64,000 nucleotides of DNA from Pyxidicoccus parkwaysis (GTDB lineage Bacteria; Myxococcota; Myxococcia; Myxococcales; Myxococcaceae): assembly GCF_017301735.1 (NCBI RefSeq), contig NZ_CP071090.1, forward strand, positions 11,267,001 through 11,331,000, in the 5' to 3' direction. The notes below the pieces were generated by a model that ran no database searches, had not been told where the DNA came from, and worked only from the letters and a program-made list of their open reading frames with translations. Both the position numbers and the translations under genes were made by a program. Each line of letters starts with the position of its first letter. Positions within the stretch are counted from its first letter, which is position 1. This document shows, one piece after another, positions 1 through 64,000 of this stretch.

Positions 1-85
1 GCCCGACGCACGACACGCATGGACGTCTCCTGAGACACCGGGAGCGCGCCACCCCCATACCGCCAGCGCTGCCGGTCAGACCGAT

Positions 86-106
86 AATACTGGATAATCC
101 AGTATT
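86..106. repeat. perfect 21-bp palindrome
   Basis: Two 10-base arms (AATACTGGAT and ATCCAGTATT) flank a single A. The element is AT-rich in a GC-rich setting and lies directly before a 41-bp tandem repeat. It could be an operator, a hairpin or part of a mobile-element end. No gene is visible to its left inside the window. Confidence 0.6.
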
Positions 107-107
107 C

Positions 108-189
108 TCTGACCTCCAACACAGAACTCCGGCCACGGTGTCGGGGAATCTGACCTCCAACACAGAAGGCCGGCCACGGTTGCGGGGAA
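108..189. repeat. two tandem copies of a 41-bp repeat
   Basis: Copy one spans 108-148 and copy two 149-189. Both begin TCTGACCTCCAACACAGAA and share CCGGCCACGGT; 37 of 41 positions agree by eye. Multiple short terminal repeats are seen at ends of some insertion sequences (for example the IS21 family), but no transposase is present in the window, so this origin is only a suggestion. Confidence 0.6.
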
Positions 190-210
190 AAAGCAGGAGG
201 GGGTACCCCC

Positions 211-2823
211 ATGTCGGAGGGCGGGCGTTGGCCCTGGGGGCGGAAGCACTCCAGAATCCGCGCCATGCAACCCGTTCCCCGTCTGTACCGCCGCGCGGTG
301 CCCCTCGTCCTCACCCTCCTCTGTGCCGTGGCGCCGGGTGCTCGCGCCGAGGTCGCCGTCCAGCGCACCTTCCTGCGCCTGCCTTCGTCCAACGGCCACG
401 GCGCGGTCATGCTGGACCTGGAGCAGAAGAAGGTGACGCACTTCCGCGAGCACCTCTTCGCCACGGAGGAGCCCGTCATCGACGTGACGGGCGCGGACGT
501 GTTCTCGGGCGGCCAGCCGCAGGTGGTGCACACGCGCGATTTGCTCTTCGACGCGTTCTTCGGCCTGCGCTCGGGCGGCACGCAGCGGTGGCTGAACACG
601 CAGGACGCCAACCTGGAGGCCAGCGGCTATGCGCCGTGGGCGCCGGGGAAGACGGCGGGCACGGGCGTGGCCATGCTGGTGCAGAAGGTGGGCACGCTGG
701 AGGTGACGACGTACGTCTTCGCGCCCCAGCGCCTGTCGCATGCGTCCTTCGTCATGGCGCTGCGTGTGCGCAACACGGGCACGGCGGCGGTGACGGGTGT
801 GAGTGTCTTCTCGCTCCACAACTTCCACCTGGGCTTCGGCCGGCCGGGCGTCATGTCGGAGACGGATGAGAACGGCGAGACGGTGGAGCTCTCCGGTGAC
901 GTCTTCTCGGAGAAGGGCTTCGCGGGCGTGCTGGTGGCGAAGCCGCTGGGCGCGGTGGCGAAGAAGGCGGCGTGGCTGGGGACCGCCACGGGCTCGGCGA
1001 ATGGCTACAACGTGGTGAACGGCGGTGGCCTGCAGGACCTGCAGGACTACACGGCGCAGCCGGCCGCGGGCACGGGCTGGGCCACGGGGTACCAGTTCAA
1101 CCTGGGCGACATCGCGGCGGGCGCGGAGAAGTGGGCGGGCGTGGTCTTCGCGCACCACGCCAACCCGGAGTCCGGGGCCACGGCGCGGCAGTGGCTTTCG
1201 GACTGGGCGGGCACTTCGGACGCGAAGGCGCTGGTGGAGGCGGAGCTGGCGCGCTGGGGCGGCATCCAGACTGACCTCGTGAAGGTGCCCGCGGGTGTGT
1301 CGGAGGACGAGGAGTCGCTGGTGCGCCAGTCGGCCGTGGTGCTGGCCATGGCGCAGGTCCGCGAGAGCGATGCCTTCCTGCGCGAGTGGCTGACGAAGGA
1401 CGGCGAGGCGCGCCGCACGCGCTTCAAGGGCGTCGACGGCAAGCCGGTAACGCTGCCGGCCACGGTGAAGCACGCGGCGAAGGGCGCGGTGCTGGCCAGC
1501 CTTCCGCCGGGGCAGTGGACCTACGCGTGGATTCGGGACGGTGCGTACGCGGCGGCGGCCATGGCCACGCTGGGCCTGAGGAGCGACGCGCGCGACGCAT
1601 TGGCGTACTACCTCCAGGCGGACAGTGGCCGGTTCCGCGACTGGCGCGAGCTGCAGTCGTACAACATGCCGCCGTACATCATCACCCTGACGCGCTACCA
1701 CGGCTTCGGCGTGGAGGAGACGGACTTCAACGACTCCGGCCCCAACCTGGAGTTCGACGGCTTTGGCCTCTTCCTCTGGTCGCTGCGGCACTACGAGCGC
1801 ACCACGGGAGAGCTGACGCTGGTGGACGAGCACTGGGACACGGTGTCGACGAAGGTGGCGGACGCGCTGCTGGCGCTCATCGACCCGGAGACGGGGCTCG
1901 TCCGTCCGGACTCGTCCATCTGGGAGACGCACTGGAACGGGCGGCAGCGCTCGTGGGCGTACACCAGCATCACCGCGGCGCGCGGCCTGTGTGACGCGGC
2001 GGTGCTCGCCGAGCGCAAGGGCGACGCGGACCGCGCGCTGCGCTACCGCAACGCGGGCATGAGCATCCGCCGCGCGCTGGCGGAGAAGCTGACGGACGCC
2101 AACTTCGCGTTGGCCTCGAACCTGGAGGAACTGAAGACGGGCCGGGGCTACTGGGACGCGGCGGTGTTCGACGCGTTCGCCTTCGGCCTCTTCGACCCGA
2201 AGGGGAAGATTGCGACGGCCACGCTGCGCGGCATGGACCTGCGGCTGTCGTCTCCGGCGGGCGCGGGCTGGCAGCGCAATGATGACCGGTATGACCACGC
2301 GGGCGGCGCGGACGTCAGCCCGTGGGGCAGCGAGTACGACAGCGCGGAGTGGGTCATCGTCAGCCTGCGCGGCGAGATGGCCAAGCGGCTCGCGGGAGAC
2401 ACCGCGCGGGCGGACCGCGTGCTGGCGTGGGTGAAGGACCAGTCGCTGAAGAACTACCTCGCGGTGGCGGAGACGTACGACGAGAACACCGGCAAGTACA
2501 AGTTCAACGCCCCCATGGTGGGCTTCGGCGCGGGTGCGTACGTGCTGGCCCTGGCGCAGCGCGCGGACGGCAAGGAGGACCCGGCGTGCGGCGCGTACTT
2601 CGACGAGAGCACGCTGACGAAGGAGCCGGACGCGGGCACGCCGGATGCGGGCACCGAGGTTCCGGACGCGGGCACGAAGCCGCCGGACGCGGGCACGCCG
2701 GTGCAGAGCGACGGTGACGTGGGCGGTGGCGGCTGCAACGCGACGGGCCCGGGTGCCATGGCGCTGTGGCTGGTGGTCGCGCTCGCGGGCGCCGTGCTCG
2801 CGCTGCGCCGCCGTGGCGCCTGA
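211..2823 (+). CDS. GH15 glucoamylase-like secreted protein with MYXO-CTERM-like tail
   Basis: This is predicted to be a glycoside hydrolase family 15 enzyme (glucan 1,4-alpha-glucosidase type) releasing glucose from alpha-glucans outside the cytoplasm. Family landmarks are WIRDGAY near residue 440, a candidate general acid Glu in SSIWE near 572, and a second Glu in WGSEYDSAEW near 708. A PDAGT-rich linker (about residues 805-830) leads to a C-terminal block of glycines and one Cys, then a hydrophobic helix and RRR, as in MYXO-CTERM surface-sorting tails. The ATG at 211 has a strong AGGAGGGGG ribosome site; an inner ATG at 265 gives a more classical signal peptide (MQPVPRLYRR...), so that start is also possible. 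The gene is monocistronic and convergent with the next gene. Confidence 0.88.
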   Translation: MSEGGRWPWGRKHSRIRAMQPVPRLYRRAVPLVLTLLCAVAPGARAEVAVQRTFLRLPSSNGHGAVMLDLEQKKVTHFREHLFATEEPVIDVTGADVFSGGQPQVVHTRDLLFDAFFGLRSGGTQRWLNTQDANLEASGYAPWAPGKTAGTGVAMLVQKVGTLEVTTYVFAPQRLSHASFVMALRVRNTGTAAVTGVSVFSLHNFHLGFGRPGVMSETDENGETVELSGDVFSEKGFAGVLVAKPLGAVAKKAAWLGTATGSANGYNVVNGGGLQDLQDYTAQPAAGTGWATGYQFNLGDIAAGAEKWAGVVFAHHANPESGATARQWLSDWAGTSDAKALVEAELARWGGIQTDLVKVPAGVSEDEESLVRQSAVVLAMAQVRESDAFLREWLTKDGEARRTRFKGVDGKPVTLPATVKHAAKGAVLASLPPGQWTYAWIRDGAYAAAAMATLGLRSDARDALAYYLQADSGRFRDWRELQSYNMPPYIITLTRYHGFGVEETDFNDSGPNLEFDGFGLFLWSLRHYERTTGELTLVDEHWDTVSTKVADALLALIDPETGLVRPDSSIWETHWNGRQRSWAYTSITAARGLCDAAVLAERKGDADRALRYRNAGMSIRRALAEKLTDANFALASNLEELKTGRGYWDAAVFDAFAFGLFDPKGKIATATLRGMDLRLSSPAGAGWQRNDDRYDHAGGADVSPWGSEYDSAEWVIVSLRGEMAKRLAGDTARADRVLAWVKDQSLKNYLAVAETYDENTGKYKFNAPMVGFGAGAYVLALAQRADGKEDPACGAYFDESTLTKEPDAGTPDAGTEVPDAGTKPPDAGTPVQSDGDVGGGGCNATGPGAMALWLVVALAGAVLALRRRGA

Positions 2824-2837
2824 GCCCCGCGAGTCGC

Positions 2838-2864
2838 GGCCCGGCCTCGGAGGGAGGCCGGGCC
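2838..2864. terminator. bidirectional hairpin terminator
   Basis: Perfect 10-base arms GGCCCGGCCT and AGGCCGGGCC surround a 7-base loop in the short gap between two convergent genes. There is no T-run on either side, which is common for hairpins in such GC-rich genomes. Confidence 0.6.
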
Positions 2865-2880
2865 CATGGGCTTCAGGGCG

Positions 2881-5301
2881 TTACTGCTGCCACGCGAGCC
2901 CGGCCGGCATCTCACCCGGCCGAACGCCCGTACGGCTGGGCCAGCCCTCCGTGCCGGACGCGGAGTAGCGAATCGTGTACCAGCCACCCCAGTCGATGGT
3001 GCTGGACCGGCGCTTGTAGACGGCGACATCCGTCCGTCCATCGCCGTCGTAGTCACCCGAGACGGGGACGTCGTCAGGCTCGCCGATGCTCACGACATGG
3101 GAGAGCCCGTTCGAGCTGTAGCGAAGGGTGTAGTAGCCGCCGCCGTCATTCGCCGGCCAGCGCGGAGTGTAGAGCGCGAAGTCGCTGGCGCCGTCTCCGT
3201 CGTAGTCACCGATGACGGGCAGGTCGCCTTCCTGGCCCATGTTCACCCACTGCCAGGCCTGGCTCGCGCTGCGCCAGACGGTGAACCACCCGCCCCAGTT
3301 GATGGAGGCGGTTCGGCGCTTGTAGAGCGCGAAGTCGTCCTTGCCGTCACCGTCGAAGTCGCCCACCACCGGCGTGTCGTCGGGCTCGCCGACGGGGAAC
3401 GTGCGCAGGTCGCCGTAGAGGCTCGACTGCCACTGGAACTCGCCGTAGACGAGCCCCGCCGCGCGGCTGTCGTAAACCGGGCTCGAGTACCGGTGATACA
3501 CGGCGAAGTCGGTGGTGCCGTCACCGTCGTAGTCCGCCGCGACGGGGAGGTCTCCCGGCTGCCCGAGCGTGAACCAGCGCCACTGCTGCGCGCTGCTCAA
3601 CCAGACGGAGAACCAGCCGCCCCAGTTGATGGTGCTGGAGCGCGCCTTGTGCAGCGCGAAGTCGGTGATGCCGTCACCATCGTAGTCCCCCGTCAGGGGA
3701 ACGTCGTCGTTTTCCCCGGCGGGGAAGCGCATCGGCCTCGGCATGGAGCTGGCCTGGACCGTGAAGTGGCCCAACTCCGGCAGCGCGGGCGACGTCCAGT
3801 ACCAGGAAGGGTCCGAGACGCCGTCACCATCGAAGTCATCCTTCTGATGGGTCAGCGGTGCATCCGTGTAGACGTGGACGTCCCACGGCGCGAAGGTGTC
3901 CGCCCACCCATTCAGCAGGGGGGCGTAGGAGACGGTCCTGGGCCCCTCGAAGAGGACACGCACCCCGAGCGCCGTGCGCCAGGCGGGCGGGTGGATGACG
4001 CCGATGACGTTCTGGTCGGTGTGGTTGGCGACGATGAGGTAGTTGCGCTGGCCGACCCGCCGGTGGATGGCTTCGAGTGCCGTGGGCAGGCCGGTGACGG
4101 TGAGCTCATCCGTCGAGTTGAGCGCCGGCTCGAGGTAGCGCAGCTGACTGGCCACGCGCAGGATGTCGTGCCACGCCGTCGAGTCCAGCTCGATGTCCTC
4201 CGTCCCCCACCAGGTGACGCCCCGGGCGCCATGGATGACCGAGGTGAAGGCCATGAAGCGCTGCTCCTCGAACACGGGACGGCGGCCGCGCCGGCTATCT
4301 CCGCCCCAGGTGTAGCAGCACTCGTTGTAGCCCTGGCCCTGGAGCACCATGAGGATGGGGCCCGTGGGCGTGTGGGGCGCCTGGTCGTCGTCGTCGTAGA
4401 TGGACTTCATCGCGTCGACGGTGTTGCCCACGCTGTTGAGGTCGACGGTGGGGTAGGGAGGCGTCACGTCACCCGCGCCCAGGAAGTAGATGGGGTAGTT
4501 GTCCTGGGACCAGGCATTGGCCGCGGGCTGCCACGCGCGGAACTGTGAGCGGGTGAAGTCGGGCCGTCCGCTGGACCCGAGGGCCGCGACCTCGTTGTAG
4601 AAGACGTGGTGGGCCGGGTCTCGCGTATTGACGAAGTCGCGGAAGCTCACGGCCTGCGCGATGCTGGGGATGCGAGCGCGCTGATAGGCCGTCGTCGTCC
4701 AGTCGATGGTGCCGTCCGGGAAGCGGGCAATCTGTCCCGGCCCCTCCTTGTTCCACCCCATCTCATCGTGGGAGTCGTACGCGAGGAAGGCTTCCTTCCC
4801 CTTCACCTCCTGAATCTTCAGGTCGAGCGCGCTGCCCACCACATGCTGGGAGGTCTCCCTCACCCAGTGCAGCTCGTGGCCCGGTACGTCGAGGGGCTTC
4901 CAGTTCCACGCCTCGCCGATGGCGTGCACGCCGAAGCGCTCCATGCGGTCCAGGTCCGCGGCCGTGAGCGTGGGGAGGTCCGTCTTCACGGTGTTGACGC
5001 CCGAGCGCGCGAAGTCCGTCAAAGCATTGCTCGAGCGCTCCTGGTTCGGATTGGCGGGGGCTCCAGACGTGGCGTATTGCGGATAGTCGAACAGCCCGAT
5101 GACGAAGAAGGGCTTGCTCTGGTGAATCCACCGGGGGCCCCGCGCCGGGTCTGTCGTGCCGGGCTCCGGGTCGGTCGGCGTATCACACGTCGGAGGCGGC
5201 TCCGGCAGGGAGCAGCGCGACTCCGCGAAGGAGGGGGCGGGCTGGAGAAGGCAGAGCAGGGCAATGGCTCCCGCCATTCCCAATGAGTTGTATTTATTCA
5301 C
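2881..5301 (-). CDS. secreted TIM-barrel-like protein with C-terminal FG-GAP/VCBS repeats
   Basis: After a signal peptide (hydrophobic core AIALLCLLQPAPSFA), the first ~480 residues look like a glycosidase-type barrel: PFFVIGLFDYPQY, SGVNTVKTDL and GVHAIGEAWNW resemble successive strands. The last ~320 residues hold at least five FG-GAP/VCBS repeats with DYDGDGxTDFA calcium-binding loops, alternating with SSTINWGGW segments. The enzymatic substrate is not evident. GTG at 5301 is chosen because it gives the signal peptide a Lys-containing n-region; ATG at 5277 is an alternative. Probably exported and cell-surface or extracellular. Confidence 0.75.
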   Translation of the reverse strand: MNKYNSLGMAGAIALLCLLQPAPSFAESRCSLPEPPPTCDTPTDPEPGTTDPARGPRWIHQSKPFFVIGLFDYPQYATSGAPANPNQERSSNALTDFARSGVNTVKTDLPTLTAADLDRMERFGVHAIGEAWNWKPLDVPGHELHWVRETSQHVVGSALDLKIQEVKGKEAFLAYDSHDEMGWNKEGPGQIARFPDGTIDWTTTAYQRARIPSIAQAVSFRDFVNTRDPAHHVFYNEVAALGSSGRPDFTRSQFRAWQPAANAWSQDNYPIYFLGAGDVTPPYPTVDLNSVGNTVDAMKSIYDDDDQAPHTPTGPILMVLQGQGYNECCYTWGGDSRRGRRPVFEEQRFMAFTSVIHGARGVTWWGTEDIELDSTAWHDILRVASQLRYLEPALNSTDELTVTGLPTALEAIHRRVGQRNYLIVANHTDQNVIGVIHPPAWRTALGVRVLFEGPRTVSYAPLLNGWADTFAPWDVHVYTDAPLTHQKDDFDGDGVSDPSWYWTSPALPELGHFTVQASSMPRPMRFPAGENDDVPLTGDYDGDGITDFALHKARSSTINWGGWFSVWLSSAQQWRWFTLGQPGDLPVAADYDGDGTTDFAVYHRYSSPVYDSRAAGLVYGEFQWQSSLYGDLRTFPVGEPDDTPVVGDFDGDGKDDFALYKRRTASINWGGWFTVWRSASQAWQWVNMGQEGDLPVIGDYDGDGASDFALYTPRWPANDGGGYYTLRYSSNGLSHVVSIGEPDDVPVSGDYDGDGRTDVAVYKRRSSTIDWGGWYTIRYSASGTEGWPSRTGVRPGEMPAGLAWQQ

Positions 5302-5494
5302 GAAGATGAATCCAGTCGAGGTGCTCCATCGGATGATGGAGGGTTTGCAGGGAGCAGCGCATTGCAGACGTGAGGTCCGCGAATGTCTGACCATTCAAAC
5401 CCGGCACCCGAGAGGATGTACCTCGCCCCGGGCACACCCTCTTCGCGTGGGTCGCCGGCGTCGACTCGCTCCGCTGTCCGCTGGGGAGGGTGCT

Positions 5495-5527
5495 GCTCGC
5501 GGTGAACGGCCGCCGCTCACCGCGAGC
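5495..5527 (-). terminator. hairpin downstream of the GMC dehydrogenase operon
   Basis: Eleven-base arms GCTCGCGGTGA and TCACCGCGAGC surround an 11-base loop, 14 bases past the stop of the oxidoreductase gene. The remaining intergenic sequence 5302-5541 would carry the promoter of the next gene; I could not assign one. Confidence 0.55.
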
Positions 5528-5541
5528 CTCCTGACCCCTGG

Positions 5542-7425
5542 CTACCGCGACAGCGCCTTCGCGATGCTGTCCGCGCTCTTGTAGGCGAGCGCCGCGAGCG
5601 TCAGCGTCGGGTTCGGCGTGGCCACGGTGGGGAAGCTCCCGCTGCCCACAATCCACAGGTTGTCGTGGTCATGGGCGCGCTGGTTGGCATCCACCACGGA
5701 GTGCGCCGGGTCCGTGCCCATCCGGTGCGTGCCCACGACGTGGCCGGCCCCGAAGAAGACGAACGGCGTGCCCTCGTACTCGAAGTACCCGGGCTGGTCC
5801 TGGGACTGGCTGTAGTCGGTGAACTCGGTGGCGCCCATCCATTTGTAGATGTCCGAGCTCGCCTGCTTCGCCGCCATGAAGCCATCCAGGGTGTACGGGT
5901 CGAAGCCGTAGGCAATCTTCGGGCGGGCAATCCCCAGGCCGTCCGTGAGGACGGGGTCCAGCGTCACGCGGTTCTCCTGCTGGGGGCTCTGCTCGAGGAG
6001 GAACGCCATGCGGAACTGGCGGGTGAGCCGGTCATTGAGCGCCTGGACCAGCGCGGGCCCTCCCAGCTTCTGGCTGGGCGAGCCCTGCTTCGTGCCGGGC
6101 GGGGTGATGGGGTTCAGCCTGGAGACGTTGGTGCCGTTGATGAAGTCGTTCACCGTGACGTACGGGTCGCCGATGGGGAAGTTCCATCCCTCGTTGCCAA
6201 TCTCGATGCGGAACGCCGCGCGCAGGCTGCGGAACGGGCCGTTGCGCAGGCTCTCGATGCCGGACGTGGACAGCGGGCCCCGGTAGGGGAACACGGCCTT
6301 GTTCTCCGGCATCAGCGCCCACGACAGGTAGATGACGTGGTCCATCAGGTTGCGGCCCACCTGGTCGCTGTGGTTGGCCAGCCCGTTCGGGAACGCCGCC
6401 GTCTTCGAGTTGAGGAGAATCTTCGGGTTCTCGATGGCGTGCGCGGCCAGGACGTAGAGCGTGGCGCTCACGCTCTGCTTCGTGACGTGGGTGGGCTTCG
6501 TCTGCCGGTCGTAGGTGAGGTACTCGACGCTGGAGATGCGCCCCTGCGCATCGGGCACCAGCCGCGTCACGACGGACCGGTACAGGATGTCCACGTTGCC
6601 GGTGTTGAGCGCCCGGTTGAGCGTGACGGTGGCGTCGTACTTCGCCTGGATGGGGCAGATGGGGATGCAGTTCGTGTTGCCCGCGCACACGGGCCGGTTG
6701 TCCCTCGGCTGCGAGTTGCGGCCCGCGGGCGTCGGTGTGACGAAGACGGGCAGGCCACCGAAGCTCTTGCCATTCACGCCCTCGGAGACGGCCTGGTCCA
6801 CCAGGCTCTCGGGAATGGCCTGCATGGGGTACTGGTAGCCGGGCGGGTACGTGAGCCCGATGGCCTGCTCCAGCGGCGCCTGCTCCGCGACGCTGGCGGA
6901 CACGCCAATCTCGTACTCCGCCTTGCCGTAGAGCGACTCCAGCTCCGAGTACTCGATGGGCCAGTCCGTGGCGGGCCCGAAGCCCGGCGCCTTGTAGTGC
7001 GAGTGCATGACCAGGTCATCGGGCACCAGCCGCAGGGACGTGCCCAGCCAGTGCCACGTCGTCCCGCCTCCGATGCGCTCGTAGGTGCTGGCGAACGGCA
7101 GTCCTCGCGGGCCGTGCGCCGGGTCCGGTTCCGGCTGGACGAGGTAGCTCTTCTGCGCGTTCTTCCAGTTGGAGAGGCCCAGGATGGTGGCCCGGGGCGA
7201 GGCCTCCTCGGCCGGCGCCAGCGCGGTGGGCGGGTAGGGCGACTCGGGCGTCTTGGCGGCGGAGAGGAAGAACGTCTCCATGTACTTCTCCCGGCTGTCG
7301 GGGATGGGCCCGCCCGCCTCCAGGATGAGCACGTGCTTGCCCTGCTTGCCGAGCTCCAGGGCGATGATGCCCCCGGCGATGCCCGCGCCGACAATCACCA
7401 CGTCATAGTGCTTCGCGTCAGCCAT
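5542..7425 (-). CDS. GMC-family FAD-dependent dehydrogenase, large subunit
   Basis: A flavoprotein of the glucose-methanol-choline oxidoreductase type, resembling the large subunit of membrane-bound sorbitol/gluconate dehydrogenases. The N-terminus has the dinucleotide-binding motif VVIVGAGIAGG, and the C-terminus has the GMC signature with HVVGTHRMGTDP and DNLWIVGSGSFPT. A middle cysteine cluster (VCAGNTNCIPICPIQ) recalls an Fe-S-like motif seen in some relatives. The start ATG at 7425 overlaps the upstream small-subunit gene by 8 bases, so the two are probably translationally coupled. Electrons would pass to the haem lipoprotein encoded first in the operon. The substrate is unknown. Confidence 0.88.
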   Translation of the reverse strand: MADAKHYDVVIVGAGIAGGIIALELGKQGKHVLILEAGGPIPDSREKYMETFFLSAAKTPESPYPPTALAPAEEASPRATILGLSNWKNAQKSYLVQPEPDPAHGPRGLPFASTYERIGGGTTWHWLGTSLRLVPDDLVMHSHYKAPGFGPATDWPIEYSELESLYGKAEYEIGVSASVAEQAPLEQAIGLTYPPGYQYPMQAIPESLVDQAVSEGVNGKSFGGLPVFVTPTPAGRNSQPRDNRPVCAGNTNCIPICPIQAKYDATVTLNRALNTGNVDILYRSVVTRLVPDAQGRISSVEYLTYDRQTKPTHVTKQSVSATLYVLAAHAIENPKILLNSKTAAFPNGLANHSDQVGRNLMDHVIYLSWALMPENKAVFPYRGPLSTSGIESLRNGPFRSLRAAFRIEIGNEGWNFPIGDPYVTVNDFINGTNVSRLNPITPPGTKQGSPSQKLGGPALVQALNDRLTRQFRMAFLLEQSPQQENRVTLDPVLTDGLGIARPKIAYGFDPYTLDGFMAAKQASSDIYKWMGATEFTDYSQSQDQPGYFEYEGTPFVFFGAGHVVGTHRMGTDPAHSVVDANQRAHDHDNLWIVGSGSFPTVATPNPTLTLAALAYKSADSIAKALSR

Positions 7426-7924
7426 GGTTCGCCTCGTCGGTGGAGAGGACGCCGGAGAGGGCCGGCGGAGGGGCGTTCCAGTAGCCGAACTTGAGCTCGC
7501 TGTAGCCCATGGGGTGGGCCTGCATCGCGACCCATGCGAGGCCGCCGATATAGGCATTCATCGACACGACGGTGCCGTCCGTCGCGGACGTCGACGTCGT
7601 GTCGTACCAGGAGCCGACGTACCAGAGCTTGATGATGCTCCGGGCCATCAGCGCCGTCGCGGAGGGAGTCGGGTTGTCCACCTCCAGCAGCGTGTTGGCG
7701 ATGGTCTGCGGGGGCTGTCCCTTCACCTTGTCGAAGGCGGCGAGCAGGGCATCCACCGTCGCCTGCCCGTGCTGGTCCGCGGTGGCGAGGTAGAGCTGCT
7801 TGAGCGGCGGGTCGGTGGGGTCGAACGGAGGGCTCAGCACGTCCTGCTCGAAGCCGGTCAATGCCGAGGAGAGGGCGACGAACTGGTCCAACCGGGTGGC
7901 GGCGGAAGGCGGGGGGCTGCTCAT
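7418..7924 (-). CDS. small subunit of sugar/alcohol dehydrogenase complex
   Basis: A 168-residue protein resembling the small subunit of membrane-bound FAD-dependent sorbitol or gluconate dehydrogenases (gluconate 2-dehydrogenase subunit 3-like). It has the helical start LDQFVALSSALTGFE, the conserved segment IIKLWYVGSWY, and a C-terminal AYIGGLAWVAMQAHPMGY. In relatives this subunit assists export and assembly of the flavoprotein. I see no twin-arginine signal here, so export may depend on another route. It sits between the haem lipoprotein and the GMC gene. Confidence 0.8.
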   Translation of the reverse strand: MSSPPPSAATRLDQFVALSSALTGFEQDVLSPPFDPTDPPLKQLYLATADQHGQATVDALLAAFDKVKGQPPQTIANTLLEVDNPTPSATALMARSIIKLWYVGSWYDTTSTSATDGTVVSMNAYIGGLAWVAMQAHPMGYSELKFGYWNAPPPALSGVLSTDEANHG

Positions 7925-7964
7925 TCCAGACTCCTTGCAGAGGGGTGGCACGGCACGGGCCCGC

Positions 7965-9431
7965 TCACTGCGCCCGCTCGAGGAGGTAGGTGAAGTCGGA
8001 GCTCTTCGCCGTCGTCATGGCGGCGTTGTTGTGGCACCGGATGCAGCTCGACGAGACGTTGGGCACCTTGCCCTGGATGTACGTCTCCAACGTGGTGTTC
8101 CCGAGGAACTGCGGCGCGGGCGAGCCGTCTTGCAGCTCGGCGGTGTTGCAGTCACCCGCGACGGTGGGCCACTGGGTGCTGATGAGCTCGTAGTTCGTCC
8201 ACACCGACGCGGAGTTCACGCCGGCCAGCAGCGCCCGGGCCTCTTCGTTGTGGACGCGCGCGCTGTCCTGCATGAGCTGCGGGCGCACGTCCACGCGCAC
8301 AATCTGGCTCTTGAAGACCTTGCCGTTGACGATGATTTTCTTGTTCGGGTCCCACGGCCGCGGCGGTGTCTTGTTGACCGCGCAGTCCTTGCAGGCCGGG
8401 TCGTAGTAGTTGTAGCTCGCCTTGAGCGTGCCCGACTTGACCTGCTCCTCGGTGGGCACGTTGTCGACGTGCTCGAAGGTGGACCATATCCACTGCGCCG
8501 CGCCCTGCGTCTTGTGGGCGACGTGGAAGCCCACCAGCCCCATGAGCTGCTTCGTGCAGCTCTCCTTTATCTTCGGGTTCTCCGAGGCCGGCGTGTAGAC
8601 GAGCGCCTTCGCGGTGTGGAACCGGGCCGCGTCCGCCGGGTTCTCGAGCGGCTTCCAGGCCGCCTTCACCATGATGGCGCCCTGCTCACCCGTGCTCGCG
8701 TTGCCGCACGTGAAGTTCGCCGGCTTGTCGAAGCGCTGCTGCCCCGCCTTCGAGTAGAGCTGCTGGGCGACAATCTGGTCGAACATCACCTTGTTCACGA
8801 GGATTTCGAAGCGCGTGTAGTTGCCCTCCTGGTCGAGGAGTGGACCGGTGTCGAAGGGCTGCACGGACTCGCTGAGGAGCCCTGGCGTCTTGCCAATCTG
8901 GGTGAGGAACTTCTCTCCGGGCTCGAGCTTGCCCTTGCAGATGGCGGGAAGGACGGGAGGCGCGCCCCAGGCCGGCGGTGGCGCGCCGCCGGGGAGGAAG
9001 ATGCTCGTGGCCGGCATCCAGCCCTCCCAGACGGTGGCGTTGTCTCCGTGCTGGCCGGGCTGCTGGTGGGGGTCCACGCCGCCGTCGGCCCCCACGGGCC
9101 AGTTGGTGGCGATGAAGGTGTTCCACGAATACGTGTCGAAGTCGTGCTGCAGGTCCGCCAGCGTCGGCTTGCCCTGGGGCACGTCCACGTCCGGCGGAAT
9201 GGTGGGGCTCAGGGTGATGCCGCCCGCGTCGGCCGCACTGCCCACGCTGCCCGCGTCGGCCGCGCCGCCCGCGTCGAGGGCTGTCGTGACGACGGCTTCT
9301 CCGGGGTCTGTCGTCGTGACGCGCTCGGTCTGCTTGCAGCCCGTCAGCGCCCCGGTGGATGCACCCAGGACGCAGACGACGGCGAACAACGCCCCGCGGC
9401 GGCGCCGCGAGGAGCTCTCATGTGGATTCAT
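7965..9431 (-). CDS. monohaem c-type cytochrome lipoprotein of the dehydrogenase operon
   Basis: A lipoprotein (signal peptide ending LTGC) of 488 residues with one haem-c motif, CIRCH, at about 462-466 close to the C-terminus. The N-terminal part after the lipobox is rich in DAGG/ADAG linker sequence. It is the first gene of a three-gene operon with the small and large dehydrogenase subunits, so it most likely acts as membrane-attached electron acceptor. Classical sorbitol and gluconate dehydrogenases use a three-haem cytochrome; this one has a single CxxCH inside a long unrelated domain. A GGAAGG ribosome site precedes ATG at 9431. Confidence 0.75.
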   Translation of the reverse strand: MNPHESSSRRRRGALFAVVCVLGASTGALTGCKQTERVTTTDPGEAVVTTALDAGGAADAGSVGSAADAGGITLSPTIPPDVDVPQGKPTLADLQHDFDTYSWNTFIATNWPVGADGGVDPHQQPGQHGDNATVWEGWMPATSIFLPGGAPPPAWGAPPVLPAICKGKLEPGEKFLTQIGKTPGLLSESVQPFDTGPLLDQEGNYTRFEILVNKVMFDQIVAQQLYSKAGQQRFDKPANFTCGNASTGEQGAIMVKAAWKPLENPADAARFHTAKALVYTPASENPKIKESCTKQLMGLVGFHVAHKTQGAAQWIWSTFEHVDNVPTEEQVKSGTLKASYNYYDPACKDCAVNKTPPRPWDPNKKIIVNGKVFKSQIVRVDVRPQLMQDSARVHNEEARALLAGVNSASVWTNYELISTQWPTVAGDCNTAELQDGSPAPQFLGNTTLETYIQGKVPNVSSSCIRCHNNAAMTTAKSSDFTYLLERAQ

Positions 9432-9654
9432 GAATGTGTGCCTTCCGAGGTGCGTGGGCCAACCTCACGCATCCCGGGCACGGGGAGCACGCCTCATGCC
9501 ACGGGTCCTCCCGAGGACACCTCCCAGGAGGACGCCGGTGGTTGTCATTGCCGCGCGGCGCGCCGCCGCGTGCTGCTCAGACGCGCTCGCGTTCCTTCGC
9601 GACGCGCCTTCGCGCGCCCCTCCCCTGGGGGCGTATGGGATTCCCGCTGGAGCG

Positions 9655-10527
9655 TCAGTGTACGCGCGGCTCGTGCGCGGACGGCGGAGTGCCCGTCATG
9701 AACGCCGCGTCTCCCATCGCCGTGGGAGACAGTCCATGGTTCGACAGCCACTCGAGCGCCGTCTCGGCGACTTCCTTCCAGCCGTGGTCGATGACCAGCG
9801 AATGGCCCCGGTCCGGGAAGACCTTGTAATCATTCACCGAGGGCGACTTGCGGTACAGGTTGTACGCCGCGCGGCTGACGACTTCCGGCACCGTCCCATC
9901 CCTGCCGCCGCCGATGATGAGCAGCGGACCCCGGCTCGCGCGGACGTCCACGCGGGCAGCCGTCCAGGGATTGAGGTTGGCCAGCGCCGCCTCGAACAGC
10001 GGGCGGGCCGGTGAGGGAATCACATACCTCGCGTGCAGCGCGTCCGACTCCTCCTTCGACACGGCGTTCGCGAAGCTCCGGTGGAACTGCTCGGGCGTCA
10101 GGGCCACCGCGCGCTTGAGGTTGGCCGGGTTGCCGAGCACCGGCAGCGTGTTGCGAATCTGCTCGAAGGGCAGCGGGAGCACGCCGCGAATCTGCGCCGG
10201 GTCGATGGCCACCGCTCCCGCCGCGAGCCCCATGCCGAGCAGCTTCTGGGCGAACAGGCCGCCGAAGGAATGGCCAATCACAATCGGCTTCCGGCTGAAC
10301 GTGCGGAGGATGCGCGCGTAGTGCTCGGTCACCTCGGCGATGCTCCGGTTGGCGACGCGCTCGGGGTGCTCGCATGCCTCCTTCACGGTGGCCGGCTCCT
10401 CGGGCCAGCCCGGATTCACGGCGTCGTAGCCGGCGTCGCGGAACAACTCCACCCACGGCTTCCAGCTCTCCGCGTGCAGCCAGAGGCCGTGAATGAAGAC
10501 AACGGTGGGACGCGTCTCGGCAGCCAT
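9655..10527 (-). CDS. alpha/beta hydrolase
   Basis: An alpha/beta hydrolase fold enzyme without an obvious signal peptide. The oxyanion segment is FIHGLWLHAESW, the nucleophile elbow GHSFGG, the acid lies in GGGRDGTV, and the His in DRGHSLV, so the catalytic triad is complete. Length (290 residues) is normal. A strong GAGGAG ribosome site precedes ATG at 10527. It is probably transcribed alone; the substrate cannot be deduced. Confidence 0.85.
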   Translation of the reverse strand: MAAETRPTVVFIHGLWLHAESWKPWVELFRDAGYDAVNPGWPEEPATVKEACEHPERVANRSIAEVTEHYARILRTFSRKPIVIGHSFGGLFAQKLLGMGLAAGAVAIDPAQIRGVLPLPFEQIRNTLPVLGNPANLKRAVALTPEQFHRSFANAVSKEESDALHARYVIPSPARPLFEAALANLNPWTAARVDVRASRGPLLIIGGGRDGTVPEVVSRAAYNLYRKSPSVNDYKVFPDRGHSLVIDHGWKEVAETALEWLSNHGLSPTAMGDAAFMTGTPPSAHEPRVH

Positions 10528-10638
10528 GGGGGGCCCTCCTCGTCATCGCCGGGCAGGAGTCACCCGACTCAGGTCGTGACGAATCTAGCGCCCGACCGTT
10601 CACGTACGGCATGGCCCCGGGGGGCAGGGAAGCGGCCA

Positions 10639-10675
10639 CTGCCGGCGACTCGAACGGGCGTCGAGCCGCCGGCAG
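10639..10675 (-). terminator. hairpin terminator after the di-haem gene
   Basis: Arms CTGCCGGCG and CGCCGGCAG close a longer stem with internal ACTCGA/TCGAGC pairing, 10 bases past the stop codon of the propeller/cytochrome gene. Confidence 0.6.
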
Positions 10676-10684
10676 GGCTTCATG

Positions 10685-13480
10685 TCACGGGTGGCTCAGC
10701 GCATTCGCCGCGTCCAGCCCCTGGTCGTGCTCGTCGCCGTCCAGGTGGCCGTCGAGGTCGCGGTCCAGACCGATGCGCGTCCCCGAGCCCGGAGGCACGC
10801 AGGTGTACGTCATCACCCCGTTGCCCAGGACGGTGGCCAGCCGCAGGTCCGAGTCCGAGACGAGCGGCCACGACTGCCGGTCACCCTTGAAGCGCCTGTT
10901 CCCGACGTAGAGGAAGCCCGCGTCGTAGGAGGAGGTCCGTCCCTTCGCGACGAGGTCACACTCGCCGGCCTCCGCGCGCTGGCGCAGCAGGTCGATGCGC
11001 GGGCCCGCGACGTACGCGTTGCCCGAGGTGAGCGTCACCTGCTGCCCGACGATGGGAGCGAAGTTGCTCTCCACGGCGAGCATGTACTGCTCCATGTTCC
11101 GCTTCGCGATGCGGGACGCCTCCGTGTGGGGGAGGCCCGCGGGGTTGAGCAGGCTCAGGTCGAAGTCGCTGCCGAAGCGGAACAGCGTGGGGATGGTGCC
11201 GTCGCTGTTGTAGCCGAAGCCGCGCACCTGGTCGCCGAGGAACTCGTCCGGCGGCACCGTGGAGCCCGAGGTGAACGCCACGCCGAACATGCCGACCTTC
11301 TGGTACGCGTTGCGCAGGTGCGGCACCTTGGGGAACTGCCGGCCCGCGTCGAAGCCCGTGCGGCCGTCCGTGCCGAAGAAGCCCTTGAACTGGCCCTCGG
11401 ACGGGTTCGCGCCCGGGTCGATGCGGTGGCAGACCTCGCACGAGCCCTGGAAGGTGACGGTGGTGCTGAAGAAGAAGTCCCGGCCCGCCTGCTGCTCCGG
11501 CGTGAGCGAGTTGTCCAGCTTGCGGATGGGGTTGGGCGGGTACATCACCTGGAGGATGAAGTCGGTGAACTTCTGCATGTCCTGCTCGGGGAGCTGCGAG
11601 CTGCGGCCGAGCAGGTCCATGAAGGCCGGGTTGAACTGCTTGAAGCCGGCGGCCTCGTTGAAGGAGCCGGTGGCCGGCTGCGCGCTGGGCTCGTTGAAGC
11701 CGCCATTCCTGTCACCGCGCCAGTGCATGGGGCCCTGGTTCGCCATGCCGCGCAGGCTCTGCGTGGACATGGGGCCCTTGAGCGGGTGGAAGGACGTGTC
11801 CTGGCCCAGCGTCGGGTCATCGCCGAACTCGGGCAGGATGGGGATGATGGGGGTGGGGTTGAGCTTCACCACGCCGTCCGGGTTGCCGAGGTCCCAGACG
11901 AGGCTGTCGAAGTCGCCGAAGATGTGGCAGCTCGCGCAGGACGAGTCGCCGTGGCTGGAGCTGTGCCGCGCGTCGTAGAGGAACGGACGGCCCTGCACCA
12001 CGCTCGCGGGCTCCGGGTTGAACATGCCGACGTGGGCCACCTCCTGCTTCGTGCTGGTGTTCACCACGGAGATGGAGTTGTCGAAGCGGGTGAGCACATA
12101 GAGCCGGCCGCGCGCCTCGTCCAGCACCAGGCCCGTGGGGCCGCCGCCGGTGAGCTCGACCTGGTTGGCCGTGCTCGGCACGAAGGTGTCCGACTCCAGG
12201 GCCGCCGTGGAGTACACGCCCAGCTTGGAGGAGCCGAAGGCCGCGACGTACAGCGTGGCGCCGTTGGACGACACCGCCATGCCCGTCGGCTGCGCGAGGC
12301 TCTTCTCGCTCTCCGCGTTGGGCACCGGCGCGCAGCAGACGTTGTAGTTGATGTGCTTGTTGAGGTGCCGGGGCGTGACGCTGCCCGGGCCACCCAGCAC
12401 GGTGATGCGGCTCTCGTGGATGTGCCCGCGCAGGCTCTTGCCCGCGAAGATGCCGGCGCCCTCGAAGCGCAAATCGTTCCGGGCCTCGGTGTTGCTGACG
12501 TAGACCTTCCCATTCACGGGGTTGACGGCCATGTTGAACAGGATGGTGCCCACGCCCGTGTAGAAGCCCGCGCTGCCCGGCAGTTGTACGGGCGGATTCG
12601 CGGTGGCGGAGATGGCGAAGACGTCCTTGTCCGGCAGGGAGAGGCGCACCTTGTCGTTCCACGGGCGGCCCACCGCGTCCAGCCAGTCCTGGCCGTTGTA
12701 CTTGAGAATCATCGCCACTTCGGGAGCGGGCACGCCCTGGAAGTTGGTGTTGGGGCCCGGGTTGCCACCGGCCGCCTCGCCGCCGTCGGGGATGATGCGC
12801 TCGGCGATGACGGTGGTGCGGTTGCCGGAGTGGAACGCCGCCGCGTACACGCGCGAGCCATCCGGCGTCACCGCGAGCGCGCGCGGCGTGTCGCTGAACA
12901 GCCGGACGATGGTGAGCGGAGTGCCGCCCAGCGTGTTGCCGAGGTTCTCCGAGTCGAATACCCAGACATCCGCGCGGCCAATTCCTGGCGTGGTGAGCTG
13001 CGGGTCGAACGGCGCATTCTGTCCGCGGTGCGCGGCGGTGATGAAGGCGCGCTTGCGGCCCGGGCCCGCGAAGACGATGTCGCGCGGCTCGTCGCCCACG
13101 AGCAGCGTCCGCGTCACCGTGCCGCTGCCATTGCCATCCACGCGCACGACGCTGACGCTGTCGGACAGGTGGTTGACCACCCAGACCTCGTCATTGCCAC
13201 GTGCGGCGACGGCCACCGGCTCCAGGCCCACCGGCACCGAGTCCCGGTGTGTCAGGCCATTCGAGCCCACGCTGAAGATTTCCAACCGATTGTCTGGCGT
13301 ATTGGTGGCAAAGAGCAGTTTGCCATTGGGTGAGAGTGCGAGAGGTCGAACCTGACCGCTTTCGAAGAGTGTGAATGAAGCCGCCTCTGCTGCACCTCCT
13401 GCCATGACAAGCAATATAGACAGTGCAGCTGTAATCACAGAACGAACGACTGGGTGATACGGGAAGAATTTTGCGTGCAT
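10685..13480 (-). CDS. exported beta-propeller/di-haem cytochrome c (MauG/cytochrome-peroxidase-like)
   Basis: A 931-residue exported protein with a signal peptide after MHAKFFPYHP. Roughly residues 35-450 form a YncE-like propeller (LALSPNGKLLFATNT and later VSSNGATLYVAAFGSS repeats). The C-terminal half carries two haem-c motifs, CASCH near residue 513 and CEVCH near 684, arranged as in di-haem cytochrome-c peroxidase/MauG relatives. Role: periplasmic or surface redox protein; substrate unknown. ATG at 13480 has AAGGGGGG just upstream and gives the correct signal peptide; the frame stays open further upstream without support. A Fur-like box lies about 165 bases upstream, suggesting iron control. 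Confidence 0.8.
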   Translation of the reverse strand: MHAKFFPYHPVVRSVITAALSILLVMAGGAAEAASFTLFESGQVRPLALSPNGKLLFATNTPDNRLEIFSVGSNGLTHRDSVPVGLEPVAVAARGNDEVWVVNHLSDSVSVVRVDGNGSGTVTRTLLVGDEPRDIVFAGPGRKRAFITAAHRGQNAPFDPQLTTPGIGRADVWVFDSENLGNTLGGTPLTIVRLFSDTPRALAVTPDGSRVYAAAFHSGNRTTVIAERIIPDGGEAAGGNPGPNTNFQGVPAPEVAMILKYNGQDWLDAVGRPWNDKVRLSLPDKDVFAISATANPPVQLPGSAGFYTGVGTILFNMAVNPVNGKVYVSNTEARNDLRFEGAGIFAGKSLRGHIHESRITVLGGPGSVTPRHLNKHINYNVCCAPVPNAESEKSLAQPTGMAVSSNGATLYVAAFGSSKLGVYSTAALESDTFVPSTANQVELTGGGPTGLVLDEARGRLYVLTRFDNSISVVNTSTKQEVAHVGMFNPEPASVVQGRPFLYDARHSSSHGDSSCASCHIFGDFDSLVWDLGNPDGVVKLNPTPIIPILPEFGDDPTLGQDTSFHPLKGPMSTQSLRGMANQGPMHWRGDRNGGFNEPSAQPATGSFNEAAGFKQFNPAFMDLLGRSSQLPEQDMQKFTDFILQVMYPPNPIRKLDNSLTPEQQAGRDFFFSTTVTFQGSCEVCHRIDPGANPSEGQFKGFFGTDGRTGFDAGRQFPKVPHLRNAYQKVGMFGVAFTSGSTVPPDEFLGDQVRGFGYNSDGTIPTLFRFGSDFDLSLLNPAGLPHTEASRIAKRNMEQYMLAVESNFAPIVGQQVTLTSGNAYVAGPRIDLLRQRAEAGECDLVAKGRTSSYDAGFLYVGNRRFKGDRQSWPLVSDSDLRLATVLGNGVMTYTCVPPGSGTRIGLDRDLDGHLDGDEHDQGLDAANALSHP

Positions 13481-13643
13481 GAGCCCCCCTTGGTGTCTGG
13501 CTCTGTACTGGAGTGCGCCCGCGAGGATAGGGCGGTGTGGGGAACTCGACTCCCGTGCCGGGGTCTCTGTCAATGGGAGATGTTCAACAGTAACTCAATT
13601 GTCGCAGTGCGGCATTGGCCTTCGGGTCCGCGAATGACACGCC

Positions 13644-13662
13644 GAGAATGACAATTATTATC
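13644..13662 (-). promoter_or_regulatory. Fur-box-like operator
   Basis: Read on the minus strand, GATAATAATTGTCATTCTC matches the classical 19-base Fur box at 15 positions. It lies in an unusually AT-rich patch about 165 bases upstream of the haem protein start at 13480. It is also close to the stop of the acetyltransferase gene, so its distance from the real promoter is unknown. Confidence 0.45.
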
Positions 13663-13706
13663 AACTTCGCGAGCGCATCATCCGTCCACTCGCTGGAGTG
13701 CGACGT

Positions 13707-14264
13707 CTATTCCGTAATCTCGCGGATGACGCGGCAGGGGTTCCCGGCGGCGAACACGCCTTCAGGGACGTCCCTCGTCACGATGCTGCCGGCGCCAATG
13801 ACGGCGCGCGAGCCGATGCGAACGCCCGGCAGGATGATGGCCCCGCCGCCGACCCACACGTCGGAGCCGATGCTCACGGGCTTGCCGAACTCTTCCTTCC
13901 GCCGCAGCTGTGCGTTGAAGGGGTGCATGGGCGTGTAGATTTGAACGCCGGGCCCGAAGAGCGTGTAGTCGCCGATGAGCACACGGCAGACGTCCAGCAC
14001 GACGCAGTTGAAGTTGAAGAACACACGCTCCCCCAGCTCGATGTTCGAGCCGTAGTCGCAGAAGAAGGGGGGCTGCATCCACACGGTTTCGCCGCCCGCG
14101 CCGACGAGCTCTCGAAGGATGCGTCGCCGCTCCTCCTGCTCGGCCTCGCGGGTGGCGTTGAGCGCCTGGCAGAGGTCCCGTGCACGCTCACGGGCGGCTA
14201 CCAGCACCGCGTCCATCGGGTTGTAGAGCTCCCCGTCCAGCATCTTCTGGCGCTCGGTCTTCAT
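13707..14264 (-). CDS. maa: maltose/galactoside O-acetyltransferase family
   Basis: A hexapeptide-repeat acetyltransferase of the maltose acetyltransferase/LacA type, transferring acetyl from acetyl-CoA to sugars in the cytoplasm. The N-terminal signature is KTERQKMLDGELYNPMD; the left-handed beta-helix includes ELGERVFFNFNCVVLDV, the catalytic His segment YTPMHPFNA, and SDVWVGGGAIILPGV. Length (185 residues) is typical. ATG at 14264 matches the usual family start; an ATG six codons upstream adds non-conserved residues. Confidence 0.92.
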   Translation of the reverse strand: MKTERQKMLDGELYNPMDAVLVAARERARDLCQALNATREAEQEERRRILRELVGAGGETVWMQPPFFCDYGSNIELGERVFFNFNCVVLDVCRVLIGDYTLFGPGVQIYTPMHPFNAQLRRKEEFGKPVSIGSDVWVGGGAIILPGVRIGSRAVIGAGSIVTRDVPEGVFAAGNPCRVIREITE

Positions 14265-14293
14265 GACGGGGAGGGTAGGCATGCCAGGCCGGC

Positions 14294-14314
14294 CCGAGCA
14301 CTGCTCGTGCTCGG
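14294..14314 (-). terminator. hairpin downstream of small lipoprotein gene
   Basis: Eight-base arms CCGAGCAC and GTGCTCGG with a 5-base loop, about 60 bases past the stop of the lipoprotein gene. It may separate that gene from the acetyltransferase gene. Confidence 0.45.
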
Positions 14315-14375
14315 ATGGAACCCATCCATCTGGCGCAAGACAGGGAACCTGCCGTTCGCGCCTTTCCCTGTCCGG

Positions 14376-14807
14376 CTACTGGGACACGCTGCACGGGAGC
14401 GTCTTGTAGACCACGGCGGAGGCGGCGCCGGTGGCGTCCACGGCGTAGGCCTCTACCTTGAGCGACCAGATGAGCTCGCCGTCGCCACGGACGGGTGCGC
14501 GTGGGCACCAGAAGTGCTCGGGGTTCGAGCCCTGGTACCAGCCGCTCACGTAGACGTTGCCGCTCCAGGTCTGCGTCTCCGTGGTCTGCCAGTAGTAGGT
14601 GAACGGAGCAGCGCCGGCGCTGACGGTGTTGGTGAACACGGTGTCACCCGAGGCGATGTTCCGGGTGAACGTCAGGGAGGACGTCAGCTCCTGCTCGCTG
14701 GTGCCGAAATCGGGAGCGGTGCCCTCTTCCAGCGACGGACCGCCGCACGCATACAGCGAGGCACTGGCCACGACGAGGAGCACCTGACGGGACATGGGCT
14801 TCAGCAT
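14376..14807 (-). CDS. small lipoprotein, Ig/PKD-like
   Basis: A 143-residue predicted lipoprotein with lipobox LYAC. The mature part has the pattern APFTYYWQ ... W ... KVEAYAVDATG ... PC, reminiscent of immunoglobulin/PKD-like beta-sandwich modules. It resembles the small lipoprotein at 39228-39668 in length and layout (PYTYQW, VVDANSYVSN, C near the end), so the two are probably distant paralogues. AGGAG lies before ATG at 14807. Function unknown. Confidence 0.7.
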   Translation of the reverse strand: MLKPMSRQVLLVVASASLYACGGPSLEEGTAPDFGTSEQELTSSLTFTRNIASGDTVFTNTVSAGAAPFTYYWQTTETQTWSGNVYVSGWYQGSNPEHFWCPRAPVRGDGELIWSLKVEAYAVDATGAASAVVYKTLPCSVSQ

Positions 14808-14862
14808 GGTGGTCTCTCCTGATGCACTGCGAGCACGGACAGTGGGACCGTGCCCATGCGCG

Positions 14863-15042
14863 TCAGGCGTGCCGGTCCCAGATGCCACTGTGCTTCAAGA
14901 GGAACACACCTCCGCCCTTGATGGAACACAGCCTCAGGTCGTCCACGGAGAGGAGCACGCGGCAGGCGGTGTCCTCCATCCGCGTCCAAGCAGTGCCACC
15001 GGTGAGGGACGACTCCAGCCGTGCAAGCAGCCTCGTCCTCAC
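14863..15042 (-). CDS. small hypothetical protein coupled to the nucleotidyltransferase-fold gene
   Basis: A 59-codon frame starting with a GTG at 15042 that overlaps the stop of the preceding gene as GTGA, the usual layout of translational coupling. Third codon positions are mostly G or C. It would be the last gene of the third operator-controlled unit. The product has no recognised domain; it contains two short hydrophobic stretches (RVLLSVDDLRL, GGGVFLLKHSGIW). Moderate confidence because it is short. Confidence 0.45.
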   Translation of the reverse strand: MRTRLLARLESSLTGGTAWTRMEDTACRVLLSVDDLRLCSIKGGGVFLLKHSGIWDRHA

Positions 15043-17483
15043 TCGAACCGCGTGAGCTGCTCGCGCAGAATCATCAGCGTCTGCTTCAGCTCCTCCCGCC
15101 GGCCCCACTCCGTCGTCATGCCGGCCTCGTGCACGTACTCGCGGACGAGGTCCTTCAGGGACAGCACCGGCAGTCCCCAGATGAACGCCAGCTCCGGCCA
15201 CCACTCCCGGTCCACGGTGATGCGCAGCACCAGCGGGTGGTAGGCGAAGTGGCCCAGGTTCTCCTCCGCCGGCCAGAAGACCTCGAACGCGCCGTCCTCA
15301 CCGAGCTGCACCGCGAACGGAGGATTGGCCGGATTGGCCACATATGCCTGGAGCACCGGGCCAATCAGCGCGTCCCGCACCAGCGCGGGATTCACGTTGG
15401 ACCGCCGGCACGCCAGCTTCAGCTCGATGAAGCGCACCGGGTCCAGCGCCCGCTTCTGCGCGGGAGCCATCCCCGTGTAGTCCGCGTGCAGCCACGCCGC
15501 GCAGGCGCCGCCGATGGCGAACTGCACCTCCAATTCCTGCTCCTGCGTGAGCCCGAAGCCCGTGTACAGCGCGCGGATGAACTCCTCCAACTGCCGGCGC
15601 CTGCCCGCCTCCGCCGCGGTGGGCGGCTGCGCCTGACCGAAGCCGAAGAAGGCGGCCCGGTCCGCGAAGTGTCCCTCGAACAGGTTCGACAGCTTTTCGA
15701 ACAGCAGCAGCCACTGCAGCAGCTGCCCGTGCGTGTTCAGGTCGAACGCCCCCGCGCGGATGTCCTTCTCGAGGCCCTGGTCCACCGGGTCCGGGTAGGG
15801 AATGCGGCCGTACTCGTTCTGGAAGTCGAAGTAGAAGCGGTTGTCGAAGAGGGCGGCCAGGCCCGGGTCGCTCCACAGCGAGTACGCCTCCGCGAACTGC
15901 TCCAGCATCAGCACCAGCGTCCGGGACACGTACGGCGGCTGGTGGGGCTGGTCCACGACGGACAGCGCCAGCGGCAGCAGCCCGTCCAGCCCGAGCCGGG
16001 CCCGCGCCACCACCGCGTCCAGGTCCGTCGACGCCTGGCTGACGACGTCATACAGGCGCCGCAGCCGCTTGGAGGCCTTCTGCGGAGACGGTGAGCGGCC
16101 GGCGAACGCCTCGCGCACCATCGCCACGTACTCGTCGAAGTAGTAGCGGTGCCCTGGGATGGGGACGTCGTTGTAGTGGAGCAGGTCCGGGCCGGTGTGG
16201 TTCCACTGCTCGATGGCCTCCACCGAGTCGCGGCGGGGAATGCCGATGTCGATGAGCTCCGCCTTGCAGCTTCCCTGCTGCCCCGGGTCCTCCGGGTCCG
16301 TGAAGAGGTTGGCCACCTCCTCCAGCGCCTCGGGGTAGTTGAGCGGATGGGCCAGGGGCTTGCCGGCCATGGCGATGGCGACGTCGTTCGCGTTCGCCGT
16401 CACCAGCATGAAGAACTCCTGCTTGAACTGCCGCAGCTTGCCGAGCACGAAGTTGTGCACCTGGTTGAAGGTGGCGTACCAGTACTCGGCGGGCAGGCCG
16501 GGGTTGATGACGATGGAGGTGTCCCAGTCGTTCTCTCCGGTGTGCGGCACGTCGAGCAGGTACGCCTGCGCCCGGCCACCCTTCAGGTAGAAGATGACGT
16601 TCTCCTGGTTCGGGTCCATGGCCTGGAGCCCGTCGGCCAGCTCCACCATCTTGCTCCACAGCCAGGTGGACACCCACGCCATGTCCGGCCCGTTGTTGAG
16701 CAGGCCCGTCAGCTCCGAGCTGACGCGGGTCCGGTCGTCCCGGCTGACGCCCAGGTCGCTCACGACGCGGAAGGGCACCAGCAGCCGGAAGAGGTAGAAG
16801 CTGTCGATGCTGTAGAGCATCTGCACCTTCGCGAGCCCCTCCACGGCCCGCGTCAGCTCCGCCAGCAGCTCGTCCACCTGGTTGTGGAACAGGTTCACGA
16901 AATGGGCGGGAGCGACGGCGGCGTCCACGCCTCCCTGCAGGCAGGCCGCGATGAGGAACTCGACTCGCTGGAGGATGGGCACCTGGACGTTCCGCGTCTC
17001 CGCGTACGCATAGAAGCTCAGCCGCACCTCGTTCAGCTCCAGCAGCGCCGCGCGCAGGCGCTCCCGGAGGCGCTCCACGTACTGCGGGGTGACGAGGGCG
17101 GGAGCGGGAGGGTGGCTGACCTCTCCGCGCAGGGCCTCGAGCTGCCTCCGGGCGGCGTCGAAGCGCGCCACCGGCGAGGTGTCCTTCGGCGCCTCCTCGT
17201 TCTCTCGCAGCAGCTCCGGCTCCCACGCGTCGAACACGTAGAAGCGGTTGAGCGCGTCGAACTCCGCCTGCATCCGGGCCGCCGGGTCCGGAGCCTGCGC
17301 GCCCGCAGCGCGGACCACGCGCTGGGCCACCGTCTCCAGGCTCTGCATCGGGTGCACATCGCTGGAGGCCCAGCCGATGGCGCTGTCCGCCCGGGAGCCG
17401 AGCTCCACCAGACGCTCCGCGCGGTCGGTCGCCACCCGCGCGAGCTCCATCAGGCAATTCTCACCAGGGTTCGGCTGTGGCAT
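15039..17483 (-). CDS. large protein with nucleotidyltransferase-fold core
   Basis: A soluble 814-residue protein. The centre has the hallmarks of the nucleotidyltransferase (Pol-beta-like) fold: YLKGGRAQAY with K301-G-G, then ENDWDTSIVI with D319 and D321 as a metal-binding DxD pair on a strand, and AELIDIGIP with D412 as candidate third acidic residue. This order resembles KGG...DxD enzymes such as AbiEii-type toxins, although the flanking ~290-residue N-terminal and ~400-residue C-terminal regions are not recognised. GAGGAG precedes ATG at 17483. It follows the poly-Asn gene and the operator at 18261 and probably belongs to the R-body regulon. The substrate is unknown; the enzymatic assignment is my inference from motifs. 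Confidence 0.55.
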   Translation of the reverse strand: MPQPNPGENCLMELARVATDRAERLVELGSRADSAIGWASSDVHPMQSLETVAQRVVRAAGAQAPDPAARMQAEFDALNRFYVFDAWEPELLRENEEAPKDTSPVARFDAARRQLEALRGEVSHPPAPALVTPQYVERLRERLRAALLELNEVRLSFYAYAETRNVQVPILQRVEFLIAACLQGGVDAAVAPAHFVNLFHNQVDELLAELTRAVEGLAKVQMLYSIDSFYLFRLLVPFRVVSDLGVSRDDRTRVSSELTGLLNNGPDMAWVSTWLWSKMVELADGLQAMDPNQENVIFYLKGGRAQAYLLDVPHTGENDWDTSIVINPGLPAEYWYATFNQVHNFVLGKLRQFKQEFFMLVTANANDVAIAMAGKPLAHPLNYPEALEEVANLFTDPEDPGQQGSCKAELIDIGIPRRDSVEAIEQWNHTGPDLLHYNDVPIPGHRYYFDEYVAMVREAFAGRSPSPQKASKRLRRLYDVVSQASTDLDAVVARARLGLDGLLPLALSVVDQPHQPPYVSRTLVLMLEQFAEAYSLWSDPGLAALFDNRFYFDFQNEYGRIPYPDPVDQGLEKDIRAGAFDLNTHGQLLQWLLLFEKLSNLFEGHFADRAAFFGFGQAQPPTAAEAGRRRQLEEFIRALYTGFGLTQEQELEVQFAIGGACAAWLHADYTGMAPAQKRALDPVRFIELKLACRRSNVNPALVRDALIGPVLQAYVANPANPPFAVQLGEDGAFEVFWPAEENLGHFAYHPLVLRITVDREWWPELAFIWGLPVLSLKDLVREYVHEAGMTTEWGRREELKQTLMILREQLTRFE

Positions 17484-17519
17484 TGGCCTGCTCCTCGGGC
17501 GGCGGGACGTGGACCCTGC

Positions 17520-17804
<285 letters not shown>

Positions 17805-17843
17805 GGTGGACTCCGGGTGCGGGTGGGACGGGGCTTCGGAGGC

Positions 17844-18191
17844 TCATTCCCTGCGGGTGCTGGTTCCCCAGCGCACGCGCGAGGGCGGCGAGGCGGGGGT
17901 CGGCCGCGGCGCGGGAGGCGGAGGGGCGGGAGCTGGAGTCACGGTGGGCTCCGGGGGCGCGGTGGGCTCGGGAGGGGGAGCCGGCGCCTGCGTGGGGAGC
18001 AGCGTCGTTCCTGGCGGCACGCCCGTGAGCAACTCGCTCACGGGAAGCTCGCGCGCACGGAGCACCTTCGTGGCGGCCACGTCAGGCGCGGGCGGCGCGG
18101 GCGGCCGGGGTGTCGGGGTGGCACCCGTCTGTGGGGCCGCGGGCCCGGAGCGGCGCCGCTGTAGCAGTTGTCCCCAATTGATTCTCGCCAT
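17844..18191 (-). CDS. proline-rich hypothetical protein
   Basis: A 115-residue basic and Pro/Ala/Thr-rich protein, first in the third operator-controlled unit (the operator lies 69 bases before ATG 18191). The N-terminus MARINWGQLLQRRR looks like a short amphipathic helix; an ordered-looking patch is VLRARELPVSELLTGVPPG; the remainder is low-complexity proline sequence. No domain recognised. Possibly a linker or scaffold for its neighbours. Confidence 0.6.
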   Translation of the reverse strand: MARINWGQLLQRRRSGPAAPQTGATPTPRPPAPPAPDVAATKVLRARELPVSELLTGVPPGTTLLPTQAPAPPPEPTAPPEPTVTPAPAPPPPAPRPTPASPPSRVRWGTSTRRE

Positions 18192-18260
18192 GGGCTCATC
18201 CGTCCTTGTGCGGGCTCGTGACGTCGGCTTCAGCAGGGTGCGTCAGGCGTGTCTGTCATT

Positions 18261-18279
18261 CCATGGGCAATTCATTGAC
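18261..18279 (-). promoter_or_regulatory. palindromic operator, copy 3
   Basis: Minus-strand sequence GTCAATGAATTGCCCATGG, followed by AA. It matches the two R-body operators (23024-23042 and 25285-25303) at all but two positions and lies 69 bases before the next start codon, the same spacing as copy 1. It begins right after the stop of the HNH gene. Confidence 0.7.
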
Positions 18280-18299
18280 ACGCTTCAGGCCCGGTGTGC

Positions 18300-19730
18300 T
18301 CACACGGCGTTGAAGAGCGGAGTGAACTCGCCGGTCACGAACACGTTCCCCTTCTTGAAGAAGTTCCAGGGCGCGTTGTGCGCGACGAGCTCGCTCAGCG
18401 TCAGGTTCGCGCCGCTCTTCGTCACGATGCTCGTCTTGTCATCGCCCTCCGTCTCGAGGTTGACGGCGACGAACCAGCCATCGAGCGCGGCCTGGTCGAG
18501 CTCCTGGTCCTTCTTCACGTAGACGAGCCGCCGCACCTCCGTGGGCTTCGGGTCGTCGGGGCGGACGAGGTACATGATGCTGTCGTCCCCACTGAAGTCC
18601 GGCGTCGGCTCGGGTGGGGGCGGGACGGTGGCGATGAGGGTGTCGTAGCTGGCAATCCACCCGAATCGGTGCCACGGGGAGCCCTGCTGGGACATGGCCT
18701 GCCACGCGAGCAGGGCGTCCACCGAGGCCGACAGGTACTCCGGGGAGAAGGGGCCCGGGCCCGGGTTGGTGTACTGCGCCAGGGCCTGCTGGACGCCGGC
18801 CTGCTCCGTCCCCGTGATGAGGCTGGCCAGCAGGAGGGCTCGCAGCTGGCGGAGTTGTCCCGCACGCGCGCGGACGAGGGTGGCCCGGTTGAGCCCGAGG
18901 ATGTTGATGGTGGACGCACCTCGCGACAGGACGCCGGTCGCCATGGTCCGCTGCACCACCTCGTCAATCTTGTCGGGGTTGAGCAGGACGAGCGTGTTGA
19001 GGTCCTGCGGCGTGAGCGACACGCGCAGCACGTCGTACGGGTAGGCCTTGGCCGTCAGCGGGTTGAAGCGGATGAAGTCCCGAGGCTCCTCCGTGCCCGG
19101 GTCGATGAGCACCGAGGCATCCAGCGCCGTCGTCGCCGTCGCTCGCTGCGTCCCCGGCATGATGGGGAAGCGGTTGCCTTTGAAGGTCTCGTTGCAGATC
19201 TGACAGGCGAAGTAGAGGTTGTCCCAGTCGTAGGCGCACCAGTAATACGCCTCGGGCTGGAGCGCGTGGTCGAGCAGGTAGCCCGCCTTGGGGCGGAAGT
19301 GCTCCACGTCTCCGTGAGCGACATCCGTGAGCCGCGTCTCGCAGTAGGCGCACTTGCCATCCTGGCGGGTGACGAGCGCCTGCTTCAGGGGTTTGTTGGC
19401 GTAGAGCTTGGAGTCGAACACCCCCGAGCCGAAGCCCACGAGCGGCCGGACCGCCTGCACCCACGTCGCCTTGTGGTTGACCACCCAGTTCTCGACGATC
19501 TGCTGGCCGAAGACGACCTCCTTGAGGATGTTGTCCGGCACGCCTCTGCCGGACAGCCACTGCCGGATGTCGTTGGTCAGGCTGATGGGCCGGCCCGGGC
19601 CCAGCTTCTTCTCGAGCTCCGTGTAGGCAGCGACGAGGAGCTGGAAGGTCTGGGTGAGGAGCTGGGTCGCCTGCACCCGCTGTTCGATGCTCGAATCGGT
19701 GGGCTGCGGACCTTTGTTGAGTCGAATCAT
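18300..19730 (-). CDS. HNH endonuclease-like protein
   Basis: A 476-residue protein with an HNH/zinc nuclease core: CAYC at 127-130, VEHFRPK with E142-H143, and CQIC near 176-179 followed by NETFKGNRF. This arrangement resembles the HNH family (TIGR02646-type) found with Septu and retron defence systems, but no reverse transcriptase or PtuA-type ATPase is nearby. The C-terminal half is unassigned. ATG at 19730 is preferred because GGAGG lies 9 bases upstream; a GTG at 19739 is also in frame. It is last in the second R-body unit, so it may be a toxic cargo or an associated effector. Confidence 0.7.
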   Translation of the reverse strand: MIRLNKGPQPTDSSIEQRVQATQLLTQTFQLLVAAYTELEKKLGPGRPISLTNDIRQWLSGRGVPDNILKEVVFGQQIVENWVVNHKATWVQAVRPLVGFGSGVFDSKLYANKPLKQALVTRQDGKCAYCETRLTDVAHGDVEHFRPKAGYLLDHALQPEAYYWCAYDWDNLYFACQICNETFKGNRFPIMPGTQRATATTALDASVLIDPGTEEPRDFIRFNPLTAKAYPYDVLRVSLTPQDLNTLVLLNPDKIDEVVQRTMATGVLSRGASTINILGLNRATLVRARAGQLRQLRALLLASLITGTEQAGVQQALAQYTNPGPGPFSPEYLSASVDALLAWQAMSQQGSPWHRFGWIASYDTLIATVPPPPEPTPDFSGDDSIMYLVRPDDPKPTEVRRLVYVKKDQELDQAALDGWFVAVNLETEGDDKTSIVTKSGANLTLSELVAHNAPWNFFKKGNVFVTGEFTPLFNAV

Positions 19731-19810
19731 CGGACACACCTCCAGGGTGGCCTCGGAGCGAGGCGGGACCCGTCGAATTGGCCGGAGCGAGCTCCGTCGT
19801 CAGTGAATGC

Positions 19811-20896
19811 TCACGAGGAGCCGCGAGGCTTCGCGGCTCGCAGGCGTCCTTCCGCCTGGCGGATGTCGCCGACGAGCACCTTGTCGGCCTGGAGCAGCAT
19901 GGCGTGCTGCTGTCGCGTCATGTCTCGCAGGAGGCGCTCCTGCTCGGCCTTGAAGGAGTCGAAGGACGTGGGCTCCTGGCCCGGAGCCTGTGGCGCCGAG
20001 GGGGCACTCGCGGGAGGCGCGGGCGCGGTGGTAGCGGGACGCGCGGGCGGCTGCGCGGGAGCCGCCGAGGGAGGCGCGGGTGCGGTGGTGGTGGGACGCA
20101 CGGGCGGCTGCACGGGAGCCGCCGCGGCACCCGGAGGCGTCACCATGGGCGGCTGGACCATGGGCGGTGACGGCACCCTGGGAGGCTGCACCGTCGGCGG
20201 AGTGATGGACGGAGGCTGCACCGTCGGTGGAGTGACGGACGGAGGCTGCATCGTCGGTGGCGGCTGCACCGTCGGTGCAGTGACGGACGGCGGCTGCACC
20301 GTCGGCGGAGTGATGGACGGCGGATTCACGGAGGGCGGCCGCACCGTCGGTGGCGAGACGGCTGGCGGATTCACGGAGGGCGGCTGCACCGTCGGTGGCG
20401 AGACGGCTGGCGGATTCACGGAGGGCGGCTGTGCCGTCGGCGGCACGATGTTGGGCGGAGCCACGGAGGGCGGCTGTGTCGCCGGTGGCGCGATGTCGGG
20501 CGGAGCCACGGAGGGCGGCTGTGTCGCCGGTGGCGTGATGTCGTGCGGAGCCACGGAGGGTGGCTGCGCCGTTGGCGGCACGAGGTCGGGCGGCGTCACG
20601 GCCGGCGGCGTCTCCGTGGGCGCCACGAAGACCGGTGGTGATTCGCCGGAAGGCCGCGCCTGGGACGGAGCGGCCGCCGCGTCCCAGAACGGCGCCGGCG
20701 AGGCAACCACCGGGGCGGGCTGCATCACCACGTTGCCGCCCGCGGGCTTCCACGGCGGCGGCGGTGGCACATCCGGCGGCTGAAGGATGAGCCCCTCGTC
20801 GGAGAACGCGCTGCGCTCCTCACGGGCACTGGCCGCCACCAGTGACGCGAGCTGCCGGATGCGAGGGGACAGCCTGTGGGGTTGGCGTCTGCGCAT
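19811..20896 (-). CDS. proline-repeat protein
   Basis: A 361-residue protein whose middle (residues ~111-256) consists of QPPSVxPPxxxPPxx repeats, six of 15 residues followed by 10-residue versions, predicted to form an extended polyproline stalk. The N-terminus is basic and lacks a clear signal peptide. The C-terminal ~60 residues form a helical, charged segment (DSFKAEQERLLRDMTRQQHAML...). It starts 6 bases after the NUDIX stop codon, in the second R-body unit. It could be a spacer or tether; function unknown. Confidence 0.65.
   Translation of the reverse strand: MRRRQPHRLSPRIRQLASLVAASAREERSAFSDEGLILQPPDVPPPPPWKPAGGNVVMQPAPVVASPAPFWDAAAAPSQARPSGESPPVFVAPTETPPAVTPPDLVPPTAQPPSVAPHDITPPATQPPSVAPPDIAPPATQPPSVAPPNIVPPTAQPPSVNPPAVSPPTVQPPSVNPPAVSPPTVRPPSVNPPSITPPTVQPPSVTAPTVQPPPTMQPPSVTPPTVQPPSITPPTVQPPRVPSPPMVQPPMVTPPGAAAAPVQPPVRPTTTAPAPPSAAPAQPPARPATTAPAPPASAPSAPQAPGQEPTSFDSFKAEQERLLRDMTRQQHAMLLQADKVLVGDIRQAEGRLRAAKPRGSS
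20132..20566 (-). repeat. coding tandem repeats, 45-bp then 30-bp units
   Basis: DNA repeats encoding the QPPSV-type units of the proline-repeat protein. The six longer units are highly similar at DNA level, with third-position differences, so copy number may vary between strains. Confidence 0.75.
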
Positions 20897-20902
20897 GGCG
20901 GG

Positions 20903-21562
20903 TCAGGCCGGAGACGGCGATGGAGACGACGGCGGAGGAGGCTGCGCCGGCAACGCCGGAGCCTGCTGCGACGCCGCGAGCTCCTGGGGCGACGTGCCCG
21001 GCTGCAGCGTGTTGAGCAGCAGGTGCGCCACGGCCTTGGTGAAGACCTGATGCGACTCGTTGGCCCGGTGCCCGATGAGCTCCCGCGAGAAGCCCGCGTT
21101 GAGCGCGCGGACAATCTGCGTCGTCACCCACGGCAGGGACTGGTACTCCGGCTTGCGGCCGAAGCGGCCGAACGCCTGCTCCAATGACATCCACGCCAGG
21201 TTGTTGAACTTCATCGACTGCGCCCGGCCCTCTGTCAGCGCGGCGTTGGCCGCGGCCAGGTCGAGGTCCGGCGGGCTGGACGTCTGGAAGAACGAGACGT
21301 CCGAGCCCTCGGTGAACAGGGGCGTGAGGCTCGAGGTGGGAATCTTCACCCCGGTGTCCTCGAAGAACTCGCGCACCGCCGCGTCCTCGGGGCTCTCGCC
21401 CGCCTGCACGCGCCCTCCGGGGAGGATGTACTGGAGCGCGTTGCGCGGGATGGCCGCGTACTGGTAGCGCCCGTGTGGCGGCAGGAAGATGTTCTTCTGT
21501 CCCAGCAGCAGCTCGCACGTGCCATTGCCGGCGCGTAGGACCGCCAGATACGCGTGAGGCAT
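20903..21562 (-). CDS. NUDIX hydrolase-like protein
   Basis: A 219-residue protein with a Nudix box beginning GGRVQAGESPEDAAVREFF and ending EDTGV; it fits GX5EX7REUXEEXGU apart from E to D in the EE pair. NUDIX enzymes hydrolyse nucleoside diphosphates linked to another group. The C-terminal ~60 residues contain helices (QVFTKAVAHLLLNTLQ) and a Pro-rich tail. ATG at 21562 is chosen: AAGGAG lies 8 bases upstream, better than the GTG at 21568. It directly follows the Reb-like genes. A role tied to nucleotide signalling with the nucleotidyltransferase-fold protein is speculative. Confidence 0.8.
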   Translation of the reverse strand: MPHAYLAVLRAGNGTCELLLGQKNIFLPPHGRYQYAAIPRNALQYILPGGRVQAGESPEDAAVREFFEDTGVKIPTSSLTPLFTEGSDVSFFQTSSPPDLDLAAANAALTEGRAQSMKFNNLAWMSLEQAFGRFGRKPEYQSLPWVTTQIVRALNAGFSRELIGHRANESHQVFTKAVAHLLLNTLQPGTSPQELAASQQAPALPAQPPPPSSPSPSPA

Positions 21563-21584
21563 GTTCACTGCTCCTTGCGCCCCG

Positions 21585-21938
21585 TCAGGAGCCCGATGAG
21601 AACTTCTTCATGACGTTGGACGCCGCCGTGCCAATCTTCTCGAACGTCTCGCTGGCGCTCTGGAGGTTGGTGTTGAGGTCGGTCATCAGCGTCGTGTAGG
21701 TGGCGTCCTTGGTCTGCACGAGCTTCTCGATGCACACCGCCATGCCCGCCATGGTCAGCGCCTGGATGTTGCGCAGGTACGTGGTGGCGTCCTGCACGGC
21801 CATGCTGGCCGACTGCGAGACGGCCTCCTGCATCAGCCCCGTGCCCAGCAGCTGGGGTGCCGCCGGCGTGCCGCTGCCCGCCGCCGCCAGTTCGCTGCCC
21901 GAGCCACTCGCGCCATTCGTGTCGTCCGTGCCGGCCAC
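21585..21938 (-). CDS. R-body locus helical protein, family C, copy 2
   Basis: A 117-residue helical protein starting at GTG 21938 (GAGGAA upstream). It is a clear paralogue of the product of 23501-23944: both share VxDATxYLRN, LTxAxMAxC, KDxxYxxLM and TFExIGxxA. No known domain is recognised. In both Reb blocks this gene follows the short Reb-like gene, so it is probably a structural or assembly component of the R-body. Confidence 0.7.
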   Translation of the reverse strand: MAGTDDTNGASGSGSELAAAGSGTPAAPQLLGTGLMQEAVSQSASMAVQDATTYLRNIQALTMAGMAVCIEKLVQTKDATYTTLMTDLNTNLQSASETFEKIGTAASNVMKKFSSGS

Positions 21939-21964
21939 GTCGTTCCTCGCTCAGCCCGGCCCGC

Positions 21965-22189
21965 TCACTTGAGCAGGGCCATGATTTTCGTGGTGGCCAC
22001 CGCGAGCACCGCCTCGCCGATGCGCATCACGTTCTGCTGCGAGTTGACGGTGTTCTGCATGCCGAGGGCGAACACCTGCGCCTCGGCCTGGTAGAACATT
22101 CCCATGGCCACCGAGGCCGCCTCGCCCACCGTCGCCGAGACGGTGGTGGTCACCGCGTCGGTGACTTGAGGGTTCACTGTGTCCGCCAT
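21965..22189 (-). CDS. short Reb-like protein (family B), copy 2
   Basis: A 74-residue protein with the RebB-like opening VNPQVTDAVTTT and the sequence ASVAMGMFYQAEAQVFALGMQN, followed by a helix ending ATTKIMALL. It lacks the QGVALLYGVDTA end of the main RebB copies. Its closest relative in the window is 23977-24228. Probably an R-body subunit variant. Confidence 0.75.
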   Translation of the reverse strand: MADTVNPQVTDAVTTTVSATVGEAASVAMGMFYQAEAQVFALGMQNTVNSQQNVMRIGEAVLAVATTKIMALLK

Positions 22190-22272
22190 GACGCTCGTGC
22201 TCCTTCCTGGACCTGCTCATCCGGCGGTGCGCCGGGGGACTGGGATGGCTTTCTCGAGGACAGCCCGCGGGA

Positions 22273-22296
22273 AGATGGCGGGAGGGCCCGCCATCT
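22273..22296 (-). terminator. intra-operon hairpin after a rebB gene
   Basis: Perfect 10-base arms AGATGGCGGG and CCCGCCATCT with a 4-base loop, five bases past the stop of the rebB copy at 22302. Since co-directional genes continue, it may act as a partial terminator or mRNA-stabilising stem that raises the level of the upstream rebB messages. Confidence 0.5.
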
Positions 22297-22301
22297 CCGT
22301 C

Positions 22302-22607
22302 TCACGGGTAGGTGCTGGGGTACGCGGGCGGCTGCGTGCCGAAAATCTCCGAGATGCCCACCGACGTCGCCGCGGTGTCGACGCCGTAGAGCAGCGCCAC
22401 GCCCTGCGTGGTGGAGGCCTGGAGCACGGTGCTCGCGTTCTGCTGCGCCGCCGCGGCGACATGGGCGGCGTTGGCGACCGCGTTGGCGGTGGCCTGCATC
22501 AAATTGCCCAGGGCATTGCCCGGGCCGGTGCCGAGCACCTGGACGTTGGTCTGGGTGACGGCGTCGGTAATCTGCGGATTGACGATGGTGCTCGGAGTGG
22601 TGGCCAT
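22302..22607 (-). CDS. rebB: RebB-family R-body protein
   Basis: A 101-residue protein of the RebB ('killing trait') family. Conserved blocks are IVNPQITDAVTQTNV, GNALGNLMQATANAVANAAH, the QQNASTVLQASTTQG segment and VALLYGVDTA. Family members polymerise into R-bodies, coiled protein ribbons that extend sharply, as known from Caedibacter kappa particles. It has a short extra C-terminal Pro/Tyr tail (PPAYPSTYP). Second gene of the second Reb unit. Confidence 0.88.
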   Translation of the reverse strand: MATTPSTIVNPQITDAVTQTNVQVLGTGPGNALGNLMQATANAVANAAHVAAAAQQNASTVLQASTTQGVALLYGVDTAATSVGISEIFGTQPPAYPSTYP

Positions 22608-22666
22608 GCGGTGTTCCTCCCTGGGACTGTGGCTTCAGAGCTACGGGTGCGGGTGCGCGACGCCGG

Positions 22667-22945
22667 CTACTTCTGCGTGGCGAGGATTTCCACGATGCCC
22701 ACCGCCGTCGAAGACGTGTCGACGCCGTAGAGCAGCGCCACGCCCTGCGTGGTGGTGGCCTGGAGGATGGTGTTCGCGTTCTGCTGCGCCGTGGTGGCGT
22801 TGTGGGCGGCGAGCGCCATCGCCTGGGCCACCGACTGGAACAGCGAACCCATGGCCATGCCCGGCGCTTCGCCGAGAATCTTCACGTTCGTCTGGGTGAC
22901 GGCATCGGTGATGCTGGGGTTCACGATGGTGGCGGGGTCGGCCAT
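22667..22945 (-). CDS. rebB: RebB-family R-body protein
   Basis: A 92-residue RebB-family protein with IVNPSITDAVTQTNVKILG, APGMAMGSLFQSVAQAMALA, QQNANTILQATTTQGVALLY and GVDTSSTAVGI. It is nearly the same as the product of 24940-25215, showing recent duplication. First gene of the second Reb unit: the palindromic operator lies 78 bases upstream of its ATG, and AGAGGAAG serves as ribosome site. Confidence 0.9.
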   Translation of the reverse strand: MADPATIVNPSITDAVTQTNVKILGEAPGMAMGSLFQSVAQAMALAAHNATTAQQNANTILQATTTQGVALLYGVDTSSTAVGIVEILATQK

Positions 22946-23023
22946 GGCGCTTCCTCTCGGTTCAGCGGGTGGGTACGGCGTTGGGTAATGACAGACAGAT
23001 ATGGACTGCCGGGTGGGGGCAAT

Positions 23024-23042
23024 CCATGGTCAATTCGTTGAC
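23024..23042 (-). promoter_or_regulatory. palindromic operator, copy 2
   Basis: Minus-strand GTCAACGAATTGACCATGG, containing the perfect palindrome GTCAA-CGAA-TTGAC. It sits 1 base after the stop of the LuxR-type gene and 78 bases before the rebB start. It is identical over 19 bases to copy 1 and nearly so to copy 3. Likely a binding site for a dimeric regulator, perhaps one of the two local LuxR-type proteins. Confidence 0.75.
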
Positions 23043-23043
23043 C

Positions 23044-23481
23044 TCAGGGCCCGGGCTCAGGTCCCAGCCCGAGCGGCAGGCTGGTGATGAGCTCCGTGCG
23101 CGAGCTGACGCCCAGCTTCGCCATGGCCCGGCGCAGGTGCGTGGCCACGGTGGACTCGGTGAGCGCCAGGTCGTAGGCCATGGCCTTGTTGGAGAGGCCG
23201 CGCAGGGCGCACGTCACCACCTCGCGCTCGCGGGGAGACAGCGCGGCCACACCGCGCGCGGCGCCGCGCTCGCGTGCCACGAGGAAGCGCCGGCCGTCCT
23301 GCTCGAACCGGTCCACCAGCACCCAGCGCCCGGAGAGCACGCCCTCCACCAGGTCCCGCGTGCCATGAGGCGCCTCGTGTCCCTGCTCGAGCGTCATCAC
23401 CAGGGCGCGCGGCGGCGCATGAGGCGCGGGCACCTGGGCGTCCGCCTGTGTCTGCGTGGACTGCACGTGGGCCTCCGTCAT
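23044..23481 (-). CDS. LuxR-type HTH regulator of the R-body locus, copy 2
   Basis: A 145-residue regulator: the C-terminal half is a LuxR/FixJ-type DNA-binding domain (LSPREREVVTCALRGLSNKA, ESTVATHLRRAMAKLGVSSR). The N-terminal half lacks a receiver domain and is short and divergent (EQGHEAPHGTRDLVEGVLSG, WVLVDRF). It resembles the product of 25304-25660 in length and layout. It is the last gene of the first Reb unit and lies just before the operator of the second. Confidence 0.85.
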   Translation of the reverse strand: MTEAHVQSTQTQADAQVPAPHAPPRALVMTLEQGHEAPHGTRDLVEGVLSGRWVLVDRFEQDGRRFLVARERGAARGVAALSPREREVVTCALRGLSNKAMAYDLALTESTVATHLRRAMAKLGVSSRTELITSLPLGLGPEPGP

Positions 23482-23500
23482 GGGAATGGAATGGAAGGGG

Positions 23501-23944
23501 CTACGCCTTGTCCGGCGGCGGCGGCGGGTTGGACGGCGGAGCGCTGGGGGAGAAGAGGGAGAGGATGGTGGCGGCGCGCAGGCCGATGTCCTCGAACGTC
23601 TGGGCCGCCGCGCTGAGCGTCTGGTTCATCTGCCCCATGAGGTCGCCGTACGCGGGGTCCTTGCTCTGGAGCATGAGCTTCGTGCAGGCGGCCATGCTGG
23701 CCGTGGTCAGCGTGCCCACGCTTCGCAGGTAATTCGTTGCATCCGCCACGGCGGTGGCCGCCGCATGGGCGACCATCTCCTGGGCGAGCGCGAGCGCGGG
23801 CCTCTGCGCGGGTGGGGCGTCCGCCCTCAGCGGCGGCCGGGGAAACCCGGGCGACGAGGGCCCTCCGTCCACGCGGCGCAGCGTGGGCAGGCCGTTGCCG
23901 GGAGGCTTCGGGGACGGCGTCTCTGGATTCGCGTCGTTGGACAT
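23501..23944 (-). CDS. R-body locus helical protein, family C, copy 1
   Basis: A 147-residue paralogue of the 21585-21938 product, with a longer Pro-rich N-terminal extension, then VADATNYLRSVGTLTTASMA, KDPAYGDLMGQMN, TFEDIGLRAATI and a Pro tail. Function unknown; its position after the short Reb-like gene in both blocks suggests a conserved role in R-body formation. Confidence 0.7.
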   Translation of the reverse strand: MSNDANPETPSPKPPGNGLPTLRRVDGGPSSPGFPRPPLRADAPPAQRPALALAQEMVAHAAATAVADATNYLRSVGTLTTASMAACTKLMLQSKDPAYGDLMGQMNQTLSAAAQTFEDIGLRAATILSLFSPSAPPSNPPPPPDKA

Positions 23945-23976
23945 GGGGGCGGTGCCTCCTCGGTTTCAGGACCTGG

Positions 23977-24228
23977 TCACTTGCCGCCGTTGTCGTCGAG
24001 GGAGCGCATGATGCGGGCGCACGCGGCGGCAATCACCGCCTCGCCCACCTGCTGCATGCCCCGCTGGCCGGCGACGGCGTTCTGCATGGCCATGGAGAAC
24101 GCCTGCGCCTCCATCTGGAAGAGCATGCCCAGCGCCATCGACGTCGACTCGCCCAGGACGGTGGTGTTGGTGGTGTTGACGGCGTCGACGACCTGCGCAT
24201 TGACGGTGTTGGAAGAGTCGGAGGCCAT
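23977..24228 (-). CDS. short Reb-like protein (family B), copy 1
   Basis: An 83-residue protein with VNAQVVDAVNTTNTTVLGES, SMALGMLFQMEAQAFSMAMQ and a C-terminal helix AVIAAACARIMRSL. It shares the family-B pattern with 21965-22189 and is a divergent relative of RebB. It starts 8 bases after the upstream stop, in an operon. Confidence 0.75.
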   Translation of the reverse strand: MASDSSNTVNAQVVDAVNTTNTTVLGESTSMALGMLFQMEAQAFSMAMQNAVAGQRGMQQVGEAVIAAACARIMRSLDDNGGK

Positions 24229-24236
24229 GGGTGCTC

Positions 24237-24629
24237 TCAGCCGCGCTTCGCGGGCTTGGGGGAAGTGGAGGCGGAGGAGCGGCGCCGCTCCTTCGGGGGA
24301 ACCAACTGGAGGAGGAGGGCCGCGCCCTGGGCGGTGGTGGCCTGCAGCAGGGTGCTGGCGGCCGCCTGCTGCGTGGTGGCCTGCTGCGCGGCGAGCGCCA
24401 GGGCCTGGCTGGTGGCGAGGAAGTCCTCGCCCAGGGACATGGCGGGCGCCTCCGCCACCACCTGGACGTGGGTGGTGGTGACCGCGTCCGTCACCTGGGA
24501 AGCGACGTGCTTCCGGTCGCTCCGCTCCGGGCGCGGACGGCAGGGCTTGGGCGGCTTGTGCGGCTCGCGGTCGCCCCGGCGGCGGCGGCCGCTGGAGAGG
24601 TAGATGTCAATCTCCTCGTCACTCATCAT
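24237..24629 (-). CDS. divergent RebB-like protein with basic N-terminus
   Basis: A 130-residue protein. The first ~42 residues are charged (MSDEEIDIYLSSGRRRRGDR, Pro/Lys-rich), then a RebB-type core: VTDAVTTTHVQVVAEAPAMS, LGEDFLATSQALALAAQQAT, LLQATTAQGAALLLQL, ending in a basic tail. The VDTA segment is missing. Its start overlaps the stop of 24619-24894 (ATGATGAGTGA), so translation is coupled; ATG at 24629 or 24626 may be used. Confidence 0.7.
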   Translation of the reverse strand: MMSDEEIDIYLSSGRRRRGDREPHKPPKPCRPRPERSDRKHVASQVTDAVTTTHVQVVAEAPAMSLGEDFLATSQALALAAQQATTQQAAASTLLQATTAQGAALLLQLVPPKERRRSSASTSPKPAKRG

Positions 24630-24894
24630 CGGCTCCCGCGACGTGGTGGACCGAGGCCGCGAGCGCGGCCGTGTCCAAGGCAAACAGCGTGGTGATTCCT
24701 TGCAAGACCAGGGCATGTGACAGGACGCCCCCGTCCTGACTGAAGCGTGTCTGGGAATGGGCGGCGGTGGCGAGCGCCTGGTGCGTGGCGACGCTGAAGC
24801 CCGCCATGGCCTGCGCGGGCGAGCCGCCGAGCTCCAGGTCGGACCGTGGCGCCGGAGGCGCGGCGGAGGAAGGGCGGGTGGGGTGCTGCCGCAT
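24619..24894 (-). CDS. degenerate RebB-like protein lacking the N-terminal motif
   Basis: A 91-residue protein that aligns with RebB from the second motif on: SPAQAMAGFSVATHQALATA, a variant of QQN..., ALVLQGITTLFALDTAALAA. The usual NPQITDAVTQTNV opening is replaced by a Pro-rich stretch, so it may cap or modify R-body polymers rather than polymerise itself. It overlaps the next gene by 11 bases. Confidence 0.65.
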   Translation of the reverse strand: MRQHPTRPSSAAPPAPRSDLELGGSPAQAMAGFSVATHQALATAAHSQTRFSQDGGVLSHALVLQGITTLFALDTAALAASVHHVAGADDE

Positions 24895-24939
24895 GGGAGA
24901 ACCTCACCCGCCCGAGGTGCCGACCTCCGGCGTCCGGGG

Positions 24940-25215
24940 TTACTTCGAGGAGAGAATCTTGGCGATGCCCACCGCCGTCGACGCGGTGTCGACGCCGTAG
25001 AGCAGCGCCACGCCCTGCGTGGTGGTGGCCTGCAGGATGGTGTTCGCGTTCTGCTGGGCCGTCGTGGCGTTGTGGGCCGCGTTGGCCAGGGCCTGGGCGG
25101 TGGCCTGGTACAGCAGGCCCATCGCCATTCCCGGCGCATCGCCGAGAATCTTGACGTTGGTCTGCGTGACAGCATCGGTGATCTGCGGATTGACGATGAC
25201 GGCGGGGTCGGCCAT
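24940..25215 (-). CDS. rebB: RebB-family R-body protein
   Basis: A 91-residue RebB-family protein with all conserved blocks: IVNPQITDAVTQTNVKILGD, APGMAMGLLYQATAQALANA, QQNANTILQATTTQGVALLY, GVDTASTAVGI. It heads the first Reb unit; the operator lies 69 bases upstream of its ATG. With the 22667 gene it is the best match to canonical R-body subunits. Confidence 0.9.
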   Translation of the reverse strand: MADPAVIVNPQITDAVTQTNVKILGDAPGMAMGLLYQATAQALANAAHNATTAQQNANTILQATTTQGVALLYGVDTASTAVGIAKILSSK

Positions 25216-25284
25216 TGCGTGCCTCTCGGTGGCTGTGTTTCATGAACTGCGAGGGTGACTGTAGAGGGCTGTGTCTATTTCCTT

Positions 25285-25303
25285 CCATGGTCAATTCGTT
25301 GAC
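25285..25303 (-). promoter_or_regulatory. palindromic operator, copy 1
   Basis: Minus-strand GTCAACGAATTGACCATGG, identical to copy 2, immediately after the stop of the LuxR-type gene at 25304 and 69 bases before the first rebB start. Confidence 0.75.
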
Positions 25304-25660
25304 TCATGGATGGGTTTGCGGCGGCGCGCCGCGGCCCAATTGCAGGCGGATGACATGGATTGCCAGGTCCGCGCGCGAGGTGATGGACAGCTTCTGGTAG
25401 ATGGCCGCGAGCTGGTTGGCGACGGTGCGCACCGAGGTGCCCCGCGCGAGCGCGATGTCGCGGTTGGAGTCGCCGTGCAGCACGCGGCCGACGATGTCCC
25501 GCTCGGCGTTCGTGAGCTGGGGCAGCCAGGCGCCCAGGTCCAGCGGCAGGCTGACGACGGCGAAGACCTCGCCGTGGTGCCGCACCGTCCAGGCTCGGAC
25601 GTCAGCGGCTGAAGCGGGGAGGGCTGCGAGAGCATGCGAGGCCATTCGGAGACGCTCCAT
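25304..25660 (-). CDS. LuxR-type HTH regulator of the R-body locus, copy 1
   Basis: A 118-residue regulator with a LuxR-type DNA-binding domain in its C-terminal two thirds (LTNAERDIVGRVLHGDSNRD, GTSVRTVANQLAAIYQKLSI) and a short N-terminal segment (VRAWTVRHHGEVFAVVSLPL). No receiver or autoinducer domain. ATG at 25660 is one of several possible starts (GTG 25690, ATG 25645); none has a strong ribosome site. It precedes the first operator and is the probable master regulator of the three units. Confidence 0.82.
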   Translation of the reverse strand: MERLRMASHALAALPASAADVRAWTVRHHGEVFAVVSLPLDLGAWLPQLTNAERDIVGRVLHGDSNRDIALARGTSVRTVANQLAAIYQKLSITSRADLAIHVIRLQLGRGAPPQTHP

Positions 25661-25733
25661 CCCGGACGCTCGAGGCGGCACGGCCGCCACGGGTGCGCGG
25701 GTAATGGAGGACGGAATGGCTCAGGCGTTTGTG

Positions 25734-25763
25734 AATGACCCCGTCATGTCTCGGAAATGACCC
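25734..25763 (-). promoter_or_regulatory. two direct repeats upstream of the R-body regulator
   Basis: AATGACCC occurs at 25734-25741 and 25756-25763, two helical turns apart, in the 251-base gap 25661-25911 upstream of the LuxR-type gene. This could be a tandem activator site controlling entry into R-body expression. Nothing else is evident in the gap. Confidence 0.3.
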
Positions 25764-25911
25764 GGCATCGCGCGTCACCTGAGGCGTGTACCGGGCCCCG
25801 CACGGAGTCGGTGTGGCAGCGCCCCCGAGGCAGCGGACCTGCCAGGACGGGCGCGACGGATGGAGGGCGTCCCAGTTGCTGCTCGGCGCGGGCGCCCGGT
25901 CCGTCAGCGAA

Positions 25912-26628
25912 TCACCGCGCGGAGGCCGCCAGCTCCAGAGCATGCGCGTGCGTCGCGTCGTCCATGCGGTAGCCGTCCGCCAGTTGCACCACGCGCCGGG
26001 CGCGCTTCATCACGCGCGGGTCGTGCGTGGAGAAGAGGAACGTGACCTGGTGCATGCGGTTGAGCTCCTCCATCAGGTCCAGAATCTGCTCGCTGGTGAC
26101 GGAGTCCAGGTTCGCGGTGGGCTCGTCCGCGAGCACGATTTGCGGCTGCGTCACCAGCGCGCGCGCAATGGCCACGCGCTGCCGCTGTCCACCGGACAGC
26201 TCATCCGGCCGGTGCTTCAGCACGTGCGACAGCCCCACGTCCTTCGCAATGCTCAGGGCCCGAGCGCGCAGCGACGCGCGCGACTCATTGCGGATGAGGC
26301 AGGGGAACTCGATGTTCTCCAGCACGTTCAGCACGGGGATGAGGTTGAACGCCTGGAAGATGAAGCCAATCTTCCGGTTGCGCAGCTCGGCGAGCTCGTT
26401 GAAGTCGCGGTCTCCAATCTCGCGCCCCTCCAGCTTGTACGAGCCATGCGTCGCCTGGTCCAGGCAGCCGATGATGTTCAGCAGCGTCGTCTTCCCCGAG
26501 CCCGACGGCCCCATCACCACCGTGAACTCGCCCTCCTCCACGTCCAGGCTCACGCCCCGGAGCGCTTCCACGGTGGTCTTCCCCAGCTGGTAGCTCTTGT
26601 GAATGTCCCGCATCTCGACGATGGCCAT
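25912..26628 (-). CDS. ABC transporter ATP-binding protein, LolD/MacB type
   Basis: An ATPase of the MacB/LolD/FtsE group working with FtsX-type permeases. Walker A GPSGSGKTT, signature LSGGQRQRVAIARAL, Walker B IVLADEPTANLDS and switch His in FSTHDPRV are intact. Length (238 residues) is normal. It is the last gene of a five-gene operon with two permeases, a LolA-like protein and a barrel protein, 30 bases after the barrel gene. Confidence 0.93.
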   Translation of the reverse strand: MAIVEMRDIHKSYQLGKTTVEALRGVSLDVEEGEFTVVMGPSGSGKTTLLNIIGCLDQATHGSYKLEGREIGDRDFNELAELRNRKIGFIFQAFNLIPVLNVLENIEFPCLIRNESRASLRARALSIAKDVGLSHVLKHRPDELSGGQRQRVAIARALVTQPQIVLADEPTANLDSVTSEQILDLMEELNRMHQVTFLFSTHDPRVMKRARRVVQLADGYRMDDATHAHALELAASAR

Positions 26629-26658
26629 GGTGTTCCTCCCTGAGAGTGTTTCGGTATT

Positions 26659-28137
26659 TCAGAAGAAGGCGCGCGCGCTCATCAGCGCACGCCAGTCGGT
26701 GGCGGAGAGCGCCAGCTCCCCGTACTTCCTGCCGCCCACCTCCACGCCGTTCAGCACGGGCAGCGGCACGTACGCGGCGGCGGTGAGCGTCAGCCAGTCG
26801 CGCGCCGACCAGCTCAGTGACGGGCTGAGCTGCCCGGAGAAGTCCCCCAGGCTCAGCACCAGCGACGCGCCCGCCGTGAAGTCGTCGTGAATCTGCGGCT
26901 TGCTGTAGCTGACGAAGAGGTAGTGCCGGCGCAGCGGGTCGAAGCTGTAGCGCTGCGGCGTCCCCGGGTCCGCGGACGTCCCGCCGCCCATCGCGCCCAG
27001 CACGCTGCCCGCCAGCGCCGGATTCAACCGCGCCAGCTCGCCCGCCGCGGCCAGCGTCTCCACGTAGCGGGCGAAGCCCGCCGAGTCCAACCCGTCCGCG
27101 CGGAAGTAGTACTCCGCCGACAGCATCGCGCTGTCCTCGAACTGGTACCGCGCCCCCGCGAGCACCTGCGGCCGCGGCTTCCCGTCGTGCAGGCGGGGAC
27201 GCGAGGCCAGCGCCACGTTGCGCGCCACGCAGTCCGCCAGCGCCTCCGCGCTGCCCGTACACGCGGGCTCCAACTCCAGCCGCGTGGAGCCCGTCTGGAA
27301 CACCGCCTCGCCGTGGACCTCCAGCGCACCGAAGACGCGGGACGCGGACAGTCCCAGCCGGTGCTTGTGCGTGAAGGCGTCGTTGTAGAGGTGCGTGAAG
27401 GCATAGACGAGGTTGAAGTCCGTGTCCGCCACCAGCGCGTAGGCGCGAGCGGCCACCGCGTAGTGGGCCTCGTCGTCGCGGTCATCCGGCACCAGTCCCT
27501 GCTGGGCCTCCGCCGTAGGCTGGTCCGGGTAGACGAGCAGCGCGGTGGGCAGGCCCGCGTACTGCCGCAGCACCTTGGCCGCGCCCACGACGGAGAAGGT
27601 GAACCTGTCATAGGGCAGCTCCACCCGCGCCAGCCACGCGCCCGCGCGCTGCGCCGCCGGGTCCGTGGGGTCCTTGGGCGGATTGAGGAAGTCCATCGGG
27701 TTCTGCGCGAGGCCGGGGCCCCACACCACGCGCTTCTTTCCCACGGTGAGGCTCAGGTGCTGCGTCAGCGCCACGTCGCCGTACAGCTCGCTCACCACGA
27801 TGGAGGGGCGGTACTCGGGCAGGTCCTTCTCCACGCCCTCGATGAAGCCGGTGCGCTGCCAGAAGAGGGACACGTCCGTGTTGACGAAGGCCTCGGGCGT
27901 GAAGCGCAGCTTGAGCTGGAGGTTGCCCTCCGTGAGGTTCGTCAGCGCGGGCTGGCCCTCTCCGGGGGACAGGCGCTCTGAGAGGATGCGCGCGTAGGTG
28001 AAGCGGCTGTCGAGGTAGCCCGTCGTCGTCACCTCCAGCGACGGGGACGGCTCGGCCGTGGGGGCGTCCTCGACGGGCGCCTGCGAGAGGAAGGCGGCGG
28101 TGAGCAGCGAGGGGAGCAGGGGCATCATGGCGCGCAC
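26659..28137 (-). CDS. predicted outer-membrane beta-barrel protein
   Basis: A 492-residue exported protein (signal peptide ending FLSQAP; GTG at 28137 keeps an Arg in the n-region, ATG at 28128 is an alternative). The mature protein alternates polar and aromatic residues in strand-like segments (VTTTGYLDSRFTYARI, LSLTVGKKRVVWGPGL, YLFVSYSKPQIHDDF) and ends in Phe, as expected for porin-like barrels. It shares an operon with the ABC system and may be its outer-membrane component. Confidence 0.7.
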   Translation of the reverse strand: MRAMMPLLPSLLTAAFLSQAPVEDAPTAEPSPSLEVTTTGYLDSRFTYARILSERLSPGEGQPALTNLTEGNLQLKLRFTPEAFVNTDVSLFWQRTGFIEGVEKDLPEYRPSIVVSELYGDVALTQHLSLTVGKKRVVWGPGLAQNPMDFLNPPKDPTDPAAQRAGAWLARVELPYDRFTFSVVGAAKVLRQYAGLPTALLVYPDQPTAEAQQGLVPDDRDDEAHYAVAARAYALVADTDFNLVYAFTHLYNDAFTHKHRLGLSASRVFGALEVHGEAVFQTGSTRLELEPACTGSAEALADCVARNVALASRPRLHDGKPRPQVLAGARYQFEDSAMLSAEYYFRADGLDSAGFARYVETLAAAGELARLNPALAGSVLGAMGGGTSADPGTPQRYSFDPLRRHYLFVSYSKPQIHDDFTAGASLVLSLGDFSGQLSPSLSWSARDWLTLTAAAYVPLPVLNGVEVGGRKYGELALSATDWRALMSARAFF

Positions 28138-28151
28138 TCGGAAGGGGGCCC

Positions 28152-28871
28152 TCAGCGGCCCAGGTCGTCGAGGACGAAGCGCCCGCTCGGCAGCGACTCG
28201 CGCACGTCGAAGCGGTCGAAGGTCAGCTCGCTGAAGCGCTGGGTGACAATCATGTTGCGCATCAGCACGCGCGACGGGCGGCGCAGCCCGCCGAAGTCGC
28301 GCACCTCCATGAACTCGGCGGTGCGCAGCAGCTTGCCGCTCACCGTGTAGTACTCGCCCTTGAGCGGGATGCCTTCCGCCTTGCTCAGCCAGAGGTTGAT
28401 GCGGTCATACGCGGCCTCGTCCGTCTTCGCGTGCAGCTCCAGCTGGTACGCCTGCGCATCCTCGGACACGAGCTTCGCGTCGTAGTCGCGCGTGTAGTTG
28501 GTGCGCAGCACGTCCGCGTTGTTGAAGTCACCACCCTGGAACGAGTCGCGGTTGGCGATGCGCAGCGCCCGCTTCAGGTTGGGCATGTAGACCCACGAGT
28601 TGTCCCCCACGCGGAGGATTTCCTGTCCGCGCGAGGCGGCGGGCTCCTGGAACCAGGCGCGGAAGCGGTCCGCGCCGGACTTCATCACCTTCATCCGGTA
28701 CGTCCGCGTGCTGCCGTCTTCGCGGTGGGCCGTCATCACCATGACGCCCTCGAAGCTCGCCGGGCCCATGATGGCGTCGTACTGGCGGAGCAATTCCTCC
28801 GCGGACTTCGACTCGGCGGAGGCGGCGAGGGGCAGCAACAACAGACACAGCGAGAGTGCGAGTGACTTCAT
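28152..28871 (-). CDS. outer-membrane lipoprotein-sorting (LolA-like) protein
   Basis: A 239-residue exported protein: signal peptide MKSLALSLCLLLLPLAASA, then the LolA/LolB-like fold seen in 'outer membrane lipoprotein-sorting' proteins, with SFEGVMVMTAHREDGSTRTY, WVYMPNLKRALRI and the GEYYTVSGKLLRTAEFMEV strand. It probably binds a lipid or lipoprotein in the periplasm for the FtsX-type transporter encoded upstream. ATG 28871 lies 29 bases after the permease stop. Confidence 0.85.
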   Translation of the reverse strand: MKSLALSLCLLLLPLAASAESKSAEELLRQYDAIMGPASFEGVMVMTAHREDGSTRTYRMKVMKSGADRFRAWFQEPAASRGQEILRVGDNSWVYMPNLKRALRIANRDSFQGGDFNNADVLRTNYTRDYDAKLVSEDAQAYQLELHAKTDEAAYDRINLWLSKAEGIPLKGEYYTVSGKLLRTAEFMEVRDFGGLRRPSRVLMRNMIVTQRFSELTFDRFDVRESLPSGRFVLDDLGR

Positions 28872-28900
28872 GAGAGAGCTCCGGATGGAAGGGGCGGCGC

Positions 28901-30121
28901 TCACAGCGAGCGCAGCGCCTCGACGGGGTGGAGGCGCGCGGCGCGCAGCGCGGGGAACACGGAGGCCACGACGGCGCCGAGCGTGGAGGTGAGGAGCACC
29001 GCCGCCAGCAGGCCCGGGGCGATGGTGGGGATGATGGTGAGCGGCGCGGTGCCGCCGGGGAGCGTGGTCTGGATGCCGCCCTGCGCCGCGGACACCGCCA
29101 CCTGCGCGAAGACGAGGCCGGCGCCGAGCGCACCGCCCAGCAGCGCCTGGAGCGCGGCCTCCAGCAGGAACAGCCCGCCCACCTCCCAGCGGCGGATGCC
29201 CATGGCCAGCATGGTGCCAATCTCGCGGGTGCGCTCCTTCACGCTCATCCACATCGCATTGGCCACGCCGAAGACGGCCAGGATGACGCACACCCCGACG
29301 ATGATGGTGAGCATGGTCTGCTGGATGCGGATGCGGTCCACCACCGTCGGCCGCAGCTCCGCCCAGGTGTGCACCTCGTACCCGTCGCCCAGCTCGGTGC
29401 GCAGCCGCGCCGCCACCGCGTCCACCTCGTCGCGGTTCTTCACCGCCACCACGTACTCGGTGACGCGGCCGTCCATGCGCAACAGCCGCTGCGCCTGGAC
29501 GAGCGTCAGGTTCAGCGTGCGCTTGGACTCCTGCGGGTTGAGGCTGATGACGGTGCCGACGAGGTCCAGGTCGACGGCGTTCTCCTTGCGCTTCTGCGTG
29601 GTGGCCTGGAGCACCAGCGACGCGCCGGGCTTCAGCTCCAGCGCGTTGGCCAGGTCCTGGCCCATGACGGCGCCCTGGGGCACTTCGGCGCTCAGCGGGC
29701 GGCCGCGCACCTCGCGGTGCGCCAGGGGCAGCACGGCCAACTCACGCGCGGGGTCCATGCCCTGGCCGGCGATGAGCGTGGCTCGCGAGCCGTTGGACAC
29801 CTGTCCGGAGAAGGCGATGCGCGGCATGACTTCACGCACGCCGGGCACGGCGCGAAGCTTCGCCTCCAGCGCCGGGTCCTGCGGCAAATCGAGCTTCAGC
29901 GGCTGGTTCTCCTTCAGGTCGAAGTAGCCGCGGCGGTGGACCTGGATGGCGCCGACGCGCGCGTCGACGACGTCGTCGATGGTGGCGTTCTGCATGCCCT
30001 TGATGCGGGCGCCGAGGAACAGGCTCACGGCGACGCCGAAGAGGATGGCGCCGGTGGTGATGGCGTTCCGGGCCTTGCTGCGGGTGAGGTTGCGAACGGC
30101 GAGCGTCAGCAGGGGTGACAT
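28901..30121 (-). CDS. FtsX/MacB-type ABC permease (second)
   Basis: A 406-residue permease with one N-terminal membrane segment, a periplasmic MacB-like domain (residues ~45-250) and three C-terminal membrane segments, including the coupling motif TREIGTMLAMGIRRWEVGGL. It pairs with the permease at 30155-31372, to which it is related, to form a heterodimer energised by the ATPase at 25912. Confidence 0.9.
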   Translation of the reverse strand: MSPLLTLAVRNLTRSKARNAITTGAILFGVAVSLFLGARIKGMQNATIDDVVDARVGAIQVHRRGYFDLKENQPLKLDLPQDPALEAKLRAVPGVREVMPRIAFSGQVSNGSRATLIAGQGMDPARELAVLPLAHREVRGRPLSAEVPQGAVMGQDLANALELKPGASLVLQATTQKRKENAVDLDLVGTVISLNPQESKRTLNLTLVQAQRLLRMDGRVTEYVVAVKNRDEVDAVAARLRTELGDGYEVHTWAELRPTVVDRIRIQQTMLTIIVGVCVILAVFGVANAMWMSVKERTREIGTMLAMGIRRWEVGGLFLLEAALQALLGGALGAGLVFAQVAVSAAQGGIQTTLPGGTAPLTIIPTIAPGLLAAVLLTSTLGAVVASVFPALRAARLHPVEALRSL

Positions 30122-30154
30122 GGCTTTCGACTCCGGTGGGGCTCGGAAGGGGTT

Positions 30155-31372
30155 TCAGTTGCCGGCGAGCGCCTGCACGGGACGCAGGCGGCTGGCGCGC
30201 CAGGCGGGGTAGAGCGAGAAGAGCGTCGCGCCGACGATGGCCACCGCCACGAAGAGGGCCAGTTCACCGAGCGGAATCATGGGGTGCACCTCGATGGGCA
30301 CCACGCCCTTGGCCCCGCCCGGAGCAATGGACAGGCCCTTGTGGCCCAGGTGCGAGACGACGGCGAGGCCGATGAGCGCGCCGCCGCTGCCGCCCAGCGC
30401 AGCCACCACCGCCGACTCCGCGAGGAACAGCGCGGCAATCCACGAGCGGCGCACGCCCACCGCCATCATGGTGCCAATCTCGCGGGTGCGCTCCAGCACC
30501 GTCATCAGCGAGGTGTTGGCCACGCCCAGCAGCATCAGGATGAGGAACACCGTCGTCACGGTGGCGGCCATCGCGTCGAGGCGGGCCATGGCGTCCCTCG
30601 CCAGCGGCGCCACCTCGTCCCACGTATGCACCTCGTAGTCGGGGCCCAGTTCGGCGCGCAGGCGGCCGGCCACCTCGGGGGCGCGCTCGAAGTCCTTCAC
30701 CGACACGGCCAATTCCGTGGCTCGGCCCTCCATGCGCAGCAGCCGCTGCGCGAGCGCGAGCGACACCTGACCGAAGCGCGCCTCGCCGGGGCCGAGCGGC
30801 ATCAGCGTGCCGCTCAGCTTCGTGGCCTCCGCGTTGAGCGCGCCGTCGCGGTCCGGCGCGAGCAGCACCGCCTCCTCGCCCGGCCGCACGCCCGCCGCCG
30901 CGGACAGCGACTGGGCCAGCAGCAGGTCCGTGTCCCCCTTGAACGTGGAGCCAGCCACGAGGGTGCGCTCGCGCCACGGGCACACCGCGTGCTCGCGCTC
31001 CGGGTCCAGCGCCAGCGCGGTGAAGAAGAGGCTCTCGTCACCCACGCTCACCGTGCCGGAGAACTGGAGCCGTGGGGACACGCCGGTGACGCCCTCCACA
31101 TGGCCTACGCGCGAGAGGAAGGCGTCGTCGGCGGGCACGTCCAGCGAGAGCGGCGTGGAGAGGACGTTCTTCACGTAGCCCGCGTGGTGCACCTGCACGG
31201 CGCCGGTGGCGGCGGAGATGAACTGGTTCACCACGCCGCGCTTCATCCCGTTGACGAAGCCATGGACGATGACGGTGATGCCCACGCCCACGATGAGCGC
31301 GGCGAGGGTGAGCGCGGTACGGCGGCGGTTGCGCAGGACGTTCCTGCACGCGACGGTGAAGAGGGTCCACAT
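30155..31372 (-). CDS. FtsX/MacB-type ABC permease (first)
   Basis: A 405-residue permease of the same layout as its neighbour: N-terminal helix NRRRTALTLAALIVGVGITV, periplasmic domain, and a C-terminal FtsX domain with TREIGTMMAVGVRRSWIAAL. First gene of the operon; a sigma-54-type promoter ends 45 bases upstream. The likely role is removal or transport of lipoproteins or lipids between membranes. Confidence 0.9.
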   Translation of the reverse strand: MWTLFTVACRNVLRNRRRTALTLAALIVGVGITVIVHGFVNGMKRGVVNQFISAATGAVQVHHAGYVKNVLSTPLSLDVPADDAFLSRVGHVEGVTGVSPRLQFSGTVSVGDESLFFTALALDPEREHAVCPWRERTLVAGSTFKGDTDLLLAQSLSAAAGVRPGEEAVLLAPDRDGALNAEATKLSGTLMPLGPGEARFGQVSLALAQRLLRMEGRATELAVSVKDFERAPEVAGRLRAELGPDYEVHTWDEVAPLARDAMARLDAMAATVTTVFLILMLLGVANTSLMTVLERTREIGTMMAVGVRRSWIAALFLAESAVVAALGGSGGALIGLAVVSHLGHKGLSIAPGGAKGVVPIEVHPMIPLGELALFVAVAIVGATLFSLYPAWRASRLRPVQALAGN

Positions 31373-31416
31373 GAGCGGGGTTGCTCCGGCCAGGCGTTTC
31401 GTTGGCCCGGCGCATG

Positions 31417-31432
31417 AGCACGGGGCATGCCA
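31417..31432 (-). promoter_or_regulatory. sigma-54 promoter of the ABC/FtsX operon
   Basis: Minus-strand TGGCATGCCCCGTGCT fits the -24/-12 consensus (TGGCACRNNNNTTGCW) at all but two positions, with correct GG-GC spacing, 45 bases from the first permease start. The adjacent divergent genes encode a kinase and a sigma-54 activator, which supports the call. Confidence 0.6.
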
Positions 31433-31475
31433 GGACTTCTCTCGCTGGAGCCGCGGCGTGGACGGGCCGCGAAGG

Positions 31476-31515
31476 TGTCAGGAGAGCCGGCGCGGGGGTG
31501 CCGGATTTCCTGACA
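31476..31515. promoter_or_regulatory. inverted repeat, candidate activator (enhancer) site
   Basis: TGTCAGGA at 31476-31483 and TCCTGACA at 31508-31515 form perfect 8-base half sites 32 bases apart (about three turns), 44-84 bases upstream of the -24 element. This is a plausible position for an NtrC-type activator binding site. Confidence 0.45.
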
Positions 31516-31586
31516 GGTGCCTGGGAGGCGAGGGCCTCTTCCCTCTGGGCAGGTGGCCCTGGCCGGTGGGGCCCGGGACGTGCACC

Positions 31587-33089
31587 ATGCGGCCCCGGAG
31601 GAAGGCCTTGGACACGAGCCCCACATCCGACCCCGAGGTGGCACTGCCACCCGACTTCCAGAAGCTCGTCACCCCGCGCGGGCTGATGATGATGGGGCTC
31701 TCACGCCTGGCCTTCGCGCTGGTGATGCTCGCGTCGGTGGGCCTCGTCGTGATGAGCCACATGGTGTGGTGGCGCAAGCTCATCCTGGGAGGCATGGCGG
31801 CCGGAGTCGGCGTGTCGCTCGGCAGCTTCGGCGTGACGGTGCTCGCGGCGGGATGGCGGCCCAGCCGGAGGCAGAAAGCCATGGCCGCGCGATTGATGCG
31901 GCACCTGCGCGAGCAGCACCCGTGGGTGCTGCGGCCGGACGTCATGGTCAGCGACTACTGGAGGAAGTGGCAGCCCATGCAGTTTCCGGGGACCACGCAT
32001 CGGCGCACGTATGGAGCGCTGGGCGTGTTCCTGTTCCTGTCCGTGTGCGCCATCGCCGCGACGGGCGGCATCCTGAGCCCGATGCTGCCGCTGCTCATCG
32101 TCTTCTGCCTCTTCATCGGAAGCATCACCCCGAAGCAGGCCACGCCTCCCTTCGTGGGAATCATCCTGGCAATCGTCTGGGTGCTCGCCTGGGCGGCGAC
32201 GTACCTGCGCGTCCCGGGGTACATCCCCGGCATCTTCGGAGGCGACGCGCTGGTGCCGCAGTCGAAGTCGCTGGTGTACGCCCAGGCCGCCGCGTTCTCC
32301 CTCTTCGTCATGTGGAGCGTCTTCGGCGCCAACCGCTTCCAGGTGGTCTTCCTGAGCGCGGTGCAGAAGGCGCTCGACGCGCGCGACGAGGCGCTGCAGA
32401 GCCACACCGAGCACGCCGCCACGCTCACCGCGCTGTCCGGGGAGATTGCGCACGAATTGAAGAACCCGCTGGCCAGTGTGAAGGGACTGGCGACGCTGAT
32501 TGGGCGTGACTTGGAGGGCAAGCCCGCAGAGCGGCTCGCCGTGCTCCAGCGAGAGGTGGGGCGGATGGAGGAAATCCTGGAGGGGTTCCTCAACTTCTCC
32601 CGGCCGCTGTTGCCGCTGCAGCAGGAGGAGCAGCCGCTGCGGAACCTGTGCGACTCGGTGGTGGCGCTGCACGAGGGGCTGGCGCAGGAGCGCGAGGTGA
32701 AGCTGACAGTCATGGAGGAGGAGGCCGTGTCCGCGTGGTGTGATGCGCGCAAGGTGAAGCAGGTGGTCATCAACCTCGTGCAGAACGCGCTGGATGCGAG
32801 CCCCCCGGGTTCCACCGTGGAGGTGGTGCTGCTCGGCGGAAGGGAGTCGCGGGTGGAGGTGAGGGACAGGGGGCCGGGGTTGCCCGCGTCGGTGCGCCAG
32901 CGCCTCTTCGAGCCGGGCGTGACGACGAAGGCGCGGGGCTCCGGCCTGGGACTGGCGCTGGCGCGCGGGCTGGTGCGTCAGCACGGTGGCGAGTTGACGC
33001 TGGGGGACCGCGAGGGCGGCGGGTGCGTGGCGGCGCTGACGCTGCCCGCGCGACAGCCGGTGTCCGAGGTGGAGAGGGAGACGGCATGA
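31587..33089 (+). CDS. membrane sensor histidine kinase
   Basis: A 500-residue kinase. The N-terminal ~240 residues have about six membrane helices and no large external sensor, so it may sense the membrane itself. HisKA contains EIAHELKNPLAS with phospho-acceptor H289; the ATPase has VVINLVQNALDAS (N box), DRGPGLP (G1) and GSGLGLALARGLV (G2). ATG at 31587 is the likely start. The stop overlaps a mini-ORF start as ATGA. Partner: the NtrC-type regulator at 33172. Inferred target: the divergent ABC operon. Confidence 0.9.
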   Translation: MRPRRKALDTSPTSDPEVALPPDFQKLVTPRGLMMMGLSRLAFALVMLASVGLVVMSHMVWWRKLILGGMAAGVGVSLGSFGVTVLAAGWRPSRRQKAMAARLMRHLREQHPWVLRPDVMVSDYWRKWQPMQFPGTTHRRTYGALGVFLFLSVCAIAATGGILSPMLPLLIVFCLFIGSITPKQATPPFVGIILAIVWVLAWAATYLRVPGYIPGIFGGDALVPQSKSLVYAQAAAFSLFVMWSVFGANRFQVVFLSAVQKALDARDEALQSHTEHAATLTALSGEIAHELKNPLASVKGLATLIGRDLEGKPAERLAVLQREVGRMEEILEGFLNFSRPLLPLQQEEQPLRNLCDSVVALHEGLAQEREVKLTVMEEEAVSAWCDARKVKQVVINLVQNALDASPPGSTVEVVLLGGRESRVEVRDRGPGLPASVRQRLFEPGVTTKARGSGLGLALARGLVRQHGGELTLGDREGGGCVAALTLPARQPVSEVERETA

Positions 33090-33175
33090 AGGCGCGGGTG
33101 TCGGTGGTCGATGACGGTGTGGTGCTTGCCACGGCGTGCTGGCTCGCTTCCGGGATGGAAGGCAGGGCTTCATGA
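33086..33175 (+). CDS. 29-codon bridging mini-ORF, duplicated response-regulator start
   Basis: It begins at the ATG overlapping the kinase stop (ATGA) and ends at a TGA overlapping the ATG of the response regulator. Its first residues, MKARVSVVDD, repeat those of the regulator (MKARLLVVDD), and the DNA matches accordingly, so it is a fragment left by a short duplication. It may simply couple translation of the two genes. Whether the peptide has a function is unknown. Confidence 0.4.
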   Translation: MKARVSVVDDGVVLATACWLASGMEGRAS

Positions 33176-34527
33176 AGGCGCGGCTGCTGGTGGTCGATGA
33201 CGATGACGGTGTCCGCTACACGCTGCGAGGCATGTTCGAGGACGCGGGCCTCGACGTGGAGGAAGCGTCGGACGGTGAGGCGGGCCTGGCGCGGCTGAAG
33301 CGCGGTGGCATCGACCTGGTGGTGTCGGACCTGCGCATGCCGCGCATGGATGGGTTGGAGTTGCTGCGGCAGTCGCGCTCGCTGGTGCCTGCGCCGAAGC
33401 TCATCCTCGTCACCGCGCATGGCTCGGAGCGGCACGCGGTGGAGGCGATGAAGCTCGGCGCGCTGGACTACTTCCGCAAGCCCTTCGTCGTGGACGAGGT
33501 GCTCGCCGTGGTGCGGCGCGCGGTGGGCGTCGTCCGGCTGGAGGCGGAGAACGAGCGGCTCCAGGGCGAGAACAACCTCCTCAAGTCGATGGTGTTTGCC
33601 TCGTCTGCCATGTCGCGGCTCGCGCTGTTGATTCAGCGCGTGGCTCCGCGCGACGTGACGGTGCTCCTCACGGGCGAGAGTGGCACCGGCAAGGAGCGCG
33701 TGGCCGAGGCGCTGGTGCGGGCGTCGGCTCGGGCGGAGAAGCCCTTCGTGCGCTTCAACTGCGCGGCGCTCACGCCGGAGCTGGCGGAGGCGGAGCTGTT
33801 CGGCCACACCCGGGGCGCCTTCACGGGCGCGGTGCGTGCGCGCAATGGCCTCTTCCGTGAGGCGGACGGCGGAACGCTGTTCCTGGATGAGATTGGCGAA
33901 TTGGACGCGGCCACGCAGGCGAAGCTGCTGCGCGTGTTGCAAGAGGGCGAAGTGCGCCCCGTGGGCGAGGACCGGGCGTACCGCATCGACGTGCGCATCG
34001 TCGCGGCGACGCACCGGGACCTCGCGCAGCGCGTGGCGGCGGGGTTGTTCCGCGAGGACCTGTACTACCGCCTCAAGGTGGTGCACCTGCACGTGCCGCC
34101 GCTGCGGCAGCGGCCCGAGGACATCCCCGTGCTGGCGCGGTACTTCCTCGGGCGTTTCGCGGAGCGCTTCGGCACGGCGCCGGTGGCTGTCACTCCGGAG
34201 CTGCTGGCGAGGCTCGCCGCGCACCCGTGGCCCGGCAACGTGCGCGAGTTGGAGAACGCGCTGGAGAGCGCTGTGGCCCTGTCGCTGGATGGCACCATTG
34301 ATTTGTCCCTGCTGCCTGGAGGTGCGCCGGGTGGAGCGGAGCCGGCGGTGCGCGCGGGACTGAAGGAGCGCGTGGGCGCCTACGAGCGCGGGCTCATCGT
34401 GGCGGCGCTCGAAGGCGCGAAGGGCAACCGGAGCGAGGCGGCGAGGTTGCTCGACATCAGCCGCGCGACGCTGCACGACAAGCTGCGCAAGTACGGGCTT
34501 GCCTCCGGGGAGGAGGAGGGGGACTGA
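33172..34527 (+). CDS. NtrC-family sigma-54-dependent response regulator
   Basis: A 451-residue activator: receiver domain with phospho-acceptor D53 (VVSDLRMPRMDG), AAA+ domain with GESGTGKE, the sigma-54 contact loop GAFTGA at 215-220, and LFLDEIGELD, then a Fis-type helix-turn-helix (RSEAARLLDISRATLHDKLR). All key residues are present. It is probably phosphorylated by the kinase encoded upstream and activates the sigma-54 promoter at 31417-31432. Confidence 0.95.
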   Translation: MKARLLVVDDDDGVRYTLRGMFEDAGLDVEEASDGEAGLARLKRGGIDLVVSDLRMPRMDGLELLRQSRSLVPAPKLILVTAHGSERHAVEAMKLGALDYFRKPFVVDEVLAVVRRAVGVVRLEAENERLQGENNLLKSMVFASSAMSRLALLIQRVAPRDVTVLLTGESGTGKERVAEALVRASARAEKPFVRFNCAALTPELAEAELFGHTRGAFTGAVRARNGLFREADGGTLFLDEIGELDAATQAKLLRVLQEGEVRPVGEDRAYRIDVRIVAATHRDLAQRVAAGLFREDLYYRLKVVHLHVPPLRQRPEDIPVLARYFLGRFAERFGTAPVAVTPELLARLAAHPWPGNVRELENALESAVALSLDGTIDLSLLPGGAPGGAEPAVRAGLKERVGAYERGLIVAALEGAKGNRSEAARLLDISRATLHDKLRKYGLASGEEEGD

Positions 34528-34605
34528 CTCGGGCGGAGGATGCGTGGAAGGAACGCTCATTCCGCTGTTGCCTGCCAGCGCAGAGGCGCCTTCGTGTTCG
34601 GGCGC

Positions 34606-35763
34606 TCATGCCCCGGGGTCGACCAGCTTCCCCTGGAACAGGACCGCGCCGCTCCATGTGTCGAGGATGTAGAACAGGAACGGGTGGTCGGCATTGAACT
34701 CGACGATACGCGGGCGAGCCGCCCCCGCCGCCGCGCCGATGGCAGTGGCCGCCGCTGCCTCGGTTCCCACCTCATTCACGTCGACTTCCGCCTGGTGCAC
34801 CACCGCCGAGAGGTTCAGCGGCTCGCGCGCCGTCATGCCCGAGAAGTCCGCGCGGGACGGTTCGAAGGCCAGCGGCATGCCCATGCTGGAGAGCACGTCC
34901 TTCAACTGGAGCGCCGCCGACAGTTTGAACTTGGGGAGCGACACCGCCACCTTCCCTCCGTCGAGCTGGGAGACGCGCGTGGCCAGTCGCTTCGCATCCA
35001 GTGAGGCCTCCAGCGAGGCGAGGCCATCCACTTGCTTCGGAAGGGCAATCAGCATGGCTGTCTCTCCGCCCTTGTAGGGGAGCTCCAGCCACTGTGCCTG
35101 TTCGTCCTCGGTATGCCGGAACCAGTCCGTCTGCCGCATCATCGAAACCTTCGCCGTCCTTCCCGCCGAGACGTGGAAGGGCTGGCCGTCCCGCGTCAGG
35201 CGGGGCTCGAAGGGGTCCTGCCAGGCGCCCCGGAAGTAGATGGCATTGGTGAGGACCAGTCGCGTGAGCCCATCCACCGTGCCCTTCGCCAGGAGCTCGC
35301 GAATCTTCTCCCGCGTCTGCTCCGAGACCCAGCGGTTGATGTGCTGACGCGCGGCCTCGGCATCCCCCGCGAAGTCCACTTCCTCCAGCGCCGCGCCATA
35401 GCGAAGCCGCGCCGTCTCCTGGAAGGACGGGAGGAACTCGTGCCCGCGCTGACCCCAGAGCCGGTTTGCGGACCGCAGCTCCACGCTCCCGCTCCTGCCG
35501 AGCGTGTTGACCTGGCCATTCAGCGCCGCATACGCCCTCTGCGATGACGTGCCCTGCAGGGTGTCGAGCCGAAGTACCCGCTCCATCTGCGCCAGCGTCT
35601 CACCGCGCGCCCCCAGCGCCGTCATCGCCAGCGCGAGGGAGAGGCTGGTGGGCGAGAAGAACGTGTTCCCGGGCTCCGTGCCCACCCGGGCCTGGAGGTC
35701 AAAGGCGAAGTGGTTGCTCGCCGTGGCCCCGGCCCGCATGGCCGCTGCGTTGCTGTCGTTCAT
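34606..35763 (-). CDS. serpin (serine protease inhibitor)
   Basis: A full-length (385-residue) serpin. Landmarks are NTFFSPTSLSLALAMTALGA, LVLTNAIYFRGAWQDPF and a reactive loop with the inhibitory hinge EVGTEAAAATAIGAAAG, followed by FNADHPFLFYI. Small residues at the predicted P1 site (Gly or Ala) suggest inhibition of elastase- or subtilisin-like proteases. No signal peptide is visible with ATG 35763 (GAGGAG upstream), so it is probably cytoplasmic, protecting against self-made or foreign proteases. Confidence 0.93.
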   Translation of the reverse strand: MNDSNAAAMRAGATASNHFAFDLQARVGTEPGNTFFSPTSLSLALAMTALGARGETLAQMERVLRLDTLQGTSSQRAYAALNGQVNTLGRSGSVELRSANRLWGQRGHEFLPSFQETARLRYGAALEEVDFAGDAEAARQHINRWVSEQTREKIRELLAKGTVDGLTRLVLTNAIYFRGAWQDPFEPRLTRDGQPFHVSAGRTAKVSMMRQTDWFRHTEDEQAQWLELPYKGGETAMLIALPKQVDGLASLEASLDAKRLATRVSQLDGGKVAVSLPKFKLSAALQLKDVLSSMGMPLAFEPSRADFSGMTAREPLNLSAVVHQAEVDVNEVGTEAAAATAIGAAAGAARPRIVEFNADHPFLFYILDTWSGAVLFQGKLVDPGA

Positions 35764-35797
35764 GAGCCGCTCCTCGTGGAGCGTGCATCCTGACAGG

Positions 35798-36610
35798 TCA
35801 GAGTGCGTCGCGCGTCCACTCCTCGCGGCCGTAGCGCTCCGTGACGAGCGCCTCCGCGCGGGCGCGCACGTGTGGCGCAATGGAGACGGAGGTCCACCGC
35901 GCTCCGAGGCTCTCGGTGAAGCCCTGCTTCAGGGCTTCCGCCACCTCTTCGTGAGACACCTCGCGGCCGGCTGCTTCCTCGAGGTCCATCATCGCCGTGC
36001 GCAGCCGGTCCGGCTCCAGATGGAAGAGGCGGCCGTGCAGCGCGTAGTCCGTCACCAGCGGCAGCGCTCCGTGCTGCATGAAGGCGCCGCGCTGACGCCG
36101 CTGCGCGCTGCCCACGAGCTTGCGCCCGTGCACCTTGAGCTCCTTGAGGGCCGGCGTGAGGAAGCACGCTCCGGTGGCCGGGTTGCGCTCGGGACGTGAG
36201 GGCTCCAGGTCGGCGCGGACGCCGAAGTGGCTCGCGAGGCCGGCGGCGATGGCCTCCGACAGCAGCGTGTAGTTCTGCTCGATGCTGTCGGTGAACGGGT
36301 CTCCCACGCGGGCGACGAAGCTGTACGTGAGCTCACCGTGGTGCAGCACGCCCGAGCCGCCCGTCACCCTGCGCACCACGTCCAGTCCCTGCTCCTTCGC
36401 GGCGGTGGCGTTGACGCTCTCGTACGACTGCGTGCGCCCGAGGCTGAGGCAGCCCGGAGTGAAGACATACAGGCGCAGGGTGGGGACGAAGTCCGGCCGC
36501 GCGCACGCGTCTTCCAGCAGCGCCTCGTCGAGCGCCATCTGCCAGGAGCCCGGCTCCCGCTCCAGGGGCTCGATGACGTTCCACGCGCGGACGGTTTCGG
36601 ACGGTGACAT
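35798..36610 (-). CDS. lipoate-protein ligase A family protein
   Basis: A biotin/lipoate ligase-fold protein of 270 residues. It shows RRVTGGSGVLHHGELTYSF (the RRxxGGxxVxH-type motif) and the catalytic-Lys region KVHGRKLVGSAQRR, then FMQHGALPL. It may ligate or transfer lipoyl or octanoyl groups to lipoyl domains; family members with only this domain include octanoyltransferases, so the exact reaction is open. The stop lies 34 bases before the serpin start. Confidence 0.85.
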   Translation of the reverse strand: MSPSETVRAWNVIEPLEREPGSWQMALDEALLEDACARPDFVPTLRLYVFTPGCLSLGRTQSYESVNATAAKEQGLDVVRRVTGGSGVLHHGELTYSFVARVGDPFTDSIEQNYTLLSEAIAAGLASHFGVRADLEPSRPERNPATGACFLTPALKELKVHGRKLVGSAQRRQRGAFMQHGALPLVTDYALHGRLFHLEPDRLRTAMMDLEEAAGREVSHEEVAEALKQGFTESLGARWTSVSIAPHVRARAEALVTERYGREEWTRDAL

Positions 36611-36676
36611 GGGGGCATCCTCTCCCTTCCGTCCGATAACGCAACGGCGAGGTGCGCGCCGCGCTTCCGGGGGAGA

Positions 36677-37048
36677 TTAGAACTCGGCGCTGGGGTCGTA
36701 CTCGCTGGCGTCGGGCTGGACTTCGGGGCGTGCATGCTCGAAGGCGGCCAGTGACTCGCAGTGTTCGGCGATGCGTCGCACGGTGGGGAAGCGCTCCAGC
36801 GAGAAGCCGAAGCGGCGCGCGTTGTAGACCTGCGGCACCAGGCACACGTCCGCGAAGGTGGGCGCGTCGCCGTCGACGAGCGTGGGGACGAGGCCCGTGG
36901 GATTCATCGCGAGGTACGCCTGGACGGCGTCGGGCTGGCCTTCGCGGACGGCCTTCACGCTGAGCGTCTCGAAGGGCAGGCCCTTCCAGTGGAGCGCGAT
37001 GCGGACGCGGTACGCGGCGGTGGAGCGGTAGTAGCTGTGAAGGCGCAT
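36677..37048 (-). CDS. maleylacetoacetate isomerase/zeta-GST-like protein with large internal deletion
   Basis: Only 123 residues instead of about 210-220. The N-terminal thioredoxin-like part (LHSYYRSTAAYRVRIALHWK through NPTGLVPTLVDGD) is joined directly to the last helices (APTFADVCLVPQVYNARRFG). The region normally between, including the SNAIxxYL-type motif and the first half of the helical domain, is missing. The junction GD-APT suggests in-frame deletion between similar GD sequences. The frame is otherwise intact, so this is either a decaying gene or a minimal variant; full activity seems unlikely. Confidence 0.7.
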   Translation of the reverse strand: MRLHSYYRSTAAYRVRIALHWKGLPFETLSVKAVREGQPDAVQAYLAMNPTGLVPTLVDGDAPTFADVCLVPQVYNARRFGFSLERFPTVRRIAEHCESLAAFEHARPEVQPDASEYDPSAEF

Positions 37049-37077
37049 GGCGTGGTGAGGCCTACCACGCGGCGCAC

Positions 37078-38934
37078 TCACAGTGCCGCCGCGAACCTGG
37101 CGGCGATGGGCGCGGCGACGCGGCCTCCCACGCCTCCGCCCTCCACGAGGACTGCGAAGGCAATGCCGTTGCGGAAGCCGATGAACCACGCATGTGTCGG
37201 CAGCGGCGGCAGGGTGCCGAACTCCGCTGTGCCCGTCTTGCCTGACAGCTCCGGCACGCTCGCCGCCGCCCGGCCCGTGCCCTGCGTAACGACAGCGCGC
37301 ATCAGCACGTGCAGCGCGCCCCGGGTGCCGTCTTCGAGCGAAGCACTCGGCCCATCATCCAGGTCCGTGACGAGATACGGCGCGCGCCACTTGCCCGACT
37401 CGGCCGCCGCCGCGACGGAGGCCAGGTGCAGTGGCGTGGCCAGCACGCGCCCCTGGCCGATGGCGGCGGCGGCCAGTTCCACCGCATCGCGAGGCGCGGG
37501 GAACGTGCCGCCGGAGGTGGGCAGCCCCGGCTGGTACTCCACGTTGAAGCCGAAGCGGCGCGCTGCCTCACCCAGCGCTTCGGCTCCCAGGCTCGCGGAC
37601 AGCAGCACGAAGGCCGTGTTGCACGAGTGCGCGAAGGCCCCGCGCAGCGTGATGTCTCCGAGCGACTCGTCCTCGAAGTTGCGGAAGGTCTTTCCCTGCA
37701 CTGCCACCGTGGGAGGACAGGCCGCGGGTGCATTCACGTCCATGCCCTTCGCGAGCAGCGCCTCCGAGGTGACGACCTTGAACGTGGAGCCGGGCGGGTA
37801 GCGGCCAGTGAGCGCGCGATGCAGCGGTTGTGACAGCGGCCGGCTGGCGATGGCCAGGACGGCTCCTGACTCGCTGTCCACAGCGACGAGCGCAGCGGGC
37901 TGTGCCACCCCGTCGAGCGCCGCCTCCGCGGCGGTCTGCAACTCGGGCCGTAGCGTGGTGGTCAGCGGCGTGCCCGGCTTGCCCTCGAAGCGGAACAGGA
38001 CTGCCGTTTCACCCGATGCTCGCGTGAGGACCACCTCGCCCGAAGGTGTGCCCGCGAGCTGTGGCTCGAACGCCCGCTCCAGTCCGGACAGGCCCACGAT
38101 GTCTCCCGGCAGGTACAGCGGGCCCAGTTGCGAGAGCAGCTCGGCCGTCACCTCACCCACGCGTCCGAGGGTGTGCGAAGCGAAGCCCTCCGAAGGAGAC
38201 AGCCGCGCCAGCTTCTTGCGGAAGAAGATGCCGGGCACGGGCGCCAGCGCGGGACGCACGAGCTGGTAGCGCTCCGGGCGCACGTCGATGACGGGCACGA
38301 TGCGCTCGGCCGGGCCTGCTGCGTTCAACAACTTCTCCACACGCACAGGGTCCACTTCGAGCTGCGTCTGGAGGACCGCGGTGACGTCCGCGCGGTTGCG
38401 CACGCGCGACGGGTCCACGCCGATGGTGATGACCTCTCCGATGTGGGTGAGCGGCTTTCCGTGCGCGTCCAGCAACTGGGCGCGCTCCAGCCACGTCCGG
38501 GTGCGGGAGAAGCGGTCGCCCTCGCGTGCCTCGGGGTGGAGCACGGCGGGACTCCATCGCACGCGCCAGCGTCCCTCGCGACGCACGAAGGGCAGGGTGC
38601 CCTCCAGCTCCCACTCACCCAGCCCGCGCAGCATGTGCACGGCGCGGAAGCGGGCCGTGGCGCTCTCTCCGTCACGCTCGACGCGGCCGAGCTCGAAGCG
38701 CGAGGAGATGATTCGCAACCCGTCGCGGAAGCGCTGGTGCTGCTCGTCGAAGTTGGCCGGCGGCCCGGCCACCGCGCGCTTCATGGCGGTCAGGTCATTG
38801 GCGGCCCACGCGCGCAGGTACGCCTCGGCCTCGTCCACCGGCCCGTCCGCCGGCCTGCTTTGCACGGACGCGCAGGCCGTCAGGAACAGGGACAGCGCGA
38901 CAGCGGCTCCCACCCTCCACACTCGCCAGGACAT
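37078..38934 (-). CDS. PBP2a-like class B penicillin-binding lipoprotein
   Basis: A 618-residue transpeptidase acting on peptidoglycan. Lipobox LTAC (not a membrane anchor helix) precedes a NTF2-like MecA-N-type domain (EAYLRAWAANDLTAMKRAV), a dimerisation domain and the transpeptidase domain with all motifs: STFK near 383, SCN near 435 and KTG near 566. This domain order is that of PBP2a/MecA-type proteins, which can be less sensitive to beta-lactams, though resistance cannot be read from sequence. Located 29 bases from the GST gene start, same strand. Confidence 0.88.
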   Translation of the reverse strand: MSWRVWRVGAAVALSLFLTACASVQSRPADGPVDEAEAYLRAWAANDLTAMKRAVAGPPANFDEQHQRFRDGLRIISSRFELGRVERDGESATARFRAVHMLRGLGEWELEGTLPFVRREGRWRVRWSPAVLHPEAREGDRFSRTRTWLERAQLLDAHGKPLTHIGEVITIGVDPSRVRNRADVTAVLQTQLEVDPVRVEKLLNAAGPAERIVPVIDVRPERYQLVRPALAPVPGIFFRKKLARLSPSEGFASHTLGRVGEVTAELLSQLGPLYLPGDIVGLSGLERAFEPQLAGTPSGEVVLTRASGETAVLFRFEGKPGTPLTTTLRPELQTAAEAALDGVAQPAALVAVDSESGAVLAIASRPLSQPLHRALTGRYPPGSTFKVVTSEALLAKGMDVNAPAACPPTVAVQGKTFRNFEDESLGDITLRGAFAHSCNTAFVLLSASLGAEALGEAARRFGFNVEYQPGLPTSGGTFPAPRDAVELAAAAIGQGRVLATPLHLASVAAAAESGKWRAPYLVTDLDDGPSASLEDGTRGALHVLMRAVVTQGTGRAAASVPELSGKTGTAEFGTLPPLPTHAWFIGFRNGIAFAVLVEGGGVGGRVAAPIAARFAAAL

Positions 38935-39177
38935 GGCGGCGCACTCTGCTGTGCGCGAGGCGCGGCGTCACGCAGGAAGGCCGCCAAAGCGCCGCGTAAC
39001 GGCACGCACGGTGTGGCTCTCGGCCCGGGAGCAATACGTGCAGTCACGGAGCCGGCGAGCCTGTTGTCCCCTCGTGTGCTCTCCCAGCAACCTCGCGCCG
39101 CGCCGCCCGGGCGTTGGCGGGGGTTGACCCACCCTGTTCACTTTTGTCGGGGGTTTTCAGGGCGCTGGACGCACGAA

Positions 39178-39208
39178 GGGCTCGCGAGCACGTACGGCTC
39201 GCGAGCCC
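39178..39208 (-). terminator. strong hairpin terminator
   Basis: Twelve-base perfect arms GGGCTCGCGAGC and GCTCGCGAGCCC with a 7-base loop, about 20 bases past the stop of the lipoprotein gene. The rest of the gap 38935-39177 shows nothing definite. Confidence 0.65.
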
Positions 39209-39227
39209 CAGGGCACCGCGCCAGTTC

Positions 39228-39668
39228 CTAGTTGGGAGACCAGCAGCGGAAGCTCTTCGTCACCTCGTTCGACACGTAGGAGTTCGCGTCGACGACGCGG
39301 AAGCGGATGTACTTGGTCCAGTACGTCCCGTACGTGTAGAGGCCGAACTGGCAGTAGTCGTTGTACGTGGTGCCGCCGGCGTACCAGTAGGGGCTCGTCG
39401 GGCCGCTCCCGAAGTCGTCCACCACCTGCCACTGGTACGTGTACGGCGTCACCCCGTCGGCGCCGCTGCCGGCGCAGGAGACGCTCGTCCCGAACTTGGA
39501 ACAGTTCATCGTCGCCGTCGGCGGAAGGATGTCGAAGGCCGCGACGGTGTCACCCTCCTGCTTCTGCTCCTCGCCGGGAAGCGGCTCGCCACAGGCTCCG
39601 AGCACGGCCGCCGCTGACACGAGCACGGCTCCGAGCTGAAGGTGCTTCACGACACGCTGGATGGACAT
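39228..39668 (-). CDS. small lipoprotein, Ig/PKD-like
   Basis: A 146-residue predicted lipoprotein (lipobox LGAC). The mature part has PYTYQWQVVDDFGSG, aromatic-rich YWYAGGTTYNDYC and IRFRVVDANSYVSN, a beta-sandwich-like pattern with paired Cys. It resembles the lipoprotein at 14376-14807. GGAGGAAG precedes ATG 39668. Function unknown; probably cell-surface. Confidence 0.75.
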   Translation of the reverse strand: MSIQRVVKHLQLGAVLVSAAAVLGACGEPLPGEEQKQEGDTVAAFDILPPTATMNCSKFGTSVSCAGSGADGVTPYTYQWQVVDDFGSGPTSPYWYAGGTTYNDYCQFGLYTYGTYWTKYIRFRVVDANSYVSNEVTKSFRCWSPN

Positions 39669-39828
39669 GGTTCTTCCTCCGGATGCGGGTTGAGCAGCAC
39701 CCTCAGTATCTCCGAGTTGCAGATGAAACTGAACTACCGGTGAAATCGGGGCCCCCCTGGTGGGTGAAGCTCGCGACCGGATTGCCCTCGCTGCCCGGGT
39801 CGAGGCACACGTAGTAGAGGGTGGTTGC

Positions 39829-41634
39829 ATGCTTCCCCTCCTCCTGGCCGCCGCGACCTGCGCGACGGGCGACGTCTCGACCCTGCTCCAGGCCCACCGC
39901 GCCGCGGTGCAGGCGCCGGCGCAGCAAGCGACGCGAGTCGCGCGGTACAGCTATTCGGGCGAGGGCCTCCAGGGCGACCTCGTGAGCACGGTGGACGAGA
40001 CGTCCGGTGCCTTCATCCAAGAGGTGAACGCCGGAATCGTGCACACGGCCGAGGGCTTCGATGGTCGTCGCGCCTGGCGTCGAGACCTCTCCGGCTTCGT
40101 CACTCCGCAAGACGGCGGCGACAAGCCCGCCCTGGCCGTCAATGAGGCCTATCGGGCCGCCAACCGGTGGTGGAGGGCAGACCGCGACGGCGCGCGCCTC
40201 GAGTCTCTCGGCTGTGACGGGCTCCGGGTGACGCCGCGAGGCGGGTCCGCTTTCGATGCCTGGTTCGACCCGGCCACGCACCTGCTGACCCGGGTGCGTG
40301 AAGCGCGGAGCTTCGGCACCGTCACCGAGACGCACTACTCGGAGTACCGGCGCATCTCGGGCCGGCTCGTCCCCGGGCGGATGGAGGTCATCACCAACGA
40401 TGACGCTTCGGCGCCTCTGGTGCTGGGGCTGGTCTCCCTGGAGGTGAAGGCCCGCGCGTCGCGCACGCTGTTCGCGATGCCCAGGCCCGGCGCGCGGGAT
40501 TGGACGCTTCCCGCCTCGGGGCGGACGACCGTGCCGTTCCAGTTGCTCAACAACCACATCATCGTCCCGGTGCGGGTGAACGGTGGGGAGCCGCTGCCCT
40601 TCCTGCTCGATACCGGCGGCCACGACATCCTGACCCCGGCGACGGTGAAGGCCCTCGGCTTGAAGGTGGCGGGTGCGAGCGCCGCGAGCGGGGGCGGCGA
40701 GGCGACGAACACCTCCGGCTATGTGCGAATCGAAAGCTTGCAGGTCGGCGAAGCCTCCATGGGCCCGGAGAGCGCGCTGGCCCTCGACTTCAGTCCCCCG
40801 GACGTCGAGGGCCTGACGCTCGGCGGAATGCTCGGGGCCGGATTCCTCGAGCGGTTCGTGGTGCGCATCGACTACGGCGCAAGGACTGTCACCTTCATCG
40901 ACCCCGCGCGGTTCTCCGCGAAGGAGCGCGCCTCGGCGGGTGTCGGCGTGCCGTTCACGTTCTACGAACATCTTCCCCAGGTCCAGGGAACCCTGGACGG
41001 ACGGCCCGCCCGCTTCGACATCGACACCGGCTCGCGCAGTGATGTGAACGTGACTTCGCCCTTCGTTGAGCGCGCCGCGCTCCGCACTGCCTATCCGCAC
41101 GGCGTCACGGTGACCGAGGGCTGGGGCGCGGGTGGTCCTTCGCGCGCCTACGTGGTCCGGCTTGGCGAGCTCACGCTTGGCAAGGTCCGTGTCCCGAAGC
41201 CGCTCGCCAGCCTCAGCAGTGCGAAGCGCGGCGCGTTCAGTGATGCGTCGTACGAGGGGAACGTCGGAAGCGGTCTGCTCAAGCGCTTCGTGGCGACCTT
41301 CGATTATGCGCGACAGGTCCTCTACCTCGCGCCGCTGGCCCGGCCTGATGCGGACGCCAGCCGCTTCGACAGGGCTGGCATCTGGGTGAACCAGGCCGAC
41401 GGGGGCGTGCAGGTCATGGATGTCGCGCCGGGCAGCCCCGCCGAAGAGGCCGGCTTGAAGGTCGGCGACCTCATCACGCAGCTCGATGGCCAGCCGGTGG
41501 CCGCTCAGTCGCTTTCGGACGTTCGTCGCTCGCTGAAGCTGCTGCCGGTGGGCGTTGCGGTTCGCATCGACTTCACGCGAGCCGGCGTGCCGAAGACGGC
41601 CCGCCTCGTCCCTCGCGACCTCATCCCCGATTGA
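39829..41634 (+). CDS. exported double retropepsin-like aspartyl protease with PDZ domain
   Basis: A 601-residue protein with a short signal peptide (MLPLLLAAATCA). An N-terminal ~200-residue domain resembles outer-membrane lipoprotein-sorting folds; then come two retropepsin-like halves, each with a catalytic Asp: LLDTGGHD (D261) and DIDTGSRSD (D399). The C-terminus is a PDZ domain (VAPGSPAEEAGLKVGDLITQ). AGAGGG precedes ATG 39829. Probably a periplasmic protease acting as a single-chain pair of halves. Confidence 0.85.
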   Translation: MLPLLLAAATCATGDVSTLLQAHRAAVQAPAQQATRVARYSYSGEGLQGDLVSTVDETSGAFIQEVNAGIVHTAEGFDGRRAWRRDLSGFVTPQDGGDKPALAVNEAYRAANRWWRADRDGARLESLGCDGLRVTPRGGSAFDAWFDPATHLLTRVREARSFGTVTETHYSEYRRISGRLVPGRMEVITNDDASAPLVLGLVSLEVKARASRTLFAMPRPGARDWTLPASGRTTVPFQLLNNHIIVPVRVNGGEPLPFLLDTGGHDILTPATVKALGLKVAGASAASGGGEATNTSGYVRIESLQVGEASMGPESALALDFSPPDVEGLTLGGMLGAGFLERFVVRIDYGARTVTFIDPARFSAKERASAGVGVPFTFYEHLPQVQGTLDGRPARFDIDTGSRSDVNVTSPFVERAALRTAYPHGVTVTEGWGAGGPSRAYVVRLGELTLGKVRVPKPLASLSSAKRGAFSDASYEGNVGSGLLKRFVATFDYARQVLYLAPLARPDADASRFDRAGIWVNQADGGVQVMDVAPGSPAEEAGLKVGDLITQLDGQPVAAQSLSDVRRSLKLLPVGVAVRIDFTRAGVPKTARLVPRDLIPD

Positions 41635-41704
41635 GCGCGCTTCGGGACGTGGAAGGCCACCGTCGGGCGCCCTCGTTGCTCGGCTCGAGGAACCCGACGG
41701 CGAA

Positions 41705-41731
41705 GCGGGGCGGGATGTGCTCCCGCCCCGC
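41705..41731. terminator. bidirectional hairpin terminator
   Basis: Eleven-base perfect arms GCGGGGCGGGA and TCCCGCCCCGC with a 5-base loop, between two convergent genes. Confidence 0.65.
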
Positions 41732-41748
41732 GGACTCTCGACAGCCTG

Positions 41749-43137
41749 TCAGTGGCTGAAGCGCGCGACGTAGACGTCGTACGCGCCGTAGCCACCCTGC
41801 GCGGTCAGGATGACGCCGTTCAGCCACAGGCCGTTGGTGTAGCCGCCGGCCACGTGCACGTCACCCGAGGCGTCCACCGTCGTGTGCGCGTCGAAGCCGT
41901 CGCCCACGAAGGGCAGGCCCCACAGCAGCGTGCCCGCGCCGTCGAGCTTCGCGACGTAGTGCTGCACGTCCCCAGAGCCCGCCAGCGGGCCCGCGCCCAA
42001 ATCAATCGCGCCGGTGTATTGCCCGCTGGCGGCGATGTCGCCGGCCGCATCCACCGCCACGCGCTCGCCGTGCTGTGAGCCGGAGGCGTCCGTGAACTGG
42101 CGGCCCCACACGCCATGGCCCGTGGTGTCCACCTTCACGAGGAAGGCGTCCGACGCGGACTGCGCGGGCAGCACCACGGTGTCCACGGCCAGAGAGCCGC
42201 CGAAGCCACCCGTGAGGATGCCGTTGCCCGCCGCGTCCGTGGCGATGCCGTAGGCCACCTGGTCCGCCGCGTCACCGAAGCGACGGCCCCACGAGAGGCC
42301 ACCCGTCGCGTTGTAGCGGCCGATGAAGACATCCTGCCCGCCCCGGCTGCGCATGGCGCTGGAGCCGAGGTTGAGATAGCCGCTGAAGCCGCCCGTGAGC
42401 AGCACGTTGCCGGTGGCGTCCGAGGCGAGGCCCAGCGCGCCCGGGGCGAAGGTGCCGCCGCTGGTGGGCTCGAAGCGCTTGCTCCACAGGTGGTTGCCGG
42501 AGGCATCCATCCGCGCGAGGAACAGGCCCTGGGTGCTGGTGAGCGCGCCGCCACCGAAGTTCAGCGTGCCGTTGAAGAAGCCCGCCACCGCCACGCGGCC
42601 CGTGCCGTCCACCGCGATGCGCGGCGTATTCACATACGCCCCGGGGAAGCCCTTGCTCCACACGCACGCGCCCGCCGCGTTCAGCTTCACCACGAAGACG
42701 CTGCCCGTGCCCTGCGCCAGCGGGCCGCAGCCGAAGTCCGGCGCGCCGTAGTAGTTGCCGGCCAGCAGGATGTTGCCGGACGCGTCCACCGCCAGCTTCC
42801 GCTCGTAGTCCACGAAGCCGAAGTCGTCATCGCTGACGTGCGGAATGGAGCGGCTCCACACGTGCCCGCCCGCGCCGTCCAGCTTCGCCACGTACAGGTT
42901 CCAGTAGTAGTTGTTCGGAGGCAGCGCGCCGCCGCCCAGGTTGAAGCCGGTGCCGCCGTACTCGCCCACCAGCACGGTGTCGCCCGAGGTCGTCGCCGCC
43001 ACGTCCTCCGCCCACTGCTGCGAGATGTCGCCAAAGCCCAGGCTCCACAGGTTCGCCCCCGGCTGCGCCAGCGCATCGCCCGCGCCCAGCCCCAGCACCG
43101 CCGCCAGCACCACTCCCACTCCGTCACGCGTCTTCAT
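41749..43137 (-). CDS. exported SBBP beta-propeller protein
   Basis: A 462-residue exported protein with a signal peptide (MKTRDGVGVVLAAVLGLGAG). It consists of about seven SBBP repeats, each with WGRRFGD/WSKGFPG, IAxDAxGNxLLTGGF and FLVKVDTTG-like segments, a closed propeller. Such proteins are abundant in myxobacteria; function is unknown. The divergent gene at 43437 has its own promoter in the 299-base gap. Confidence 0.8.
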   Translation of the reverse strand: MKTRDGVGVVLAAVLGLGAGDALAQPGANLWSLGFGDISQQWAEDVAATTSGDTVLVGEYGGTGFNLGGGALPPNNYYWNLYVAKLDGAGGHVWSRSIPHVSDDDFGFVDYERKLAVDASGNILLAGNYYGAPDFGCGPLAQGTGSVFVVKLNAAGACVWSKGFPGAYVNTPRIAVDGTGRVAVAGFFNGTLNFGGGALTSTQGLFLARMDASGNHLWSKRFEPTSGGTFAPGALGLASDATGNVLLTGGFSGYLNLGSSAMRSRGGQDVFIGRYNATGGLSWGRRFGDAADQVAYGIATDAAGNGILTGGFGGSLAVDTVVLPAQSASDAFLVKVDTTGHGVWGRQFTDASGSQHGERVAVDAAGDIAASGQYTGAIDLGAGPLAGSGDVQHYVAKLDGAGTLLWGLPFVGDGFDAHTTVDASGDVHVAGGYTNGLWLNGVILTAQGGYGAYDVYVARFSH

Positions 43138-43325
43138 GTGCGAGTACTCCTGTCCAGGTGAGTGTGCCCTCGTCACGGGCAGGCCCCGTGGTGAGAGCGC
43201 ACGCACCGGTAGCACGCCGGGGTGACGCGGGGACCGACACGGATGTCGCGATTTTGTCACCGGACGTAAACGCAATTCAGTGGCGCGCGAATGCGACAGC
43301 CATGACAGCGGAGCCACATCCGGGT

Positions 43326-43341
43326 GTGCAGCGCGCTGCAC
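43326..43341. promoter_or_regulatory. 16-bp palindrome, candidate activator site
   Basis: GTGCAGCGCGCTGCAC, a perfect palindrome centred about 40 bases upstream of the -24 element of the sigma-54-type promoter. It could bind the activator of that promoter. Confidence 0.4.
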
Positions 43342-43372
43342 GTCGCGTGTGGTTCCCACTCGGAAGCGGGCA

Positions 43373-43388
43373 GGGCACGCGGCTTGCT
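43373..43388 (+). promoter_or_regulatory. sigma-54 promoter of the 208-residue exported protein gene
   Basis: GGGCACGCGGCTTGCT agrees with the sigma-54 consensus TGGCACRNNNNTTGCW at every position except the first. It lies 48 bases upstream of the ATG at 43437. It is the best sigma-54 match noticed in the window. Confidence 0.65.
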
Positions 43389-43436
43389 CTACCACTCGCG
43401 CGGTGGCTGGCCGGGCCGCCTCGAGGGAGTGGTGAC

Positions 43437-44063
43437 ATGAAGAGGCGTGCGGTTGCGTTGGGCTTGCTGTGGCTGTGGTTCCTGTCTCCGGCCGTCTCCC
43501 GGGCGGAGGGCCGCGCGTTCGACTTCTCCCGGCCCGCTCCGCGTTCCGTGCACCTGATGGAGCCGCGCTCACCGTGGGTGCGCGGGCTGTCGGGAGGAGA
43601 CCGCATCCGCGCTGTCTCTCCGGCGAGCGTCACCGTCACCACGACGGACGAGGGCATTCCCGCGCACCTCTGGGTGGTGCCCCTGGTCCTCACCGGCGCG
43701 GGGCTCGTCACCGGCATCACGGTCTGCGCCGTGGGGTCGGGGGGGAGTGGGGAGGGGGAGTTCTGCAACCAGTCCGTGCTGGGAGGCCTGCTCCTGGGCG
43801 CCGCGCTGGGCCTGGGCTACCTCTACCTGGCGGCGTGCGCAGACTCGGAGGAGGGCTGCTCCGAGCCGTGCGACGAAGACACCGAGTACTGCGATGAGGA
43901 CGAGGCCGTGAAGGGCTCGATGCGGCGCGCGGCCCTGCGCGATGCGCGCCGCAAGGCGATGCACGGCATGTCGCGTGGCACGCGGAGCCTGCCGCTGGGG
44001 CTTTCTCCCACCGTGGGCTTCGTCAACGACAAGGCCGTCTTCGGACTGGGCGGCCACTTCTGA
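43437..44063 (+). CDS. exported hypothetical protein
   Basis: A 208-residue protein with a signal peptide (KRRAVALGLLWLWFLSPAVS) and two further hydrophobic segments (PLVLTGAGLVTGITV; LGGLLLGAALGLGYLYLAAC) around a Cys/Glu/Asp-rich patch (SEEGCSEPCDEDTEYCDEDE). It ends FGLGGHF, like an outer-membrane strand. No family recognised. GAGGGAG precedes ATG 43437, behind a sigma-54 promoter. Confidence 0.7.
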   Translation: MKRRAVALGLLWLWFLSPAVSRAEGRAFDFSRPAPRSVHLMEPRSPWVRGLSGGDRIRAVSPASVTVTTTDEGIPAHLWVVPLVLTGAGLVTGITVCAVGSGGSGEGEFCNQSVLGGLLLGAALGLGYLYLAACADSEEGCSEPCDEDTEYCDEDEAVKGSMRRAALRDARRKAMHGMSRGTRSLPLGLSPTVGFVNDKAVFGLGGHF

Positions 44064-44081
44064 CGGACGGGCCGCGCGGGC

Positions 44082-45395
44082 CTACTCGAACAGGGAGACC
44101 TCGCTCAGCTTCCACAGCCGGCCACGCCACGTCCCTTCCTCCGGCGCGACGCTCAGCCGCACGTAGCGCACCGGCAGCTCCTGGGGGAGGGGGACGTCGA
44201 GGAAGGCGGGCGGAGTCAGCAGCTCCATCTTCCCGTCGAAGGGACTGTCGGAGCCCGTGTCCCGGAGGGAGAAGTCCAGGATGATTCGGCTCGGGTCCTC
44301 CGCGTGGTTCTCGTGGACGAAGCTCCCCAGCGTCGCCCACTCGCCGCCGTCCACGCTGCCCTCCAGCACCACCCGCATGCGGGCGTCGCTGTCGAGCGTC
44401 GTCTCCAGATTCCGCACCACCAGCCTGCGCAGGCGCCTGGGAGCGTCCAGGGTGAAGGTCAGCGACTCCACGCCCGGCGCCTGGGGGGCTCCTTCCACCA
44501 TGGGACGCGTCAACACCGCCTCCAGCTTCCCGTCCGTGTAGGGACACGGGCGGTCCACAGGCGTCGGGCTGCACGGTGCATTCCGGCTCACGGGCCGCAG
44601 TGCACCTCCGGGCAGGCCCACGCGCGGGCTTCGCCATTCCAAGCGGAACGTCAGCGTGCTGGGCTCGGCGACCAGCGGCTCGAAGTACCACTGGCCCCCG
44701 CTGGCCGCACGGACCTGGGCCTCCACACCGGCGAAGTCCTCCAGCACGTAGGGGCTGGGAGTCCACGGCGACGTGGCCTGCACCTGCTGCCAGATGAGCC
44801 CGTCACGTCCCACGAGCTGCACCACCGGCTCGGGAGTGCTGGGGGGCGCGCTGACCGATTCGCCGGTGTTCTCCGACAAGTACATCGGCAGCGTCGCGGA
44901 GGGAGGCAGCTCCGGCGCGGGCGGCGCGGCGGCGAAGGTCAGCGAGGGCCCGTCGCCCACCGTGAGGCCCGAGGCCCACGGCTGGAGCGGTGGCAATTCC
45001 ACGTCGTCGTCGGCGATGAAGGCGACGAAGACGCCGCTGCCGTCCGCTTCGAGCGGCGGGTACACGCGGAAGCGGTGCTGGAGGATGCCGTAGTAGCTCT
45101 CCGAGGCGGCCTCGTTGGAGAGGTCTCCCGAGAGGACGGACAGCGTGAAGTTTCCCGAGGCCTCGGTGGCGCCCTCCGAGAACGGCTCGTACTTCCAGAC
45201 GCGGCCTTCCAGGTAGCCGGAGCCTCCGGGCAGGTGGTCGAAGCTGTCCAGCGCGCGGTCCACGTGGAGCGCGGTGCCGCTCGCCGGTGAGCCGTCCGGG
45301 TGCTTCACCTGGCCGTACAGGAAGATGGGGTCCTCGGGCATCCGCTCACAGCCGGTGGCGAGGAGCGCGAGCAGGGGCAGGAACGAAGCGCGCAT
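44082..45395 (-). CDS. lipoprotein with discoidin-like C-terminal domain
   Basis: A 437-residue lipoprotein (lipobox ATGC). The N-terminal part begins like a carboxypeptidase-regulatory beta-sandwich (YGQVKHPDGSPASGTALHVD); the last ~150 residues resemble an F5/8-type C (discoidin) domain with LRRLVVRNLETTL and VRYVRLSVAPEE. Its ATG follows the stop of the TonB-dependent receptor by one base, so the two form an operon, and it is probably the surface lipoprotein partner of that receptor. Confidence 0.72.
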   Translation of the reverse strand: MRASFLPLLALLATGCERMPEDPIFLYGQVKHPDGSPASGTALHVDRALDSFDHLPGGSGYLEGRVWKYEPFSEGATEASGNFTLSVLSGDLSNEAASESYYGILQHRFRVYPPLEADGSGVFVAFIADDDVELPPLQPWASGLTVGDGPSLTFAAAPPAPELPPSATLPMYLSENTGESVSAPPSTPEPVVQLVGRDGLIWQQVQATSPWTPSPYVLEDFAGVEAQVRAASGGQWYFEPLVAEPSTLTFRLEWRSPRVGLPGGALRPVSRNAPCSPTPVDRPCPYTDGKLEAVLTRPMVEGAPQAPGVESLTFTLDAPRRLRRLVVRNLETTLDSDARMRVVLEGSVDGGEWATLGSFVHENHAEDPSRIILDFSLRDTGSDSPFDGKMELLTPPAFLDVPLPQELPVRYVRLSVAPEEGTWRGRLWKLSEVSLFE

Positions 45396-45396
45396 G

Positions 45397-48147
45397 TCAG
45401 TAGGTCCCCTTCAGGCCGAGCATGGGAAGGATGACGGGCAGGCGGATGGGCTCGCGCACCGGGCCCGTGAAGTCCATGCGGTAGTCGAAGCCGTACGTCT
45501 CCTGCTGGGCGGAGATGTTGAGCACGTCCAGGTACGCGTCGAGCGTGAAGTCCTCCATGGCCCACGACTTCGCGGCGCGGAAGTCCACGCGGAAGAAGCC
45601 GCCCAGCCGCTCGACGCGGTCCTCGTCCACGCGCACCCACTCCGCGCGCCCGTCCGGGGCCGTCACCAGCCGGTGCGTCTGCGAGGACACCTGCCCGGAC
45701 TCGGGCCGGCCGGTGTTGAAGTGCACCACCGTGCCGAACGTCCACGTGTCGAACTTGTAGCTGAGCGCGGCGTTGAAGACGTGTGCCTGCTCGAAGGCGA
45801 AGGGCAGGGTGCCCTCCACCGTCTCGATGACGCGGTTGTCGTCGCCGTAGTGCTCGATGCGCACGTGGCGCCGGCTCTGGAGGAAGCTGTACGAGGCCCA
45901 GCCGAACCAGTTGCGGCCCAGCGGGTGGCGCGCCATCAGCTCGAAGCCGTACGCGTAACCGCTCTCGGCCGGGTCCTCGCCCAGGTTGCCGCGGCGCCGG
46001 TTCTCCGCCACGTCCAGCACGTCGAACTCCACCGTGCGCGACAGCGGGTTGTAGAAGGCGTCGCCGCTCAGCTCCAGACCCTCGGTGGGCTTCCACTCCG
46101 CGCCCACGTCGAATTGCGCGCCGGACTGGAGCCCGTAGCGCAGGCCGGCGGTGTCCACCGCGGGCGCGTGCAGCAGCACGGTGGGCGGCTGGTGGAAGAG
46201 GCCCGCGCCACCCTTGAGGGCCAGCGTGTCCGTGAGTTGGTGGCGCACGGTGAGGCGCGGCTCCACGGCGGTGTGAGTGATTCCGGGCACCAGGTGGTAC
46301 GCGTCCACGCGCACGCCGGGCTGCACGAGCCAGCGCTCCGTCGGCTGCCACGTCGTGGTGGCGTACGCGCCGGAGAAGGTGGCCAGCGACGTCGGGCTCT
46401 TCAGCGGGTCTCCCCTCACGTCGGGGTGCTGGCCGGGGGCGATGGCAGTGCCGGTGATGACGGTGGCGGCGCGGCGGTGCTCCACGTCTCCGCCCACGGC
46501 CACCTCCAGCGTCTCGGAGAGGTGGCGCTTCCAGGCCGCGCGCACGGAGTACGTCGTCTGCGCCAGCCCGTACTCACCCACGTTCTTCGCCACCAGCTCG
46601 CTGCCAGGGCCCGAGAGCGGCATCGCCTCCTGACCGGTGAGGGCCACCTTGTCCCAGCCCACCGTGAAGCCCACCTCCGCGTCTCCGCCGGCCAGCGGGT
46701 GCGTGCCGCGCAGGTCCACCCGGTGGAAGCGGGACACCACGCTGCCGCCCGAGTTGCCCTCCCAGTCGAGCGCCGGGCTCGAGCCCGCGTCGTCCGAGCT
46801 GCCCAGCGCGAAGAGCCGCACGCGGCCCTCGCCCACCTGCTGCTCCACGCGCGCCTGGTAGTCGTAGAAGTTGGCGTGCAGCTTCTCGTCCGTCTTCGCG
46901 CTGACCAGCCGCTGGCCCAGTCCAATCAGCAGGCCCGTGTAGCTGACGCGGCCCGCGACGCTGACGGAGGTGCCTGTCTCCTGGAAGGGGTACTCGATGA
47001 AGCCGCCCGTGTTGATGAGGTCCGCGTACGCGGTGAAGTGCAGCCGGTCCTCACGAGGCCGCGAGAGTCGTCCTTCCACCGCGCCGCCCAGCAAGCGGCC
47101 GAACCGCACTGGCGGCGTGCCCGGGTAGAAGTCCACGGTGTCGATGAAGTCCGGGTGGATGACGGCGGGCCCGAGCAGCAGGTGGTACAGCATGGGGATG
47201 CGCACGCCGTCGAGGAAGAAGCCCGTCGCCGCCGGCTGACTGCCGCGTACCACCGGGTAGCTGACGCCGGAGGCGATGCTGCCCACGCCCGGCATCAACA
47301 TCACCACGCGGAACGGGTCCCCCAGCGTGCCGGGCACCTCGCGAATCTCCTGCTCGTGCAGGCTGATGCGTGTGACTTCCGTGCGAGGCCGCTCGTCGCG
47401 CACCACGGTTTCGTACGGATTCACGCGGCCGGGCTGCAGCCGGTAGACGACCTGTACGGACTGACCCGCTCCCACCGTCTCCTCGAAGGTCGCGGGCCGG
47501 TGGCCGGGCGCGCGCACCTCCACGCGGTGCGTGCCCGGCGGGACTTGCAGCGTGAAGCGCCCCGCCGCGTCCACGATGCCCGCGGGCTCGGTGTTGCCGT
47601 CGAGGAAGAGGGTGGCGTCCACGAGGGGCCGGCGCGTGCCCCGGGCGCGTACCTCTCCCGTCAGACGCGCGGTGGCGGCGGGCACCTGCACGGGCGGCGT
47701 GAAGCGGTAGACGAAGGGCAGGCGCACCGCGACGGGCGTGCCGCCCAGCGTGGCCGGGCTGAAGCGCAGGCCGGGCGCGGCTTTCAGCGCGGCGTCGGTG
47801 AGTCGCGGCTCGCCGGGAGCCTGGACCACCTTTGCTTCGGCCACCGCGCCCTGCGCGTCCACGAGCAGCTCCAGCGTCACCTCGCCGGGTGTGCCCTCCA
47901 TGCCTTCGGGCCACGCGGCGGGGGACTCCGTCACCAGCGTGGGCGGCACCAGCTTCGCGTCGGCGCCTCCGGTGGTGAGGCCCAGGCGCTCGGCGTCCTC
48001 GGCGGAGATGGACGTGCCCGCGTCGGTGGCCTGGACGTCCACCTCCACCGCGCGTTGCTCGCTGGCGGGTGAGGGCACGCCCTGGGCGCGCGAGACGCGG
48101 GGCGCCAGCGCCAGGAGGAGGAGACAGCAGAAGCGTGGCAGTTGCAT
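45397..48147 (-). CDS. TonB-dependent receptor with N-terminal TonB-C-like and CarboxypepD-reg domains
   Basis: A 916-residue outer-membrane receptor. After the signal peptide come a TonB C-terminal-like domain (GEVTLELLVDAQGAVAEAKV, ...ALKAAPGLRFSPATLGG, residues ~60-150), a carboxypeptidase-regulatory domain (LTGEVRARGTRRPLVDATLF), a plug (IREVPGTLGDPFRVVMLMPG) and a 22-strand barrel to the C-terminus. The substrate is unknown. ATG 48147 gives a proper signal peptide. Confidence 0.85.
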   Translation of the reverse strand: MQLPRFCCLLLLALAPRVSRAQGVPSPASEQRAVEVDVQATDAGTSISAEDAERLGLTTGGADAKLVPPTLVTESPAAWPEGMEGTPGEVTLELLVDAQGAVAEAKVVQAPGEPRLTDAALKAAPGLRFSPATLGGTPVAVRLPFVYRFTPPVQVPAATARLTGEVRARGTRRPLVDATLFLDGNTEPAGIVDAAGRFTLQVPPGTHRVEVRAPGHRPATFEETVGAGQSVQVVYRLQPGRVNPYETVVRDERPRTEVTRISLHEQEIREVPGTLGDPFRVVMLMPGVGSIASGVSYPVVRGSQPAATGFFLDGVRIPMLYHLLLGPAVIHPDFIDTVDFYPGTPPVRFGRLLGGAVEGRLSRPREDRLHFTAYADLINTGGFIEYPFQETGTSVSVAGRVSYTGLLIGLGQRLVSAKTDEKLHANFYDYQARVEQQVGEGRVRLFALGSSDDAGSSPALDWEGNSGGSVVSRFHRVDLRGTHPLAGGDAEVGFTVGWDKVALTGQEAMPLSGPGSELVAKNVGEYGLAQTTYSVRAAWKRHLSETLEVAVGGDVEHRRAATVITGTAIAPGQHPDVRGDPLKSPTSLATFSGAYATTTWQPTERWLVQPGVRVDAYHLVPGITHTAVEPRLTVRHQLTDTLALKGGAGLFHQPPTVLLHAPAVDTAGLRYGLQSGAQFDVGAEWKPTEGLELSGDAFYNPLSRTVEFDVLDVAENRRRGNLGEDPAESGYAYGFELMARHPLGRNWFGWASYSFLQSRRHVRIEHYGDDNRVIETVEGTLPFAFEQAHVFNAALSYKFDTWTFGTVVHFNTGRPESGQVSSQTHRLVTAPDGRAEWVRVDEDRVERLGGFFRVDFRAAKSWAMEDFTLDAYLDVLNISAQQETYGFDYRMDFTGPVREPIRLPVILPMLGLKGTY

Positions 48148-48210
48148 CGGACGCACCAACACCGAGGCTCGCGAAACTCTCACTCCGGCCGGTGCGGTTC
48201 GCGGGCGCCG

Positions 48211-48240
48211 CCTATATCAGCCAGGGGGGACTCACCTCAA
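48211..48240 (-). promoter_or_regulatory. possible sigma-70-type promoter of the TonB receptor operon
   Basis: Minus strand TTGAGG, 18-base spacer, TATAGG; 64 bases before ATG 48147. Four of six matches in each box. The gap 48148-48286 holds nothing else definite apart from a G6/C6 stem. Confidence 0.35.
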
Positions 48241-48286
48241 AACCCCCCACGCGGCTGGCGCGGTCAGCGGTGCGTCGATTTTTTTT

Positions 48287-49936
48287 CTACGGCCCCACAC
48301 CGCGAGCCGCCAGCGTCTGCGAGGGGCGCGCCGGTGGGGCGAGGTAGTTGGCGCCGCTGACGTAGAGCCCCGTGCGAGGCAGCTCGCCAGCGCGAGGGCC
48401 CTTATAGCGCAGCACGTAGAGGCCGTTGTCCTCATCGGTGACGTAGAGGAGGCCGTTGTAGAGGAGGGGAGAGGACGCCATCCCCACCCCGGGGCTCTCT
48501 CCCCTGGAGCGCTCCACGACGCGCGCCACGGGCCGGGGGACGTACACGCCCACCTCCATGGGCAGCAGCGGGTTGGCGATGTCCCAGACCCTCAGGCCCG
48601 CGGGGCCCGAGGCCTCGACGAAGAGGTTGGAGAAGACGAGCGGTGGCGGCGAGGCACCTTGCACGGCGCGCGACTCCGGGCCGCGCGGCACCAGGTAGCG
48701 CGAGACGGGCTGCGGGTGGCGCTCGTCGGAGAGGTCCAGGAGGCGCCCCGCGCTCCATGCGCAGTCATTGGCACCGCAGCGCTCACCCGAGCTGACGAGG
48801 TACGGCCGGCCCGGGACAGGCGACAGCGCGAGCCTCGCCGTGGCGTCATCTCCGCGCACGTCCGAGAGTGAGCCCAGCCCGCGCAGGCACAGGCGCGGTG
48901 CCCCATCGCCCGCGACGCTGTCCCGCGTGCAGGGCTCCCGGTTGGCCAGCCGCGAGCTGTCCAGCACGTGGTACCCGCCGTGGCGGTCCGTCGCATACAC
49001 GCGCGTGCCATCGGGCGAGACGGACACGGACTGGAGGGTTTCATCCTTCGCGCCGGGCCACGCGAAGGGAGGCACCGGCTCCGCGCGTGCGCCGTCCCGC
49101 GTGAAGGGCATGGCGCCGACGACGTCGGGCCACGCGAAGGCTGTCATCCGCTGCGCAGTTGCAGGTGTGAAGGTGGCCACCGGCTCGGAGGTGACGGGGC
49201 CGTCCGGTGGCGCCATCCACTCGAAGACGCGCAGCGAGGGCTCGCTCGCGTCGTCCGGCTGGACGGAGGCGTAGAGGAGGAAGCGCGCGGGCTCGCGCGG
49301 GTCCCTCCAGACGAAGAGGGTCTGCGGCCTGTCTCCGCCGAAGGAAATCGTCTGTCGCAGCACGGGGTGGCGGCAGTCGGTGATGTCGTGAATCTGGTAG
49401 TGGTTCACCGCGCCGCTGTCCGGGCCCGACACGCGCGTGCTCATGACGATGAGCGTGTGCGCGTCGGGGATGGTGCGCAGCTCGCGCGCGGTGGCGTGGA
49501 GCGCCGTGGGGAGCGCGCCCACGGGCTTCGGCCGGCGCGGGTTGGAGATGTCGACGATGAGCACCTCGGGCCGCAGGGGCGCCGTGCCGGTGGCGGCGCC
49601 GGTGCCCGTCCTCCGGCCGAGGCCACTGGCCACGTAGAGGCAGTCGTCGGAGATGGCGGTGGGCCCGTTGCGGCCCCGCGCCACGGTGTCTCCCGGGTTG
49701 GGCAGCGGGTGGTGGCCGACGAGCTCGAAGGAGTCGCTCTGCGGCAGCTCGTGTGGCGGCCGGCTCGGCGCGCCGATGATGGGGCGCGGCACCCGCTTGA
49801 AGGGCGACTCCATTCCGGCGGGCACGCGCGGGCGCCGGCTCGTGGCTTCCACCGCCTGCGGCTCCGCGCTCGCCGGAGCTCCCGCCAGCGCCAGCAACCC
49901 GGTGAGCGTCACCCACGTCCTCATTGCTCCAGCCAT
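48287..49936 (-). CDS. exported LVIVD-repeat protein
   Basis: A 549-residue exported protein with a signal peptide (TWVTLTGLLALAGAPASA). It contains repeated VLIVDISNPRRPKPVGALPT- and LRVWDIANPLLPMEVGVYVP-type units (LVIVD repeats), likely forming a propeller. Starts at 49936 (ATG GCT GGA GCA ATG) or at 49924, where GGAG lies closer. Cell-surface protein of unknown function. Confidence 0.78.
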   Translation of the reverse strand: MAGAMRTWVTLTGLLALAGAPASAEPQAVEATSRRPRVPAGMESPFKRVPRPIIGAPSRPPHELPQSDSFELVGHHPLPNPGDTVARGRNGPTAISDDCLYVASGLGRRTGTGAATGTAPLRPEVLIVDISNPRRPKPVGALPTALHATARELRTIPDAHTLIVMSTRVSGPDSGAVNHYQIHDITDCRHPVLRQTISFGGDRPQTLFVWRDPREPARFLLYASVQPDDASEPSLRVFEWMAPPDGPVTSEPVATFTPATAQRMTAFAWPDVVGAMPFTRDGARAEPVPPFAWPGAKDETLQSVSVSPDGTRVYATDRHGGYHVLDSSRLANREPCTRDSVAGDGAPRLCLRGLGSLSDVRGDDATARLALSPVPGRPYLVSSGERCGANDCAWSAGRLLDLSDERHPQPVSRYLVPRGPESRAVQGASPPPLVFSNLFVEASGPAGLRVWDIANPLLPMEVGVYVPRPVARVVERSRGESPGVGMASSPLLYNGLLYVTDEDNGLYVLRYKGPRAGELPRTGLYVSGANYLAPPARPSQTLAARGVGP

Positions 49937-50286
49937 GCGTCCCCCGTGCGTCCGCTGACGCGGAGGGGGCGCACGGTAGGGATGGCTTTCTCTCGCAGAC
50001 ATTGGCCCGCGAGTGAGGGCTCCACGCGGGCCCGTGGACAGCTTTCCTGGCTCGCGGGGTGGGCGCGGCTCTCGGAGCTTCCGTGTGTGTCCATGGAGGA
50101 GGTGCACCCGTGTCCATGGCAAGGGTGGACGGATGCACACGCCACGGCCCGGGTGGGCATGAAGCATGTGCTCCACTCCACGCGGGGCGGGGCAGGCGTC
50201 CCGAGCTTGTGGAGGCGCGCGTGCGAGCATCACTACTCTTTTTCACAGTCAATGAATGACGCGGTGCTGCGAAGGGAGGGAAGCCC
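49937..50286. other. 350-base intergenic region
   Basis: Gap between two divergent genes. I see no convincing gene. GGGAGGGAAG near 50275 is the ribosome site of the GRAS gene. GTCAATGAAT at 50246-50255 matches the first ten bases of R-body operator copy 3, but not the rest. Confidence 0.5.
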
Positions 50287-51402
50287 ATGCGCACGCCCAA
50301 GGACACGCTGTTGCTCCGAAGCCTGGAGCACTCGCTGGCGGGACGGCCGGCGGAGGCAGCGCAGGCGCTCTTCTCCCTGCACGCGCTGCTGGACGTGCAC
50401 GAGGAGCCGGAGGACCTGCACTACCTCCTCTTCGCCCGGGCACTCTCCCGGCGGCTGGAGGGCTCGGGCGCGGTGACGCGCAATCCCTATCTCGACTCGG
50501 AGCAGGAGCAGGAGGCCCGGCAGATTGACTTGTTCCGCCTGCTGATGACGCACATGCCGCTGGCGTCGGCGGCGGACGCGGTGGCCAACGCGCTGCTGGT
50601 GGGGCTGCTGCGCGGGCACTCCGAGGCGACGCTGTTGGACGTGGGCATCGGCCAGGCGCGGCAGGACTGCGGGTTGCTGCGCGAGTTGGCGAAGGCGGGC
50701 GCGCTGCCCAAGCGGCTGACGCTGGTGGGCGTGGACCCGAGCGGCGCCAGCCTGGGACAGGCGGAGGGCGCGGTGGCGGAGGTGGCGCGCGAGGTGGGCG
50801 TGGCCGTGCGCTTCGTGGGGCTGGAGACGCCGGTGGAGTCGCTGGCGGACGCGACGTGGGCGGCGCTGCGCGGCGTGCCGAGGCCGCTGGTGGTGAACGC
50901 GGCCTTCGCGCTGCACCACGTGGCGGAGACGCCGGACAGCGGAGGCGCGGCGCGGGACAGGGTGCTGCGGCGCCTGCGCGCGCTGGAGCCGACGGGGCTG
51001 GTGCTGTGCGAGCCCAACGTGGACCACCACCGCGCGCCGGTGCGCGAGCGCTTCCGGAATGCGTGGAACCACTTCACGCGCATATTCGAATTGCTGGACA
51101 CGCTGGACGTGCCGAAGCAGGAGCGCGCGGCAATCAAGCGCTTCTTCGGCCGCGAGGTGGATGACGTGGTGGGCACGGTGGACGAGTCCGCCCGCTGCGA
51201 GCGCCACGAGACGGCGCAGTCGTGGCTGGACAGGCTGCGCCGCGCGGGCTTCGAGCCGCTGGAGACACTGGCGCGCGTGCGGCCCTCGGACGTGCACCCG
51301 GCGGTGACGCTGAGACGCGAGCCGGGCTTCGTGGGAATCTCCTACCGGGACGACACGCTGGTGGCGGTGCTGGGCGCGCGTCCGGTGGAGGGACATCGAT
51401 GA
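50287..51402 (+). CDS. bacterial GRAS-domain protein (methyltransferase-like fold)
   Basis: A 371-residue protein whose middle and C-terminus follow the plant GRAS pattern: LLDVGIGQARQDCGLLREL near 118 (VHIID-like, nucleotide-binding loop), VNAAFALHHVAE near 203, LVLCEPNVDHH, then FGREVDDVVG, RCERHE near 303 (RVERHE of GRAS) and SWLDRLRRAGFEPL (SAW-like). GRAS domains are Rossmann-fold methyltransferase relatives known from a few bacterial groups. The first ~100 residues are helical. It overlaps the next gene by four bases (ATGA). Probable small-molecule or protein methyltransferase; substrate unknown. Confidence 0.75.
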   Translation: MRTPKDTLLLRSLEHSLAGRPAEAAQALFSLHALLDVHEEPEDLHYLLFARALSRRLEGSGAVTRNPYLDSEQEQEARQIDLFRLLMTHMPLASAADAVANALLVGLLRGHSEATLLDVGIGQARQDCGLLRELAKAGALPKRLTLVGVDPSGASLGQAEGAVAEVAREVGVAVRFVGLETPVESLADATWAALRGVPRPLVVNAAFALHHVAETPDSGGAARDRVLRRLRALEPTGLVLCEPNVDHHRAPVRERFRNAWNHFTRIFELLDTLDVPKQERAAIKRFFGREVDDVVGTVDESARCERHETAQSWLDRLRRAGFEPLETLARVRPSDVHPAVTLRREPGFVGISYRDDTLVAVLGARPVEGHR

Positions 51403-51914
51403 CGGGCGAGGCTTCGAACGCGCTGGCGGCGGCAGACCCACTGGCGGCCAGGGTGCTGCGGCGCTGCCGCGAGGCGGGCGTGCGACTGGTGCTGGCGGAG
51501 GCGTGCACGGGCGGCCTGGTGTGCGCGCGGCTGACGGAAGTGGCGGGTGCGTCGGCGGTGGTGGAGCGCGGCTTCATTCCGTACTCGAACGAGTCGAAGG
51601 CGGAGCAGCTCGGCATGTCGCTGGCGCTGCTCCAGACGCACGGCTCGGTGAGCGCGGAGGCGGTGGAGGCGCAGGCCCACGCCGCGCTGGAGCGCTCGCG
51701 CGCGGACTGGGCGGTGGCGGAGACGGGCATCGCCGGCCCGACGGGCGGCACGCCGCAGAAGCCCGTGGGACTGGCCTTCATCGCGGTGCTGCGCCGGGGC
51801 GGGAAGGCCACGGTGGAGCGCCACGTCTTCACCGGAGACAGGAGCGCGGTGCGCCGGGCGATTTCAGACCGCGCGCTGGAGCTGCTGCTCGAAAGACTGG
51901 GCGCGGAATCGTGA
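51399..51914 (+). CDS. pncC: CinA C-terminal domain amidohydrolase (nicotinamide-nucleotide amidase, PncC)
   Basis: A 171-residue stand-alone CinA C-terminal domain that deamidates NMN to nicotinate mononucleotide in NAD recycling. Landmarks are VLAEACTGGLVCARLTEVAG, GFIPYSNESKAEQLGMS, AVAETGIAGPTGGTPQKPVG and VERHVFTGDRSAVR. Start ATG 51399 overlaps the GRAS stop codon, so the two are translationally coupled. Confidence 0.93.
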   Translation: MTGEASNALAAADPLAARVLRRCREAGVRLVLAEACTGGLVCARLTEVAGASAVVERGFIPYSNESKAEQLGMSLALLQTHGSVSAEAVEAQAHAALERSRADWAVAETGIAGPTGGTPQKPVGLAFIAVLRRGGKATVERHVFTGDRSAVRRAISDRALELLLERLGAES

Positions 51915-52029
51915 ACTGAACGCTCGCACCGCCCGGGGGTCGCCTATCGGCACGTGGCCGGGTTCTCTACTCTCTGAATCACGCCAGAACGGCTCACCCC
52001 GTATTTCCTGCGCCAGAAGGAGAGCCCCG

Positions 52030-52428
52030 GTGTTCCAGATAGAGGTCGACCGTCAGCACGCCATCGTGGACTTCATCCTCGACGGCTACATCCGCGTGGA
52101 GGAGATGCAGCGCTTCGTGGCGGAGCTGCGAGGCGCCACGGACTCGCTGGCGGGGCAGGACATCAAAATCAAGGCGGACGTGAGGACCTTCAAGCCGGCG
52201 TCGCCGGAGGCGGCGGACATGATTCGCCGCGTGCAGGAGTACGGCCTGCGCTCGGGCGTGGTGCGCGTGGCGGAGCTGGTGGAGAGCCAGATTGTGGCGC
52301 TCCAGCTCAACCGGATTGCGCGCGAGAGTCACACGGACAAGATTTTGAGGCGCTTCTGGCAGGAGGCCTCGGCGCGCCAGTGGCTCATCCACGGCGACGA
52401 GGACATGGGGATGCACCCGGGCGTGTGA
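52030..52428 (+). CDS. small STAS/SpoIIAA-like hypothetical protein
   Basis: A 132-residue soluble protein starting at GTG 52030, with AAGGAG upstream. The alternation of strands and helices (FQIEVDRQHAIVDFILDGYI, VEEMQRFVAEL, IKIKADVRTFKP, VRVAELVESQIVALQLNRIA) resembles STAS-like regulatory folds. No catalytic motif. It ends four bases before the convergent DUF6484 gene; probably a separate regulatory protein. Confidence 0.7.
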   Translation: MFQIEVDRQHAIVDFILDGYIRVEEMQRFVAELRGATDSLAGQDIKIKADVRTFKPASPEAADMIRRVQEYGLRSGVVRVAELVESQIVALQLNRIARESHTDKILRRFWQEASARQWLIHGDEDMGMHPGV

Positions 52429-52431
52429 GGG

Positions 52432-52953
52432 CTAGTTGATTTCGACCACGCCGCCCTTGATGCGGTGGGTGCCGGAGGCGCGGGACTCCAGGTAGGTGCC
52501 CTTCACGATGACCTTGCCGTTGCGGCGCAGGGTGATGCTGGCCTCGCCGCACTTGAGGACGACTTCGTCCTGGCCCTCGATGACCACGCGCTTGCCGTCC
52601 ACGTGCGCGTCCATGGGGGGACGGGCGGCCTCCGGCGGGCTCTCCAGCAGGGCGTCCAGGAGCGGGGTGGGGCTCGGCTCGTGGATGAGGCCCATGATGA
52701 AGGGCTGGGTGGGGTCTCCATTCTCGAAGAGGAGGACCACCTTCTGGTGCTTGGAGACGGCTTCCTTGAGCCCGCGCGCGTCGAGCACCAGCGCCAGCCG
52801 GGCCGGCACGGGGCCCGCGGTATTGCCCGGGAAGTCGACGAGCGGCGCCCCGGACGCGTCGAGCCCGGCCAGGTGGCCCGCGCGGCTCCCGAGGATGGTC
52901 TCCCTCGGCGGCGCTCCGTCGGGGACCGGCTGGCTGTGAGGGGGCGTGCTCAT
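52432..52953 (-). CDS. DUF6484 T6SS-associated protein
   Basis: A 173-residue protein with the DUF6484 pattern: GHLAGLDASGAPLVDFPG, VPARLALVLDARGLKEAV, VLLFENGDPTQPFIMGLIHE. The C-terminus has VVIEGQDEVVLKCGEASITL, resembling the beta-helix repeats of VgrG/gp5-type spikes. Found with VgrG/PAAR effectors, so it is probably part of the T6SS spike or loading set. Divergent from the PAAR-like gene. Confidence 0.8.
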   Translation of the reverse strand: MSTPPHSQPVPDGAPPRETILGSRAGHLAGLDASGAPLVDFPGNTAGPVPARLALVLDARGLKEAVSKHQKVVLLFENGDPTQPFIMGLIHEPSPTPLLDALLESPPEAARPPMDAHVDGKRVVIEGQDEVVLKCGEASITLRRNGKVIVKGTYLESRASGTHRIKGGVVEIN

Positions 52954-53107
52954 GGCGGACCTCGGTGCTGTGGAGGACTCGTGGAGGGTAGCGCACCGGG
53001 CCCCCGGTGACGAACCGGTGGGGCCGGGCAGCCTGCCCCCCCGGGTGCTTGTCCGCTGGCGGGGCATCCGCCACACTCCCGGGGGAAGCGTGGATCAGGA
53101 GGCGGCC

Positions 53108-53578
53108 ATGGCCAACACCGTGGGTGTGAACAAGATGTCGGTGGTGACGAAGGACTCCAACGGCATCACCATCGCCTTCCCGGACGCGTGCAAGACGCCC
53201 ACGCCCGGCGGCCCCGTCCCCATCCCCTATCCCAACATCGCCAAGTCCGCGGACACGGACGCCGCCGCCGAGGACGTGCTGGTGGAGGGCAATCCCGTCT
53301 GCGTGAAGGACTCCAACTTCAAGACGAGCGTGGGTGACGAGGCCGGCAGCGCGGGCGGCGTCGCGAGCGGCAAGACGAAGGGCAAGGCCGAGTTCGTCAA
53401 CGTCTCCATGGACGTGAAGTTCGACGGCAAGTTCGCGGCGCGGGCCTTCGACCCGATGTTCCACAACGACAAGAACACGCCGCCGGCGCCGCTCATCCAG
53501 CCCCCCGTCGTCTCCATGGGGAAGGACGGGAAAATCGTCGTGCAGTGCCCCATCTGCGAGAAGGACGTCGAGAAGTAG
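53108..53578 (+). CDS. DUF4150 PAAR-like protein
   Basis: A 156-residue protein beginning ANTVGVNKMSVVTKDSNGIT, with PDACKTPTPGGPVPIPYPNI (the DUF4150/PAAR-like signature) and a Cys pair near the end (CPICEK). PAAR-like proteins cap the T6SS spike and recruit effectors. GGAGG precedes ATG 53108. It faces the effector/immunity genes. Confidence 0.9.
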   Translation: MANTVGVNKMSVVTKDSNGITIAFPDACKTPTPGGPVPIPYPNIAKSADTDAAAEDVLVEGNPVCVKDSNFKTSVGDEAGSAGGVASGKTKGKAEFVNVSMDVKFDGKFAARAFDPMFHNDKNTPPAPLIQPPVVSMGKDGKIVVQCPICEKDVEK

Positions 53579-53596
53579 GACGGGGCGCGGCGCGCG

Positions 53597-54388
53597 TCAG
53601 AGGGGGACGGAGGGGAAGGTGCTCACCTCGAAGGGCGCGTACTTCGACTGGCGCGCCAGCGAGGGGCACATGGGGTACTCGGGCTCGGTGGGGATGCCCG
53701 CCTGCTCCAGCAGGGCGAGCCACGCGAGTCCCTCCATGTAGATGGCGGACTGCGGGACGAACAGCTCGTCCGAGGCGGCGACGGACTCGCGCTTCATCTT
53801 CTTCAGCTTCGCGGTGCGCTCGTCGAGCAGGTCCGCGAAGGCCTGGGTGCAGCCGGGGATGTCCCGGGCCAGCAGGTGACGGCAGAGGTCGAACCGGGGC
53901 GACGGGCCGCCTTCCAGGACAGTCTCGAAGCGGTCGAGCAGGGCGCGCAGCTCCTCGGGCGGAGCGCCGAGCAGGTGGCGGTGCACGAAGTGGACGGCGA
54001 GGAAGTCGTCCTCGTACTCGACGCCCTCCATCCAGGTGGTGGGGGACGCGCGGGCGATGCGGCGGGCCAGCTCCCACTGGCGCGCGGCCAGCGCCGCGTG
54101 GAGGCCGCGGGCGTTGCTCGTCTTGAGCAGCTTGCGGGGCGGCTGCTCGAGCTGCGTGCCGTGCTCGAGGACCCAGAGCCGCGTCTGGGCGCTGCGGATG
54201 AGGTGGTGGAAGAAGGCGTCTACTTCCGCGTCCAGCAGCAGCTCGCAGATGCCCACGGCCTGGTAGTAGACGCAGGCGGAGTCGGCATCGGCCACCTGCT
54301 GCTCGGGGTCCTCGGTCTCCTCGGCCCCCTCGAGGTGGAAGTTCAGCAGGGTGACGAGCTCTCCACTGACCTCATCCAGCGATTCCAT
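53597..54388 (-). CDS. Imm49-like immunity protein
   Basis: A 263-residue all-helical soluble protein at the end of the effector/immunity operon. The helical pattern (RGLHAALAARQWELARRIA, FLAVHFVHRHLLG, LLDRFETVLEGG, FADLLDERTAKLKKMKRES, IYMEGLAWLALLEQAGI) resembles the Imm49 group of T6SS immunity proteins; I am moderately sure. ATG 54388 lies 9 bases past the stop of the upstream Imm11-type gene. Confidence 0.6.
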   Translation of the reverse strand: MESLDEVSGELVTLLNFHLEGAEETEDPEQQVADADSACVYYQAVGICELLLDAEVDAFFHHLIRSAQTRLWVLEHGTQLEQPPRKLLKTSNARGLHAALAARQWELARRIARASPTTWMEGVEYEDDFLAVHFVHRHLLGAPPEELRALLDRFETVLEGGPSPRFDLCRHLLARDIPGCTQAFADLLDERTAKLKKMKRESVAASDELFVPQSAIYMEGLAWLALLEQAGIPTEPEYPMCPSLARQSKYAPFEVSTFPSVPL

Positions 54389-54396
54389 GGGTGGCC

Positions 54397-54978
54397 TCAG
54401 TTGGCGTGGTACTCGACAATCTCCGTGATGCCGAGGCCGCGAAAGCCCGCCTTCTTCATCTTCTCGACGAGGTCCCTGCGGATGAGCATGGCGCCCGAGA
54501 TGCGCTTCAGGCGGAGAACCTGGAAGTCGTCGGGAATCTTCTCCTCGTGCACCGTGAGGTTGGAGATGTTCATCAACCGCTCGGGGTCCAGCGGATTCTC
54601 CTCGTATTTCGTCTTCTCCAGGTCGACGCAATCGATGAGCGGGAGCATGTTGACGACGAAGTAGCGCTCCTTGACCTCGCGGCCCTTGTGGTTGAGCAAC
54701 TTCACCGGCAGGTACTCGACGTGCTGGACTCCCTCGGCCTCGAGGAAGGCCTTCACCTTCTCGTTGATGACGAAGTTTTGGTCCAGGTTCTCGAGCACGT
54801 CCTGCAGGGCCGTCTTGTCCGGCGCATAGTCGCTCATCTGGTATGCGGCATCCGGCGGAAAGCTCTCCTTCAGGGGGATGCCTTCGTGGATCTCGAAATC
54901 GTCGTCGTAGTTCCGCATATGCGAGAACTCGGCGGCGTCGCCTTCGGAGGTGGGCTCGATGAGGACGTATTTCGTCAT
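54397..54978 (-). CDS. Imm11-type (DUF1629-like) immunity protein, copy 1
   Basis: A 193-residue protein of the Imm11/DUF1629 type: VINEKVKAFLEAEGVQHVEY, LPVKLLNHKGREVKERYFVV, NMLPLIDCVDLEKTKYEE, KIPDDFQVLRLKRISGAMLI and a final AGFRGLGITEI. ATG 54978 is the start shared with copy 2. It is likely to neutralise the nuclease encoded upstream or a diverged effector. Confidence 0.82.
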   Translation of the reverse strand: MTKYVLIEPTSEGDAAEFSHMRNYDDDFEIHEGIPLKESFPPDAAYQMSDYAPDKTALQDVLENLDQNFVINEKVKAFLEAEGVQHVEYLPVKLLNHKGREVKERYFVVNMLPLIDCVDLEKTKYEENPLDPERLMNISNLTVHEEKIPDDFQVLRLKRISGAMLIRRDLVEKMKKAGFRGLGITEIVEYHAN

Positions 54979-55033
54979 GGGGGAGCTCAAGGTCGCGGGA
55001 GTCAGGCCTCATCCCGCGACTCCATGGGTGGCC

Positions 55034-55615
55034 TCAGTTGGCGTGGTACTCGACAATCTCTGCGATGCCGAGGCCGCGAAAGCCCGCCTTCTTCATCTTC
55101 TCGGCGAGGTCTCTGCGGATGAGCACGGCGCCCGAGACCTGCTTCAGGCGGAGGACCTGGAAGTCGGCGGGAATCTTCTCCTCCTGCACCGTGAGGTTGG
55201 AGATTCGCATCAACCGCTCGGGTTCCAGCGGATTGCGCCTGTACTTCGTCTTCTCCAGGTCGACGCAGTCGACGAGCGGGAGCATGTTGACGACGAAGTA
55301 GCGCTCCTTGACCTCGCGGTCCTTGTGGTTGATGACCTTCACCGGCAGGTACTCGACGTGCTGGACGCCCTCCGCTTCGAAGAAGGCCTTCACCTTCTCG
55401 TTGATGACGAGGTTGCGGTCCCGGTTGTCGAGCACATCGTGCAGGGCCGTCTTGTTTGGTGCCTCGTCGCTCATCCGGTACGAGGCATTCGACGGAAAGC
55501 TCTCCTTGAGGGGCATGCCTTCGTGGAGCTCGAAGCGGTCGTCGTAGTTCTGCATGTGCCAGAACTCGGCCGCGTCGCCTTCGGAGGTGGGCTCGATGAG
55601 GACGTATTTCGTCAT
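55034..55615 (-). CDS. Imm11-type (DUF1629-like) immunity protein, copy 2
   Basis: A 193-residue near-identical paralogue of the 54397 product, differing mainly in the middle third (for example MPLKESFPSNASYRMSDEAP against IPLKESFPPDAAYQMSDYAP). The tandem copies may protect against different versions of the toxin. It lies directly after the nuclease gene stop (about 20 bases). Confidence 0.85.
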   Translation of the reverse strand: MTKYVLIEPTSEGDAAEFWHMQNYDDRFELHEGMPLKESFPSNASYRMSDEAPNKTALHDVLDNRDRNLVINEKVKAFFEAEGVQHVEYLPVKVINHKDREVKERYFVVNMLPLVDCVDLEKTKYRRNPLEPERLMRISNLTVQEEKIPADFQVLRLKQVSGAVLIRRDLAEKMKKAGFRGLGIAEIVEYHAN

Positions 55616-55637
55616 GGGGTGCTCGAGGTCGGAGGAT

Positions 55638-56351
55638 TCAGGCGAGACTGGGGGAGACCGGCGCGGACTTCACGTTCTTGGACATGCACAGGGGCTTCCA
55701 CCAGCCATTCTTCGCCTTGTCATAGCGATTGCGCAGGTTGGCCTCAACTCCCGAGAAGCCACCACCTCCAGGCCCCTGGCCGATACTCACCAGGTCATCC
55801 CAGAAGTCGGTCACCGCCTGCTCGAGCAGCGCCTTGATCTGCTCGGGTGTGGGGTGCTTGTTCTTCTTCTTCATGCTCCGCAGGGATGCCCAGACGTTGG
55901 ACTCCAGGTAGTCGGCGACATCCTTGATGTAGTCCGTGTGTCCCCAGTTGCAGGGGTTGTGCACTGGCAGGTCACCGGGGAACGCAACGGGGATATGGGC
56001 CTGATTGGCGTATTGCTGCACCTTTCCCCAGCGGCGCATGGTGACGGTCTTCTCCTTGCGCTTCTTGAAGGCCATCGTCGGGTCCTTCTGGAAGTACAGG
56101 ATGAAGGCCGTGAGCTTCGGCAGGCCGCCCAGCGCATAGGCCTTGTTGATGTCGAAGTCCGTGGAGCGCAGGCACTCGTGGATGAACGGGTCGGTGACGC
56201 TCCCGAAGACGACGGCCGGGAGGATGTGGTGCGCGTCCCAGCGGTTGCCGTGGTACCCGCGTCCGCAGCCGCCACAGTTCTTCCGGTAGTCCTCCGACTT
56301 CACATAGACGCCCTTCCAGTCCTCCTGGGGCGTGAGGCACTCGTCACTCAT
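55638..56351 (-). CDS. HNH/AHH-type nuclease toxin, predicted T6SS effector
   Basis: A 237-residue protein with a paired Cys motif (CGGCGRGYHGNRWDAHH), the nuclease core DAHHILPAVVF, and a downstream HNPCNWGHTDYIKDVADYL that supplies Asn and His, as in AHH/HNH-type toxins. It lacks a fused PAAR or VgrG domain, so delivery would rely on the adjacent adaptor proteins. Its start overlaps the stop of the ketosynthase-like gene (ATGA). Followed by two immunity genes. Confidence 0.75.
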   Translation of the reverse strand: MSDECLTPQEDWKGVYVKSEDYRKNCGGCGRGYHGNRWDAHHILPAVVFGSVTDPFIHECLRSTDFDINKAYALGGLPKLTAFILYFQKDPTMAFKKRKEKTVTMRRWGKVQQYANQAHIPVAFPGDLPVHNPCNWGHTDYIKDVADYLESNVWASLRSMKKKNKHPTPEQIKALLEQAVTDFWDDLVSIGQGPGGGGFSGVEANLRNRYDKAKNGWWKPLCMSKNVKSAPVSPSLA

Positions 56352-57508
56352 CTTTCGGCTCCCTGGCTTGGATGACGCGTCAAAGTGAAGCTCCCCCGGG
56401 CTCCGCTGTACGTGGCTGCCCAGACGAGGAGCGTCTCCGAGGGGTGATACCCGCGCGCGAAGGCCTGCGTGGCCATGCTCGCGGCGATGAAGCCATACGC
56501 CGCCCGTGTCTCGCCGAACGACTCGGCGGGCACGATGACGGAATCAGGAACGCTCTCCCGCCCCAGCCGCAATTGCGCCACGCCCCACTCCTGCGCACGC
56601 ACCGCGTCCCCGTTGAGGTCCCCGTAGAACCCCATACAGCGCCCCGGCGCCTGTTGCAGCGACGCGCGGATGACCTCGCTCAGCACCCGGCCGTCGGGAG
56701 GCGGTGACGCGAAACGATTCGACGCATCCTGCTGGAGCACCAGGCCCTCCACCGTCGCCAGGATGGGGCGCTCCTCGCGGCGCACGCGCTCCGTCTCCTC
56801 CACGCACAGGAACGCCGCGCCTTCTCCCGGCATGAAGCCCGCCGGACGCGTGGCCGACTTCATCACGCGCAGCACGTGGGCGGCCTCCATCCACCGGGGC
56901 TCCAGCAACGAGTCCACGCCCGCCACCAGGCACCGGCTCACCTTCCCGGAGCGCAGCAGCTCCGCCGCCCGCCGCAGCACCGTGACGATGCCCGTCTCGT
57001 CCTCGAAGAACACCTCGTGCACGGCGGGCGACGCCGCTACGCCGGCCGCACGCAGCAGCTTGGGCACGAGCTCCGCGCGGTAGTACGGCTGGAGGCCCGC
57101 GTAGGACACCGGCTCCGGCTCGGGCGGCGGTTCCTTCTTTGCGGCCGCCTGCCGTGTCAGGGCCTGGAAGGCGCTGCGCGGCAGGAAGTCTCCCGGCAGG
57201 TTGATGAGCACCGCCGTCCGCTCCCACCCCGAGCCCGCCCACGCGGAGCGCTTCAGCAGGTTGCGCAGCGCCAGGGAGCCCAGCCGGACCCAGCGGCCCA
57301 CCTCGGCGAAGCCCAGCGTCAGCCGGCCCACCGGGTGCACCGTCACCGGCACCATCGCCTCGGCCTCTACGTCCTTGACGGTGTACTCGCCCTCGGACGT
57401 CTGGGTGAGCCCGGCGCGCGCGGCGGCGCAGGCCACCTCGACGTCGGCTCCCAGGCTGGAGACCATTCCAGCGGCCGTGATGGCGAGTGTGCCTCGTGCC
57501 TGGACCAT
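56348..57508 (-). CDS. ketosynthase/thiolase-fold protein of T6SS effector locus
   Basis: A 386-residue protein with a beta-ketoacyl synthase-like pattern: ITAAGMVSSLGADVEVACAA, AVLINLPGDF, LVAGVDSLLEPRWME, MPGEGAAFLCVEETER and FYGDLNGDAVRAQEWG. The catalytic Cys context of true ketosynthases (DTACSSS) is not seen. Such proteins accompany DUF2169/TIGR02270 genes in T6SS effector islands and may act as adaptors rather than enzymes. ATG 57508 is the likely start. Confidence 0.72.
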   Translation of the reverse strand: MVQARGTLAITAAGMVSSLGADVEVACAAARAGLTQTSEGEYTVKDVEAEAMVPVTVHPVGRLTLGFAEVGRWVRLGSLALRNLLKRSAWAGSGWERTAVLINLPGDFLPRSAFQALTRQAAAKKEPPPEPEPVSYAGLQPYYRAELVPKLLRAAGVAASPAVHEVFFEDETGIVTVLRRAAELLRSGKVSRCLVAGVDSLLEPRWMEAAHVLRVMKSATRPAGFMPGEGAAFLCVEETERVRREERPILATVEGLVLQQDASNRFASPPPDGRVLSEVIRASLQQAPGRCMGFYGDLNGDAVRAQEWGVAQLRLGRESVPDSVIVPAESFGETRAAYGFIAASMATQAFARGYHPSETLLVWAATYSGARGSFTLTRHPSQGAER

Positions 57509-57546
57509 GGCTTGTCTGTCTAGCACAGCCCCCCGCGCGGACGCCC

Positions 57547-58863
57547 TCACCCCACGGTGAGCAGGTGCTTGAAGGGCACCCGCAGGTCCCCCTCCCGGAG
57601 CGTCCGGGGCTTCAGCAACCACTGCTGTTGCTCATGGGCGGAGGTGTGGGTGTCGAGGCGCAGGGCCTCACGCGTACGGAACGAGACCTCCATTGCCAGC
57701 AGGTGCCGCCGCCGCATCGGCTCGTCCCTGAGCGCGGAGAGCAGGCGCGCGGGCTCCAGCGGCAGTCCCCGGAGGTAGCGCGTCCTCGGTTCGAAGCGGC
57801 GCTTCGCCTCCTTCCACCAGGCCTCCACCGCGTCCGGGCGCGCGCGCGGGAGCGACGCCTCGGGGTCGGGGCCGAGCGGCGTGACGAGGTCCTCCTCCTC
57901 GAGCGGAGGCAGCGGCTCCTCCTCTTCTTCCTCTTCCTGGTATGCGCCCTCCACCACCAGCCCGGTGATGGCGCTGAAGGCCTCGGCGGCCAGGCGCACG
58001 AAGCGCGGGTCCTCGTCCCGCATCCACCCGAGCGCGGCCTCCGCGACGGAGACGCGCCCGCTGAACCCCAGGGCCCAGACGGCGTCATGGCGCAGCCGGG
58101 GCTCGCGGGTGAGCGCGAGCAGCGCCTCCAGGTCCTCCTCCTCGCCGCCCACCGCGAGCAGCTCCAGGGCCCGGCGGCAGCCCGACACCTTCTTCGCCGC
58201 CCACTGCTGGCACTGCCTCCAGGTGGCGCGCAGGCCCAGGCGCAGGCCCAGCTCCACGGCGGCCTCGCGCACGGCCGGCGACGGCGAGTCCAGCGCCGCG
58301 AGCACCTTCGCCGGCTCCACCCGGCTCGGAGCCGCGCGTGCCGCCCGGAGCGCGGCGGCCGCGAGCGCGGGCGTCTCACTCGCCATCCACTGTGCCAGCG
58401 TGGCGCCGGCATCCAGCCCCCGGAGCGCCTGCACCTCGAGCACGGCGGCCCGCGCGGTGTCCGGCAGCGTCGCGGGAAGGGCGGCGAGCCTCGCGGCCAG
58501 GTCCTTCCGCTCGCACCGCAGCAGCGCCTGCTGCACGGCGCGGTGCTGGAGCTTCGTCCCCTCCACCAGCAGGCCGAGCACCGCGCCCACCTGGTCATCC
58601 TGCACCAGCAGGGCCGAGGCCGCGGCGGATACGAGGGGAGGGTCCTCCTCCAGCAGGGCGGGCTTGAGCAGGTGGTTCGCCACCGGTGCGCCGCCGACGA
58701 CCAGCCCGTCCAGGTGGGCCCGCATCCGCTGCTCCGTTTCGAGCGTCCGCCACAGGACATGGCGCGGCGAGCGGAACATGAGCTCCAGCCGCCCCCAGAG
58801 GAAGGCGGCCTCCGAGAGGTGCTGCTCCGGGATGGCCCAACCGTGAACGCTGTCTGGATACAT
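57547..58863 (-). CDS. TIGR02270-type HEAT-repeat protein of T6SS locus
   Basis: A 438-residue helical-repeat protein: EQHLSEAAFLWGRLELMFRS at the start, then HEAT-like repeats (LVSAAASALLVQDD, AVQQALLRCERKDLAARLAA, AVREAAVELGLRLGLRATW), and a conserved C-terminus REALRLDTHTSAHEQQQWLL. TIGR02270 proteins occur only in T6SS effector islands and probably help load effectors. An EEEEEEE acidic stretch lies near residue 320. Confidence 0.85.
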   Translation of the reverse strand: MYPDSVHGWAIPEQHLSEAAFLWGRLELMFRSPRHVLWRTLETEQRMRAHLDGLVVGGAPVANHLLKPALLEEDPPLVSAAASALLVQDDQVGAVLGLLVEGTKLQHRAVQQALLRCERKDLAARLAALPATLPDTARAAVLEVQALRGLDAGATLAQWMASETPALAAAALRAARAAPSRVEPAKVLAALDSPSPAVREAAVELGLRLGLRATWRQCQQWAAKKVSGCRRALELLAVGGEEEDLEALLALTREPRLRHDAVWALGFSGRVSVAEAALGWMRDEDPRFVRLAAEAFSAITGLVVEGAYQEEEEEEEPLPPLEEEDLVTPLGPDPEASLPRARPDAVEAWWKEAKRRFEPRTRYLRGLPLEPARLLSALRDEPMRRRHLLAMEVSFRTREALRLDTHTSAHEQQQWLLKPRTLREGDLRVPFKHLLTVG

Positions 58864-58889
58864 GCGCGGACCGTGGAGTGGGTGAGAGC

Positions 58890-59927
58890 TCAGGACTTCT
58901 TCTTCGGCGCCGACACGCCCTCGGCCGTCACGCGGATGCCGAGCACGTCATGCGGGCCCTCCGGGAGCAGCACGTGCCCGCGCCACAGCAGCACGACCTG
59001 CTCCGCGTCCGTGTCGAGCATGACGGTGTCCAGGCGCATCTGCGGCGTCGCATCCTCGAGGCCGTCCAACTGCAGGGTGAGGACCGGGGCCGCCTGCCCG
59101 GGGAGGGGGAAGGAGAGCCGCCCCTTCGGCGAGGCGCCCACGATGATGACGGGCTCGTCACCCTTCAGGTAGCCGGGCGCGACGAGCCCCGGCGCGGCGG
59201 CGTTGAAGAAGCGCCGGTCGAAGTCCTTGGGCAGCAGCGGCTTGCGCGTCTTGTTCCACGCGTCGTCGTAGGTGCCTGCGTACTTCGCTCGCGGATGCCA
59301 GTCGGGCGAGGTGAAGCCGAAGCCCACGGGAGTCACCTTCTGTCCGAACTCGCGCAGCGGCTCGTTGGGGTCCTCCAGGTTGGGCAGCTTCAGCCCCTCC
59401 TCGAAGTTGCGCGGGCTGGCGCGGAAGCCGGTGCCCACGGGGTTGCGTGGCTCGTAGCCGGGCTTCGCCGCGTCCGTCTTGTCCCAACCTCCGAAGGCGC
59501 GCTCCCAGGTGAGGGGCAGCTTGTCGAAGGGCAGGGGCTTCGTCGCGGCGACGTGGCCCATGCTGCGGTACCACGCCCGCTCACCCACCACGCGGACGGC
59601 CTTCTTCAGCGGGCCCACCTGCAGGGCCACCAGCGACTCGGTGGCGCCCTTCTGCGGCGGGTACGCATGGCCGATGAGCGCCACGTCCGTGGCGAGCTTG
59701 ATGAACGCGGAGCTCGGCTCGTACTTGTCGCTGGACTCGCCGGGCTTGCCCCAGGACTCGCCGCCCCACTGCACGGGGGGCTGCTCCTCCAGCAGCTTCA
59801 GCCCGGAGTCACCGATGCCGTAGGTGGCCTTCACCACGAGCAGCAGCAGCGGGCGCCCCTCCTCGTCGGAGAAGCCCATCATGTCGAAGGCGAAAGGCGT
59901 CTCGTTTTCGAGGCTCGGATGGGGCAT
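58890..59927 (-). CDS. DUF2169 T6SS effector-loading protein
   Basis: A 345-residue DUF2169 protein beginning ENETPFAFDMMGFSDEEGRP, with LLLLVVKATYGI, the KLATDVALIGHAYPP segment, LTWERAFGGWDKTDAAKPG and the GFTSPDWHPRAKYAGTYDD block. DUF2169 proteins function in loading PAAR-type effectors of T6SS. It begins the effector operon. Confidence 0.92.
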   Translation of the reverse strand: MPHPSLENETPFAFDMMGFSDEEGRPLLLLVVKATYGIGDSGLKLLEEQPPVQWGGESWGKPGESSDKYEPSSAFIKLATDVALIGHAYPPQKGATESLVALQVGPLKKAVRVVGERAWYRSMGHVAATKPLPFDKLPLTWERAFGGWDKTDAAKPGYEPRNPVGTGFRASPRNFEEGLKLPNLEDPNEPLREFGQKVTPVGFGFTSPDWHPRAKYAGTYDDAWNKTRKPLLPKDFDRRFFNAAAPGLVAPGYLKGDEPVIIVGASPKGRLSFPLPGQAAPVLTLQLDGLEDATPQMRLDTVMLDTDAEQVVLLWRGHVLLPEGPHDVLGIRVTAEGVSAPKKKS

Positions 59928-59964
59928 GGCGCACCAGCCTCGAAGTGTATCACCTGTGAAGACG

Positions 59965-60594
59965 CTACGAAGGGCCCGCCAGTACGAGCAGTGCGGCGAG
60001 CCCCGCGTACAGGGGCACGTTGAGTGTCAGCGTGAGCCGGTTGATGCGGCGGAAGCGGGCCTGCTCCTCGTCCGCGAACCAGATGCCCTCGTCGCCCGTG
60101 GTGCATCCCTCCACCGCGTGGAAGAAGAGCGCGGCGTAGGCCACCTCGACGAGCAGGCTCGTCAGCACCAGTCCGACGAAGGCCAGGGCCCACACGTCGG
60201 CACTGCCCAGCGTCCCCATCCACCGCGCGCGGCCCCAGAACAGTCCGCCGAGCACCAGCGCGATGCAGGCCACGTCGTGCGCCACGCCGTATGGTGGGCG
60301 CCAGCTCTTCGTCACGTAGAGCAGGTACAGTTCCGCCGCGCCGCGCAGCCACATGAAGACGGCGAACGCGCCGAGCACCGCGCGGGCCTCTGCGGGCACG
60401 AGCGCATCCATCGCCACCAGGGGACAGACGAGGAACCAGAGGAACACCGCGTAGAAGAGCCACGCCAGCTTGGGCCCGGAGATGCGGCCGCCGCGCGCGC
60501 CCTTCGCGTTCTGCGCGCGGCGGAAGAAGAGCGCGACCACGGCGCAGAGGAGCGCGAGCACGGCCAGCAGCACGCGGGTGTGCGGGGAGAGCAT
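59965..60594 (-). CDS. multi-pass membrane protein
   Basis: A 209-residue integral membrane protein with about five helices (VLLAVLALLCAVVALFF, LAWLFYAVFLWFLVC, VLGAFAVFMWLRGAAELYLL, VACIALVLGGLFWG, AFVGLVLTSLLVEVAYAALF). No domain identified. Its ATG overlaps the stop of the desaturase gene by one base, so they are co-translated. Confidence 0.75.
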   Translation of the reverse strand: MLSPHTRVLLAVLALLCAVVALFFRRAQNAKGARGGRISGPKLAWLFYAVFLWFLVCPLVAMDALVPAEARAVLGAFAVFMWLRGAAELYLLYVTKSWRPPYGVAHDVACIALVLGGLFWGRARWMGTLGSADVWALAFVGLVLTSLLVEVAYAALFFHAVEGCTTGDEGIWFADEEQARFRRINRLTLTLNVPLYAGLAALLVLAGPS

Positions 60595-61628
60595 CAGAAG
60601 CGCCGGGGCGAAGGGTAGTGCGAGGGAAAGCGCGCCACGTACCACGCGCGCAGCCTGGGCAGGTGCTCCAGCGAGACTTGCGGGTGCAGGTGGTGCACCA
60701 CGTGGCAGCCCACGTTGCGAGGCGCGAGCCACAGCCGGCCCAGCCACCCGAGCCCGTGGTCCGCCGTCACCGCGAGCACGTCCGCCAGCGTGCGCCCGTG
60801 GGCCTGGGCCGGAGTGTGCTCGGCCAGGAGTCGGTGCGCGTTGAAGCCTGAGGCCACCAGCAGCGGCAGCGCGTAGCCCCACACCACCGCGTGAGGCCAG
60901 CGCCAGGCGAGCGCGAGCACACAGAGATGGAACAGCACCTGTCCCAACTCAGAGCATGCGCAGGCCCGCACTTCGTCTGACTCCTTGAGCCCGGCGGATG
61001 CCGGTGCATGGATGAGTGGCCGTGCCCCATCTGGAGTCGCGTGGGCTCGTCCCTCCTTGGACTCTGCGCCCTCGATGGACGCACGGGCCTGGAGGAACAG
61101 CCGCGCATATGGAACACGCAGCGCGGGCACGGCCCACGCGAGCAAGCCCACCGGCCCGCGCAGCACCCAGAAGGGCACCACGCCTACGAGCAACAGCCAC
61201 GCGCGTGCCATGCGCCAGCCGTGCAGCGGCCTGCGCCGGTACGGGTCCGTCGGCAGTCCCGCATCGTGATGGTGCCGCAGGTGGTGATAGCGCGTGGACT
61301 CCCACGTGCTCGCCACCGGGTAGCCCGCGAGCACCTCCACGAACCTCAGCCCCACGCTCTTGCGCCGCACGCGCAGGTGCACCGCGTCGTGGAAGATGAC
61401 GCCCAGCGCATGAATCCGCCCGGCGATGACGAGCACCGCGAGCGGAGTCACCCAGGGCCATCGCGCCATCGCGAGCCAGCACGCGCCCATCCACACCCAA
61501 TCGAGGGCGGCGAGCCGGAGCAGACCCGGCACGGTGGCCTGCACCAGCAATTCATGCGGGACCGCGGCGCGTCGGGGAAGGGGCTCGGGGGCCGTGCTCG
61601 CGGCTTGCAATGAGGCGCTCGTGGACAT
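60594..61628 (-). CDS. membrane fatty acid desaturase
   Basis: A 344-residue di-iron desaturase/hydroxylase with three His boxes: HDAVH in LGVIFHDAVHLRV, HHLRHHHD, and HVVHHLHP near the C-terminus, plus hydrophobic segments between them. It introduces double bonds into acyl chains of membrane lipids, probably related to temperature or stress adaptation. Only this region of a longer open frame, from ATG 61628, is coding. Confidence 0.9.
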   Translation of the reverse strand: MSTSASLQAASTAPEPLPRRAAVPHELLVQATVPGLLRLAALDWVWMGACWLAMARWPWVTPLAVLVIAGRIHALGVIFHDAVHLRVRRKSVGLRFVEVLAGYPVASTWESTRYHHLRHHHDAGLPTDPYRRRPLHGWRMARAWLLLVGVVPFWVLRGPVGLLAWAVPALRVPYARLFLQARASIEGAESKEGRAHATPDGARPLIHAPASAGLKESDEVRACACSELGQVLFHLCVLALAWRWPHAVVWGYALPLLVASGFNAHRLLAEHTPAQAHGRTLADVLAVTADHGLGWLGRLWLAPRNVGCHVVHHLHPQVSLEHLPRLRAWYVARFPSHYPSPRRF

Positions 61629-61775
61629 GAATCGACACTCAGGTGAGCACAGGCGGGGAGGGCGGATGCAAGCCCCAGTCGTGATTGGACAGCACGAGGG
61701 AGGCGGGGCACGCTCGGGAGACCTGCCCGGTCTGGTGCCGAGGCGTGAGTCGTGCAGGGCTGGAGGCAGCGAACC

Positions 61776-64000
61776 ATGAGCGCTGGACCGGGGGCGAACC
61801 TCGCTGCACAGGTGTATGCCCCGCTGCACACGACACCGCGCGTCGAGCGTTGGGGCTGGACGTGGCCCCGGTGGAATGACGCGCGCCTGCCGTTCGCCGC
61901 GCTCCTCACGCTCTATGGCGTGCTGGGCTTCACCTTCTTCGGCTTCAACCGCAGCCCTTGGCAGATGCTCACCATCGTCGTCACCGGCTGCGCGTTGGAC
62001 ATGGCGCTCGGGTGGCTGCTGGCGCGGCGCAGGGAGGTGCCGCTGAGCGCGTACATCTCCTGCTGCTCGCTGGCGCTGCTGCTCAACTACTCGCACTCGA
62101 GCTGGCTGCTCTTCCTTCCGGTGTGGCTGGCCATCGGCTCCAAGTACGTGCTCACCTTCGAGGGCAAGCACGTCTTCAACCCGTCCATGTTCGGCGTGGC
62201 GCTGTCGCTGCTCCTCACGCGAGAGCTCATCACCGCCGCGCCCGCGTACCAGTGGGCCAATGGCAACGTGGCGCTGTCCGCCTTCATCCTCATGGCGGCG
62301 CTGGTGCTCTTCTTCTTCCGCGTGGGCCGGGGCTGGCTCGTGGCCAGCTTCCTCTGCTTCTACGCACTCCAGACGGCGCTGCGCGCGTACATCATGCGGC
62401 ACCACCTGCCGCCCGAGGTGCTGTTCCTCGGCACGCTGGGCGCGCCGTCCTTCTTCATCTTCGTCTTCTACATGCTCACCGACCCGGCCACCTCGCCGGG
62501 CGGACGGCGCGGGCAGGTTCTGCTCGCCCTGGCGATAACGCTGGTGGACCTGGTGCTGCACCTGAAGGAGAGCGTCTACACGTTCTTCTACGCGGCCCTC
62601 ACCTGCGCCACCCTGCGCTTCCTCTTCCTCCATGCGCGCGCGGCGTGGAAGCGCGGTGCGGGAGAGTCCATGAGGCGCCTGCTGTCCTCCGCGTACCTGA
62701 AACGCGTGGGGCTGGTGGGCGGGCTCGGCGCCTTCATGGCCGTGGGCTTCACGGTGGCCGCCGCGCCCGGTGTCCGCGCGAAGCCGCTGGCCTTCCACAT
62801 GGACCGCGTGGACGTGGCGGCGGCGGGGCTCGGCTCCCGCATGGGCCACACATTGGAGGAGTTGGACCCGCGCATCGGACACGTGGCGAAGTGGCTGGTG
62901 GCCGTGGGCGACGCGGTGGCCACGGGTGACTATGACGGCGACGGGCGGTTGGACTTGTTCCTCACGCACCCGCTGGCGACTCCCGAGTTTCACGCGGGCC
63001 TCTACCGCAACCTCGGTGACTTTCGCTTCGAGCGCGTGCCGGTGCCCGCGCTGGAGCGCTTCGCCACCCGCTACAAGGAAGAGGGCCTCGCGGGCGGCGG
63101 CACCTTCGTGGACTGGGATGGAGACGGCGACGCGGACCTCGCGGTGGCGGTGGCCTTCGGGCCGGTGCGCCTGCTGCGCAACACGCTGCGCGAGACAGGC
63201 GTCGCGGGCTTCGAGGACGTCACGGAAGCGGCGGGCGTCACGGACCACGCGGTGAGCCTGGGGCTCACGTTCCTCGACTACGACCGCGATGGGCACCTGG
63301 ACCTCTTCGTCCTCAACGCGATGACGACGTACCTGCCTGACTACTCGCCGCCGGTGCCGCTCAACCTCTTCCGCCTGCCGCAGCCCGAGTACCCCGACGA
63401 CCGGCGCATGTTCCGCTTCATGCATGACGGCTGGCACAACGCGACGAACGGCGGGCTCAACGCGCTGTACCGGGGCCGGGGCGATGGCACCTTCGAGAAG
63501 GTGGACGTGAAGGCGATGGGCCTGGGCGACACGCACTGGTCGCTCGCGGTGAGCACGGTGGACCTCAACCACGATGGGTGGACGGACCTGTACGTCGCCA
63601 ACGACTTCGGGCCGGACGACGTCTACCTCAACGAGCAGGGACGTCACTTCCGCCGCGTCGCGGGGAAGCTCTTCGGGGAGATTGGGAAGGACACGTACAA
63701 GGGCATGAATGCGTCCGTGGCGGACTTCGACCGCAACGGGTGGCTCGACGTGTACGTCTCCAACGTGCACCACTCGCTCCAGGCGGAGGGCAGCCTGCTG
63801 TGGATGGTGGGGCCGGGCGAGGACGCCTTCACTCCGGCGTTCCATGACGAGGCCACCTTCCGGGGCGCGCTCAACGAACGGCGCTTCGGCTGGGGCGCGG
63901 GGGCGGGGGATTTGGACAACGACGGCTGGCCGGACCTCGTGCAGGCCAATGGCATGGTGGATGATCGGCTCGACGGGCCGCAGTGGCGCATCCCCGAGGG
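61776..64000 (+). CDS. RnfD/NqrB-like membrane domain fused to FG-GAP repeats (partial, runs off the right edge)
   Basis: The N-terminal ~310 residues have about eight membrane helices and resemble RnfD/NqrB: HVFNPSMFGVALSLL near 135 and MLTDPATSPGGRRG near 236, both positions conserved in RnfD. Residues from ~375 on carry FG-GAP/VCBS repeats with DYDGDGRLDLF, DWDGDGDADLAV, DLNHDGWTDLYV, DFDRNGWLDVYV and DLDNDGWPDLVQ, as in CRTAC1-type proteins. GGAGG precedes ATG 61776. The frame is still open at the window edge, so the C-terminus is unknown. It may be a membrane-anchored redox-linked surface protein. Confidence 0.8.
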   Translation, partial: MSAGPGANLAAQVYAPLHTTPRVERWGWTWPRWNDARLPFAALLTLYGVLGFTFFGFNRSPWQMLTIVVTGCALDMALGWLLARRREVPLSAYISCCSLALLLNYSHSSWLLFLPVWLAIGSKYVLTFEGKHVFNPSMFGVALSLLLTRELITAAPAYQWANGNVALSAFILMAALVLFFFRVGRGWLVASFLCFYALQTALRAYIMRHHLPPEVLFLGTLGAPSFFIFVFYMLTDPATSPGGRRGQVLLALAITLVDLVLHLKESVYTFFYAALTCATLRFLFLHARAAWKRGAGESMRRLLSSAYLKRVGLVGGLGAFMAVGFTVAAAPGVRAKPLAFHMDRVDVAAAGLGSRMGHTLEELDPRIGHVAKWLVAVGDAVATGDYDGDGRLDLFLTHPLATPEFHAGLYRNLGDFRFERVPVPALERFATRYKEEGLAGGGTFVDWDGDGDADLAVAVAFGPVRLLRNTLRETGVAGFEDVTEAAGVTDHAVSLGLTFLDYDRDGHLDLFVLNAMTTYLPDYSPPVPLNLFRLPQPEYPDDRRMFRFMHDGWHNATNGGLNALYRGRGDGTFEKVDVKAMGLGDTHWSLAVSTVDLNHDGWTDLYVANDFGPDDVYLNEQGRHFRRVAGKLFGEIGKDTYKGMNASVADFDRNGWLDVYVSNVHHSLQAEGSLLWMVGPGEDAFTPAFHDEATFRGALNERRFGWGAGAGDLDNDGWPDLVQANGMVDDRLDGPQWRIPE

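Follow-up and report, generated by a model that had tools for sequence, protein, structure and literature searches.

An inserted R-body-type locus in Pyxidicoccus parkwaysis with predicted enzyme genes behind a shared operator

The window analysed here, a 64,000-nucleotide stretch of the Pyxidicoccus parkwaysis genome (NZ_CP071090.1), contains seven genes that match the RebB family (PF11747) above its cutoff of 24 bits, all within 3.3 kb (Table 1); a reb cluster was taken as at least three such genes. An initial annotation of this DNA had recognised three RebB proteins (A1, A4 and A5), two divergent relatives (A2 and A3) and two short Reb-like genes (B1 and B2). All these genes were recovered at the coordinates it gave, on the minus strand, and the HMM search that it proposed placed all seven above the cutoff. 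Because B1 and B2 exceed this threshold, the B genes belong to the RebB family too. The start of A3 is most likely the ATG overlapping the A2 stop, a correction of the earlier annotation. Signatures of structural Reb proteins (QITD, Q-rich) were present as NPQITDAVTQTN and AQQN in A1 and A5, and as NPSITD in A4. No solved structure was found for any RebB relative. The seven matches are the only ones in the 13.2 Mb genome, and RebB was absent from 14 control genomes.

Table 1. Features of the R-body locus and its boundaries (positions within the window).
Feature	Position	Strand	Evidence
Segment absent from two sister species, ~10.9 kb insertion/replacement, containing the entire R-body locus	14979..25911	.	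alignment vs G113, G127
LuxR1, single-domain GerE regulator	25304..25690	-	PF00196 35.9 bits; MAG-81 counterpart E 1.5e-20
Operator 1, GTCAACGAATTGACCATGGA, directly 3' of LuxR1 stop, 69 bp before A1	25284..25303	-	
A1, RebB protein	24940..25215	-	PF11747 102.2 bits
A2, divergent RebB protein without QITD region	24619..24894	-	PF11747 40.0 bits, profile positions 13-68
A3, divergent RebB protein, inferred start overlaps A2 stop	24237..24629	-	PF11747 54.7 bits; sequence
B1, short RebB protein	23977..24228	-	PF11747 66.0 bits; tree
C1, C-family Reb-derived helical protein, Pro-rich N-terminus	23501..23944	-	C-family HMM 146 bits; hhalign to Reb; tree
LuxR2, GerE regulator	23044..23481	-	PF00196 60.9 bits; MAG-81 counterpart E 5.9e-30
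Operator 2, identical to operator 1, 78 bp before A4	23023..23042	-	
A4, RebB protein	22667..22945	-	PF11747 101.1 bits
A5, RebB protein	22302..22607	-	PF11747 78.8 bits
B2, short RebB protein	21965..22189	-	PF11747 52.9 bits
C2, C-family protein, predicted two-helix hairpin	21585..21938	-	C-family HMM 123 bits; AlphaFold mean pLDDT 81.6
NUDIX hydrolase, 22 bp after C2	20903..21562	-	PF00293 46.6 bits; MAG-81 same position, 49% identity
Pro-rich repeat protein, possible adaptor	19811..20896	-	Pro-rich ORF in same MAG-81 position
HNH nuclease (predicted), PtuB fold plus C-terminal domain; full-length member, family recurrent in reb loci	18300..19730	-	
Operator 3, two mismatches, 69 bp before third unit	18260..18279	-	
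Small Pro-rich protein, 115 aa	17844..18191	-	ORF downstream of operator 3
Small 94-aa protein, poly-Asn N-terminus	17520..17804	-	homologue in MAG-81 phospholipase D unit, E 6e-20
814-aa nucleotidyltransferase-like protein (KGGRA...DWDT...ELID), family recurrent in reb loci	15039..17483	-	homologues beside reb clusters
Resident gene 3' remnant, left edge of segment (sister gene 322 aa)	14863..14973	-	C-terminal ~37 codons conserved vs sister gene

The second helical family of the initial annotation, C1 and C2, lies where it had been placed; the two proteins have no Pfam match and match one another (phmmer 8e-20). Alignment of C to Reb with hhalign, together with the AlphaFold model, identifies it as a two-helix protein derived from Reb. 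The C family was found in 63/80 Reb loci from other genomes, which were sampled by A1 similarity alone. Seven RebB matches and the presence of C thus point to a genuine R-body-type cluster, a designation that is also supported by a gene order shared with reb clusters of several phyla. R-bodies are spring-like protein ribbons that act as killers of paramecia.

Each block is preceded by a LuxR-type regulator gene, as initially described, and both encode a GerE/LuxR helix-turn-helix. The operator reported for both blocks was likewise recovered: the same 20-bp sequence, with the core GTCAA-N4-TTGAC, follows both LuxR genes. With up to two mismatches allowed, the whole genome holds three such sites, all in this locus, two of them in front of the reb blocks and one in front of a third unit; none was found in the sister species G113 and G127. 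In a related Myxococcales MAG, MAG-81 (JAEUJY010000165), four sites were detected at the same stringency, all inside its reb locus, where they precede reb block 1, reb block 2, a phospholipase D (PLD) unit and a phospholipase C (PLC) gene. A palindrome-constrained repeat search of other reb types returned no convincing common operator.

The initial annotation had read the repeated gene order as duplication of the whole module. That reading holds in so far as the operator occurs in duplicate and B1/B2 and C1/C2 each form a paralogous pair, but a simple whole-module copy is not compatible with the regulators or with the B tree. The order is A-A-A-B-C in block 1 and A-A-B-C in block 2, and pairwise identity falls from 85% for A1/A4 to 51% for B1/B2, 38% for C1/C2 and just 32% for LuxR1/LuxR2. 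Each LuxR is nearer to its MAG-81 counterpart than to its partner in the window, and B2 and the single B of MAG-81 are sisters (99/95) with B1 outside; the split is therefore older than the divergence from MAG-81. The phylogeny of the copies, which had been suggested as a check, thus upholds paralogy but not recent copying, and recent tandem duplication of the full block was rejected on the trees of B and C and on the divergence of the LuxR pair. On sequence comparison, the duplication of A, B and C is real, old and unequal.

The locus extends beyond the limits first given to it, to approximately 15039-25690, as the operon past C2 runs on to 18300 and the third operator-preceded unit reaches 15039. 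Alignment with G113 and G127 resumes on both sides, at 90-91% nucleotide identity up to 25912, the stop of the ABC gene, and at 84-85% below ~14978. The empty site in the sisters and the truncated resident gene indicate one inserted unit. Among 27 genomes of the genus only two carry RebB, this one and G126, and the G126 cluster is of a different type, so that vertical inheritance of the cluster within the genus was rejected. A phage origin was also rejected, the viral contig scan having given a single weak partial match.

The main omission of the initial annotation concerned the NUDIX, Pro-rich, HNH and 814-aa genes, which share one inserted and probably co-regulated unit. The second block continues past C2 on the same strand: the NUDIX, Pro-rich and HNH genes follow, separated from the gene before them by 22, 6 and 80 bp respectively. 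The NUDIX protein exceeds the PF00293 cutoff of 21.1 bits and has the Nudix box GRVQAGESPEDAAVREFFEDTG, in which ED replaces EE. The structure model of the HNH protein is of medium confidence (pLDDT 64.5); it matched retron PtuB with Z 16.8 over 194 residues, the next unrelated match reaching Z 3.9, in VIA-align only, as Foldseek on the full model was uninformative (E > 0.7). Scores against curated families fall below cutoff (NCBIfam PtuB 54.8 bits vs 150; TIGR02646 42.7 vs 52.15), and the protein is therefore a relative of PtuB rather than a member. No PtuA ATPase lies beside it, its neighbours being the Pro-rich and NUDIX genes and the 814-aa unit. The 814-aa protein has no Pfam match and the profile of its family found none in the PDB; its description as nucleotidyltransferase-like therefore comes from visual inspection of a motif. 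The GG...DxD...D signature (KGGRA, NDWDT, ELID) is retained in 5/8 and degenerate in three, and it is degenerate in Azospirillum and Roseomonas; homologues adjoining reb clusters reach E 9e-97. No immunity gene was recognised at the locus.

Across the surveyed Reb loci, at least one of five enzyme families adjoined 44/63 complete, C-containing clusters compared with 0/17 clusters lacking C (Fisher p 8e-8; counts not fully independent), an association spread over 22/31 genus-level groups. Full-length kin of the HNH protein occurred at 16/80 loci in nine genus-level groups, the 814-aa family at 14/80 and GH25 lysozymes at 13/80. The HNH family was present as one copy per genome, at the reb locus, in 14/14 genomes checked, bar one exception, and 247 other genomes of one order held no full-length kin. 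The exception is a reb genome with a second, broken HNH copy at its second reb locus. In 19 reb genomes, partly chosen for having GH25, 13 GH25 genes lay at reb loci versus nine in all the remaining sequence. Relatives of both the HNH and 814-aa proteins occur also in reb-free myxobacteria, hence neither family is exclusive to R-bodies. Outside reb loci, full-length HNH kin are paired with a LysM-like/peptidoglycan-binding protein, which suggests an effector-type arrangement.

We consider it rather probable that 15039-25690 was acquired horizontally and constitutes an R-body regulon whose enzyme payloads are interchangeable. It consists of three adjacent units, each behind an operator otherwise absent from the genome: two carry Reb and the Reb-derived C, the second adding NUDIX, Pro-rich and HNH genes, and the third codes for the 814-aa protein together with one small and one Pro-rich protein. 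Binding of the two small LuxR regulators to the operator would activate all units at once, probably in few cells. The ribbon would be a polymer of A proteins, B, A2/A3 and C being minor components that help in assembly or capping, and the HNH and 814-aa enzymes with their Pro-rich partners would form the payload. Extension of the R-body may then break the cell inside a grazing predator and so release this payload. The enzyme slot appears interchangeable, since in MAG-81 it is filled by phospholipases D and C and by a GH25 lysozyme.

Proximity to R-body genes could instead be fortuitous, the NUDIX, HNH and 814-aa genes being passengers, or an adjoining defence island, brought in by chance with the same insertion into an ordinary R-body locus. 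The HNH domain does match the PADLOC defence models for PtuB (1e-50), and myxobacteria commonly carry PtuB-like domains, with many such genes per genome. We nevertheless regard this as unlikely, given the single strand and short gaps after C2, the third copy of the operator in front of the 814-aa unit, the NUDIX and Pro-rich order conserved in MAG-81, and the recurrence of full-length HNH, 814-aa and GH25 families at reb clusters in other phyla. Still less probable is a suicidal anti-phage system in which infection trips the LuxR switch, the PtuB-fold nuclease and nucleotidyltransferase halt translation, and the R-body serves as a lysis or abortive-infection device. The fold, the tRNA targeting by PtuB in Retron-Eco7 and Septu, where tRNA-Tyr is cut (PMC11555353, PMC13096335), and the nucleotidyltransferase-like motif would suit it; yet neither PtuA nor a reverse transcriptase is present, the NCBIfam PtuB score is far below cutoff, the lysozymes and phospholipases of other loci better fit attack or release, and the hosts on which R-bodies are known to act are eukaryotes (PMC8322103, PMC5527310). 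That the enzymes serve self-lysis and clean-up for R-body release, rather than acting on a target, agrees with the GH25 or GH24 lysozymes at many reb loci but is equally doubtful, as this locus has no lysozyme, a nuclease and a nucleotidyltransferase offer no obvious aid to release, and the pairing of non-reb HNH kin suggests an effector.

Under the preferred reading of a regulon with payloads, one operator connects ribbon genes with predicted nuclease and nucleotidyltransferase genes, and the corresponding place is taken by phospholipases in a relative and, in other phyla, by nucleases or lysozymes. This narrows the toxin question to a short list of testable candidates for the R-body poison, and points to a possible R-body weapon in a social soil predator on which protists and nematodes graze in turn. 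More tentatively, with the balance slightly against it, R-body clusters in general may be toxin-delivery systems with polymorphic payloads, in which a conserved ribbon module (Reb, C, HP1.1) is joined to a variable cassette of a Pro-/Gln-rich adaptor and an HNH nuclease, nucleotidyltransferase-like protein, phospholipase C/D or lysozyme; T6SS or eCIS effector cassettes would follow the same logic, and some HP1.1 proteins bear an eCIS_core domain. If true, the long-sought class of killer-trait toxin, described as unknown (PMC7297999, PMC13430693), would be identified. No papers tying R-bodies to HNH nucleases, lysozymes or phospholipases were found in a search that most subscription journals lay outside; non-Reb neighbours were given as hypothetical proteins by Raymann 2013 (PMC3583457) and set aside in a 2026 R-body survey, and were analysed as enzymes in neither.

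Among known systems, Group 1 reb clusters (PMC3583457; e.g. Azospirillum brasilense) likewise have several RebB genes and a short distant Reb that, like B, is of HP1.4 size; a partner of 110-120 aa sits where C does, and its size and gene order correspond to HP1.2 in A. brasilense L112. The present locus differs in its two blocks, its LuxR regulators, the operator common to its units and the NUDIX, HNH and 814-aa genes. HP1.1 (~360 aa) is present in 60/80 Reb loci, and an HMM of 11 HP1.1 proteins found none in this locus, MAG-81, L131 or L032-L034; the locus was therefore not filed as Group 1. The P. aeruginosa PA14 cluster shares RebB-family structural genes, accessory proteins and dedicated regulators, and its R-bodies are linked to host rRNA cleavage, but it differs in RcgA/FecI2 control and RapA, and neither HNH nor nucleotidyltransferase genes are described (PMC8322103). 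In Caedibacter taeniospiralis, rebABCD encodes RebA/B/D family proteins as here, and a toxin of unknown identity is supposed; the locus differs in lying on a plasmid and in RebC, which occurs at no other locus, and linked enzymes of the present kinds are not reported (PMC3583457, PMC7297999). The HNH protein shares with retron Ec78/Septu PtuB the fold of residues 4-348 and the CxxC-H-N-CxxC signature, but has an additional C-terminal ~130 aa and no PtuA or RT partner. MAG-81 is like the present locus in its LuxR1-A-A', LuxR2 and A-A-B-C-NUDIX-Pro-rich order and its operator, whereas phospholipase D, phospholipase C and GH25 replace the HNH and 814-aa proteins and B and C are each single.

Every gene of the initial annotation, which described an R-body locus of two blocks, each with a regulator, an operator and A, B and C genes, was present on the minus strand. 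The RebB profile recovered seven proteins above the gathering score (40 to 102 bits vs 24); no further RebB was found by a whole-genome search of this myxobacterium (13.2 Mb), and none in the control genomes (n=14). Both LuxR-type regulators (LuxR1, 25304; LuxR2, 23044) are short GerE/LuxR proteins. A RebB gene was also seen in L118, a contig titled Bifidobacterium breve MAG that is probably mis-binned.

Features of the reb locus (window positions)
Feature	Position	Strand	Remark
Operator copy 1	25284-25303	minus	directly past LuxR1 stop, 69 bp ahead of A1
A1	24940	minus	RebB gathering score passed
A2	24619	minus	RebB gathering score passed
A3	24237	minus	RebB gathering score passed
B1	23977	minus	RebB gathering score passed
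C1	23501	minus	no Pfam match; homologue of C2
Operator copy 2	23023-23042	minus	directly past LuxR2 stop, 78 bp ahead of A4
A4	22667	minus	RebB gathering score passed
A5	22302	minus	RebB gathering score passed
B2	21965	minus	RebB gathering score passed
C2	21585	minus	no Pfam match; homologue of C1
NUDIX	20903	minus	22 bp past C2
Pro-rich	19811	minus	6 bp gap after NUDIX
HNH	18300	minus	80 bp gap after Pro-rich
Operator copy 3	18260-18279	minus	two mismatches
814-aa gene	15039-17483	minus	inside gained segment

The family of C1 and C2 (mutual E 8e-20) was joined to the Reb families by profile-profile comparison, with hhalign probabilities of 95.0 (E 4e-8) and 96.8 (E 3e-10), and in relatives from three other Myxococcaceae genomes (G126, G061 and G064) the C core is still preceded by a Reb N-terminus. 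Among 80 Reb loci from a contig search, sampled by likeness to the A proteins, 63 carried a C-family gene, mostly as the final Reb-like gene; that of Azospirillum brasilense corresponds by size and order to HP1.2, a partner-protein class of Group 1 clusters (PMC3583457). The AlphaFold model of C2 is a confident two-helix hairpin (residues 27-76 and 80-113, pLDDT about 97). Given its Reb homology, recurrence and modelled hairpin, the C family is a conserved component of R-body clusters and no stray helical protein.

Other cluster types were encountered. The same three Myxococcaceae hold a longer, different reb type with 6 to 9 Reb genes and two C types (L032:6486-10108, L033:6948-10958, L034:10300-14206); G126 and G064 have a GH25 lysozyme close by, and G126 also a patatin phospholipase. 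Two-gene mini-clusters (L036:6126-7104, L035:8500-9500) consist of one RebB protein and, after it, an extended protein whose N-terminal part is helical and whose C-terminal half is Reb-like, with a Pro/Ala linker between; several Archangium genomes encode this extended protein without a RebB partner (L039, L040). In some clusters the partner protein HP1.1 begins with an eCIS_core domain (L076:8599-10089; PF13699, 32.5 bits), and those of L045, L058, L059 and L095 look similar by eye; this may connect R-bodies with contractile injection systems.

The proposed duplication of a whole module held in that two blocks carry B and C paralogues, but their composition is unequal (A-A-A-B-C vs A-A-B-C) and their split is older than the divergence of MAG-81, a Myxococcales MAG with a related locus. 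Trees placed C1, C2 and the single MAG-81 C in one clade (100/99), and B1, B2 and MAG-81 B in another (100/91), with B2 sister to MAG-81 B (99/95). Each of the two regulators matches its MAG-81 counterpart better (LuxR1 1.5e-20, LuxR2 5.9e-30) than it matches the other (7.7e-4). Together these relationships argue that the two-block design predates the split between the two lineages. Identity is still 85% for A1/A4 and down to 38% for C1/C2.

The upstream neighbour gene (26659-28137) is present in just two genus members, the sister species G113 and G127, which lack the locus. Their DNA is 90-91% identical to the window up to 25912, the ABC gene stop, and identity resumes at about 14978; the 322-aa gene that the sisters have between these points survives in the window only as about 37 C-terminal codons. 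The alignment breaks and this remnant show that about 10.9 kb, from LuxR1 to the 814-aa gene, was gained as one unit.

A repeat search recovered the predicted operator as two identical copies, one after each LuxR gene, of the 20-mer GTCAACGAATTGACCATGGA (given for the minus strand), which contains the inverted repeat GTCAA-N4-TTGAC. Genome-wide, only the three tabulated sites have at most two mismatches and one more has three; the sister genomes have none. Copy 3 precedes three genes: a Pro-rich ORF of 115 aa, 69 bp away, then a gene for a 94-aa protein and finally the 814-aa gene. The 94-aa protein starts with a poly-Asn tract encoded by a CAACAA repeat (17748-17800). All four MAG-81 sites fall within its reb locus: ahead of A, of a second A-A-B-C-NUDIX unit, of a unit with phospholipase D and 94-aa protein homologues (E 6e-20), and 33 bp ahead of a phospholipase C-type phosphoesterase. 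The last, operator-controlled enzyme (L131:8193-10400) has an N-terminal domain of ~75 aa weakly resembling the 94-aa protein (E 4e-4 to 9e-3), possibly a payload-targeting domain. The putative operator-binding protein would be LuxR1 or LuxR2.

At least one of five enzyme families was found in 44 of the 63 clusters with C vs 0 of the 17 without (p 8e-8), a linkage spanning 22 of 31 genus-level groups. The HNH protein retains CxxC, H147, N174, CxxC and the C-terminal domain. Its full-length kin adjoin reb clusters in Vibrio, Shewanella, Pseudoalteromonas, Alteromonas, Sessilibacter and others (9 genus-level groups), and the family is single-copy and at the reb locus in 14 such genomes, except for a second, broken copy at one genome's second reb locus. 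Among 248 genomes of one order it occurred only in the reb-bearing centre, and Reb itself in six. In a model of medium confidence (pLDDT 64.5) the HNH protein matches the fold of retron PtuB, with Z 16.8 over 194 residues against Z 3.9 for the next unrelated fold, yet it scores under the PtuB family cutoff. PtuB from Retron-Eco7 and Septu targets tRNA-Tyr (PMC11555353, PMC13096335).

Homologues of the 814-aa protein occur in 14 of the 80 loci (Alphaproteobacteria, Roseomonas, Azospirillum, Hydrogenophaga, Methylibium, Xanthomonas); by eye, its motif KGGRA...DWDT...ELID is a nucleotidyltransferase-like signature, degenerate in three relatives. GH25 lysozyme is at 13 of 80 loci; across 19 reb genomes, some picked for having one, 13 GH25 genes lie at reb loci and 9 elsewhere. 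Other loci hold GH24 plus C39 peptidase, an Rv2525c-type glycoside hydrolase, a phosphoesterase or NUDIX. Both the HNH and the 814-aa family are also found in myxobacteria without reb genes, with a LysM-like partner or in a cysteine-protease-like fusion, so they are effector-like modules and not specific to R-bodies. Full-length HNH homologues away from reb loci (L144:7400-10258, L145:8720-11015) have a LysM-like/peptidoglycan-binding partner, a pairing that suggests an effector with its adaptor. In other myxobacteria the 814-aa family (L158:5157-9992, L160:7123-11178) carries a fused C-terminal segment that by eye looks like a papain-like cysteine protease, with no Pfam match.

Co-insertion, a common operator, ribbon-protein homology and repeated enzyme linkage were shown, and a likely working of the locus can be proposed. 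LuxR1/LuxR2 would bind the operator and activate ribbon and payload together; A proteins would polymerise, with C, B, A2 and A3 having presumed assembly roles; and extension would rupture the cell in a predator gut or vacuole, releasing nuclease and transferase. This scheme parallels the kamikaze model for PA14, where host ribosome cleavage requires R-body genes (PMC8322103). No immunity gene was recognised, which fits a device of few, dying cells. R-body clusters and their broad distribution were already known (PMC3583457, PMC13430693); new here are the assignment of the C family, a regulon defined by its operator and the link to interchangeable enzymes.
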